From Nitrospirota bacterium (GTDB taxonomy: Bacteria > Nitrospirota > Nitrospiria > SBBL01 > JAADHI01), in contig JAJDBV010000077.1 in NCBI GenBank assembly GCA_029261165.1, positions 1-41,457 of the forward strand: a stretch of 41,457 bases of DNA, given 5' to 3'. The position numbers and the translations under genes are program-made. Under the pieces are notes generated by a model, which was given only the letters and a program-made list of their open reading frames with translations, made no database searches and was not told where the DNA came from. This document shows positions 1-41,457 of the stretch, piece by piece (within the stretch, counting starts at the first letter, position 1; every line of letters starts with the position of its first letter).

Positions 1-214
1 TTGGTGTTGGTTTTCCGATACATGGCTCTCCAGGTGCAAGCTTTTGGGGGGTATAGGGAATATTCCCGTTCACTTTCACCATCCTACTACATATGATTTC
101 TTTTTAATATCAATATGTTAAGTGGTATTCAGCAAGCCCTACCTAAGTCGAGATTTTTATAAGGGGAAGAGGTCGGGGAGAGGTGCTCATAATTTTTTGA
201 ATTTATTAGGAGGG

Positions 215-937
215 CTAGGCCAGAAGCTGAGGAAGAATGTCGGCCGCCTTGCCGGTGAGCGAGATATTCGGCCTTATTTGTAGGGCGGGTGTCACATTCA
301 CCTCAACAATAAAGGCCCCTTCGCTTCTCGCCAGTGCCGCGAATGAGGCGGCGGGCTGAACAACAGACGAGGTCCCAACCACGAGGAAGACCTCGCATTC
401 CCGGCAGGCTTTCAGACTACCTTCTAGATTGAAAGAATCAATCCCTTCTCCAAACCAGACAACATGAGGCCGGAGCATCATCTTGCACACGCCGCAGGTT
501 GGAATGAGCGGCATTGTGAACGATCTCTCCTCAACGACCCGATGACATCCTGTACAGCGTGTCTTCCAGAGCGTTCCATGGAGTTCGATGATGTTTTGGT
601 TTCCCGCGAGCGCATGAAGACCGTCGACATTCTGTGTAATGAGTGTGAACCCGGGTGTCTTTGTTTCCAGTATAACCAGTACGTCGTGGGCCCGGTTCGG
701 GATTTTTTTAGAAATCAACTCCCTTCTCCAGTGGTACCATTCCCAAACGATGCCGGGTGTGTCTCGAAATGCCTCAGGCGTTGCTAACTCCTCCGCTTTG
801 AACTGTTTCCAGAGCCCTCCCTCACCACGAAAGGTCGGGATGCCGCTTTCGGCGGAGATCCCCGCACCGGTCAGAACCGTAATAAAAGCGGCATTCTCTA
901 TTTTTTCGCGGACCAGGTCAATTTGGTGTGTATCCAA
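215..937 (-). CDS. cobB: SIR2-family NAD-dependent protein deacylase (class III / CobB-like)
   Basis: This is a sirtuin that removes acyl groups from lysine using NAD+, producing O-acyl-ADP-ribose and nicotinamide. The 240 residues show the Rossmann-type start GAGISAESGIPTFRG (24-38), TQNVDGLH (101-108), catalytic His120 in ELHGTLW, and a Zn site of four cysteines (C128, C131, C148, C151), followed by RPHVVWFGE. Tyr68 and Arg71 (Y-H-W-R) match the YxxR signature that binds acidic acyl groups in SIRT5 and CobB, so desuccinylation or demalonylation is plausible as well as deacetylation. The start codon is TTG at 937, behind GGATGA, 24 bases downstream of the expected start of transcription. It is apparently monocistronic. 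The family is certain; substrate preference is inferred. Confidence 0.93.
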   Translation of the reverse strand: MDTHQIDLVREKIENAAFITVLTGAGISAESGIPTFRGEGGLWKQFKAEELATPEAFRDTPGIVWEWYHWRRELISKKIPNRAHDVLVILETKTPGFTLITQNVDGLHALAGNQNIIELHGTLWKTRCTGCHRVVEERSFTMPLIPTCGVCKMMLRPHVVWFGEGIDSFNLEGSLKACRECEVFLVVGTSSVVQPAASFAALARSEGAFIVEVNVTPALQIRPNISLTGKAADILPQLLA

Positions 938-1281
938 GGGTTTTCATCCAGAGGAAGTAATGAAATGAGTATATCGGATGGCTCAAAGAATGACAACGGA
1001 GGATACTATTTTGAGGATAAAAATGGGGTCGTGACGAAAGTTAGGCGTAAGAAGGGAAAGGGGAACGTTGGGGCATTATGACTTAGGTGAATTTGAACTT
1101 GAGATGTTGTGGGAACAGAGACAATCTTCCCGAGGAAAATCCAGCGAGGTATAGACTGAATTTATGTGTGGTGTTTTCATTGAGGTTGACTCGAGACATG
1201 GATAGGGGAGGGACGCGTGATGATGCGAGGGGGAATGTGATGCGGTTGTCGAAATGGATGTATGGAATCTCGGACCGTTCA
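938..1281. other. Intergenic region between sirtuin and small membrane protein
   Basis: This 344-bp gap holds the sirtuin promoter near 968-996. The open frames in the rest (about 1076-1431 on both strands) have low-complexity composition, no ribosome binding site and no recognisable motif, so I regard it as non-coding. No terminator with a T-tract was found for the gene ending at 1282. Confidence 0.6.
968..996 (-). promoter_or_regulatory. Sigma-70-like promoter of the sirtuin gene
   Basis: Read on the minus strand, TTGTCA (991-996), a 17-base spacer and TATACT (968-973) each match the consensus at 5 of 6 positions. The predicted transcript begins near 961, about 24 bases before the TTG start codon. 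Confidence 0.65.
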
Positions 1282-1542
1282 TTATGCCGCAGTCTCCACT
1301 TTCTCGATCTGAAAATCCGGCTGGATCAGAACAGGCTGTGCCTTAAAGGGTTGTTCGATCCTGACATAATCCGAAGGAACCGGAATACCTCGCTTCATAA
1401 AGTCCTGCCAGTCGGCTGTAATTCTCCTTAACTCGCCGGCATACTGAAAATTAAGGGCGGTATAGGTACGAAACAGGATAAAATTGACCAGCACAAAGGC
1501 GGCCGGGACACCGACGCCAAATATTAAGATTAGATTGATCAT
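1282..1542 (-). CDS. Small single-span membrane protein, unknown function
   Basis: The product has 86 residues beginning MINLILIFGVGVPAAFVLVN, a single N-terminal membrane segment (about 2-24). A soluble part of about 60 residues follows, with W-Q-D-F-M and P-V-P-S-D-Y-V motifs that I do not recognise. I chose the ATG at 1542 because AAGGAGGTG (1546-1554) lies just upstream. An in-frame start at 1602 would fall inside the sigma-54 promoter. The predicted transcript starts near 1575, giving a leader of about 33 bases. Control by sigma-54 implies expression only under a specific signal. No homologous family comes to mind, and the function is unknown. Confidence 0.75.
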   Translation of the reverse strand: MINLILIFGVGVPAAFVLVNFILFRTYTALNFQYAGELRRITADWQDFMKRGIPVPSDYVRIEQPFKAQPVLIQPDFQIEKVETAA

Positions 1543-1585
1543 GTTCACCTCCTTGAACAAGTAGTTGATGATGTCTATGCGTATA

Positions 1586-1601
1586 AGCAAACTGCGTGCC
1601 A
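1586..1601 (-). promoter_or_regulatory. Sigma-54 (RpoN) -24/-12 promoter
   Basis: Read on the minus strand, TGGCACG-CAGT-TTGCT matches the RpoN consensus TGGCACG-N4-TTGCW at every defined position. The -24 GG and -12 GC elements have the required spacing. The ribosome binding site and ATG of the downstream small membrane protein are correctly placed (leader about 33 bases). Confidence 0.85.
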
Positions 1602-1663
1602 ATTTTATATATCATTTTATATCAATGAGTTATGGTTAATTCGATATCATAGAGAGAGACACC

Positions 1664-1746
1664 CGTTCCATAGTTGAACGAAATTGCGTTCATGGATGAA
1701 ACATTATGGTCTAAATGGAACATTTATATTACCCCTAAACGTTCAT
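1664..1746. promoter_or_regulatory. Cluster of dyad half-sites, candidate enhancer for the sigma-54 promoter
   Basis: A perfect dyad TGAACG-AAATTG-CGTTCA occupies 1675-1692. Related half-sites occur around it: CGTTC at 1664-1668, TGGAAC at 1716-1721 and CGTTCAT at 1740-1746. They lie roughly 65-145 bp upstream of the -24 element, the usual place for activator (bEBP) binding sites. That they bind such an activator is inferred. Confidence 0.5.
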
Positions 1747-1808
1747 ATTTGATACAAATAAGGATTTAGTGATATGTTTAATCGACGTAATGGGGGCTTA
1801 AGGACCTC

Positions 1809-3857
1809 TTAATAGAGGTGGCAGCAGGTGCTGTGGCTTGAGCTGAAAGAGGATTGGGGCGGATAGCTTTCCCGGCAAACAGGAAGGGCCTCGTTGCAGC
1901 GCGGGTGAAAGTGACATCCCTGCGGGGGATTGATGGGTGAAGGAAGATCCCCCGCCAGGCGAATGATGCTGCGTTTTTCTTTTGGGTCTACCTGGGGGAC
2001 TGCTGACAGGAGAGCCCGGGTATAGGGATGTTTCGGATTTTCTAAGACCTCTTCGACCAATCCGTATTCAACGATTCGGCCAAGATACATCACGGCAATT
2101 TCCTGAGCGAAATATTCAACGACGGAGATATTGTGGGTAATGAAGAGGTAGGCCAGTCCGAGCTTCTCCTGCAGGCGCTTCAGGAGATTGAGTATCTGGG
2201 CCTGGACGGAGACATCGAGCGCGCTGGTCGGCTCGTCACAGACGATCAATTTCGGATTGACTGCGAGGACCCGCGCGATGCAGATTCTTTGACGCTGTCC
2301 TCCTGAGAACTCATGTGGATAGCGGTTTTTGACCTGGGCCGGTAAGCCGACGTCATCGAGTAATCGGTCTATGGTCGACTCTTCGTCACAACGGCTCGTG
2401 GAAGAATCCATGCTTTCATTGCTGATCTTCTGCGCGGCCATTCCCTCTTTTATGATATCCCGGACCATCATGCGTGGATTGAGTGAAGAATACGGGTCCT
2501 GAAAAATGATCTGAAAATCCTTGCGTTTTTTACGCAGATCTTCACCGGTCAGTTGTGTGAGATCAACATCTCCAAAGAAGATAGAACCGGATATTGACCG
2601 GATTAATTGAAGAATGGCCTTCCCCGTCGTGGTTTTTCCACACCCCGATTCGCCGACCAGGGCAACCGTCTTCCCTGCGTCAATCGCCAATGAAATTCCG
2701 TCAACCGCCTTGACATATCCAACCGTTTTTTTAAAGAGGCCTTTCTGAATCGGAAAGTGGACCTTGAGCTCTGATATTTTGAGCAGGGTTTCTTTTTTTA
2801 ATGAGATCTGGGGATCAAGCGCCTCCTGCTTTACGACTTCTGTTGCTTCCTCAGGGCGTGTTTCCGCGTCTTTGGGCGAGGCCAGATGACATCGGACCCC
2901 TCCGGTTAAAAAAGAAGTCCACTGTGGGATGACCTGTTCACACCTATCCCAGGCCTGGTCGCATCGATTTACAAAACGGCACCCGGCAAAGGCTTTACTT
3001 AAAGGGGGAACGTTTCCACGAATGATCTCGAGGGGTTTGCCCTTCTTGTTTTTAACCGGGAGGGAGTCGAACAACTTTTGGGAATAAGGATGTTTCGGAT
3101 GTTCGAAAAATACGTCGCGGTCAGACATTTCGACGATCTGCCCGGCGTACATCACAGCAATCTTATCGGCGATTTCAGAGACAACGGCCAGGTCATGTGT
3201 AATGAGTAAGAGGGCCATCCCTCGTTCTTTTTGAAGTTTTTTCAACAGTTCAAGGATCTGGGCCTGAATGGTGACATCGAGTGCTGTGGTGGGTTCATCG
3301 GCGATCAAAAGATCCGGTTCTCCGGAAAGGGCCATCGCGATCATGATCCGTTGCTTCATGCCGCCCGACATCTGGTGAGGATATTCGCTGTAGCGGGTGA
3401 TCGGGTCGGGGATGCCGACAGTGTCGAGTAGTTCGCAGGCCCGCGCCTTGGCCGCAGCCCCCTTCATGGAAAAATGGTGTTGCAGTGTCTCCGCGATTTG
3501 AGCGCCGACGGTCATGACGGGGTTTAGGCTGGTCATTGGCTCCTGAAAGATCATGGAGATCCGCTGCCCTCTAAGTCGGCGCATCTCCACCTCAGGAAGC
3601 TGACAAAGGTCCTGTCCCTCCAGAAGGATTTTTCCGGAAATGATCCGCCCGGCGGGTTCCGGAACAAGCTTCATGATGGAGAGGGCCGTCATTGATTTTC
3701 CACAGCCGGACTCTCCGACGACGGCAAAGGTCTCTCCCCGCCGGACCGTAAAGGACACCCCGTCTATCGCACGGACAACCCCTTCTTCGGTGTAAAACCA
3801 GGTCCTCAGATCCTGTACCTGAAGGAGCGCGTTCTTGTTCGTGGGGCGATTCATCAT
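1809..3857 (-). CDS. Peptide ABC importer, fused double ATPase (DppD-DppF / YejF type)
   Basis: This is the ATP-hydrolysing subunit of an oligopeptide importer, with the two NBDs normally encoded separately joined in one 682-residue chain, as in YejF. The N-terminal NBD has Walker A GESGCGKS (48-55), signature MSGGMKQR and Walker B LLIADEP. The C-terminal NBD has [17 protein letters not shown] and LIVCDEP. Each half ends with the Cys-rich oligopeptide/dipeptide-transporter tail (G-C-R-F-V-N-R-C and G-C-H-F-H-P-R-C blocks), typical of this subfamily and in some members an Fe-S site. The start overlaps the permease stop (ATGATGA). The second ATG at 3854 is better spaced from GAGGAG. It is the last gene of the minus-strand run. 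Confidence 0.93.
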
Positions 3858-5287
3858 CGGCTCCTCAGGCGTGGATCAAAGGCGTCGCGGACGGCATCGG
3901 AAAAGATATTGGCCGTCAGGACCAGACCAAACATAAAAATAAAAGCGGCGCTGAGCGACCACCAGACGATCGGCTCGCGCGCCATCTCCATCCTCGCGCT
4001 GTTGATCATATTTCCCCAGGAGATCATTGCCGGATCGACGCCGACGCCGACGTAGGAAAGGACCGCTTCGGCCAGGACCAGGCCGCTAAAATCGAGAACG
4101 ACGGAGATCAGGACGATATGCATAACATTTGGGAGTATGTGGCGGATGAGAATCCGGGTTCGGCCCACCCCCAAAGCGATGGCGGCCTGGACATACTCTG
4201 ATTCACGCAGCTTGAGCGTTTCTCCGCGTAAGAGGCGGCAGAGGCCGATCCAACTGGTCATTCCGAGAATTAGGCAGAGGAAGAGGAGGCGGATGTCGGC
4301 CCGTTCTGTAATGCTGGAGAATGAATCCGCATGTTTGTCCATATAAACTTGTAGAATCAGGACGGCTGCAGCGATGAGTAAGACGCCCGGGACGGAGCTG
4401 AGGGTGGTATAGAGGTATTGTATGAGGTCATCAACCCATCCACGGAAGTAGCCCGCAGCGATGCCGAGGAAGAGAGCAAAAGGGAGCATGACGAGTGTTG
4501 TGAGTCCTCCGATGACCAGCCCGGTGCGAATGCCCTTGAGGGCAAGATAAAGCACATCCTGTCCAACCTTGTCGGTCCCGCTTAGGTGGTACTTCGCGCT
4601 CAGCGGGATGACGATGGAAACCATGATGATGATCAGACTCAGGGTGATGAGGATGGCGCCCCAGGCCGTTTCATACTGGTTGTTCCGGAGGGCATGCAGC
4701 GTTTTCTTCCAGGGTGAGCGATGATGGCGACTTAACAGGAAGGAAAAGGTCAGGAAAAGGGTGAAGGCGAGAAACAGGCCTGTCAGTCCCCCCATAAAGA
4801 GGGTCTGCTTTATGTCCGCACTCTGTGTCAGTCCGTCTGTCAGGTGTGCGCCGCCATAGCTCAATGGGGGAAAGACCCTCTTCTTCACGCCACCGGGAAA
4901 TTCGATCATCTCTTTGGCGAAGGAATGCGTCGCCAAGGGCGCGGAGTAGGTTCGTTCCACATTTTTTCTCAGTCGTCCGACGACAAGATCGAGCAGGGAG
5001 AGAACCTCCGGGGAATACTGAATTTCCTGTCCGGCTTCTATTTGGGGAAGTTTCTGCCTGAAGTGAAGTGAATCCAGGAGTCCGATCCCAATGTAGGAGA
5101 GCAGGACCGTGAGGGCGGCCATGGCGAGTGCGCGGCGGCGGACTTGCCGCAGAGGCGCGAGAAGATGTTCCTGCCCGGAGACGTAAACACCAATGGCGCC
5201 CATAGACGCCAAAAGGAGAAGCAGGAGGATGTCGGTCCAGAGGAAGACGGGTTTGAAGGAGCTGAGGTTCGTGAAGAAGTCCGGCAT
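3854..5287 (-). CDS. Peptide ABC importer permease (DppC-like) with long N-terminal extension
   Basis: This is an inner-membrane permease of the DppC/OppC/YejE type. The C-terminal 280 or so residues form a normal binding-protein-dependent transport domain, with the EAA loop E-Y-V-Q-A-A-I-A-L-G-V-G and the L-S-Y-V-G-V-G-V segment typical of DppC. About 180 residues precede it, holding roughly three extra hydrophobic segments and a loop of about 90 residues outside them, so the protein (477 aa) is much longer than the usual 300-340 aa. I chose ATG 5287 because it forms a TAATG junction with the upstream permease stop. An earlier in-frame start (5317) would overlap that gene further. The extension's role is unknown. 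Confidence 0.9.
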   Translation of the reverse strand: MPDFFTNLSSFKPVFLWTDILLLLLLASMGAIGVYVSGQEHLLAPLRQVRRRALAMAALTVLLSYIGIGLLDSLHFRQKLPQIEAGQEIQYSPEVLSLLDLVVGRLRKNVERTYSAPLATHSFAKEMIEFPGGVKKRVFPPLSYGGAHLTDGLTQSADIKQTLFMGGLTGLFLAFTLFLTFSFLLSRHHRSPWKKTLHALRNNQYETAWGAILITLSLIIIMVSIVIPLSAKYHLSGTDKVGQDVLYLALKGIRTGLVIGGLTTLVMLPFALFLGIAAGYFRGWVDDLIQYLYTTLSSVPGVLLIAAAVLILQVYMDKHADSFSSITERADIRLLFLCLILGMTSWIGLCRLLRGETLKLRESEYVQAAIALGVGRTRILIRHILPNVMHIVLISVVLDFSGLVLAEAVLSYVGVGVDPAMISWGNMINSARMEMAREPIVWWSLSAAFIFMFGLVLTANIFSDAVRDAFDPRLRSR

Positions 5288-6264
5288 TAGTTTAACCTGA
5301 CCCGGGGATCGACCCATGTATAGGAAATATCGGTCAACAAGAGGCCGATGATGTAGAGAAAGGAACCGAGGAAGACCATGGCGCGGACAATCGCGAAGTC
5401 CTGGCTGTTAATGGCATCAATAGTGTAGCTTCCCAATCCGGGAATACTGAAAAAAGATTCCGTAATGAGGCTTCCAAGAAAGAGAAGAGGAATCACAACC
5501 ACGACGCCGGTCAGAATCGGGACCAGGGCATTGCGGAGGACATGGCCAAAGAGGACGGTCAACTCGGAAAGTCCTTTCGCGCGCGCGGTCCGGACATAAT
5601 CTTTCCCGATCTCTTCCAGAAAGATGGTCCGATACCAGCGTGTCCCGGTGCCGACTCCCGCGATCAGACCGATGATGACCGGAAGAATTAGGAACTTTAC
5701 TGCATTGAGGCCGCCGTCATAGCCGGAGATGGGGACCAGACGAAGCATCTTGCTGAAGAGGAACTGCCCGCCGATGATGTAAAAGAGAGATGAAATCGAC
5801 ATCATGGCCACGGCGACGATCACCCCCCAGGTATCGATATAGGAAGCGCGAAAGAAGGCGATGAGCATCGCGACGGTCACATTGACAAAAAGCCCGACAA
5901 GGAGTCCGGGGATCGCGATGGCTAAACTCGGCCACATCCGTTGCCGTATATCCGCCCCGATGTTCCGACCGTCATCTGCCCGTCCGAAGTCAAAGAAAAA
6001 AAGCCGGAGAGATTTTTCAAAAAAAATTGTTTCTGTCAGTTTTCCGGAACCTTGTGCGGAAAGATTAATCGCCAGAGGCTTGTTATAGCCATGGTCCGCT
6101 TTCCACTTATCGACGGCTTCCTGGGTGACCCGCTTTCCTCCGAGGTGAAGACGTGCCATGTCATCGGGAGTATTGATTACAAAAAAAAGGAGAAAGGTCA
6201 GGAGGTTGACCCCGATCAATATCGGGAAGGCGTAAAGAAGTCGGCGAACGATATAGGCGGTCAT
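5287..6264 (-). CDS. Peptide ABC importer permease (DppB-like)
   Basis: This 325-residue DppB/OppB/YejB-type permease begins MTAYIVRRLLYAFPILIGVN, the classic N-terminus of the family. It has an extended periplasmic region after TM1 and the conserved EAA loop V-R-T-A-R-A-K-G-L-S near the centre, and it ends near the typical DPRVRLN. The ATG at 6264 overlaps the stop of the binding-protein gene by four bases (ATGA), which implies translational coupling. A longer frame up to 6396 lies inside the preceding gene and is rejected. It would form the transmembrane channel with the downstream DppC-like protein. Confidence 0.94.
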   Translation of the reverse strand: MTAYIVRRLLYAFPILIGVNLLTFLLFFVINTPDDMARLHLGGKRVTQEAVDKWKADHGYNKPLAINLSAQGSGKLTETIFFEKSLRLFFFDFGRADDGRNIGADIRQRMWPSLAIAIPGLLVGLFVNVTVAMLIAFFRASYIDTWGVIVAVAMMSISSLFYIIGGQFLFSKMLRLVPISGYDGGLNAVKFLILPVIIGLIAGVGTGTRWYRTIFLEEIGKDYVRTARAKGLSELTVLFGHVLRNALVPILTGVVVVIPLLFLGSLITESFFSIPGLGSYTIDAINSQDFAIVRAMVFLGSFLYIIGLLLTDISYTWVDPRVRLN

Positions 6265-8438
6265 TGCAGGTTCCTCTGCCAGGAATGTTCTGAGATTCCC
6301 CGTTCCTTGCGTCGGTAGGACCGGATGGCCGGGAGGGTTCCAAGCAGAAGGAGCATGCCACCGACCCAGAGCGGCCACCAGACCGCCTTGTTCCACTGTC
6401 CTTGTTGTTGCGTGCGAAGGTGGGGATCAACTTTGGCATACTTCAGGGTATTGTTGGCCATGAGATTAGGTTTAATATTTCCATACCAGGCATGAAAAAG
6501 ACCGAAGCGCTGCGGATGAAAGCCGGAGACCCAAGGGACATCCCGGCGAACAACCTCCACCATCTGATCGATGATTCTCTGACGTTCCGGACCATTTTCC
6601 ATATTCTTCATCCGGTCAAATAGGGTATCGAATTCCTTGTTTGAGTAGTTTGCCGCATTTTCTCCATTTTTGCCGGCTTTGGCGTTGGGGCCGTAGAGAA
6701 GAAAGAGGAAGTTTTCCGGGTCGGGGTAGTCGGCATTCCAGCCCCACTGGAAGATCTGCGCGGTCCCTTTGAGCATCTTGTCCTGGAAGCGATTATAATC
6801 TGTATTGCGGATGACCAGTTGGACCTGTATTTTTTCAAACTGCTTGCGCAGCCAGTCGAAGGTGGCCTTGGCCTCCGGGCCGGTCCCGGTCGTATCAAAG
6901 TGGAGAATGAGCGGCTGGCCCGTTTTTTCATCGCGCCCTTGGGGATATCCTGCCTCCGCCAGCAGTTGACGCGCAGCAGTGATGGGCAAGCGTTTCGGCT
7001 TTCCGTCAATCCAGTCATACACTCGGCGATTGATTCCGGCTTCTCCTTCTTTAAACCCGAATATTCCGGGGGGAAGCGGTCCCTGCATGGCCATGCCGCG
7101 GCCGTTTTGAAAGATGGAGATTGATTCTTCCTGGTCGATCGCGATGGCGATGGCCTGCCTCAGTTTGCGTGCCGAAGGATGGCCTCCGCCGACGACCGGA
7201 TCAAGCATATTAAAGCCCATGTAATAGGTGCTGGCCGCCGTGCTGGTAAGAAGGCGTATCCCCTTGGACTTCATTTCTTCGGTCAGGTCTGTATTTCCCG
7301 TTTCCGAGATACGGACAGCCTGGTCAAAGCTGTCTGAAGAGATGCCGGAGCTGTCGTAATATCCCTGGAGAAACTTATTCCATATAGGGATGTCTTCCTT
7401 TTCAAGACTGTAGACAACCTTCTCAATAAATGGGAGCGGCTTCCCGGCATCTTCGAGCATCCCTGCGGCACGATCTCCCGGTTCGCCCTCCATAGGATAT
7501 TGTTCTCCGTGGAAGTTTGGATTGCGTTCCAGGACCATCCGTAAATTAGGGTTGTTGGTGGTTAGCATGTAGGGGCCGGTGCCGACCGGATACCAGTCGA
7601 GCGTTATGTTTTTTTCAGCCAGGCCGGCTTGGGCGTAGAAACGATCGACCTCGTACGGAACAGGCGCGAAGAAGGGCATGGCCAGCCAGTAGAGAAATTG
7701 CGGATACTTGCCGTGAATTTTGATCCGGTAGGTGTATTGATCTACCACTTCCGCTCCGGCGAGCGGAAAGTCACGGAGGTCCAGAAAGGCCGCCCCCTTC
7801 TTTTGGGCTTCTCTCAATTGTGTTCCGAAGTCCTTTAATTCGACAATATATTCCGACATAAAGCCATAAATCGGGGAGTGAATCCTGGGATGGGCGAGGC
7901 GTTTGATCTGGTAAACATAATCTTCTGCGCGCAGTTCACGGCTTCCGGTTTTCGGGAAATCTGAAAGTGTATCGATCCGTTCAAGGGCCTGATCACTCAA
8001 GTTGTGGTATAGGAATTTTCCCTCTGTATCCCGGGCAAAGCTGGGATGAGGCTGGTAGCGGATTCCCGGTTTAATCTTGATAGTGTAGACACTTAAGGCG
8101 ACCGTTTCCGCCGGATCTGCTCCGGTGATTTCTGTTCCGTCTTTATCGAAGTAGAGCGGGGACGGGACATCTTCTGCGGTCAGCGGAATCAGGGAATAAG
8201 GTCTTTTCAGGTAATGATATTGAAAGGGGGGTTCGTAGATCTGTCCGGTGAAGGTGATCTCATTCGAGGAATAGGACTGTGCCGGGTCAAGATGCTTCGG
8301 CCGTTGACTGAAAGAACTGTACAAGATGGTCTTCGCCTCATCCCCTTTGGGGTAGGGATTGTTGAGAGACGAACCGGAACATCCGCTGAGGCTGCTTAGG
8401 AAATATAGGAGGACAACAAAGTAGAAGGATCTTCCCAC
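6261..8438 (-). CDS. Lipoprotein peptide-binding protein (SBP family 5) with a C-terminal membrane anchor
   Basis: This is the extracytoplasmic solute-binding protein of the ABC importer, in the DppA/OppA/YejA family. I chose GTG at 8438 (725 aa), which has AAGGAG seven bases upstream. It gives a compact lipoprotein signal peptide ending L-S-G-C (Cys20), whereas ATG 8474 would run 32 bases into secG. Typical features include the block G-T-G-P-Y-M-L and the late W-G-W-N-A-D-Y-P-D-P-E-N-F motif seen in family 5. At 725 aa it is longer than the usual 530 or so. It also ends with a hydrophobic stretch (about 687-704, P-L-W-V-G-G-M-L-L-L-L-G) followed by basic R-S-Y-R-R-K, a probable C-terminal transmembrane anchor that is unusual for this family. 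Confidence 0.92.
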   Translation of the reverse strand: MGRSFYFVVLLYFLSSLSGCSGSSLNNPYPKGDEAKTILYSSFSQRPKHLDPAQSYSSNEITFTGQIYEPPFQYHYLKRPYSLIPLTAEDVPSPLYFDKDGTEITGADPAETVALSVYTIKIKPGIRYQPHPSFARDTEGKFLYHNLSDQALERIDTLSDFPKTGSRELRAEDYVYQIKRLAHPRIHSPIYGFMSEYIVELKDFGTQLREAQKKGAAFLDLRDFPLAGAEVVDQYTYRIKIHGKYPQFLYWLAMPFFAPVPYEVDRFYAQAGLAEKNITLDWYPVGTGPYMLTTNNPNLRMVLERNPNFHGEQYPMEGEPGDRAAGMLEDAGKPLPFIEKVVYSLEKEDIPIWNKFLQGYYDSSGISSDSFDQAVRISETGNTDLTEEMKSKGIRLLTSTAASTYYMGFNMLDPVVGGGHPSARKLRQAIAIAIDQEESISIFQNGRGMAMQGPLPPGIFGFKEGEAGINRRVYDWIDGKPKRLPITAARQLLAEAGYPQGRDEKTGQPLILHFDTTGTGPEAKATFDWLRKQFEKIQVQLVIRNTDYNRFQDKMLKGTAQIFQWGWNADYPDPENFLFLLYGPNAKAGKNGENAANYSNKEFDTLFDRMKNMENGPERQRIIDQMVEVVRRDVPWVSGFHPQRFGLFHAWYGNIKPNLMANNTLKYAKVDPHLRTQQQGQWNKAVWWPLWVGGMLLLLGTLPAIRSYRRKERGISEHSWQRNLQ

Positions 8439-8442
8439 GTGC

Positions 8443-8820
8443 TCACTCCTTCTCTCCTTCCGAAGGGGCCTCATTTTTTGATTCAGATGCGGGATCAGCG
8501 GTCGCAGATTCTGGATTATCGACAGGTTCAGCCTCTTCCGTCGCTTCTGGTTCCTCTATTGGGACGGGGGTGACGACTGTTGAGACGACCGACCGTTCCC
8601 GGCCCAGGATAGAAAGGCTCATGGAGGTCACGAAGAATAATACGGCTGCTCCGATTGTGACCTTGCTCAGAAATGTTGTGGCCCCACGGCTTCCAAAAAT
8701 AGTTTGGCTCGATCCTCCAAAGGCGGCCCCCATTTCCGCGCCCTTACCGGATTGAAGCATGACGATTGCGATCAGGGTAATACATACAATAAGATGGACA
8801 ACGACAGTAAAGGTAAACAT
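8443..8820 (-). CDS. secG: Preprotein translocase subunit SecG
   Basis: This is the small auxiliary subunit of the SecYEG channel that helps SecA-driven export. The 125 residues show two membrane helices (about 2-22 and 53-75) flanking the conserved cytoplasmic loop M-L-Q-S-G-K-G-A-E-M-G-A-A-F-G-G. A long acidic Glu/Ala/Pro tail of about 45 residues follows and is not conserved. AGGAG precedes the ATG at 8820. It follows tpiA by 42 bases, and its stop is four bases before the start of the peptide-binding lipoprotein gene. The order gap-pgk-tpi-secG is seen in several bacterial phyla. Confidence 0.95.
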   Translation of the reverse strand: MFTFTVVVHLIVCITLIAIVMLQSGKGAEMGAAFGGSSQTIFGSRGATTFLSKVTIGAAVLFFVTSMSLSILGRERSVVSTVVTPVPIEEPEATEEAEPVDNPESATADPASESKNEAPSEGEKE

Positions 8821-8862
8821 CCGTTTCTTTCTCCTCTGTAATAATAGCGCTGTGTTGGCGAC

Positions 8863-9669
8863 TCAGGCTCTCTTGACTGCAGTGCCTCGTTCGATGATCT
8901 TTATCAATTTATCCGCCGATAGGCTTGCTCCGCCGACCAACACCCCGTCAATCTGCTTTTCTTTCATGAAGGTCTCGATATTAGTCTCATTGACACTCCC
9001 ACCGTAAAGAATGCGAGGCCTTCCTTTCTTCAAACCCTGGCAAAGACATTCCCGGACTTTTCGGTGGACCGACGCGACATCGCCCGGCGTCGGGGTCTGA
9101 CCCGTTCCAATCGCCCAGACCGGCTCATAGGCGATGATCCACTCCGAAATATTTTCCGGCGTTCCATGGCCTTGAAGGATTTCCCCGAAGGCCTCGCTGA
9201 GTTGGCGCTCCAGGACGGCCCAGGTCTTTCCGTCTTTCCGTTCCTGCAGGGTTTCCCCGATACAGAGGATGGGTCTGAGGTCACATTTAACGATTGCATC
9301 GAGCTTCTCATGGATCTCAGGATCGGTTTCTCCAAAGATCTGACGCCTCTCTGAGTGGCCGATGATGACGTACCGGCACCCCACTTCACGCAGCATCGAT
9401 GGCGCAATCTCCCCCGTGAAGGCTCCCTCCCCCCCATAATGAACATTTTGGCCGGCAAGGTCAACCCTTAAAGAAGATTGCTTCAGGAATTCAGAAACAA
9501 AAGAGAGGGCAGTGAAGGGAGGTGCCAGTATTGTTTCAGCAAAGTCTATTTTGGAAAGAGGAGTGTCCATTTGTTGCGCTGTGTGCTTTTCAAGGGCATA
9601 CAGATAAGACTCAGCCTCGGCGATTCCCTTATTCATCTTCCAGTTTGCGACAAAGCAGGGTGGTGACAT
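8863..9669 (-). CDS. tpiA: Triosephosphate isomerase
   Basis: This enzyme interconverts dihydroxyacetone phosphate and glyceraldehyde 3-phosphate in glycolysis, gluconeogenesis and the Calvin cycle. All catalytic blocks are visible: N-W-K-M-N near the start, the electrophilic His in Y-V-I-I-G-H-S-E-R-R, the catalytic Glu in A-Y-E-P-V-W-A-I-G-T-G, and the phosphate-binding Y-G-G-S-V and V-G-G-A-S-L loops. I chose ATG 9669 (268 aa) because the N-W-K-M-N spacing fits the family. An in-frame ATG at 9684, four bases after the pgk stop, would add five residues and cannot be excluded. Confidence 0.95.
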   Translation of the reverse strand: MSPPCFVANWKMNKGIAEAESYLYALEKHTAQQMDTPLSKIDFAETILAPPFTALSFVSEFLKQSSLRVDLAGQNVHYGGEGAFTGEIAPSMLREVGCRYVIIGHSERRQIFGETDPEIHEKLDAIVKCDLRPILCIGETLQERKDGKTWAVLERQLSEAFGEILQGHGTPENISEWIIAYEPVWAIGTGQTPTPGDVASVHRKVRECLCQGLKKGRPRILYGGSVNETNIETFMKEKQIDGVLVGGASLSADKLIKIIERGTAVKRA

Positions 9670-9687
9670 CCTTCCCCTCTTCATTAT

Positions 9688-10887
9688 TTACAAGGGCCTG
9701 TCCGGCAACACGGTCAATCCGGGGAGTTTTTCTCCCTCCAGCAATTGGAGGGCTGCCCCTCCACCTGTAGAGATAAATGAAATACTTTCGGATTCCCCCG
9801 CCTGATGAACCGCCATGGACGTTTCTCCTCCTCCGACAATCGTGAGGGCATAGGCATTGGCGACGGCCTGGGCGACTGCGGACGTGCCGCGTGAATAGGC
9901 ATCCATCTCAAATAGACCCATCGGCCCATTCCAGAGGATGGTTTTGGCATTTGCCAGGACTTCCATGAAAAGCCGAACGGAGGCGGGTCCGATATCGAGT
10001 CCGACCCAGTCTTTTGGGATCTCCTGCACCGGGACATTTTTTGCCTCTGCGGAAGGATCCTTACTTGGGGCGACGACGCAATCGACCGGAAGGTAGAATT
10101 TGATGCCGCGTTCAATGGCATTTTTCCTGATATCTCTCGCAATGGGGATCATGGAATCTTCGACAAGTGAATTTCCGACATCGATTCCGGCGGCCTTTAA
10201 GAAGGTAAAGGCCATTCCTCCACCGATGATTACCTTGTCGACCTTTTTTCCCAGATTCTCAATGACACCAATTTTTCCAGAAACCTTTGTCCCTCCCAAT
10301 ATTGCGACGAAAGGGCGTGCGGGGTTTTCAACGGCCCCTTCAAGATAGGTGATTTCCTTTTTCATCAGGAACCCGCAGGCCTTGGCCTTGACAAATTTGG
10401 TGATGCCGGTCGTTGAGGCGTGGGCCCTATGGGCGGTCCCGAAGGCATCATTGATGTACACATCGATCCCAAGACCGGCCAAGGACTTTGAGAAGGCATC
10501 GTCATTGTTCTCTTCTTCCGGATGGAATCGGAGGTTTTCCAAAAGAAGAACATCTCCCGGCTTAAGCCGGGCTGCCATCTTTTTAGCCTCTGGCCCGATA
10601 CAGTCGGGGGCGAAGGCAACTTCTTTTCCCAGACGGCGTTGGAGGCGTTTTGCAACCGGTGCAAGTGAGAAATGCGGGTCTGTCCCTTCCGGCCGGCCGA
10701 GATGAGACGCGAGGATGACTGAGGCACCTTCATCAATGGCATAATTTATGGTCGGGAGCGTCGAACGGATTCGCGTATCGTCTGTAATATTCAGGTCCCG
10801 ATCGAGCGGGACATTAAAATCGGCCCGAATAAAGAGACGTTTTCCTCTAATCGGTATATCCTCAATGGTCATTTTGTTCAGAAACAT
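9688..10887 (-). CDS. pgk: Phosphoglycerate kinase
   Basis: This enzyme transfers phosphate between 1,3-bisphosphoglycerate and ADP. The 399 residues contain the N-terminal R-A-D-F-N-V-P-L-D substrate block, the S-H-L-G-R-P loop, L-E-N-L-R-F, the hinge G-G-T-K-V-S-G-K-I and the C-terminal nucleotide motif W-N-G-P-M-G and G-G-G-E-T loop. I chose ATG 10887 (AGAGG about 10 bases upstream) over an in-frame start at 10944 that overlaps gapA. ATG 10872 is a weaker alternative. It is one of the central genes of the minus-strand run and is likely co-transcribed with gapA and tpiA. Confidence 0.96.
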   Translation of the reverse strand: MFLNKMTIEDIPIRGKRLFIRADFNVPLDRDLNITDDTRIRSTLPTINYAIDEGASVILASHLGRPEGTDPHFSLAPVAKRLQRRLGKEVAFAPDCIGPEAKKMAARLKPGDVLLLENLRFHPEEENNDDAFSKSLAGLGIDVYINDAFGTAHRAHASTTGITKFVKAKACGFLMKKEITYLEGAVENPARPFVAILGGTKVSGKIGVIENLGKKVDKVIIGGGMAFTFLKAAGIDVGNSLVEDSMIPIARDIRKNAIERGIKFYLPVDCVVAPSKDPSAEAKNVPVQEIPKDWVGLDIGPASVRLFMEVLANAKTILWNGPMGLFEMDAYSRGTSAVAQAVANAYALTIVGGGETSMAVHQAGESESISFISTGGGAALQLLEGEKLPGLTVLPDRPL

Positions 10888-10930
10888 GAAATGCGAACCT
10901 CTGAAGGTGGTCGAAAGAAAAGGCGGGTTA

Positions 10931-11932
10931 TTATTTTTTTGCAATATACAGGATCAGATCGCGAATACGGCAGGAGTAGCCCCATTCATTGTCATACCAC
11001 GCGATGACCTTTACCATCCGGTCGCCGATAATCTTGGTCAAGGTGCCATCTACAATTGATGAATGGGGATTTCCTCTTAAATCGATAGAGACCAAGGGCA
11101 GCTCTGTATATTGAAGGATTCCGGCCATCTCCCCTTGTGCGGCTGTGCAAATTGCAGCGCGGACCGAGGCTTCGTTTGCGTCTGATTCCAGTTCGACAAC
11201 AAGATCAATGAGTGAGACGTTTGGCGTCGGGACCCGGATGGCCATTCCATCCAGCTTTCCCTCTAGCTCCGGAAGAACGACGGAGAGTGCTTTTGCCGCG
11301 CCTGTTGTTGTCGGAATCATTGAAAGGTTTGCTGCGCGTCCTCTTCTTAAATCTTTGTGGGGAAGGTCGAGGAGCTGCTGGTCATTGGTATAGGAATGGA
11401 CGGTGGTCATGAGTCCTCGTTTGATCCCGAAGTGATCAGAGAGAACTTTTGCAAGCGGTGCAAGACAATTGGTTGTACACGAGGCATTGGAAACGATACT
11501 GTGTTGTTTCGGATCATATCGATCCTCATTAACCCCCAGAACCACTGTGACATCCGGTGATTTTCCCGGCGCCGAGATGATCACTTTTTGACTGCCCGCC
11601 GTAATATGTTTTTGGGCCGAGCTGCGGTCAACAAATCGACCGGTCGCTTCCACAACGATATCGACATCCATTTCTTTCCAGGGGAGGAGGGCAGGATCCT
11701 TTTCCCTGGTGATTCGAATCGATTGATTCCCGATGAGGAGGGCATCCTCTTTGGATTCAATCTCATGCGGAAATACACCATGGACCGAATCATACTTGAG
11801 GAGATGCGCCAAGGTTTTGGCATCGGCCAGATCATTCACACCAACGATATTGATTTCAGGGTGGGGAAATGCAACGCGAAAGAGGTTTCGCCCGATCCGA
11901 CCAAATCCATTTATGCCAACACGTACTGCCAA
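10931..11932 (-). CDS. gapA: Glyceraldehyde-3-phosphate dehydrogenase, type I
   Basis: This enzyme oxidises glyceraldehyde 3-phosphate with phosphate and NAD(P)+. The 333 residues start M-A-V-R-V-G-I-N-G-F-G-R-I-G-R-N and carry the nucleophile Cys152 in S-N-A-S-C-T-T-N-C and the base His179. Asp34 after G-V-N suggests a preference for NAD, although dual use cannot be excluded. The start codon is TTG at 11932, with AGGGAG five bases upstream. Only nine bases separate it from the PBP1A stop, so the glycolytic genes probably depend at least partly on the promoter in front of the PBP1A gene. Confidence 0.96.
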   Translation of the reverse strand: MAVRVGINGFGRIGRNLFRVAFPHPEINIVGVNDLADAKTLAHLLKYDSVHGVFPHEIESKEDALLIGNQSIRITREKDPALLPWKEMDVDIVVEATGRFVDRSSAQKHITAGSQKVIISAPGKSPDVTVVLGVNEDRYDPKQHSIVSNASCTTNCLAPLAKVLSDHFGIKRGLMTTVHSYTNDQQLLDLPHKDLRRGRAANLSMIPTTTGAAKALSVVLPELEGKLDGMAIRVPTPNVSLIDLVVELESDANEASVRAAICTAAQGEMAGILQYTELPLVSIDLRGNPHSSIVDGTLTKIIGDRMVKVIAWYDNEWGYSCRIRDLILYIAKK

Positions 11933-11941
11933 GGGAACTCC

Positions 11942-14329
11942 CTAAAAGGCCTCTCCACCATCAAATCTGAAGAACTGATTTGGCGATGACGCGGCCATCT
12001 TGTATTCTCTCGGTTCCGTCCCTTTTACGAAGATTTCGACCTCACCGTCCTCATCTTCAGAGACCAAGAGTCCTGTATCACGGTCGATTCTAGCATAAAC
12101 AATATTCTCGGGTATAGAAAAAGATACAACCGGAAGCAGAGAAAGGGAATTCTTCATGAATGAGACCCATACAGGTAGGGCGGCACGACCGCCGGACTCC
12201 CGGCTTCCGAGAGAGCGGTTGTCATCGAATCCGACCCAAACGCCAGCCGCCAGGTTTGGCGCGAATCCAACGAACCAGGCATCCGTAAATTCATTCGTCG
12301 TTCCTGTCTTTCCGGCAATCGGTCGACCGATGACGCGTGCCTTTCTTCCGGTTCCACGTTGGATCACATCTTCGAGGATATTTGTGACGACATATGCCGT
12401 TTCCTTGGAGATGGCCTGTTCCGGCGAAAACTGGTGGGATTCCAGGACATGACCGTTATTGTCGGTTACAGAGAGAATGAGTGTCGGTTTGAGGCGTACC
12501 CCCTGATTGGCATAGACCCCGAGCGCTGAAGTGATCTCCAGAAGGCTGACGCCCGAAGAACCGAGCGCCAGAGAGAGATCGCGAGTCAATGGGGTATCAA
12601 TCCCGATGCGTTGCGCAAAGTTGACCACATTGGAAATGCCGACCTGTTTGAGTAGCCTGACGGTTGCCAGATTTCGTGAATGCGTGAGTGCGTCACGCAT
12701 GGTGATTGGTCCGTAGAATTTTTTTTCGTAGTTCTCAGGTTTCCAGACCTTGTTTGTTTCGGTATCAGTAAAAATGACCGGATTATCAACCAACAGGGTC
12801 GCTGGCGTCAATCCCTGTTCTATGGCGGTTCCGTAAATAATGGGTTTGAATGCGGAGCCGGGTTGCCGCCGGGCCATGAGGGCCCGGTTGAATTCGCTTT
12901 TTCTGAAACTGTACCCACCCACAAGTGCCTTGACTGCACCGGTGGATGGATCAAGGGCGGCAAAGGCTCCTTGAACAATGGGCTCTTGCTCAAGACTGAA
13001 AAGGGCCTCATGCCCGTTTTCCTCGGTACGCTTGACCTTCATCAGGATAATGTCATTCAGATTGAGGATATCGTATGGTTTTGGGTTTTTGATGACCACA
13101 AGGTCATCGCGCAGATGTTCCCCTTTCAACTGCCTCGCAGCCCAGAGCATGTCTTTTAGCATGATCTTTCCAACAAGACCCCCGACTTCGACCGTCGCAT
13201 CATGGTCGGTTCGTGATAGGACCCGTCCTTTTACAACCTCCCCGACTTTCAATGGATGGGGTTTCTTTTCCGAGGGGGACGTTTCTTCCGCTTCTGGACG
13301 ATACGTTCCTATTGCGCCTCTGTATCCCTGACGTTTGTCCAGCCGCTCAAGCCCCTCGCGAAGCGCACGTTCGGCCATGCGCTGGGACGGTTCGTTGAGT
13401 GTGGTATAAACGTTCAAACCACCCTTGTAGAGGACATCATCTCCGTATTTCCCGATCAGGTATTGCCGGATATGTTCCTTAAAATAAAGCGCAATATCAT
13501 CTTTTCTGGAATGGCGTTTCTGGAAATAAAGGTCTTCCGCATAGACTTCGCGATATTGTTCTTTCGTAATGTAGCCTTCACTTACCATTCTTTTTAGGAC
13601 CACTCTCTGGCGAAATTTGGCTTTTTCGGGATGCCGGTAGGGAGAATAAGTATTCGGGGCCTTGGGGAGTCCCGCGAGGAATCCGGCCTCGGCCAGGTTG
13701 ATCTCTGACACATCTTTCCCGAAATAAGTCTTGGCGGCGACCTGAACGCCATAGGAGCCATGCCCAAAGTAGATCTGATTCAGATAGATCTCGAGGATGC
13801 GATCTTTGCCGATGACCTCCTCCATCTTTCGCGCCAGAAGGAGCTCCTTTAATTTTCGTCTAATTGTTCGTTCCGGGGTTAGAAAGAGAGAACGGGCAAG
13901 TTGTTGTGTGATAGTGCTCGCCCCCTGCCGGATCTCCATGCTTTCAAGGTTTTTGATAAACGCCCTTATAATCCGAAGTGTATCAAAGCCCTTATGCTGA
14001 TAGAAACGAGAATCCTCCACGGCCAGGAAAGCATTGATCAGTATTTTTGGCATTTGTGAAAGCGGGACGAGAACCCTTTTTTCAATGAAAAACTGGCCGA
14101 TCACCTTGTTGTCATCCGAATAGACCCGGGTTGCGAGACTCGGCTCATAGGTGCCGAGCTTCTCGAGAGAGGGAAGGTCCATAGAAAAATAGTAGATTGC
14201 ACCTCCGGCGGCACCTGCTCCGACGAGCGAGAGGAAAAAGAGAGCAATGAGACCCCATTTGATCCATCGATTTATGCCGATTCGTCTTTTTTGGGGAGGG
14301 TTGTGCCTGGAAAAGGTCTTTTGTTCCAA
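11942..14329 (-). CDS. mrcA: Penicillin-binding protein 1A (bifunctional peptidoglycan synthase)
   Basis: This inner-membrane class A PBP polymerises lipid II and crosslinks peptidoglycan. Its 795 residues comprise a short cytoplasmic tail, one TM helix (about 25-48) and a glycosyltransferase domain with catalytic Glu105 in A-V-E-D-S-R-F-Y and the Q-G-A-S-T-I-T-Q-Q block. An OB-like insert (about 345-430) and the transpeptidase follow, the latter with Ser492 in P-G-S-A-F-K, S-R-N and K-T-G-T-T. The start codon is TTG at 14329, with AGGA seven bases upstream. It opens the long minus-strand run that continues into gapA after nine bases. A C-terminal domain found in some PBP1A proteins is absent or short. 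Confidence 0.95.
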   Translation of the reverse strand: MEQKTFSRHNPPQKRRIGINRWIKWGLIALFFLSLVGAGAAGGAIYYFSMDLPSLEKLGTYEPSLATRVYSDDNKVIGQFFIEKRVLVPLSQMPKILINAFLAVEDSRFYQHKGFDTLRIIRAFIKNLESMEIRQGASTITQQLARSLFLTPERTIRRKLKELLLARKMEEVIGKDRILEIYLNQIYFGHGSYGVQVAAKTYFGKDVSEINLAEAGFLAGLPKAPNTYSPYRHPEKAKFRQRVVLKRMVSEGYITKEQYREVYAEDLYFQKRHSRKDDIALYFKEHIRQYLIGKYGDDVLYKGGLNVYTTLNEPSQRMAERALREGLERLDKRQGYRGAIGTYRPEAEETSPSEKKPHPLKVGEVVKGRVLSRTDHDATVEVGGLVGKIMLKDMLWAARQLKGEHLRDDLVVIKNPKPYDILNLNDIILMKVKRTEENGHEALFSLEQEPIVQGAFAALDPSTGAVKALVGGYSFRKSEFNRALMARRQPGSAFKPIIYGTAIEQGLTPATLLVDNPVIFTDTETNKVWKPENYEKKFYGPITMRDALTHSRNLATVRLLKQVGISNVVNFAQRIGIDTPLTRDLSLALGSSGVSLLEITSALGVYANQGVRLKPTLILSVTDNNGHVLESHQFSPEQAISKETAYVVTNILEDVIQRGTGRKARVIGRPIAGKTGTTNEFTDAWFVGFAPNLAAGVWVGFDDNRSLGSRESGGRAALPVWVSFMKNSLSLLPVVSFSIPENIVYARIDRDTGLLVSEDEDGEVEIFVKGTEPREYKMAASSPNQFFRFDGGEAF

Positions 14330-14355
14330 TGGATTATCCTACATGAACCGACTAA

Positions 14356-14384
14356 AGCGTATCCGTTTTCCTCTTCCTTGTCAA
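14356..14384 (-). promoter_or_regulatory. Sigma-70-like promoter for the PBP1A-glycolysis-secG-ABC run
   Basis: Read on the minus strand, TTGACA (14379-14384) is separated by 17 bases from TACGCT (14356-14361). The expected transcript starts near 14349, about 20 bases before the TTG start of the PBP1A gene. It lies back to back with the promoter for the HAD phosphatase. Confidence 0.6.
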
Positions 14385-14419
14385 GGATCTCGAGGTATTG
14401 GATGGTACGGTTTCAGGGA

Positions 14420-14448
14420 TTGAAAATCCTTCCTGTTTCTCCTATAGT
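14420..14448 (+). promoter_or_regulatory. Sigma-70-like promoter for the HAD phosphatase / M16 operon
   Basis: TTGAAA (14420-14425), a 17-base spacer and TATAGT (14443-14448) are each 5 of 6 to consensus. The expected start of transcription is near 14455, about 42 bases before the ATG at 14497. Confidence 0.7.
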
Positions 14449-14496
14449 AGCCAGCATGGGTAGGCGCTTGCGTGTAAATAATGAGGATGGACCTTG

Positions 14497-15141
14497 ATGG
14501 TTGCCCCAAGACTCCTGATCTTTGATCTTGATGGGACGTTAATTGACTCGAAGCGGGATATTGCCAAATCGGTCAATCTCACGTTCCGGGATCTTGGCCT
14601 TCCCGAAAAACCGAATGAAACGATCTACGGCTATGTCGGGAACGGGGTCCGGAAACTCATTCTGGATGCGGTGGAAAGTACGGATGTGCGCTTGATTGAC
14701 CGCGCGCTTGAAATCTTCAGGGGGCATTACATGGATCATCTTCTCGATGAAACAAGGCTCTATGAGGGAATCAGTGAAGTACTTGACCATTATCGCCAGA
14801 CGAAAATGGCCCTTGTGACCAATAAGCCGTATGATTACGCAAAAAAAATTATGGAGGGGTTGGGTGTGGACAAGGCCTTTGATTTTATTATCGGGAGTGA
14901 GGCGCATACCCAGTTGAAGCCTCATCCTGAAATGATCCTGAAGACCCTGGCGTTCCTGGACACGCCGATATCGGATGCCGTTATGATCGGCGACTCTCTC
15001 AATGATATCTATGCGGCCCGTTCAGCCGGTGTGAGATCGTGCGCCGTCGCCTACGGTTTTGGGGACGCCGATGTGCTTCGTTCTGAACATCCTGATTTCT
15101 TTGCAGAAACGGGCGAGGCTTTAATGACCCTTTTCTCATAA
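14497..15141 (+). CDS. gph: HAD-superfamily phosphatase, phosphoglycolate phosphatase-like
   Basis: This haloacid dehalogenase phosphatase has a C1 helical cap. Motif I is F-D-L-D-G-T-L (Asp10 nucleophile, Asp12), motif II V-T-N, motif III Lys in L-K-P-H-P, and motif IV G-D-S-L-N-D. The closest family is phosphoglycolate phosphatase, which salvages 2-phosphoglycolate from DNA repair or from Rubisco oxygenation. Related enzymes act on other phosphosugars, so the substrate is uncertain. The ATG at 14497 is preceded by GAGG. A TTG one codon earlier is the alternative. It is followed after 46 bases by an M16 peptidase gene in the same direction. Confidence 0.85.
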   Translation: MVAPRLLIFDLDGTLIDSKRDIAKSVNLTFRDLGLPEKPNETIYGYVGNGVRKLILDAVESTDVRLIDRALEIFRGHYMDHLLDETRLYEGISEVLDHYRQTKMALVTNKPYDYAKKIMEGLGVDKAFDFIIGSEAHTQLKPHPEMILKTLAFLDTPISDAVMIGDSLNDIYAARSAGVRSCAVAYGFGDADVLRSEHPDFFAETGEALMTLFS

Positions 15142-15187
15142 TTTTTGATGTCCCGCCCTGTGTGTTGAAGCGGGTAAAGGAGCTGGT

Positions 15188-16711
15188 GTGAAGAAGCTGT
15201 TATTTTTTATTTCATGGATGATGTTAGTAACGACCGGGGTTTCCGCGCAGACCCTGGCCGATCGCGTCATTGAGCATACGCTTTCTAACGGCCTGAGGGT
15301 CCTAATGGTTGAGCGCCATCAGGTACCGACGATCTCTTTTCGCATCATTTACAATGTCGGGTCTGTCAATGAAGTCAGCGGGATTACCGGCGTGGCCCAT
15401 CTCTATGAACACATGGCGTTTAAAGGAACCCGAACCCTCGGGACCTCTGACTTCGAAAAAGAAGAAAAGGTCTTGGCCCGGATTGAGCGTTTGAACGATG
15501 AGATCCTGCTTGAAACGCGGAAAGGGAGTGCGGCGGATTCGGAACGCTTAAAGGCCCTGGAGAAAAAGTTTGTTTTGCTTCAAAAAGAGGCGCGGCAATG
15601 GGTTATCCCGAATGAGCTTGGAGAGATCTACGATCGGAATGGAGCAGCCGGGTTTAATGCCTCAACCGGCCGGGATGTGACCTCTTACATTGTCAGTCTC
15701 CCCGCAAACCGGCTTCCGCTCTGGATCGCCATCGAATCGGATCGGATGACCAACCCGGTCCTACGTGAATTTTATAAGGAGAGAGACGTCGTTCTGGAAG
15801 AACGCCGCAGGAGTGTTGAGACCAACCCCTCCGGCAAGCTGTATGAAACATTTCTCTCAACGGCTTTCGCGGCCCATCCTTACGGTTATCCCACGCTTGG
15901 CTGGCCTTCAGATGTCAGGTCCCTGTCCGCCACACAGACGGCCCTCTTCTACAAGACCTACTATGGGCCAAATAATACAATCATTGCCATGGTTGGTGAT
16001 TTTAAGGCAGCGGAAGTTATTCCCCTTTTAGAGGCTTCTTTCGGCACGATCCCTTCCGGTCCGCTACCACCAAGGGTGGTGACCGTAGAGCCCCCGCAGC
16101 GGGGTGAGCGCCGGGTGGAAGTTGAGGATGAAGCCAACCCCAGCGTCGTCATCGGGTACCATAAACCCAACCTGCACCACCCGGATGATGCTGTCTTTGA
16201 TGTGATTGATTCGCTGCTCTCCAGGGGGCGGACCTCTCGGCTCTATAAGAAATTGGTTAAGGAAAAGCAAATTGCGGTCAGTGTATCGAGCAGCGCCGGG
16301 ACCCCCGGCGCACGCTATACGAGTCTTTTTACAATCTCCGCGACTCCGCGCGCCCCACATACCACCTTAGATTTGGAGGAGGCGATCTATGCCGTACTCG
16401 AGCGTTTGAAAACGGAACCGCCCACTGAAAAAGAACTTCAGAAGGTCATCACAAATATCGACGCCTCCTTGATCCGTTCTCTTAGGTCGAATAGCGGTCT
16501 TGCAGGCCGGCTTTCCTATTTTGAGGCGGTTGCGGACGATTGGCGCTATACGCTCCGGAACCGGGATGCCATCGCAAAGGTGACTGCTGAAGATGTGATG
16601 CGTGTTGCCCAAACCTATTTTATAAAGAAGAGCCGAACCGTTGCTACCCTGGTTCAACAGGAAAAAAAATCGCGGGGAAAAAATCTGGATGATAAGGAGG
16701 TGGCGCAATGA
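15188..16711 (+). CDS. M16 zinc peptidase, catalytic subunit (pair 1)
   Basis: This is a secreted insulinase/processing-peptidase-type metallopeptidase of 507 residues with a signal peptide ending around V-S-A-Q. The inverted zinc motif is H71-L-Y-E74-H75, and the third ligand glutamate lies in E-R-D-V-V-L-E-E (198-205). Between them is a charged insertion of about 50 residues (about 88-140), so the spacing to the third ligand is much longer than in the paralogue at 31879. GTG 15188 is preceded by AAAGGAG. The stop overlaps the start of the degenerate partner by four bases. The two probably form a periplasmic heterodimer that degrades peptides; the substrate is unknown. Confidence 0.9.
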   Translation: MKKLLFFISWMMLVTTGVSAQTLADRVIEHTLSNGLRVLMVERHQVPTISFRIIYNVGSVNEVSGITGVAHLYEHMAFKGTRTLGTSDFEKEEKVLARIERLNDEILLETRKGSAADSERLKALEKKFVLLQKEARQWVIPNELGEIYDRNGAAGFNASTGRDVTSYIVSLPANRLPLWIAIESDRMTNPVLREFYKERDVVLEERRRSVETNPSGKLYETFLSTAFAAHPYGYPTLGWPSDVRSLSATQTALFYKTYYGPNNTIIAMVGDFKAAEVIPLLEASFGTIPSGPLPPRVVTVEPPQRGERRVEVEDEANPSVVIGYHKPNLHHPDDAVFDVIDSLLSRGRTSRLYKKLVKEKQIAVSVSSSAGTPGARYTSLFTISATPRAPHTTLDLEEAIYAVLERLKTEPPTEKELQKVITNIDASLIRSLRSNSGLAGRLSYFEAVADDWRYTLRNRDAIAKVTAEDVMRVAQTYFIKKSRTVATLVQQEKKSRGKNLDDKEVAQ

Positions 16712-18159
16712 GCTGGGCGATGATGAAAAAGGTGGTCTTGCTCCTCCTGGTCATTTTCCTGCAATCGGCCTGTCTCTCGCTTCATCAGGCGCAGACTCTC
16801 GGGTCCGATTCAACATCCAACCCGAGACGCATGGTTTTTCCCCCTCAGCCCTTTCAACCTCCCAAGGCGGAGCGGATGACCCTCTCAAACGGCATGGTTC
16901 TCTATCTTCTGGAGGACCATGAACTTCCCCTGATCAATCTTCAGATAATGATCCGGACCGGGGATCTCTACGAACCTGCGGACAAGATCGCCCTTGCAGG
17001 AATGACCGGAAGCTTAATGCGGACCGGAGGGACCCGTAATCATCGGGGGGATGAGGTTGACGAGATACTGGACCAGATCGCCGCCGGATTATCAGTCGGG
17101 ATCGGGACCGATTCAGGAGGGGCTTCGCTAGATGTTCTAAAGAAGGATTTTGACTTTGGACTTCAACTGTTGGCCGACATCCTGATGCATCCCGCCTTTG
17201 AGGAGGAAAAACTCACTCTTGCAAAGAACAGGGCGCTGGAGGGAATCCGTCGCCGCAATGACCGAGCCTCTTCGATCGCAAGTCGAGAATTTTGGAAGCA
17301 GCTCTACGGGGCGGACAATCCCTATGCCAGAGAGTCGACTGAAGAGACGGTGAACGCGATCCAACGAAAGGACCTCATTGCCTTTCACCAAAAATATTTC
17401 GCGCCGAACAATATGATGATTGGTGTCACCGGTGATTTTAATAAAAGAGAGATAATCGGAAAAATTGAGAAAGCCTTTGAGGGCTGGGAAAAAAAAGAGA
17501 TCAGCTTCCCGAAGGTCCCGCCGGTCGTTAAGCGGAAAACAGGGGGGGTCTATCACATTCAACGACCGATCCCGCAGACGCAGGTCCGAATCGGCCATCT
17601 TGGGATCAAGCAGGAAAATCCTGACTCTTTTGCCCTGTCGGTCATGAACGATGTGCTCGGTGGAGGAGGGATGGCCAGTCGCCTCTTTTCAGATGTCAGG
17701 AGCCGCCAGGGACTGGCCTATTCGGTCGGGTCTGTTTTTCGACCTGGAAAGCTGGAACAGGGCGTTTTCCTCGCCTATAGCGGAACGCGGGTCGAGTCAA
17801 CCCATCAAGCCATTTCGACCATCATTCAGCACATCGAAAAGGTCCGTAAGGAACCCGTTTTGGACGAAGAGCTCAAGCGTGCCAAGGAGGCTTTTCTCAA
17901 CTCTTTTATCTTTTCTTTTTCGAGCCCGTCTCAGATTGTGGGTCAGCAGATGTCGCTGGAATATTACGGTCTCCCGTCTGATTATCTGGAGCAATACCGG
18001 GACAATGTTGCAAAGGTCACGAAAGCCGATGTCTTGCGGGTTGCCAGGGAATACCTTCACCCGGACCGCCTGGTGATTCTGGCCGTCGGAGACGAAACCC
18101 AGTTTGACCAAGCCCTATCGACCTTGGGCAAGGTTGAGCGAATCCAAGTGGGGCCGTAG
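16708..18159 (+). CDS. M16 peptidase-like partner lacking the zinc motif, lipoprotein (pair 1)
   Basis: This 483-residue M16 fold protein has the H-x-x-E-H zinc motif replaced (A-G-M-T-G-S-L-M-R-T-G-G-T in the equivalent place), so it should be catalytically inactive. A lipoprotein signal ends L-Q-S-A-C (Cys22), which would anchor it in a membrane facing the periplasm. The C-terminal half keeps the R/Y block (S-R-L-F...G-L-A-Y-S-V) that in active pairs contributes to the substrate site. GGAGG lies seven bases before ATG 16708, which overlaps the catalytic gene's TGA. Active and inactive M16 subunits are commonly paired like this, as in mitochondrial processing peptidase. Confidence 0.9.
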   Translation: MSWAMMKKVVLLLLVIFLQSACLSLHQAQTLGSDSTSNPRRMVFPPQPFQPPKAERMTLSNGMVLYLLEDHELPLINLQIMIRTGDLYEPADKIALAGMTGSLMRTGGTRNHRGDEVDEILDQIAAGLSVGIGTDSGGASLDVLKKDFDFGLQLLADILMHPAFEEEKLTLAKNRALEGIRRRNDRASSIASREFWKQLYGADNPYARESTEETVNAIQRKDLIAFHQKYFAPNNMMIGVTGDFNKREIIGKIEKAFEGWEKKEISFPKVPPVVKRKTGGVYHIQRPIPQTQVRIGHLGIKQENPDSFALSVMNDVLGGGGMASRLFSDVRSRQGLAYSVGSVFRPGKLEQGVFLAYSGTRVESTHQAISTIIQHIEKVRKEPVLDEELKRAKEAFLNSFIFSFSSPSQIVGQQMSLEYYGLPSDYLEQYRDNVAKVTKADVLRVAREYLHPDRLVILAVGDETQFDQALSTLGKVERIQVGP

Positions 18160-18183
18160 GGGGAGGAGACAGAGGTCAGGCGT

Positions 18184-18390
18184 ATGGAGCAAATGCCAAA
18201 ATTAGATAAAAAATTAATCTCTGTTTCGTCACTAGATGATACAAGAGAAGAGAAAACCTACTGGCTTACAAAAACAGCACAAGACCGGATTGAAGCGATT
18301 GAATTGAACCGCAGGATGGTATATGGCCAGGATCGAGCTACATCCCGACTTCAAAGATTTCTTGAAACTTCTGAACTCTCGAAGCGTTGA
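18184..18390 (+). CDS. Short conserved ORF preceding a nucleotidyltransferase
   Basis: This 68-residue hydrophilic protein carries the recurrent pattern L-D-K-K-L followed by T-Y-W-x-x-K-T and R-x-E-A-I-E-L-x-R. I recognise it as a small protein often encoded directly upstream of MNT-type nucleotidyltransferases. It overlaps the next gene by 68 bases in a different frame, so the two are translationally linked. AGAGG lies upstream of ATG 18184. An antitoxin-like or accessory role is plausible but unproven. The composition is more AT-rich than the flanking M16 genes. Confidence 0.75.
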   Translation: MEQMPKLDKKLISVSSLDDTREEKTYWLTKTAQDRIEAIELNRRMVYGQDRATSRLQRFLETSELSKR

Positions 18391-18772
18391 GTATCTTATC
18401 GTAGGTGGTTATGCAGTCGGATATCACGGGTATCCGCGAGCGACGGGAGACATGGATATTTGGATTGCAGTTAATGAATCGAATGCGCGGAAAGTTGAAA
18501 AAGTCCTCTTGGATTTTGGTATGCCGGTTGAGGCGGTGACTATGGAGTTGTTTACTGAGAGAGACAAAATCATTCGTATGGGTGTTCCTCCGGTTCGAAT
18601 TGAGGTCATTACCGGTGCATCGGGTGTCGACTTCACTGATTGTTATGCCAGACGGGAGGAGGTCGAGCTTGATGGAGTAAGAGTGAATTTTATCTCGATT
18701 GAAGATCTAAAGAAAAACAAAAAAGCGAGCGGCAGGCACAAGGATTTGGAAGATTTGGACCAGTTGCCGTGA
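18323..18772 (+). CDS. MNT-type nucleotidyltransferase (DUF6036-like)
   Basis: This 149-residue protein of the minimal nucleotidyltransferase superfamily has the motif G-G-Y-A-V-G-Y-H-G-Y-P-R-A-T with the catalytic pair D-M-D directly after it (G-D-M-D-I-W-I). Its C-terminus, K-x-N-K-K-A-S-G-R-x-K-D-L-E-D-L, is characteristic of the family. Members transfer NMP or AMP to proteins or RNA and often belong to toxin-antitoxin or defence-type cassettes. The ATG at 18323 lies inside the preceding short gene. Whether this protein is the toxin or the antitoxin cannot be told from sequence. Confidence 0.85.
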   Translation: MARIELHPDFKDFLKLLNSRSVEYLIVGGYAVGYHGYPRATGDMDIWIAVNESNARKVEKVLLDFGMPVEAVTMELFTERDKIIRMGVPPVRIEVITGASGVDFTDCYARREEVELDGVRVNFISIEDLKKNKKASGRHKDLEDLDQLP

Positions 18773-18852
18773 AAGTCAATACGGCTGACATTGACCTTAG
18801 GCAAAATCTAAATCGTTTGGAGGTTAAAAAGTAACATAGTATTAGTTTTCCA

Positions 18853-18881
18853 TTGACATTTTGTATTCATATGATTACACT
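18853..18881 (+). promoter_or_regulatory. Sigma-70-like promoter of the XRE regulator
   Basis: Perfect TTGACA (18853-18858), a 17-base spacer and TACACT (18876-18881). The apparent in-frame TTG at 18853 is therefore the -35 box and not a start codon. Transcription is expected from about 18888. Confidence 0.75.
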
Positions 18882-18906
18882 TTTCTTCGTGAGGGCAGAT
18901 ACTACT

Positions 18907-19377
18907 TTGGTCAAGATCGGTGAAAGAGTCAAGAAATTACGGAGATCGAGAGGCTGGACTCAAAAGCAGCTTGCGGAGAAGGCAGGCCTTCACCGAGTTA
19001 GCATCGGACAGATCGAAGCCGAAATGCGGACTCCTGATCTTAAAACACGAAACAAATTGGCCAAAGCTTTCAAGATCAAGATAGCAAATCTGTTAGGGGA
19101 GGAGACAATGGAGTGGAATGTTCAAATAGAAAAAAAAGTTAGCTTAGTTAAGGGAAATGATACGGATGTTAAGAGAGTATCCGAATGGTTAAGCAAAATT
19201 GAGGAGGCCGAGAAGGGTTGGGCTTGGAATGATCAGATGAGTGCGGGTCGTGCAAAATCTTTCCTGGAGCTAGCAAATACCTACAAGAAATTGGCCATCC
19301 TCGAACTTTATAATCTTCAGTATGCAAATACGGAAGAAAAACATCTTTGGCAAAAATCAATGGACATCGCTGAGTAA
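18907..19377 (+). CDS. XRE-family helix-turn-helix regulator
   Basis: This DNA-binding regulator has 156 residues. The N-terminus I-G-E-R-V-K-K-L-R-R-S-R-G-W-T-Q leads into a canonical Cro/CI-type HTH (Q-L-A-E-K-A-G-L-H-R-V-S-I-G-Q-I-E, ending L-A-K-A-F-K-I). A C-terminal helical region of about 90 residues follows that I do not recognise. TTG 18907 matches the usual N-terminal length and has GAGGG 11 bases upstream; GTG 18889 would be a near-leaderless alternative. It is AT-rich relative to its neighbours and has its own promoter. It sits right after the short ORF/nucleotidyltransferase pair and may regulate that cassette. Confidence 0.85.
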   Translation: MVKIGERVKKLRRSRGWTQKQLAEKAGLHRVSIGQIEAEMRTPDLKTRNKLAKAFKIKIANLLGEETMEWNVQIEKKVSLVKGNDTDVKRVSEWLSKIEEAEKGWAWNDQMSAGRAKSFLELANTYKKLAILELYNLQYANTEEKHLWQKSMDIAE

Positions 19378-19466
19378 TATTTTTTGTCTCGATGGGCTCA
19401 AGAGACAACGATTACTTGAAAGTCCGACCTGCACTGGAGCCGACCGTATAGTGGAGAGAAAATTAA

Positions 19467-19979
19467 ATGAAGGTCGAGATTATTGAAGGGAGTCTTCTGG
19501 ATTGTGAGGCCGATGTTATTGTGAATCCGGCGAATAGTCGGGGACAAATGGGCGGCGGGGTTGCCGGTGTGATCCGCAGGGTTTCCGGAAAAGAGGTCGA
19601 GTCTGAAGCGATGAGGCTAGCGCCGATTCCGGTCGGAAAGGCTGTTTTGACGGGTGGGGGGAAGAGCCGCTTCAAGGGGATCATTCACGCCCCAACCATG
19701 GTTCAGCCAGACGAGGTGATCCCGGTTGGAAATGTGTGGAAAGCGACCCGTGCGGTACTTGATCTCGCTGAAAAAGAACAGATCGATCACCTTGGATTTC
19801 CCGGCATGGGGACCGGTGTCGGGAGGGTTTCCCCGGATGCTGCCGCAGAAGCGATGATTGGTGAGATGACGTCCTTTCGAGGGAGGGCGATTCAAAAAAT
19901 CACCCTGGTGGATGTCCGCCGGGACATGGTTGCGGCCTGGAAATCCGCGTACTCGAAACAGAATCAAGAAGGAGAATAG
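19467..19979 (+). CDS. Macro-domain protein (ADP-ribose / O-acetyl-ADP-ribose hydrolase-like)
   Basis: This 170-residue single macro domain binds ADP-ribose and probably hydrolyses ADP-ribose esters such as the sirtuin by-product O-acetyl-ADP-ribose, or removes ADP-ribose from proteins. The motifs are V-N-P-A-N-S-R-G-Q-M-G-G-G-V-A-G near the start and G-F-P-G-M-G-T-G-V-G in the phosphate loop. GGAGAG precedes ATG 19467. Six bases after its stop begins a membrane-protein gene in the same direction. The sirtuin at 215-937 is far away, so a functional link is only a hypothesis. Confidence 0.88.
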   Translation: MKVEIIEGSLLDCEADVIVNPANSRGQMGGGVAGVIRRVSGKEVESEAMRLAPIPVGKAVLTGGGKSRFKGIIHAPTMVQPDEVIPVGNVWKATRAVLDLAEKEQIDHLGFPGMGTGVGRVSPDAAAEAMIGEMTSFRGRAIQKITLVDVRRDMVAAWKSAYSKQNQEGE

Positions 19980-19985
19980 AATTAA

Positions 19986-20930
19986 ATGCTACACAGAATG
20001 AAATTGCGTGTTGTTTACGGGGGCGGTCTGGCAAAGGATAAACTTGCGGGTCGTCTTAAAATGAAAGTCATTTTGTTGGCGGGGATTGCGGTACTGATTC
20101 CTTTTGCCGGCATTACCTATTTTCTGCTGACGGATCCGGGTGTGATGGAATTGGTTCTGATCGGTTTTCTCTCTTCCCTTTCCTGCATCCCGGTTGTTCT
20201 TTGTGCCTACGCGAAAGGATATGGCCGCCCTCTGGCAGATCTCTGGCGGGAACGCCCCGGAGAGATGAAATCCCTGGCCATCAAGATCGGTTTTCTCTAC
20301 GGCTTTGCCCTTTACTGGATGATTCTGGGGATCGTTGAATTTCTCTTCGGCTATGACGCCTTTCGGGCGGCGCTGATCAGTTTTGTGGCGAGTGCGGCAG
20401 CGAGAGATGGGTTTGAGATCGGTTACTATCGCGCCAAAGCAACGGTACAGGACCAGATCAGGATTTTCCCAGACAACCGTTCAATCAAAGAGCTTCTTCC
20501 GGTTGCGCCGGGGAAAATTATCGCCCTGCTGGTGACCGTGGTCCTCGGAGGAGGGATGACAGGTGCCTTTCTTGGTCCTCTCCTTCCAGAACCGCTTCAT
20601 CAGGCGGTGGCCATCGGCATCATCGTCGGTATTGTCACGACCTTCTCCTATGCCTGGTCGCTTGAAGACCCTCCCGGTTTCCGGGTACTCGTTCGGTTTT
20701 TCATCTGGCCCGGTTTCACCATGGCCTTGACCTATTTTTTGATCTTGGCCTACCTTCTCCGGAAGGTCTTCCTGGTGAACCTCCCCCCTTCCATTGATTT
20801 CGGACTCCTCATGGCGGCCTGTTCCGGATGGATGACTTATGAAACCCTTTTTCTTGGGTATCTTCAATGGAAGAAACCCCTTGCCGCAGCTGCTGTTTCA
20901 GACGAGCATGTTGATCCCGTTGCGTCGTAA
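19986..20930 (+). CDS. Polytopic membrane protein, unknown function
   Basis: This 314-residue protein has about seven or eight hydrophobic segments beginning near residue 26 (M-K-V-I-L-L-A-G-I-A-V), with two Arg/Lys-rich cytoplasmic loops. I recognise no family motif or catalytic site. GGAG lies 11 bases before ATG 19986. The M at residue 26 is an alternative but lacks a ribosome binding site. It follows the macro-domain gene after six bases and is followed by a LolA-like gene, so the three are probably co-transcribed. Confidence 0.7.
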   Translation: MLHRMKLRVVYGGGLAKDKLAGRLKMKVILLAGIAVLIPFAGITYFLLTDPGVMELVLIGFLSSLSCIPVVLCAYAKGYGRPLADLWRERPGEMKSLAIKIGFLYGFALYWMILGIVEFLFGYDAFRAALISFVASAAARDGFEIGYYRAKATVQDQIRIFPDNRSIKELLPVAPGKIIALLVTVVLGGGMTGAFLGPLLPEPLHQAVAIGIIVGIVTTFSYAWSLEDPPGFRVLVRFFIWPGFTMALTYFLILAYLLRKVFLVNLPPSIDFGLLMAACSGWMTYETLFLGYLQWKKPLAAAAVSDEHVDPVAS

Positions 20931-20967
20931 TGTGAATAATGCTATGTTTCTCAGAGGAGAAGAAGCT

Positions 20968-21618
20968 ATGCTGAAACAGAACAAGCCCTTGGGTGCAGCC
21001 CTCATTGCCCTGTTTGTCTTGATTTCCGTCCCGATCGCTGCTTCAAATTCCTGGGCTGATTATATGGCTGATCAGTATATTACGATCTCTCATGGAGAGT
21101 TTGGAGGAGATCGGCGGATCATGGAGGCCAAGCTCTATTCCCAGGGGAAGAAGTTGCGTATGGAAACGACAATGGCGGGACGGAAGTCGATCAATATCTC
21201 ACGCGGAGACAAGAGTCCTCCTGTCATGTGGGTCTTGATGCCGAATGAAAAGATGTACATGGAGACCCTGGGAAAAGAAGGGGAAGGAAATCCGATGGAC
21301 CCGGGTGCAAGAGCAGGTGTTGAAAAAATATTTGTCACGAAGGAGCATGTCGCCGGGCGCCTGACAAATAAGTTTAAGCTTGTCTGGAAGGACAAGGACG
21401 GCAGCCGCTTAAGCGGCTTTGCCTGGGAGTTGATCGAACTCAATAATGCTCCCATCCGTCAGGAGTTTTTCAATAAAAATGAGCATGTCCTCGTCCAATT
21501 GGCCAACATCACTGTCAAGAAGCTTGATCCTGACCTCTTTGAAGTTCCGGAAGGATATCGCAAGATCTCAATGCCTCCTCAGATGCCGCCTAGCCCGCCC
21601 ATTCCTGATCGGCCGTAG
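20968..21618 (+). CDS. Secreted LolA-like / DUF4412-type protein
   Basis: This 216-residue protein has a clear Sec signal peptide (M-L-K-Q-N-K-P... to about A-A-S-N-S-W-A). The mature part alternates short beta strands in the pattern of lipoprotein-carrier folds: I-M-E-A-K-L-Y then G-K-K-L-R-M-E-T, and near the end I-T-V-K-K-L-D-P-D-L-F-E-V-P-E-G-Y. It ends with a Pro-rich tail. I chose ATG 20968 because AGAGGAG lies close upstream; the longer frame from 20839 overlaps the membrane-protein gene. A role in carrying a lipid or sensing the envelope is inferred from the fold only. Confidence 0.8.
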   Translation: MLKQNKPLGAALIALFVLISVPIAASNSWADYMADQYITISHGEFGGDRRIMEAKLYSQGKKLRMETTMAGRKSINISRGDKSPPVMWVLMPNEKMYMETLGKEGEGNPMDPGARAGVEKIFVTKEHVAGRLTNKFKLVWKDKDGSRLSGFAWELIELNNAPIRQEFFNKNEHVLVQLANITVKKLDPDLFEVPEGYRKISMPPQMPPSPPIPDRP

Positions 21619-21958
21619 CTTCCCCAGAAACTTCATTCATAATAATCCTCTTTCTCTCCATCATGATTAACGAAGATGAGGACCATTCCTGAATCTCAAC
21701 GTAAAATTATTGATAATCCAAGGGCTGTCTCCGGGCCTATTGAAGGCCGTCTTCCAGAATTTCAATAAAATATCCCGGTCGGTATTGTATGGCTTGACAA
21801 TGAGTAGAAACCTGTTAGGATTGGAAAAAATAGCGGTGTTTCCGTGCTTTACGAAGTGGATATGTTGTACTTGTATGATAAAAATAGCTGTTCGGTATAA
21901 GAAGCTTGATTGTAGGGGAGTCGTCTGCCATCCTGCCCCCCAGGTTAGGAGTTAGCGG
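21619..21958. other. Intergenic region before the M23 endopeptidase gene
   Basis: These 340 bases are AT-rich and contain no ORF with a plausible ribosome binding site. They hold the promoter candidate at 21794-21821, which leaves a leader of about 130 bases. I see no terminator with a T-tract after the LolA-like gene. Confidence 0.55.
21794..21821 (+). promoter_or_regulatory. Sigma-70-like promoter upstream of the M23 endopeptidase
   Basis: TTGACA (21794-21799) is separated by 16 bases from TAGGAT (21816-21821), which is 4 of 6 to the -10 consensus. The expected start is near 21828. Confidence 0.5.
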
Positions 21959-22870
21959 ATGGGGAAGAAGCGAGAAGTTTACACGGTTGTCGTCCTCCCG
22001 AGTCCGACGTCGGAACCCTACCGGTTTACTCTCAGAAAGAGTATACTCAGGTCCCTCATTGGATTTTCCTCTGTTTTTATCCTCCTGTTGATCGTTTTCT
22101 TTACAAGATATTTATTTATGTTGGACCAACTGTCTGACCTTAAGGATCTCCGAAGAGAAACGAAAGCCCAGAAAATACAGATCCAGAGTTTTGTCGGGAC
22201 CATTGATGATTTAAAGGATCAGATGACCCGTTTGGTGGAGTTTGACCGTAAGCTGCGTGTGATCACGGATATCGGCATTAGCCAGGAAAATAGCAGTTTG
22301 CTTGGTCGTGGTGGACCCGAAGAAGACACACCCGACTCAACGATCGGCTCTGATTCTATGTCGCGGATTACATCCATCATTCGATCAGACTTGGGGGAAC
22401 TCAGGGAAGAATCGATTCGGCAAGAGAGGAGTTTTCAGGAGATTTCCGAGGTTGTCCGCAGCCGTCAGTCCCTCTGGGCTTCCACCCCCTCAGTCTGGCC
22501 CACAGATGGTTGGATCAGTTCTTCATTTGGGAAACGGATCTCTCCTTTTACCGGACGCCTTCAACGACATAAAGGAATAGATATCGTCGCACGGCCGGGA
22601 ACGCCTATAATTGCTCCAGCAAAAGGGGTCGTGACTTATTCCCGATTTAATGGCGGGTATGGTAAGTTTTTAAAACTGAATCATGGATATGGGTATGTTA
22701 CACATTATGGTCATCTCTCAAAGGCGGCAGTGAAAGTCGGTCAGAAAGTGAAGCGGGGAGAGATCATAGGTTATGTTGGTAACACAGGGCTCTCGACCGG
22801 TCCTCACCTCCACTATGAAGTTTTTGTAAATTCAATACCTGTAAATCCGATGAAATACATCCTGAACTAG
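21959..22870 (+). CDS. M23-family (LytM/NlpD-like) peptidoglycan endopeptidase
   Basis: This inner-membrane-anchored peptidase has 303 residues. A cytoplasmic N-terminus is followed by one TM helix (about 32-53), a coiled-coil stretch (about 55-105) and the C-terminal M23 domain (about 185-300). Zinc ligands are visible: H204-K-G-I-D208 and the H283-L-H285-Y-E motif, with H-Y-G-H at 249-252. TAGGAG sits seven bases before ATG 21959. It would cut peptide crosslinks or, if a ligand is altered, act as an activator. No ligand appears lost here, so activity is expected. Confidence 0.92.
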   Translation: MGKKREVYTVVVLPSPTSEPYRFTLRKSILRSLIGFSSVFILLLIVFFTRYLFMLDQLSDLKDLRRETKAQKIQIQSFVGTIDDLKDQMTRLVEFDRKLRVITDIGISQENSSLLGRGGPEEDTPDSTIGSDSMSRITSIIRSDLGELREESIRQERSFQEISEVVRSRQSLWASTPSVWPTDGWISSSFGKRISPFTGRLQRHKGIDIVARPGTPIIAPAKGVVTYSRFNGGYGKFLKLNHGYGYVTHYGHLSKAAVKVGQKVKRGEIIGYVGNTGLSTGPHLHYEVFVNSIPVNPMKYILN

Positions 22871-23118
22871 CCTCATATCAGTGAGGGCTGTTCCGGCAAG
22901 CGTGTGATGTTTACTGGAGAGGGTCTCACGGTAAGTCGCTTCAAACTCATCCAACAATATTGAGGGACGGTGCGGGTCGATTTGCAGGAGAGCTTGGTTC
23001 TTTCCTGTAGAAGGAGGAGAGCAAAGGGCGGTTTACCATTTTCTCTCCCGGATTATCAACGCTGGTATGGCCACCCATGCGGTCGGTCTTATCGGGTAGG
23101 AGGAGGTTTGCAGGTCCG

Positions 23119-23325
23119 ATGGCGGTGAAAGGTAAAGTGAAGTGGTTTAACGAAAAAAAAGGGTATGGGTTTATTGAAAGGGAAGATGGTGGAGATGTTT
23201 TTGTCCATTTTTCTGCGATTTCGGGGGACGGTTTTAAGACATTGGCTGAAGGGGATGCGGTTGAGTTTGAAGTGACCCAGGGAGAGAAAGGTCCTCAAGC
23301 ATCTGATGTTCATAAATCGATATGA
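23119..23325 (+). CDS. cspA: Cold-shock protein (CspA family)
   Basis: This single cold-shock domain of 68 residues starts [11 protein letters not shown] and has the RNP1-type K-G-Y-G-F-I and RNP2-type V-F-V-H-F motifs that bind single-stranded RNA and DNA. A longer frame from 23077 is less likely: ATG 23119 is preceded by GGAGG, and the N-terminus then fits the family. It is followed by a perfect hairpin terminator. A leader of up to about 250 bases without a gene precedes it, as is common for cold-shock mRNAs. Confidence 0.95.
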
Positions 23326-23344
23326 CAATCGATTGCATATGAAA

Positions 23345-23390
23345 TTGCAAAAAGCCCCGACAAGGATGTTCTTGTCGGGGCTTTTTGCAA
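23345..23390. terminator. Perfect bidirectional intrinsic terminator after cspA
   Basis: A 20-bp perfect inverted repeat (23345-23364 and 23371-23390) with a six-base loop has a GC-rich core GCCCCGACAAG. A-tracts and T-tracts at the ends make it a Rho-independent terminator working for cspA on the plus strand and potentially in the opposite direction too. Confidence 0.95.
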
Positions 23391-23433
23391 TAGCGAGGCC
23401 TAATCGTTTTATGATAAAATCAGCGTGTTTTCG

Positions 23434-23592
23434 CGTGACCATTCAGCACACCCCACTTTTCCTCCATGTCGGCGTTGCTGCGGTGCTCGAATCCTCACGT
23501 ATGGAACATACGCTGCGGTACTGTGCGACTCGTGCCTTGCCCTGAAGGATGGGTCTCGCGAAGCCAAAATCCGGGCATGCTGAGTGGTCACG
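23434..23592. repeat. Small inverted-repeat (MITE-like or intergenic repeat) element
   Basis: Fifteen-base inverted ends (CGTGACCATTCAGCA at 23434-23448 and TGCTGAGTGGTCACG at 23578-23592, one mismatch) enclose 129 bases with a perfect hairpin CGTATG-GAA-CATACG at 23498-23512. Two GCTGCGGT copies flank the hairpin. No ORF of note lies inside. It looks like a mobile intergenic repeat, but copy number elsewhere cannot be judged. Confidence 0.6.
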
Positions 23593-23653
23593 TTTTTACT
23601 ATAAGGCATGAAAATAAAGATCAGGTAAGAAACACAAATATTATGGAGTTGAG

Positions 23654-26371
23654 GTGTTAGGAAGTCTTGTCAGAAAAGTCATTGGAAGCCGTAATGACAG
23701 AGAGTTGAAGCGTTTGCAACCCCTCGTCTCACAGGTCAACGCTCTGGAGGAATCGCTATTAAAACTGACAGATCAACAGTTGCGGGAGAAAACCGACCTT
23801 TTGAAGGAGCGTCTCCTCCTTCCTCCTGAGGTCCAGGAAGCTGCCGGCGATACGGAGGAAGCGGGTCAGGAAGAGGTGGCTGCGGATGAGCAATCGAAGG
23901 AACTCGCGAAGCGGCTCGATGACGTCCTCCCGGAAGCCTTCGCACTGGTCAGGGAGGCGTCAAAGCGTGTTCTCGGTATGCGCCATTTTGATGTCCAGAT
24001 CCTTGGGGGGATTATCCTGCATGAAGGGAAAATTGCCGAGATGAGGACGGGTGAAGGAAAAACCCTGGCCGCGACACTTCCGGTTTATCTGAACGCACTG
24101 GCCGGAAAGGGGGTCCATGTTGTTACCGTCAATGATTATCTGGCGACGCGGGATGCCGAATGGATGGGGAAGGTTTATCGCTTTCTGGGCCTGACGGTCG
24201 GAAGCATTCATCATGATGCCTCGGATGAGGAACGGCAAGCGGCGTATGGGTCGGATGTGACCTATGGGACCAACAACGAGTTTGGTTTTGATTACCTGCG
24301 TGACAACATGAAGTTTGATCCCTTACGTTTTGTCCAGCGTGATCCCTACTTTGCCATTATTGACGAGGTCGACAGTATCTTAATTGATGAGGCACGAACA
24401 CCCCTCATTATTTCAGGCCCGGCCGAGAAATCAACGGCGCTCTATTATCGGGTTAATCAGATCATCCCTTCACTTAAAAAAGAGGCGGACTATACCGTTG
24501 AAGAGAAGTCGAAGACGGTGACGCTTACTGAGGAAGGCAATGCAAAAGTTGAAAGGTTGCTGGAGGTTGATAATCTCTATGATCTTGCCAATATATCGCT
24601 GGTCCACCATGTTCTCCAGTCCTTAAAGGCCCATGTCATATTTAAACGGGATATTGACTATGTCGTCAAGGAGGGCGAGGTCATTATCGTTGACGAATTT
24701 ACCGGCCGCATGATGCAGGGTCGGAGATGGAGTGACGGACTTCATCAGGCGGTGGAAGCAAAAGAGGGTGTGAAAATTGCCAACGAAAATCAAACCCTGG
24801 CATCAATCACCTTTCAGAATTACTTTAGGCTTTATAATAAATTGGGGGGGATGACCGGTACGGCCGACACGGAGGCGGCCGAATTTGCAAAGACCTATAA
24901 CCTGGAGGTGCTCGTTATCCCACCGAATCGTAGCATGATCCGGGAAGACCTTTCAGACGTGATCTATCGAACCAAGCAGGAAAAGTTCGAGGCGATCGCC
25001 CTGGAGATCATCGAACTCAACCAGACTGGACATCCCACTCTTGTCGGGACGATCTCAATTGAAAACTCAGAACTTCTCTCAGCGATTTTAAAACGTAAAG
25101 GCATACCGCATTCCGTACTCAATGCGAAGCATCACGATAAGGAAGCGGCCATTATCGCCCAAGCCGGCAGCAAAGGGGCCGTGACGATTGCAACCAACAT
25201 GGCCGGTCGTGGGACCGATATTCTCTTGGGGGGCAATCCGGATTTTTTGTTTGACCAGTACAAACAACAGCATCCTGACGCATCGGAAGAAGATCTTCAA
25301 CAGACGAAAGAGAGATTCATTGAGGAGAATGAGAGAGAAAAAAAAGAGGTGCTTGATGTCGGAGGGCTCCACATTATCGGCACGGAACGTCACGAGTCCC
25401 GCCGGGTTGACAACCAATTACGAGGTCGTTCAGGTCGACAGGGAGATCCAGGATCTTCACGGTTTTATCTTTCTCTGGAAGATGATCTTCTCCGGATTTT
25501 TGGATCGGACAAGATTTCAAAACTCATGGGTCGTCTCGGAATGGAAGAGGGGGTTCCGATTGAACATCGGATGGTCAGCCGCGCTATTGAAAATGCACAA
25601 AAACGGGTGGAATCTCATAACTTCGATATTCGGAAACAACTTCTCGAGTATGACGATGTGATGAATAAGCAGCGTACGGTTATTTATGCGCGCCGCAGAG
25701 AGGTCCTTTCCGCTGAGGGGATTGAAGAAGATATTCTGGAGATGATTGACGAACAGATTGACAATATCCTGATCGCGTATTGTCCCGAAGAGGCTTATTC
25801 CGAGGCATGGGATGGAGAGGGTTTGGCAGAGGCCCTGCTACACCACTTTTCTTTAACCGTCTCTCAAGAGGACCTCGGGTTTCCCGATATCGGCAGGGAT
25901 GCCCTGAAGGAGGGAATTCTTCAGAGGGTTCAGGGGGTTTTTCGCCAGAAAGAATCGGAATTTGGTGAAAAACTAATGCATCAACTTGAAGAACAGATAT
26001 TTCTTCGGATGATCGATTCCCACTGGAAGGACCACCTGCTCGCAATGGATTCCTTAAAAGAAGGGATCGGTTTACGCGGATACGGCCAAAAGGAACCCCT
26101 CAGCGAATACAAAAAAGAAGGTTTTGAGATGTTCACGGCAATGATTGACCGGATTAAGGGGGACACCCTTGAACAACTCTTCCGTGTACAAATTGTCCAA
26201 GAGGAAAGGAAGCCTATGGCGGCCGTTTTCCCAGGCGAGCAAGAGATGCAGATGAATCGCGGTGAATCAGCCGCGCCCCGGACCGTTCATCGTGAAGGAA
26301 AAAAGGTTGGAAGAAATGATCCCTGCACCTGTGGGAGCGGTAAGAAGTACAAGAAATGTTGTGGAAGATAG
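23654..26371 (+). CDS. secA: Preprotein translocase ATPase SecA
   Basis: This motor drives preproteins through SecYEG. The 905 residues carry the Walker A site M-R-T-G-E-G-K-T (about 130-137), the DEAD-type box [14 protein letters not shown], the V-N-D-Y-L block and the helicase C-terminal R-G-R-S-G-R-Q-G-D. The C-terminal zinc motif [13 protein letters not shown] (891-903) is the SecB/membrane contact. An acidic insertion (about 57-85, rich in Glu and Ala) lies between the N-terminal helix and NBD1. The start is GTG 23654, with GGAG six to nine bases upstream. secG is encoded far away in this window. Confidence 0.97.
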
Positions 26372-26374
26372 AGA

Positions 26375-27481
26375 GTGAAAAAGGCCAAGACTGAAAGTAA
26401 GCCTAAGCGGCTTCGTAAAAGTGATGACGCCGGTCTTCTTCTCCAGGAAAACACGCGCCTTAAGCAAGAGCTTCGTCGGAGAACCAAGGAACTTTCCTAC
26501 TTCATCATGTTTGGAAAGGCCCTTTCATCGGCGCTTGAGTTTGAGAAGGTTCTTCGGGTCATCATGGATACAGCGCGAAAGATGCTTCGTTGTGAGTCCT
26601 GGTCCCTCCTATTGGTCGATGCGCCAAGAAAAGAGCTCTATTTTAAAATGGTGAAGGGGCCGACGATGAAGTTGGCAAAAAAGGTTCGCTATAAAATAGG
26701 AGAAGGTCCTGCCGGTTGGGTCGCCGAACAAGGAAAACCGCTTCTTATCCCAGATTTTTCGAGCCAATGGCAGTTCCAGCCAAAGGAGTTTCATCCCCAT
26801 GTCGAGGCCAGGACGGCCCTTTGTCTCCCGATTATCAGCAAGAAAAAGGTCATCGGTGTTATTCAAATAATCAATCGTGCTGACGAGACGCCATTCGATG
26901 AAAATGACCTTAATCTACTGTCTAAATTGGTTGATCAGGCCGCTTTGGCGATAGAGCGTTCAGAGCTTTACAAAAAAATGGCCGATCTTGCATCAACAGA
27001 TGACCTGACCCATCTCTATAATATTCGATATTTGGACCGGGTCCTGGAGATGGAAATAAAACGGTGTAAACGATATTCCATCAGTCTTTCTCTCATATTT
27101 CTGGACATGGACTTTTTTAAGCTGGTCAACGATCAACATGGTCATCTCATGGGAAGCCAGGTCCTGGTTGAAGTTGCCAATATCCTCAACAACAGCCTTC
27201 GTGAAATCGACATCGTTGCCAGATATGGTGGTGATGAATTTGTTGTTGTTCTCCCCGAGACCAACGTGGAAATCGCCGGACGCATTGCTCGTCGTATTCG
27301 AAACGCCTTCCATTCGTACGAGTTTCTGAAAAAAGAAGGATTGTCCCTTCACCTCACCGCGAGTTTTGGTATTGCGGGGTTTCCAGATCAAGCCAAAAAC
27401 AAGACCGAGCTGATCCGCCTTGCAGACCAGGCGATGTATCGGGCCAAGGTGATGGGGCGGGACAAGATTTTTCTCGCCTAA
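26375..27481 (+). CDS. GAF-GGDEF diguanylate cyclase
   Basis: This soluble enzyme makes cyclic di-GMP from two GTP. The 368 residues comprise a basic, coiled N-terminus (1-40), a GAF sensor domain (about 45-195) and a GGDEF domain (about 205-368). The active site is G-G-D-E-F (285-289), preceded by the product-inhibition I-site R-E-I-D (276-279) at the canonical five-residue spacing, so it should be active and feedback-regulated. GTG 26375 begins three bases after the secA stop with GGAAG upstream, so it is probably co-transcribed with secA. The GAF ligand is unknown. Confidence 0.92.
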   Translation: MKKAKTESKPKRLRKSDDAGLLLQENTRLKQELRRRTKELSYFIMFGKALSSALEFEKVLRVIMDTARKMLRCESWSLLLVDAPRKELYFKMVKGPTMKLAKKVRYKIGEGPAGWVAEQGKPLLIPDFSSQWQFQPKEFHPHVEARTALCLPIISKKKVIGVIQIINRADETPFDENDLNLLSKLVDQAALAIERSELYKKMADLASTDDLTHLYNIRYLDRVLEMEIKRCKRYSISLSLIFLDMDFFKLVNDQHGHLMGSQVLVEVANILNNSLREIDIVARYGGDEFVVVLPETNVEIAGRIARRIRNAFHSYEFLKKEGLSLHLTASFGIAGFPDQAKNKTELIRLADQAMYRAKVMGRDKIFLA

Positions 27482-27657
27482 GCTCGTAATTTCGAAAGGC
27501 AATTTTCCAGGTCATTTCCCCGCTAGCGAGCGTAACCGCCGTTTTTCGCTGGGGGCGTTCGGCCCCTCGGTGCAAATACTCGAAACTTTTTGAAATCGTG
27601 ATAAAAAGGAACAATAGATTGCGGTCTAGAGGGAAACCGGCTTATAGCAACCCATGT

Positions 27658-27969
27658 TTACGTGTCGACATTCATCGGGGTACGTTTTTGGAAACGGCTC
27701 CTTTCAAGAGTCAAGGCTTTATTTAATTGTTGTGTGCAAATCTCTGAGCACGTGGCGAACATCAGGTGAAAACCTTCAGTGAAAGCCTGAGAACGCTTAT
27801 TGAGAATTGCACCGTAAATGGATCGGCCAGACTTGGGGAGCGGAATTTCATGAAAAGTTTCACTGGATGGGATCGTCTCTGAGTAACTGGATCCAATTCC
27901 ATAAATCGTTGCACTTAGCGGCTGTTTGCACCAGCAGCATTCGCCAGAAATTTGTTCCTCTTTTTTCAT
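27658..27969 (-). CDS. Small Cys-rich putative zinc-binding protein
   Basis: This 103-residue protein starts M-K-K-E-E-Q-I-S-G and carries an N-terminal C-C-W-C and a second pair near the end (F-A-T-C-S-E-I-C), a spacing like treble-clef or MYM-type zinc fingers. I recognise no exact family. AGGAG lies about 12 bases before the ATG at 27969, a weak fit. The opposite strand holds no credible gene here. It is transcribed away from the acyl-CoA dehydrogenase gene, across a gap of about 450 bp. Whether it is functional is uncertain. Confidence 0.55.
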   Translation of the reverse strand: MKKEEQISGECCWCKQPLSATIYGIGSSYSETIPSSETFHEIPLPKSGRSIYGAILNKRSQAFTEGFHLMFATCSEICTQQLNKALTLERSRFQKRTPMNVDT

Positions 27970-28420
27970 TCGGTTTAAGTTCTCCTACTTGAAGATTTAA
28001 AGGGAGATGCCTTTTCTGTTGGTTCCCGGAGTCAAAACGGTCCGGCTTTCTGGACAGCGACGGGACTCCGTCGCCTAGTTATATCATTAATAGATTCATA
28101 TTTAAAAATACATTCTTCGTAACCGCTTCGAAACCCCGCGTTCCTCGAATCGGGATTTTTATCTGGGGTGAAAGTCTTGCCTCATTATGAGGTTATCATT
28201 CCTTCAGGCGGAAGAACCAACATCCCAAAGGGGATTTCCTGCTCTGGGCGAGGCCTTTTCCCGCTAATTCTCAGCAGATTAAAGCTTTCCCTCTTTTCAT
28301 CATATGGTAAACTTGTATAGGTGAACTTCCGCCGCCCGAAAAGCAGGAGTGTTCAAAGTTATTAGCGCGACTTATGTCAGATTAAGGAACCCTAAGTCCA
28401 CATCAGATTAAAGGAAAACC
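27970..28420. other. Divergent intergenic region upstream of the FadE gene
   Basis: These 451 bases have no supported gene. They contain two adjacent hairpins, GTCC...GGAC at 28040-28055 and the perfect stem GCGACGG-GACT-CCGTCGC at 28057-28074. Three copies of a CAGATTAA-type direct repeat lie toward the FadE start, two of them just before it (about 28378-28415). No clear sigma-70 promoter was found for either flanking gene. Confidence 0.5.
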
Positions 28421-30661
28421 ATGGTTTTTACCACATTGCGAAGAAATATCCTGACTCGGCCTATTTTTCGATGGGCCCAAAAGGCGTTGCCGAGCCTTTC
28501 TGAAACAGAAAAGGAAGCCTTGGATGCAGGCGATGTCTGGTGGGATGCGGAGTTATTCACCGGCAATCCGGATTGGCAAAAACTTCTTGATACCCCCACG
28601 GCAAAACTGTCTAAAAAAGAGCAGGAATTTCTAAAGGGTCCTGTCGAAGAACTGTGTGGCATGCTGGATGAGTGGCAAATCAATCATGAGCTTCACGGTC
28701 TGTCGGAAGGCGTTTGGGATTTTCTTCGCAAAAATAGATTTTTTGCCATGATCATTCCTGAAGCGTTTGGCGGACTGGAATTTTCCGCTTATGCCCACTC
28801 GGAAGTTATTCGAAAAATCGGCAGCCGATCCCTTGTCGCTGCTGTTACCGTGATGGTGCCGAATTCATTGGGCCCCGGCGAACTCCTGATCCAATTCGGG
28901 ACAAAAGAGCAGCAGGATTACTGGTTGCCGCGCCTTGCCAAAGGGGAAGAGATTCCTTGTTTTGGGCTCACCAGTCCGAAAGCCGGTTCAGATGCCGCAT
29001 CAATGCTTGACAACGGTATTATCTGTAAAAGTACATTTAAGGGGAAGGAGGTGACAGGCCTTCGCCTGAACTGGCACAAGCGCTACATCACATTGGGGCC
29101 TGTCGCCACAGTAATGGGTCTGGCTTTTAAGCTTTTTGACCCTGATCATATTCTTGGCGATCGCGACGACCTCGGAATTACAGTTGCGCTTGTTCCCACT
29201 GAGATGAAAGGGATTGAGATCGGTCGCCGACATTTGCCTGCAGGCCAGATGTTTCAGGTTGGACCCAATTGGGGTAAGGATGTTTTTATCCCGATGGATT
29301 ATATTATTGGCGGAGAAGCGCAAATCGGAAAAGGCTGGAAAATGTTGATGACGGCGCTCGCGGCAGGGCGGGGCGTATCACTGCCTTCACTTTCAGCGTC
29401 CAATACCGCCTTTTCCGCGCGCACGACCGGGGCTTACGCCCGTATCCGAGAGCAGTTTGGTATCCCCATTGGGAAATTTGGAGGCGTACAGACGCTCCTG
29501 GGCAGAATGGCCGCGAATGCCTATTTGGTCGATGCAGCGCGAAAACTCACCTGCGCCGGTCTGGACGAAGGATACAAACTTGCCGTTATTTCCGCCATCA
29601 TGAAAGCACATGCAACCTCCAGGATGCGGAGCTCCGTTATTGATGCGATGGACGTGCATGCCGGTAAGGCGGTGATCGATGGTCCATCAAATTATCTCAG
29701 TCAACTGTACAAAGCACTGCCTGTTGCCATTACGGTAGAAGGGGCGAATATTTTAACGCGTAGCATGATGATTTTCGGACAGGGCGCCATTCGCTGCCAC
29801 CCCTGGTTGCTGAAGGAAATGTGTGCCTTGGAGGAAAAAGACAAGGGCAAGGCTCTGGCCGATTTCGATAAAGTCTTATGGGGTCACATCGGGCATGGCT
29901 TCAAAACACTGGGCCGGGCGTGGTTATGGTGCTGGAGCAAGGCATTGATTGTGCCTGCTCCATCCGTTCCGGATAAAGTGCGTCCCTATTATAAAAATCT
30001 GAGCCGCTATGCGGCTGCATTTGCCCTGCTGTCGGATGTCGCTTTCTTGACTCTGGGCGGCACCTTGAAAAGAAGAGAAATGCTCTCGGGCCGACTCGGC
30101 GATATTCTCTCAGAACTTTATCTGCTCTCTGCGGTTTTAAAGCGCTGGGAAGATGATGGACATAAAGAAGACGATCTGCCACTGGTGGCCTATTGTATGC
30201 GGGACGGCTTTACAAAAATAGAAGAACGGATTGCCGCCATATTAAGAAATTTCCCGAGCAGGCCTTTTGCCTGGTTCGTTCAACTGATCATGCAGCCTTT
30301 TGGTCCCCGTCATTACGGCCCGTCCGATGCCTTGATTAAAGCGTGTGCAGATTTATTGCTGGTACCGTCGGAAGGTCGAGACCGGTTGAGCATGGGCCTA
30401 TATTTTGGCAATGAGGGCGACCCAGTCCATACACTTGAAAAAGCCTTCGAATTGATACAGGAAACAAAACCGCTGCGGGAAAAAATGAAGAAGGCCAATA
30501 TGGATGACATCGAAGAAGCACGACAGAATGGCGTTCTAACAGAAAATGAAACCGAAAAGTTGAAAGAAACAAATGAGCTTATAGAAAAGATAATTGCTGT
30601 TGACGATTTTGCACCTGAAGAACTGCTTGGGCTCAAAGGGACGCAACATGGGCCGGAGTGA
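28421..30661 (+). CDS. fadE: FadE-type acyl-CoA dehydrogenase
   Basis: This enzyme catalyses the first step of fatty-acid beta-oxidation, making trans-2-enoyl-CoA with FAD. The 746 residues align along their length with E. coli FadE from its soluble part onward: R-F-F-A-M-I-I, G-G-L-E-F-S-A-Y-A, S-L-G-P-G-E-L-L, K-R-Y-I-T-L, and the strongly conserved E-G-A-N-I-L-T-R-S-M-M-I-F-G-Q-G. The membrane-spanning N-terminus of E. coli FadE (814 aa) is absent. AAAGGA lies six bases before ATG 28421. No other beta-oxidation genes are adjacent; only a convergent FabH-type gene follows. The close match to gammaproteobacterial FadE may indicate transfer. Confidence 0.95.
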   Translation: MVFTTLRRNILTRPIFRWAQKALPSLSETEKEALDAGDVWWDAELFTGNPDWQKLLDTPTAKLSKKEQEFLKGPVEELCGMLDEWQINHELHGLSEGVWDFLRKNRFFAMIIPEAFGGLEFSAYAHSEVIRKIGSRSLVAAVTVMVPNSLGPGELLIQFGTKEQQDYWLPRLAKGEEIPCFGLTSPKAGSDAASMLDNGIICKSTFKGKEVTGLRLNWHKRYITLGPVATVMGLAFKLFDPDHILGDRDDLGITVALVPTEMKGIEIGRRHLPAGQMFQVGPNWGKDVFIPMDYIIGGEAQIGKGWKMLMTALAAGRGVSLPSLSASNTAFSARTTGAYARIREQFGIPIGKFGGVQTLLGRMAANAYLVDAARKLTCAGLDEGYKLAVISAIMKAHATSRMRSSVIDAMDVHAGKAVIDGPSNYLSQLYKALPVAITVEGANILTRSMMIFGQGAIRCHPWLLKEMCALEEKDKGKALADFDKVLWGHIGHGFKTLGRAWLWCWSKALIVPAPSVPDKVRPYYKNLSRYAAAFALLSDVAFLTLGGTLKRREMLSGRLGDILSELYLLSAVLKRWEDDGHKEDDLPLVAYCMRDGFTKIEERIAAILRNFPSRPFAWFVQLIMQPFGPRHYGPSDALIKACADLLLVPSEGRDRLSMGLYFGNEGDPVHTLEKAFELIQETKPLREKMKKANMDDIEEARQNGVLTENETEKLKETNELIEKIIAVDDFAPEELLGLKGTQHGPE

Positions 30662-30756
30662 GACTGAATGAGATAAAACAAAAAACCATCCCGTTTATCC
30701 CGTCTACGGTGACAGGACCCCTCTTATTGGTTTGATCTAGGTAATTACAGAAGAAC

Positions 30757-31728
30757 CTACCAATCCAGCAAGGCAATTCCCCAGGTCATTCCTCCCCCAA
30801 AAGCGCAGAGAACCAACTTATCCCCGCTCTTTAACCGTCCTTGACGTACTGCACTGTCCAAGGCTACCGGAAGAGAAGAAGAAGAGGTATTCCCAAACCG
30901 GGGAATGGTGATCTCGGTTTTATTCATGGGGATTTTCTTTCTTTTAAGAAGGGCTTCCAGAATTCTTAAATTGGCCTGATGAAAAATAAAAAAGTCGATG
31001 TCTGATAGGGGGAGTGCGCACTCCTCGGAAAGACTTGTCAGCGCCGACTCCATTTTTTTGACTGCCATCCGGAAGAGCACTTTTCCCTCCATTTTCATGG
31101 TGTGCAATCCCTGATGAAGCGAATCATGTGTTGCGGGTTGACGTGAGCCTCCGGCAGGTAGTTGGATCAGTTGATGCCTTGATCCGTCAGAAAAGAGTCG
31201 AATGGTACGGATTCCCTCTTGGCCGGGCGACAAGACGACTGCGCCGGCGCCGTCACCAAATAAGATAGATGTCGAGGGATCATCCAGGTCTAGAAAGGGG
31301 GATTTTACCTCGGTGGAGATAATCAGCACATGACTGGCTGAACCCGTTTGGATCGCGTTATTTCCTAAGGACAAAGCGTAGAGAAAGCCGGTGCAGGAGG
31401 CATTGATATCGAAGGCCGGGATGGGCCTGGCAGAGAGGTCTCTCTGGACCAGGCAGGCAGTTGATGGGAAGAACATGTTGGGTGATGTTGTCGAAACGAT
31501 AATCAGGTCGATTTGGTCTATGGGGCAGGCGGCCGCTTCGAGCGCCGATTTTGCTGCGTTCACGGCAAGCGTCGCAGCGGTTTCCCCTTCTCCGACCCAG
31601 TACCGAGTGTGTATCCCGGTAAGCTTAACGATTTCCTCTTTACTCAGTCCAAGCCGCTTAGAAAGCTCGGCGTTTGATACGGCCCGCTTCGGAAAGGCAA
31701 CTCCGGTTCCTGAAATTCTTGTTCGCAT
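30757..31728 (-). CDS. fabH: 3-oxoacyl-ACP synthase III (FabH)
   Basis: This enzyme condenses acetyl-CoA or another acyl-CoA with malonyl-ACP to start fatty-acid synthesis. The 323 residues carry the full triad: Cys112 (N-A-S-C-T-G-F), His250 (F-H-Q-A-N) and Asn280 (F-G-N-T-S-S), with Cys112 at the E. coli FabH number. ATG 31728 gives the family-typical N-terminus M-R-T-R-I-S-G-T-G. The longer frame to 31767 runs through the promoter. The promoter places the transcript start within about three bases of this ATG and there is no ribosome binding site, so the mRNA looks leaderless. No other fab genes are nearby; it converges on fadE. Confidence 0.9.
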   Translation of the reverse strand: MRTRISGTGVAFPKRAVSNAELSKRLGLSKEEIVKLTGIHTRYWVGEGETAATLAVNAAKSALEAAACPIDQIDLIIVSTTSPNMFFPSTACLVQRDLSARPIPAFDINASCTGFLYALSLGNNAIQTGSASHVLIISTEVKSPFLDLDDPSTSILFGDGAGAVVLSPGQEGIRTIRLFSDGSRHQLIQLPAGGSRQPATHDSLHQGLHTMKMEGKVLFRMAVKKMESALTSLSEECALPLSDIDFFIFHQANLRILEALLKRKKIPMNKTEITIPRFGNTSSSSLPVALDSAVRQGRLKSGDKLVLCAFGGGMTWGIALLDW

Positions 31729-31737
31729 CGTGGGAAA

Positions 31738-31767
31738 AGTATAGGTAAACTCCAATAATGATGTCAA
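31738..31767 (-). promoter_or_regulatory. Sigma-70-like promoter of fabH
   Basis: Read on the minus strand, perfect TTGACA (31762-31767), an 18-base spacer and TATACT (31738-31743). The -10 box ends nine bases before the fabH ATG, so transcription should start about one to three bases before it. Confidence 0.8.
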
Positions 31768-31816
31768 ATATTACGGGATGCTCAAAACCCGGGATTAGGG
31801 CCAGTGGCCGGCTTTC

Positions 31817-31846
31817 TTGACACTCTTTTTCTTCATCTGCTAGGAT
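31817..31846 (+). promoter_or_regulatory. Sigma-70-like promoter of the second M16 operon
   Basis: Perfect TTGACA (31817-31822), an 18-base spacer and TAGGAT (31841-31846). The expected start is near 31853, about 26 bases before the GTG start of the first M16 gene. It diverges from the fabH promoter. Confidence 0.65.
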
Positions 31847-31878
31847 AAATTCCCTGGTTTGTATTATGTGGATTTGCC

Positions 31879-33249
31879 GTGCGTGTTAAGCTGAAACCTA
31901 TCAATCGCTTCTCATATTTGCTTGTACTCCTCTCTGTTTTATGGGGCTTTATCCCGAAGCTTGGGGCCAGCCAGGTCCAGAAATTTCAATTGGACAATGG
32001 TTTGACCGTGATTCTCCTGGAGGAGCATAAGGCCCCGGTGGTCACCTTCCAGATCTGGTACAAGGTGGGTTCCCGGAATGAAACGAACGGAAAAACCGGC
32101 CTTTCTCATCTCACAGAACATATGATGTTCAAGGGGACCACCCAGGTCGGGAAGGGGGAATTTTCTCGAATCGTCGCAAAGAACGGCGGGACGGAGAACG
32201 CTTTTACCGGAAACGATTACACGGCCTATTTTGAGAATTTTTCTGCCGATCGCATCGCGCTTTCCCTCAAGCTGGAGTCCGACCGGATGCAGAACCTGCT
32301 GATCGATGAGAAAGAATTCCAAATGGAACGCGCCGTTGTAAAGGAGGAACGGCGGACACGCACGGATGACGACCCCTATTCCTATCTGATTGAAAGTCTC
32401 TACGCCATTTCGTTTTTAGTCCATCCCTACCATTTTCCCGTGATTGGCTGGATGAGCGACCTCGATGCCCTGGTTCGGGACGATGTTGTTCACTTCTACA
32501 AACGGTATTATGTCCCCAATAATGCAACCATCGTTATGGTGGGGGATTTTCAGTCGGAGCGAGTCATCGAGAAAATTCGGGAGGCGTTCGGAAAGATCTC
32601 AAAAGGTCCCGATCCGCCGCAGGCGGTTTCACAGGAGCCAACTCAGCAAGGCGAGCGGCGGATTGTTGTGAAACGTGAGGCGCAGCTTCCTTTTGTCTTC
32701 ATCGGTTTCCATACCCCGAACCACCAGAGTCCGGATACCTACGCCCTGACGGTTCTCTCTAATATTCTTTCATCCGGTAAGAGTTCCCGTCTCTACCGAA
32801 GCCTTGTCTACCAGCAACAGATCGCGCTTGAGGCCGGTGGATATTATGACGGACTGACGACGGACCCGGAGCTTTTTTATCTTTACGCAACGGCCCAGTC
32901 TGGTAAAAAACCAGAGGCAGTGGAGAAGGCACTCAAGGATGAAATTGTGCGGCTTCAAAAAGATCTTGTTTCGGAATCTGAATTGAAGAAGGTGAAGAAC
33001 CAGATTGAGGCGGAATATATTATGGGTTCTGATTCTAATTTTTTCAGGGCGATGCAGATCGGAACGGCTGAAACGGTTGGTGCCGGTTATCAGTATGTCC
33101 TGGACTATGTTGACAACATTCGGAAAGTGACCTCAGGCGATGTCCGACGGATTGCCCAGAAATACCTCAAGGGAGATGCCCGAAGTGTTGGGATTCTCTT
33201 GCCCTTGAACTCTAAAATCCCTGCTGCGGATTCGGAAGAAGGATCTTGA
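31879..33249 (+). CDS. M16 zinc peptidase, catalytic subunit (pair 2)
   Basis: This secreted M16 metallopeptidase of 456 residues has an N-terminal signal sequence (to about L-G-A-S). The inverted motif is H77-L-T-E80-H81, and the third ligand glutamate falls in M-E-R-A-V-V-K-E-E (149-157), with the usual spacing of about 76 residues. It lacks the long insertion of the first-pair catalytic subunit. The start is GTG 31879 with only a weak ribosome binding site. The stop TGA overlaps the ATG of the degenerate partner by one base (TGATG). The expected role is periplasmic peptide degradation. Confidence 0.92.
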   Translation: MRVKLKPINRFSYLLVLLSVLWGFIPKLGASQVQKFQLDNGLTVILLEEHKAPVVTFQIWYKVGSRNETNGKTGLSHLTEHMMFKGTTQVGKGEFSRIVAKNGGTENAFTGNDYTAYFENFSADRIALSLKLESDRMQNLLIDEKEFQMERAVVKEERRTRTDDDPYSYLIESLYAISFLVHPYHFPVIGWMSDLDALVRDDVVHFYKRYYVPNNATIVMVGDFQSERVIEKIREAFGKISKGPDPPQAVSQEPTQQGERRIVVKREAQLPFVFIGFHTPNHQSPDTYALTVLSNILSSGKSSRLYRSLVYQQQIALEAGGYYDGLTTDPELFYLYATAQSGKKPEAVEKALKDEIVRLQKDLVSESELKKVKNQIEAEYIMGSDSNFFRAMQIGTAETVGAGYQYVLDYVDNIRKVTSGDVRRIAQKYLKGDARSVGILLPLNSKIPAADSEEGS

Positions 33250-34619
33250 TGTACACTTGGAAAAAACATTTCTTTCCTGGTCTTTTCTACCTCTTGATCC
33301 TTCAATTTTTATTGTCTTTTTCTTTCGGCGATGAAGCCATGGGCGCTGAGCTGAAACCGATTCGAGTGGTGACCCCAAATGGGATGACCCTGCTCGTTGT
33401 GGCGCAGCACTCACTTCCGATCGTGAGTGTGGAGGTTCTTGTCCAGTCTGGATCTCTTTATGATCCGGCCGGGAAGCCCGGCCTGTCCAACCTCACCGCC
33501 GGTCTCCTGGATGAGGGAACGGCGGGACGAAGTGCCCTGGAAATTACTGATGCGCTTGCTGCCGTCGGGGCACGTCTTTCCGTCCGGGCCAGCTACGACT
33601 ATGTCACGGCGGGCTTAAGGGTCTTGAAAAAAGATGTCGAGACCGGTTTTGACCTTCTTTCCGACATCCTCGTCCATCCGGTCTTTGATTCCAGCGAGTT
33701 TAAACGGGTTCGGACTATCATCCTTGGCGAAATCCAGGCTGAAAAAGATCAACCTCATGCGATTGCCAGACAGGCCTTTCGTAAGATAACCTTTGGCAGC
33801 CATCCTTATTACCATCCGGTCAAGGGATTTGAGGAGAGTCTTCCGGAGATTAAACAGGCCGACCTTGTTTCATTCCATCGCAAACATTATCGTCCGAATA
33901 ACGCCATTATTTCGATCGTTGGGGATGTCACGCTGCAGGAGGCGGAGGTCCTGGTTCAAAAATATTTCGGAAAATGGAAAAAGGGGACGCTTGACCCTCC
34001 GAAAATTGAGCCGGCCCATGCGCTTCGATCAAAAAAAGTTAGGAAGATTGAAAAGGATCTGAGTCAGGCGACCGTAATTTTGGGTCATGTCGGCATCAAA
34101 CGCACAAATCCCGACTATTACGCCGTCCGTGTGATGAATTACATCCTGGGAGGCGGCGGTTTTTCTTCACGCATGATGCGTGAGATTCGTGATAATCAAG
34201 GGCTGGTCTATTCGATCTATTCCAGTTTTTCAGGGAATCAGGATCCAGGCCCGTTTTCTGTGACCTTTCAGACAGAAAATGGCAATGCCCGCAAGGCTAT
34301 TGAGGGGATTCTGTTGGAAATCAATCGGATTCGAGAAGAAGATGTGAGCAAGGAGGAACTTTCCGAAGCAAAGGCCTACCTGGTGGGAAGTTTTCCCCTC
34401 CGGATGGATACGACACGGAAGGTGGCGTCGCTCCTTCCACAAATCGAATTCCACAACCTGGGCCTTCATTACCTCAAAGAGTATGCAGAATTGATCAACC
34501 GTGTTACGGTAAACGATGTCCGTCGTGTGGCGAAAAAGTACCTCCACCCGGACCATTACGCCCTCGTTCTCGTCGGGAGGCAGAAAGAAATCGGACTGGA
34601 AGGATCGATAGAACAATAG
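33249..34619 (+). CDS. M16 peptidase-like partner lacking the zinc motif (pair 2)
   Basis: This 456-residue M16 fold protein has L-S-N-L-T-A-G-L-L-D-E-G-T where the active partner has H-x-x-E-H, so it should be inactive. A hydrophobic N-terminal segment (F-F-P-G-L-F-Y-L-L-I-L-Q-F-L-L) is a signal peptide, but with no lipobox Cys, unlike the partner in pair 1. The C-terminal G-L-V-Y-S-I-Y-S block is kept. ATG 33249 overlaps the stop of the catalytic gene and has AAGGA upstream. An in-frame TTG one codon earlier also exists. larE follows after eight bases. Confidence 0.92.
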   Translation: MYTWKKHFFPGLFYLLILQFLLSFSFGDEAMGAELKPIRVVTPNGMTLLVVAQHSLPIVSVEVLVQSGSLYDPAGKPGLSNLTAGLLDEGTAGRSALEITDALAAVGARLSVRASYDYVTAGLRVLKKDVETGFDLLSDILVHPVFDSSEFKRVRTIILGEIQAEKDQPHAIARQAFRKITFGSHPYYHPVKGFEESLPEIKQADLVSFHRKHYRPNNAIISIVGDVTLQEAEVLVQKYFGKWKKGTLDPPKIEPAHALRSKKVRKIEKDLSQATVILGHVGIKRTNPDYYAVRVMNYILGGGGFSSRMMREIRDNQGLVYSIYSSFSGNQDPGPFSVTFQTENGNARKAIEGILLEINRIREEDVSKEELSEAKAYLVGSFPLRMDTTRKVASLLPQIEFHNLGLHYLKEYAELINRVTVNDVRRVAKKYLHPDHYALVLVGRQKEIGLEGSIEQ

Positions 34620-34627
34620 GGGAATGT

Positions 34628-35452
34628 ATGGAACTTGATCATGACGATGCCTACAACCGTCTTTACGGGATATTGAAGGAAATGGGCTCCGTCCTGGTGG
34701 CCTATTCGGGAGGTGTTGATTCGACCCTCGTCATGAAGGTCGCTTTTGACGCCCTGGGTCCGGCGGCGGTAGCAGGAACCTCGATCTCTCCCACCCTCGC
34801 GGATTCCCAATTGGAAGAGGCGAAGGCGGTTGCCGCCTCAGTGGGCATTCGGCATCTTTTCGTCCGTTCAGACGAGCTGACCATCCCTGGTTATGCCGAA
34901 AACAATCAAAATAGGTGCTATCTTTGCAAGGATGACCTTTACACACTTCTGTCCAAGATGGCCCGTCAGGAGGCAGTCCGGTTTGTTTCGGACGGCACCA
35001 ACACCGATGACCTTTCCGACACCCGTCCCGGTTTGCGGGCGGCGCGTGAACGCGCCGTACGGAGCCCGCTTGTCGAAGCAGGGTTTGACAAAAAATTGGT
35101 TCGTGCCCTTTCATCCCGCCTAGGCCTCCCAACATGGAACAAACCGGCCTCGCCCTGCCTTTCCTCCCGAATCCCCTATGGAACGAAAATCACCTATGAG
35201 AACCTTGCCCAGATTGAGCGGGCGGAAGAGGTCCTTCGTCGGCTGGGGTTCATCCAGTTTCGTGTCCGGTATCAAGGCGACACGGCGAGGATTGAGATGG
35301 CGATTGAGGAGTTTTCCTCCCTCCTGGACGGCGATCAACGAGACCGTGTTGTTCAGGAAATTCGGGCATGTGGTTTCCGATGGGTCGCCCTGGATCTGGC
35401 CGGTTATCGACAGGGGAGCTTGAATCCTCCAAAAGGACACCTCGTTACGTGA
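34628..35452 (+). CDS. larE: ATP-dependent sulfur transferase LarE
   Basis: This PP-loop enzyme of nickel-pincer nucleotide (NPN) cofactor synthesis inserts sulfur into pyridinium-3,5-dicarboxylate mononucleotide. The 274 residues include the PP-loop A-Y-S-G-G-V-D-S-T (25-33) and Cys177 in P-A-S-P-C-L-S-S-R-I-P-Y-G, equivalent to the sacrificial Cys176 of Lactobacillus LarE. It also has C97 and C100 in R-C-Y-L-C-K, so three cysteines are present. Some LarE proteins use a [4Fe-4S] cluster for non-sacrificial sulfuration; whether this one does is unknown. No larA, larB or larC is in the window, so the enzyme it matures is not identifiable here. Confidence 0.93.
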   Translation: MELDHDDAYNRLYGILKEMGSVLVAYSGGVDSTLVMKVAFDALGPAAVAGTSISPTLADSQLEEAKAVAASVGIRHLFVRSDELTIPGYAENNQNRCYLCKDDLYTLLSKMARQEAVRFVSDGTNTDDLSDTRPGLRAARERAVRSPLVEAGFDKKLVRALSSRLGLPTWNKPASPCLSSRIPYGTKITYENLAQIERAEEVLRRLGFIQFRVRYQGDTARIEMAIEEFSSLLDGDQRDRVVQEIRACGFRWVALDLAGYRQGSLNPPKGHLVT

Positions 35453-35459
35453 CCTCTCC

Positions 35460-36059
35460 ATGAAGAAAAGATATGGTCTTCGACTTTTCCTCCCGGTTTT
35501 TTTTCTCCTTATCAATGTTCATCATCTCTCCGCCAGAATGTGGTCTGCCGATCTCCATGTGACGGTCCTCTCCACCAAGGTCCAGAAAATCGTATTCAGC
35601 GGTAAGTTTTACCAGAAGGAGCTGCAGGTTCGCTTTGAGCCCTCCGGAATGGAAGAGATCGATCTTTTCGATTTTGAGCGTTTGATCGGGACACGTATCT
35701 TCCCGTCGGACCGGATCTATTTTGAAAAACCGCTGACACGTGCCAGAATCTTAAAGGCGATAACTGAGGGATGGATTGTTCCCGCACCGACTCACCGGGA
35801 AGAACGGGTTTTCTTGAGGGAAGGAACGGTCAAAGGACTCAAGGCCCGACTTTACCTCATCATTATTTTGACGAACGGGAAGAAAAACTATTCTCTCCGA
35901 TGGGAGTCCGACGATGAAGAGGGAATTCCGATCAAAGTGATCTATCCCAGTTCAGGCCGTGAAACCATTATCGTTGAATACAACCACATAGAGGTCAAGC
36001 TGATAAACGCCGAGATTTTTCAACCGCCAAAAGATTTTCTGAACCTCAATCCATTTTAG
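35460..36059 (+). CDS. Secreted LolA-like protein, unknown function
   Basis: This 199-residue protein has a signal peptide (M-K-K-R-Y-G-L-R-L-F-L-P-V-F-F-L-L) and a mature part of alternating beta strands. The end, I-E-V-K-L-I-N-A-E-I-F-Q-P-P-K-D-F, resembles the C-terminus of the secreted protein at 20968-21618 (I-T-V-K-K-L-D-P-D-L-F-E-V-P), so I suspect the same lipoprotein-carrier-like fold. It starts seven bases after larE and ends the M16-larE run. The role is unknown. Confidence 0.72.
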   Translation: MKKRYGLRLFLPVFFLLINVHHLSARMWSADLHVTVLSTKVQKIVFSGKFYQKELQVRFEPSGMEEIDLFDFERLIGTRIFPSDRIYFEKPLTRARILKAITEGWIVPAPTHREERVFLREGTVKGLKARLYLIIILTNGKKNYSLRWESDDEEGIPIKVIYPSSGRETIIVEYNHIEVKLINAEIFQPPKDFLNLNPF

Positions 36060-36209
36060 CCAACAATTAATTTCTGATGAAATCGGTCGTGCCTTTGATT
36101 CGAGACACTATTCTAAGTTCGGTCGTGTCCTAATTTCAAGGAGTTTTAAGGAAATCACTTAAGCTCCTGTCCCAATTCCAGGGTTCACTTCTTAGATCCT
36201 TCTTCTGAC

Positions 36210-36238
36210 TTGACAGCATGACCTCTATAATCTAATAT
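36210..36238 (+). promoter_or_regulatory. Promoter of the ArsR operon, overlapped by the operator
   Basis: Perfect TTGACA (36210-36215), a 17-base spacer and TAATAT (36233-36238), a weak -10. The operator begins at the -10 box, so repressor binding would block RNA polymerase. Confidence 0.45.
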
Positions 36239-36260
36239 ATCAATTGATGTTGATATATTA
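36233..36260. promoter_or_regulatory. ArsR-family operator (perfect 11-bp dyad)
   Basis: The arms TAATATATCAA (36233-36243) and TTGATATATTA (36250-36260) are perfect inverted repeats separated by six bases, ending 17 bases before the regulator's ATG. The form and position are typical of ArsR/SmtB operators (AT-rich imperfect 12-2-12-like sites), so autoregulation is very likely. Confidence 0.85.
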
Positions 36261-36277
36261 ATAAATCTGGAAATGCG

Positions 36278-36646
36278 ATGATTCACGGAGACTTACAAAC
36301 GGCAAGAGCCCACTTTTTCAAGGCTCTGGGCGACCGTACGCGGCTTGATATCCTGAAGATGCTAAGTGGAGAGAAGCGGTGCAGCGTCACGGAGATCTAC
36401 CAAAAGCTTGGCCATGCCCAGAACCTCGTTTCACATCATCTGATCTGTCTTAAGAACTGTGGTCTGGTCACCGCCGAAAAGAAGGGAAAACAAGTGTATT
36501 ACCGGCTCCGGAACAAAAAGGTCCTCAAGCTGCTTGATTTTACCGACCGCTACATCAGGGATGTCCTGGAGAGTGTATTGTTTTGCGAAGTTGTTTCCGA
36601 AGATAATCGCGGTCGGCCTCGACGGGGGAGATCGATCAGCGCCTGA
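36278..36646 (+). CDS. ArsR/SmtB metal-responsive repressor, CmtR-like
   Basis: This 122-residue winged-helix repressor has the H-A-Q-N-L-V-S-H-H-L DNA-recognition helix. Cysteines 57 and 61 (L-I-C-L-K-N-C-G-L-V) sit in this helix and a third at 103 follows in the C-terminal helix. That arrangement and numbering closely match Mycobacterium CmtR, which senses Cd(II) and Pb(II) through Cys57, Cys61 and Cys102. The arsenic-type motif E-L-C-V-C is absent. A related thiophilic ion such as Hg(II) may also be the inducer. It is probably autorepressed from the operator upstream and heads a three-gene operon. Confidence 0.9.
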   Translation: MIHGDLQTARAHFFKALGDRTRLDILKMLSGEKRCSVTEIYQKLGHAQNLVSHHLICLKNCGLVTAEKKGKQVYYRLRNKKVLKLLDFTDRYIRDVLESVLFCEVVSEDNRGRPRRGRSISA

Positions 36647-36673
36647 TAAAGATCTGAGGTTGGAGAGAACACG

Positions 36674-36898
36674 ATGGCAGGGAGGCGTTCAAATGGTCTA
36701 TTTAAAGTCGGAATTTTCGGGTCAGCGATTGCCGCCGTCTGCTGTTTTACGCCGGTACTCGTGATTGGATTGAGCGCCGTTGGACTCGGGATATTGATCG
36801 CATACCTTGATTATGTCCTGCTGCCCGCACTTATCATCTTCATCGGGATTACGATTTATGCCATGACGCGAAGAAATCTAGAAGTGGGGCATGACTAG
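36674..36898 (+). CDS. merF: MerF-like small mercury transport protein
   Basis: This 74-residue inner-membrane protein has two TM helices (about 12-38 and 45-65). The first carries the vicinal pair C23-C24 in V-C-C-F-T-P-V-L-V, and the segment Y-L-D-Y-V-L-L-P-A-L matches MerF closely. MerF normally also has a second Cys pair near its C-terminus to pass Hg(II) to MerA; here the tail R-R-N-L-E-V-G-H-D has none. GGAGAG lies upstream of ATG 36674. It lies between the repressor and the AhpD-like gene, and its stop overlaps the latter's start. Confidence 0.85.
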   Translation: MAGRRSNGLFKVGIFGSAIAAVCCFTPVLVIGLSAVGLGILIAYLDYVLLPALIIFIGITIYAMTRRNLEVGHD

Positions 36899-37292
36899 AA
36901 TGAATGAAATCAGGGCAAAAGAGGAATCCCTTTTTTCCGAAATGCGGAGGCTTAGCCCAAAGGTCACCGGTGGGATCATGCGGGCGCGTAAAGCCTCCTA
37001 CGAAGAAGGCAAGGTTGCTTCCAGATATAAGTTGCTCACAGCCATGACCATTTCCATCGCACTGCGTTGCGAGCCGTGCATACGGGCCTATGTGAAAATG
37101 GCGCTGGATAAAGGGGCGAGCCAGGAAGAATTCATCGAATTCCTAAACGTGGCCATGACGATGCAGGGTTGTCCCGGGGAAGAATGGGCATTAAAGGCCT
37201 ATACCTTCTATAAAGAGTTTTCCTCAGGACAAACCGGGGAGGTCACGACGTCCTGCTGCCCAACACACGAGCGTAAGAAGGAAGTGGACTGA
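36891..37292 (+). CDS. AhpD / carboxymuconolactone-decarboxylase-fold protein with a Cys-rich tail
   Basis: This 133-residue protein of the CMD/AhpD-like family has the redox motif C60-E-P-C63 in A-L-R-C-E-P-C-I-R-A-Y and the M-Q-G-C-P-G-E-E-W segment typical of the metal-resistance subset. Beyond the fold it ends with a vicinal C122-C123 (T-S-C-C-P-T-H). Its ATG overlaps the merF-like stop by eight bases; an ATG at 36900 is a second option. In the family such proteins act as thiol-disulfide enzymes. A role in Hg or metal detoxification is inferred from the operon. Confidence 0.85.
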   Translation: MTRMNEIRAKEESLFSEMRRLSPKVTGGIMRARKASYEEGKVASRYKLLTAMTISIALRCEPCIRAYVKMALDKGASQEEFIEFLNVAMTMQGCPGEEWALKAYTFYKEFSSGQTGEVTTSCCPTHERKKEVD

Positions 37293-37346
37293 TTGTCTAT
37301 CGATGTTCATGGCGTACGGATTGGGGATGATGGTTGTTAATTTGGG

Positions 37347-37375
37347 TTGACATGCGTTTAGATTCCGGTGAGAAT
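37347..37375 (+). promoter_or_regulatory. Possible promoter of the coiled-coil secreted protein gene
   Basis: Perfect TTGACA (37347-37352), a 17-base spacer and GAGAAT (37370-37375), 4 of 6 to the -10 consensus. It lies in the 191-bp gap before the gene at 37484. Confidence 0.4.
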
Positions 37376-37483
37376 GATGGAGGAAAGGGATATTCTACGG
37401 TGATATAGGTGATAATGACATCACACGATATGAACACGTACAGCAAGCTCAGTCCCCGCCTTTTTGGGGAGGGAGTTTTAGAA

Positions 37484-37891
37484 ATGAAACTTTTTTTCAT
37501 CCTGAGTTTGGTGATTTATCTCATTGGTGGGTTTCTTCCCGCCGAGGCAGGTATCGTGTCTCCGGGGCAAACTCGGACCATTTCGGAAGCAGAAAAGCCG
37601 ACGGAGTGGCTCGACCGCAATGGACATAACAAAGCATGGTGGATGAATCAGATCGCGGCCTGGAAGGAGAAGAGAGAGAGGGCCCACGAGGCATTGCTCC
37701 AAGTGGAAAAGGCGTTTAAAATGTCTCGATTTAAAAACCACTCCGCCGTACAAAAGCGGATAGAACGGAAGCAACTTCGGGAAGAGATTCAGGTGCATAC
37801 GGAGGAACTTCGGGAGGCCGAGGCAATGCTTCATACCACTCTCCCGGAGCAGGCGAGAAGGGCCGGAGTCCCCTCCGGTTGGTTTCGGTAG
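37484..37891 (+). CDS. Secreted coiled-coil protein, unknown function
   Basis: This 135-residue protein has a signal peptide (M-K-L-F-F-I-L-S-L to about A-E-A-G). A Trp-containing helix (K-A-W-W-M-N-Q-I-A-A-W-K-E-K) and a long charged helical region follow, and it ends A-R-R-A-G-V-P-S-G-W-F-R. I have seen this Arg-rich C-terminal pattern in small secreted proteins of environmental bacteria, so I regard the stop as natural. I chose ATG 37484 because GGAGGGAG lies about eight bases upstream. Its stop codon falls at the left end of the inverted-repeat element, so the last base pairs belong to both. Confidence 0.72.
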   Translation: MKLFFILSLVIYLIGGFLPAEAGIVSPGQTRTISEAEKPTEWLDRNGHNKAWWMNQIAAWKEKRERAHEALLQVEKAFKMSRFKNHSAVQKRIERKQLREEIQVHTEELREAEAMLHTTLPEQARRAGVPSGWFR

Positions 37892-38054
37892 GAGTCTGTT
37901 GGAGAAATAGGATCGTAACGAGGTGGATGGAAAATAGAGACAAGTTTTCAGGTGATTTGAGGCGAATAGCACCGCTATTTAACGAGGATCATCTGCGAAA
38001 ATGGGCCTATTTGCCATCACCGCAGTAGATTCTTTATTTCTCCAATAGACTCCT
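37890..38054. repeat. MITE-like element with 20-bp terminal inverted repeats
   Basis: The ends (37890-37909, starting AGGAGTCTGTTGG, and 38035-38054 in reverse) match at 19 of 20 positions. The 125 bases between have no ORF and contain a perfect hairpin AATAGC-ACC-GCTATT (37965-37979). The size, TIRs and lack of a gene fit a non-autonomous insertion sequence. No target-site duplication is evident. It lies between the coiled-coil gene and a secreted Cys-protein gene. Confidence 0.75.
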
Positions 38055-38061
38055 GGGATTC

Positions 38062-38424
38062 ATGATGAAAAAGAAACGAGATACGATGGTAAGCCGTTTT
38101 TTTGTGATGCTCTTTATTCTTCTTTTTGCGGGCCAGCACTCGGTAATATGTTGGAGCGCGTCTTCATTTCAGTCATCTGGAGAATCCCGCACCTCCGTCG
38201 AAGGTCGTCACACCGATGCCGCTGGCGCTCACACAGATGCAACATCCATGGAGACCGACTGTACCCAGCCTTGCCACCTCACCCCAATGAAAACACCCCG
38301 TTTGGCATTGAATACATCTTATAGTCCAGGAATAAACAAGGCCCTTCAAGAGGCCTTTTCCAAAGAAGAGGTTATTGCCTCTGTCTTTCACCCCCCTCGC
38401 TTCGTGTCATCCTCCAGTACTTAA
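38062..38424 (+). CDS. Small secreted protein with paired cysteines, unknown
   Basis: This 120-residue protein has a signal sequence (F-F-V-M-L-F-I-L-L-F-A-G). The mature part is His- and Thr-rich, with a C-T-Q-P-C-H-L-T-P segment whose C-x-x-x-C-H is not a standard heme motif. It ends H-P-P-R-F-V-S-S-S-S-T. No family is recognised. The ATG at 38062 follows the repeat element by seven bases and has only a weak GGGA upstream. Its position, 79 bases before a tetraheme cytochrome, suggests an accessory role in metal or electron transfer, but this is a guess. Confidence 0.5.
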   Translation: MMKKKRDTMVSRFFVMLFILLFAGQHSVICWSASSFQSSGESRTSVEGRHTDAAGAHTDATSMETDCTQPCHLTPMKTPRLALNTSYSPGINKALQEAFSKEEVIASVFHPPRFVSSSST

Positions 38425-38503
38425 ATACACTTACTTTTATCTCATCTGTTCCCAAAGAAGCGGTCTATTACTCCTTGGGAAAAATGCTTGGGAGGAAAGT
38501 TAA

Positions 38504-39877
38504 ATGAACGAATCTTTTTTATGTAAGACGTTCTACGCGATCGTTCTGTCAGCTCAAATTATTTTAACATCGGGTCATGCTTTGGCATTGGACAGGACTA
38601 ATGAGGACGCTGACCTTGGAAAAGTTCTGGTCGAGAAGATCGGCTGTCTGAATTGTCATGCCATTGACGGAAAAGGAGGAACGGTCGCTCCAGATCTCAG
38701 CCATGCCCATGAACGTCTCCATGAGGATTGGCTGATCCGATTTCTTAAAAAGCCTTACGTCATTCGCCCCTTGGGCTATATCCCATACAGCGGGGTACAG
38801 ATGCCGAATCTTCGTCTTTCGGATCAAGAAGCAGAAAAAATAGCGCATTACCTTTCTACACTGAAAAAAGTAGAAATTGAAAGACGCACGGCACTGGCTT
38901 TACGTCTCAATGACCCTGAAGGCCTGGAAGAAGATATCGAAAAAGGGAGAAGGCTGTTTGCAAGACTTCCCTGTTTAAATTGCCATACCATAACAGGAGG
39001 AAAAAGAAGGCTGATCGCACCAGACCTTTCGGATATCGGGACCCGTCTCCAAGCCGAATTCCTTTACCTATGGATCGAAAATCCACAGGCCTTTGAGCCG
39101 AAGACCATCATGCCGAACTTTGGTCTTAAGGATAAGCAGCTTTTCCCGATGACGAGATATTTAATGTCTCTGAAAAGTGAACTTCCATCGTCGCTGGACG
39201 AGACGCCGTCCGCAAGGCTCCCCTTCGGGCCGATGCGTGTTGCCAAAGCAGAGCGGCTCTTTCGGGATCTCTGTATTCGTTGCCATACCCTGGATGGTCG
39301 GGGAGGGCAGACTGGGCCTGACCTGAGCTATGAAGGGGATAAAGTTAATCGGCGATGGCTCTTTCAATTCCTAAAGAATCCTTACCGTATTCGTCCTTTG
39401 GGTTTTGCACAGAACCCAATTGCAAGGATGCCGAAACTCAGATTAAATGACGATGAGTTGATGATGATGACCGAGTTTATCTCTACGCTCAAAAAAAGAA
39501 GAAATTTGAACCTCCCCATGACGCACGACGTGATGATGTCTAAGAAGATGAATAAGGCGAAGAAACCTGAGATGAGCCGAGAGCGGATGATTGAAATGGG
39601 AAAGATGGTGATCAATATGAAGGGCTGTAGCGGTTGTCATCGTATCGGAAAACTTTCTCTGCAACGGGTGACGATCGGTCCGGATTTGACCTATGCCGGG
39701 GACCGGCTCAAAGAGGAATGGATCTACTCTTGGGTTAAAGATCCTCAGAAATATCGTTCGGAGACCCTCATGCCAAATCTGGGACTCAGCGAAATACAGG
39801 CACGGTCTGTCGCGGCCTATCTATCAGAACGAAAACAAATTCCAAAGGAAAAAGAGGGAGGTTCTCATGAACCGTAA
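38504..39877 (+). CDS. Tetraheme c-type cytochrome, four fused monoheme domains
   Basis: This exported 457-residue cytochrome has a signal peptide (to about L-A-L-D) and four class I heme domains. C-x-x-C-H motifs are at 48-52, 157-161, 257-261 and 375-379. Each is followed about 45-50 residues later by an axial Met (M100, M203, M309, M423) in M-P-N-L/F or M-P-K-L. Domains 1 and 3 share an R-P-L-G insertion before the Met, and domains 2 and 4 are shorter, so the protein reads A-B-A-B. GGGAGG lies upstream of ATG 38504. It overlaps the next gene by 11 bases. It probably carries electrons in the periplasm. Confidence 0.95.
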   Translation: MNESFLCKTFYAIVLSAQIILTSGHALALDRTNEDADLGKVLVEKIGCLNCHAIDGKGGTVAPDLSHAHERLHEDWLIRFLKKPYVIRPLGYIPYSGVQMPNLRLSDQEAEKIAHYLSTLKKVEIERRTALALRLNDPEGLEEDIEKGRRLFARLPCLNCHTITGGKRRLIAPDLSDIGTRLQAEFLYLWIENPQAFEPKTIMPNFGLKDKQLFPMTRYLMSLKSELPSSLDETPSARLPFGPMRVAKAERLFRDLCIRCHTLDGRGGQTGPDLSYEGDKVNRRWLFQFLKNPYRIRPLGFAQNPIARMPKLRLNDDELMMMTEFISTLKKRRNLNLPMTHDVMMSKKMNKAKKPEMSRERMIEMGKMVINMKGCSGCHRIGKLSLQRVTIGPDLTYAGDRLKEEWIYSWVKDPQKYRSETLMPNLGLSEIQARSVAAYLSERKQIPKEKEGGSHEP

Positions 39878-41069
39878 ACCGATGCTGCTGTTTCTGATTC
39901 TAATATTCCTGGATGTGTTCATCCTCTCAGTCCGGCCAAGCGATGCCATTCCTTCATTTGCGCGGAAATATAACTATGTCTGCACCGTTTGCCATACCAT
40001 GCCGCCCAAGTTGAACAAGTTCGGTCTCACCTTCATGGCCAATGGCTACCAACTCGATGTACAAACCGAGGCAGAGGACAAACTCCAAAAGACAGAATCC
40101 CTATCTCTCCTGAAGGATGTTCCTTTATCTCTCCGTATTATTGCCGACGCGCATTACTCTTTTTTGAAGGGTCAGCCGCGAACCGACCTCCATTTCCCAG
40201 AGGGCGTGATCCTTTATTCGGCCGGGAGTCTCACCGACCGACTCTCATTTTGGGTAAGTGGGGAACCTTTCCTTGACGAGTCGCTTGATGAGATATTTAT
40301 AAAGTTTCTTGTTGATTATGAGTCCCCTTACTTGACGGTAAAGTTGATCAAGGCAGGTCAGTTTGGCATGAGAGACTACCTTAACTTTGCGAGTGGCCGA
40401 AACTTTACGATTGATAACTACGCCATTCATCAGGCGCGTGTAATGGACGCGAGTGGAGTGGGGAATTCCTTTTCGCTCGGAGTGCCCCAACGGTCGATTG
40501 AACTGCGAGGGATGCTCCCGCGTATGACCATGTGGACCCTCGCCGTCTCGAACGGTCCCGGAAAAGAACCAGGGAAGTTCGATAATAACACTGAAAAGGA
40601 TTATTATCTCCGTCTCCACAAGCTTTTTCTAGGCCAGTATGCCATTGGAGGTTTGGGCTATTGGGGGACAAATGAACTTTCGCCCGGAAAAAAAAACCGC
40701 TTCCAGCGTTATATCATTGACGTGGATCTTGACCACGAACGATTTGATCTGACCGCCTCAATCTTGTTCGGACAAGATAAAGGACTGGAAAGCATTCCTG
40801 GCATTTCATCTTCTTCTGTCAATCACTTCGGTTATTTCATTGAGGCGAACTATCACCTTGCCCGCCTCTGGCATGGACTGGCTCGCTATGACTTTGTCGA
40901 TTCAGACGATGTCTCAGAGAATAGGTTTTCAGACCTTTTTGCCCAGACGGTGACCTTACAGCTCAATCACTTTCATCGTCTGAATTTACGATTCATTTCT
41001 GAGGTGGTCATCGATCTTTCGGAGAAAGATGCTCATATCTTCAGGGTTGGAATTGATTTTTCCCTTTAG
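39867..41069 (+). CDS. Cyc2-like fused monoheme cytochrome-porin
   Basis: This 400-residue outer-membrane protein has a signal peptide (to about S-D-A) followed by A-I-P-S-F-A-R-K-Y, one heme site C39-T-V-C42-H43, and P-K-L-N-K-F-G-L-T-F-M-A-N-G-Y. This N-terminal block closely resembles Cyc2 and related fused cytochrome-porins of iron-oxidising and other bacteria. The rest (about 75-400) shows the alternating hydrophobic/polar strands and terminal aromatic-rich strand of a beta-barrel. ATG 39867, with GAGGGAGG upstream, overlaps the tetraheme gene. The longer frame from 39693 overlaps it deeply. The direction of electron flow is unknown, as is the substrate (iron, manganese or other). Confidence 0.88.
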   Translation: MNRKPMLLFLILIFLDVFILSVRPSDAIPSFARKYNYVCTVCHTMPPKLNKFGLTFMANGYQLDVQTEAEDKLQKTESLSLLKDVPLSLRIIADAHYSFLKGQPRTDLHFPEGVILYSAGSLTDRLSFWVSGEPFLDESLDEIFIKFLVDYESPYLTVKLIKAGQFGMRDYLNFASGRNFTIDNYAIHQARVMDASGVGNSFSLGVPQRSIELRGMLPRMTMWTLAVSNGPGKEPGKFDNNTEKDYYLRLHKLFLGQYAIGGLGYWGTNELSPGKKNRFQRYIIDVDLDHERFDLTASILFGQDKGLESIPGISSSSVNHFGYFIEANYHLARLWHGLARYDFVDSDDVSENRFSDLFAQTVTLQLNHFHRLNLRFISEVVIDLSEKDAHIFRVGIDFSL

Positions 41070-41126
41070 AAGAACGTTAAGAAATACATATTTGTGCGTT
41101 AAGGGAGCCCTGATCAAGCCGTCAAA

Positions 41127-41140
41127 CCCACGTAGGCGGG
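41127..41140. repeat. REP-like palindromic remnant
   Basis: CCCACGTAGGCGGG followed by AATCCG resembles the common GC-rich extragenic palindrome (CCCGC...GCGGG) with one base of the stem changed. A single copy is seen here, so repetition is unproven. Confidence 0.35.
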
Positions 41141-41261
41141 AATCCGTTCGATTGATTAAGGTCCTCTGTTTTGTTGCACAACAACGCAGTATCGAGTATA
41201 ACGAGGTTTCTTCCCGTGTCGATGATCAGATATTCTTATAATTTACATTTCGCGATTCAGA

Positions 41262-41457
41262 ATGCTTAGATTACTCCTCATCGCAGTTCTTGTCGGGCTG
41301 ATTCTATACATACTAAAAACCTCAATCAGTCCTCCAAGACCAGACAAACTTCCCTCAGATTTTTTCCGTGTTCAAGGTGAAACGCTCAACCTGAGTTTCT
41401 CCATCGGTGTTTACTTTTGTGTGTTATTGGTGTTGTTTCGTGTGACGTTCGGTCTCT
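41262..41457 (+). CDS. Membrane protein, N-terminal part (runs off the window)
   Basis: An open frame begins M-L-R-L-L-L-I-A-V-L-V-G-L-I-L-Y-I-L and stays open for 65 codons to the end of the window, with a second hydrophobic stretch (V-Y-F-C-V-L-L-V-L-F). It is too short to assign a family. No strong ribosome binding site is seen. A TATAAT at 41237-41242 lies about 20 bases upstream but lacks a clear -35. Likely real but partial. Confidence 0.55.
   Translation, partial: MLRLLLIAVLVGLILYILKTSISPPRPDKLPSDFFRVQGETLNLSFSIGVYFCVLLVLFRVTFGL

What the first reader, a model, noticed from the sequence alone, without database searches (positions are those of the whole stretch)
38504..41069. Tetraheme cytochrome and Cyc2-like porin-cytochrome as one translationally coupled conduit
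A periplasmic tetraheme cytochrome and an outer-membrane fused cytochrome-porin overlap by 11 bases. Cyc2-type proteins are known to move electrons across the outer membrane in iron oxidisers (established). The sequence shows a heme motif plus barrel in the second protein and four heme-Met domains in the first. That they form a single extracellular electron pathway is inference. Adjacent partners with this exact architecture could mark an uncharacterised chain.
Basis: partly seen in the sequence, partly recalled or inferred. Interest (0 to 1): 0.75.

Follow-up and report, generated by a model that had tools for sequence, protein, structure and literature searches.

The report
Cyc2-type porin-cytochrome with tetraheme partner
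Two overlapping genes encode a barrel protein with one heme that can carry electrons through the outer membrane and a four-heme periplasmic protein that probably relays them onward; the barrel belongs to the known Cyc2 family, but this pairing is new and is one version of a much wider, apparently undescribed habit of pairing such barrels with multiheme partners.

Summary
ORF 38504-39877 encodes an exported protein with four class I cytochrome c domains. ORF 39867-41069, overlapping it by 11 bases and with its own Shine-Dalgarno, encodes a monoheme cytochrome fused to a barrel. The barrel protein meets every sequence criterion published for Cyc2 and is modelled as a 16-strand porin (pTM 0.84). 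It is very divergent: best relatives share 25-32% identity. No other sampled genome has this pair directly adjacent. The functional link is still supported: in 44 of 61 informative loci from many phyla a Cyc2-like gene directly follows a 4-5 heme cytochrome (background 2%), but of the unrelated c554/ExtKL-like kind; and in Nitrospirota-set and acidobacterial loci Cyc2-like genes share an apparent operon with Rieske/cytochrome b and an octaheme homologous to the window's tetraheme. The tetraheme looks like a tandem duplication of a two-heme unit from a cytochrome encoded beside bd-like oxidases in the same order. Most likely: an outer-membrane electron conduit feeding a periplasmic wire. Donor, direction and physical contact are untested. 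Side observation: the Cyc2 signature makes the mature N-terminus X-P-x-F-A-R, like cytochrome f, suggesting an N-terminal-amine heme ligand.

The parts
38504..39877 (+). P1: exported tetraheme cytochrome, four class I cytochrome c domains (heme CXXCH + Met ligand), alternating A-B-A-B
   Evidence: PF00034 x4, E 2.4e-37; heme positions and domain identities; paralogue of oxidase-linked tetraheme
38504..38587 (+). P1 signal peptide, likely cleavage after GHALA
   Evidence: read from translation; not tested with a signal-peptide program
38490..38495 (+). Shine-Dalgarno GGGAGG of P1
   Evidence: sequence
39856..39861 (+). Shine-Dalgarno GGGAGG of P2, inside the end of P1
   Evidence: sequence
39867..39877 (+). 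11-base overlap of P1 and P2 reading frames
   Evidence: sequence
39867..41069 (+). P2: Cyc2-family fused cytochrome-porin, 400 aa
   Evidence: Cyc2 signature; homologues; model pTM 0.84
39945..39971 (+). Cyc2 signature AIPSFARKY; Ala is the likely -1 residue of signal-peptidase cleavage, mature N-terminus IPSFAR
39981..39995 (+). single heme motif CTVCH of P2
40128..41066 (+). predicted 16-strand outer-membrane beta-barrel of P2
   Evidence: AlphaFold2; Foldseek to OmpU, OmpC/OmpF, OprO porins

Best explanation
The two genes encode a minimal trans-outer-membrane electron conduit and its periplasmic relay. P2 is a divergent Cyc2-family protein: a 16-strand porin with a short N-terminal monoheme cytochrome domain, probably at the periplasmic mouth, so that a dissolved reductant (Fe(II), perhaps Mn(II) or another small donor) is oxidised in the pore and the electron lands on the heme. 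P1, a string of four Met-ligated class I hemes made in the same operon, takes the electron from P2 and carries it across the periplasm, most likely to the bd-like terminal-oxidase complexes or a Rieske/cytochrome b complex, whose own cytochromes are P1's closest homologues. Shown here: gene anatomy, Cyc2 signature, predicted barrel, P1's domain structure and ancestry, and cross-phylum genetic linkage of Cyc2-like genes with multiheme cytochromes. Inferred: P1-P2 contact, inward direction, the donor, the acceptor.
For: 11-base overlap with good ribosome sites. P2 meets the published Cyc2 criteria and is modelled as a 16-strand porin. P1 is class I tetraheme, homologous to the tetraheme of bd-like oxidase clusters of the same order and to the octaheme of Rieske/cyt b operons. 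Cyc2-like genes share apparent operons with such Rieske/cyt b/octaheme genes in L180/L189 and four acidobacterial loci, lie two genes from a hexaheme P1 relative in L114, are followed by a diheme cytochrome in relatives of the order, and follow a 4-5 heme cytochrome in 44 of 61 informative named loci. Known precedents place cyc2 next to cyc1 in the rus operon (PMC10654088).
Against: The exact pair is found in one genome only. P2's nearest relatives (L003-L008 group) lack an adjacent multiheme cytochrome. The usual upstream partner of Cyc2-like genes is of another fold family. No expression, localisation or redox data. The Rieske/cyt b linkage is equally compatible with outward flow.
Confidence: 0.6

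Rival explanations
1. The same conduit runs outward: electrons from the quinone pool pass via a Rieske/cytochrome b complex and P1 to P2 and leave the cell to an external acceptor such as Fe(III), Mn(IV) or humics.
For: Cyc2-like genes share apparent operons with Rieske/cytochrome b and a P1-like octaheme; many bearers of Cyc2-like genes are Ignavibacteria, Bacteroidales and other groups not known as iron oxidisers.
Against: Biochemically characterised Cyc2 proteins oxidise iron; P1's nearest paralogues in the order sit with bd-like oxidases, and the genome has four bd-like proteins.
Confidence: 0.22
2. The two genes are neighbours without being partners: P1 is a spare soluble carrier for the oxidases, and P2 gives its electrons to another cytochrome.
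For: The pair is not conserved in any other sampled genome; P1's closest homologues serve oxidase or bc-type clusters.
Against: Overlapping reading frames, and the same gene order (multiheme cytochrome directly upstream of Cyc2-like) evolved with a different cytochrome family in many phyla.
Confidence: 0.12
3. P2 is not a conduit but a redox-gated or sensory porin, for instance for metal uptake or metal stress.
For: An ArsR/SmtB-family regulator and a CMD-domain protein lie 1-2 kb upstream; the function of most Cyc2-like clades is untested.
Against: The upstream genes have no homologues near Cyc2-like genes in any fetched locus; a tetraheme translated with the porin is hard to explain without electron transfer.
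Confidence: 0.06

Closest known systems
Cyc2 fused cytochrome-porin (Acidithiobacillus Cyc2, Mariprofundus Cyc2-PV1, Leptospirillum Cyt572)
   Same: Signal peptide, AXPXFAR[QK][TY], single CXXCH, PXL, at least 365 aa, predicted 16-strand porin with N-terminal cytochrome domain
   Different: Very divergent; directly coupled to a class I tetraheme; cluster and activity unknown
cyc2-cyc1 of the Acidithiobacillus rus operon
   Same: Cyc2-type porin encoded next to a periplasmic class I-type carrier
   Different: Cyc1 is a diheme c4 downstream of cyc2; here a tetraheme (duplicated two-heme unit) upstream and overlapping
Tetraheme cytochrome of the bd-like oxidase cluster in the same order (L060-L069)
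   Same: Both halves of P1 align to its central two-heme unit, 39% identity
   Different: That gene lies with oxidase subunits; P1 is a duplicated unit beside a porin
c554/ExtKL-like 4-5 heme cytochrome + Cyc2-like cassette (Ignavibacteria, Bacteroidales, Calditrichota, KSB1 and others)
   Same: Multiheme cytochrome immediately upstream of a Cyc2-like gene
   Different: Partner of a different family; porin 25-30% identical
MtrAB/MtoAB/PioAB porin-cytochrome complexes
   Different: 26-strand barrel with a decaheme threaded through it; here 16 strands and one fused heme

Membership tests
Cyc2 fused cytochrome-porin | AXPXFAR[Q/K][T/Y] motif upstream of CXXCH (PMC8406198) | tested here: met
   AIPSFARKY then CTVCH, Arg to first Cys spacing 5 as in all 120 homologues
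Cyc2 fused cytochrome-porin | single CXXCH followed by PXL | tested here: met
   CTVCHTMPPKL
Cyc2 fused cytochrome-porin | length at least 365 aa with signal peptide | tested here: met
   400 aa; hydrophobic N-terminus with SDA cleavage site read from sequence; no signal-peptide program available
Cyc2 fused cytochrome-porin | 16-strand porin fused C-terminally | tested here: met
   16 barrel strands, pTM 0.84; porins and OprO in PDB search. Prediction only
Cyc2 fused cytochrome-porin | placement in Cyc2 Cluster 1, 2 or 3 | not testable with these tools
   no reference Cyc2 sequences or FeGenie models on hand; P2 branch long and weakly placed (row L172)
Cyc2 fused cytochrome-porin | Fe(II) oxidation | not testable with these tools
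   needs protein
Class I cytochrome c | CXXCH, C-terminal Met ligand, Cytochrom_C profile in each domain | tested here: met
   four stretches PF00034; MPNLRL, MPNFGL, MPKLRL, MPNLGL
Cyc1 (diheme cytochrome c4) | two heme domains | tested here: not met
   four hemes
MtrAB-type porin-cytochrome complex | 26-strand barrel and decaheme | tested here: not met
   16 strands, one heme in P2 and four in P1
c554-like plus Cyc2-like cassette | upstream 4-5 heme cytochrome of the PF13435/PF14522 kind | tested here: not met
   P1 is PF00034 x4 and has no phmmer match to those cytochromes

The most novel reading that the evidence does not exclude
Cyc2-family porins are general outer-membrane electron valves with exchangeable multiheme partners (c554-like, class I strings, or octaheme/bc complexes), and the heme of the whole family is ligated by the mature protein's N-terminal amine, as in cytochrome f, which would explain why signal-peptide cleavage and the X-P-x-F-A-R motif are locked together. 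In the window the partner has been replaced by a duplicated oxidase-type cytochrome.
Probability: 0.25. Interest if true: 0.72.

Novelty: new variant of a known kind. Interest (0 to 1): 0.5.

Why it matters
Cyc2 is treated as a marker of iron oxidation, yet its periplasmic partner is unknown in most lineages. The pair gives a compact, expressible system in which the first electron hand-over behind a Cyc2-type barrel can be measured. The linkage data suggest that Cyc2-like barrels are paired with multiheme cytochromes of different fold families in many phyla, including groups not known to oxidise iron, so a Cyc2-like gene alone may not indicate iron oxidation. The cytochrome-f-like N-terminus offers a cheap test of what the unexplained Cyc2 signature does and of the sixth heme ligand.

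Tried and rejected
Sequence search of the PDB with P2: no hit. tblastn of P2 against plasmids: none. AlphaFold2 of P1 with six sequences was poor (pLDDT 53, pTM 0.35) and is not used. Conserved operon with the upstream ArsR, CMD and small exported genes: rejected, no homologues in any fetched locus. Foreign origin of the pair: not supported, GC 47.4% against 50.1% for the window with similar GC3. Mtr-type conduit: rejected on strand and heme number. Lys7 or Tyr8 of the signature as side-chain heme ligand: not invariant. No paper in the held library was found that describes the c554-like/Cyc2-like cassette, the Cyc2-like/Rieske/octaheme operon or an N-terminal-amine ligand in Cyc2; that is absence from one library under a few word searches only.

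Full report
Observation. Both genes are real and placed as described. P1 (38504-39877, 457 aa) has a signal peptide, four CXXCH and four MPN/MPK Met motifs, and four Cytochrom_C stretches. P2 starts at ATG 39867, not at the upstream ATG of the mechanical ORF list, and shares 11 bases with P1; it has its own GGGAGG five bases upstream. Coupling by overlap is plausible but not required.

What P2 is. The published definition of Cyc2 (PMC8406198) is a signal peptide, AXPXFAR[Q/K][T/Y] before CXXCH, PXL after it, at least 365 aa, and a 16-strand barrel. P2 has AIPSFARKY, CTVCH, PKL and 400 aa. With an alignment of 72 homologues AlphaFold2 gives 16 barrel strands behind a small helical domain (pLDDT 82, pTM 0.84). 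Foldseek returns general porins (best E 1e-12) and OprO (TM 0.63), the latter a relative reported for Cyc2. So P2 belongs to the family by sequence and predicted fold; activity and cluster are untested. It is very divergent: the best relatives are 25-32% identical over full length, in genomes of the same phylum and in many other phyla, and its branch is long and weakly placed (where P2 is the row L172). The same genome has a second, distant Cyc2-like gene (contig C35).

What P1 is. Its domains alternate, 1 resembling 3 (41%) and 2 resembling 4 (35%), although 1 and 4 also share 35%. Both halves align to one two-heme unit (residues 178-353) of a tetraheme cytochrome that other members of the order encode in a bd-like oxidase cluster. 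P1 is therefore best read as a tandem duplication of that unit (inference). This genome also has the oxidase-linked gene itself, apparently split over the ends of contigs C85 and C62, next to two Proton_antipo_M subunits, a bd-like subunit, further cytochromes and a Rieske protein. Four bd-like proteins and no heme-copper oxidase were detected.

Is the pairing meaningful? The exact pair was found only here. Other lines support a functional link. (a) In 44 of 61 informative named loci from many phyla, a same-strand cytochrome with four or more hemes directly precedes the Cyc2-like gene, against 11 of 483 other ORFs; these loci are related by descent (one change on the tree), so the binomial value is not an independent test. 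That partner is of the c554/ExtKL-like kind and not similar to P1. (b) In one genome of the same phylum (L180/L189) and four acidobacterial loci (L102, L126, L133, L148), an apparent operon runs Cyc2-like, plastocyanin-like, flavin/Fe-S oxidoreductase, Rieske, cytochrome b, second b part, multiheme; in L180 the last is an octaheme with which P1 aligns over 433 residues at E 1e-58. Pfam was run on L189/L180 and L126; the other three were matched by gene sizes and order. (c) A zixibacterial locus (L114) has a hexaheme relative of P1 downstream of a Cyc2-like gene, two genes between them. (d) Within the order, other Cyc2-like genes are followed by a two-heme cytochrome. The reading that fits all this is a barrel with exchangeable periplasmic multiheme partners.

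Mechanism. Most likely P2 takes electrons from a dissolved donor in its pore and passes them to P1, and P1 to bd-like oxidase complexes or a Rieske/cytochrome b complex. Inward direction rests on characterised Cyc2 proteins and on the Mn and Fe proposals for 'Ca. Troglogloeales' (PMC9040806). Outward flow remains a serious rival because of the Rieske/cytochrome b linkage.

Side observation. In all 120 distinct homologues collected, the residue two before the motif's Pro is Ala, 119 of 120 fit the -3/-1 signal-peptidase rule, and the spacing from the motif's Arg to the first heme Cys is always five. Eighty of these were selected on AIP[SA]FARKY; the rest were not, and they behave the same. Cleavage would leave X-P-x-F-A-R at the mature N-terminus. 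Cytochrome f has mature Y-P-I-F-A-Q (solved chains begin there), and there, from established knowledge, the N-terminal amine is the sixth heme ligand. No Met, His, Lys, Tyr or Cys outside CXXCH is invariant in the P2 heme domain across the homologues. I propose, without direct evidence, that Cyc2 hemes may be ligated by the N-terminal amine. The two proteins are otherwise unrelated (the Cys lies at residue 12 in one, 21 in the other), so this would be convergence.

Verdict. The gene-level observation is confirmed; the single-chain interpretation is likely but only partly supported; the family is known, the pairing is a new variant.

Noticed in passing
L076, L083, L084, L089, L145 and 39 other loci among L074-L153: A two-gene cassette of a c554/ExtKL-like 4-5 heme cytochrome (~450 aa) directly upstream of a Cyc2-like porin-cytochrome (~395 aa), spread over Ignavibacteriota, Bacteroidota, Calditrichota, KSB1, Zixibacteria, Krumholzibacteriota, Latescibacterota and others; no description found in the held papers.
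   Followed up: partly
L180/L189, L102, L126, L133, L148: Apparent operon of Cyc2-like porin, plastocyanin-like protein, GltD-like flavin/Fe-S oxidoreductase, Rieske, cytochrome b and a multiheme (octaheme in L180), shared by one genome of the window's phylum and acidobacteria.
   Followed up: partly
39945-39971 and homologues: The Cyc2 signature coincides with the signal-peptidase site, giving a mature N-terminus X-P-x-F-A-R like that of cytochrome f (Y-P-I-F-A-Q), whose N-terminal amine ligates the heme.
   Followed up: partly
L002/L056 (same genome, contig C35): Second, distant Cyc2-like gene (381 aa) without an adjacent cytochrome gene.
   Followed up: partly
L177 (same genome, contig C62): bd-like oxidase cluster with two Proton_antipo_M subunits, an EB_dh (heme b) protein, several class I cytochromes and a Rieske protein, resembling the published TO complexes of 'Ca. 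Manganitrophaceae' but present in several families of the order.
   Followed up: partly
38062-38424: Small exported 120-aa ORF with CTQPCH (a CX3CH spacing), just upstream of P1; no homologues in the fetched loci.
   Followed up: no
36278-37292: ArsR/SmtB-family regulator followed by a CMD-domain protein (nearest NCBIfam model: arsenosugar biosynthesis-associated peroxidase-like); possible metal or arsenic response genes upstream of the pair.
   Followed up: no
15188-18159 and 31879-34619: Two separate pairs of adjacent M16 peptidase genes in one window.
   Followed up: no
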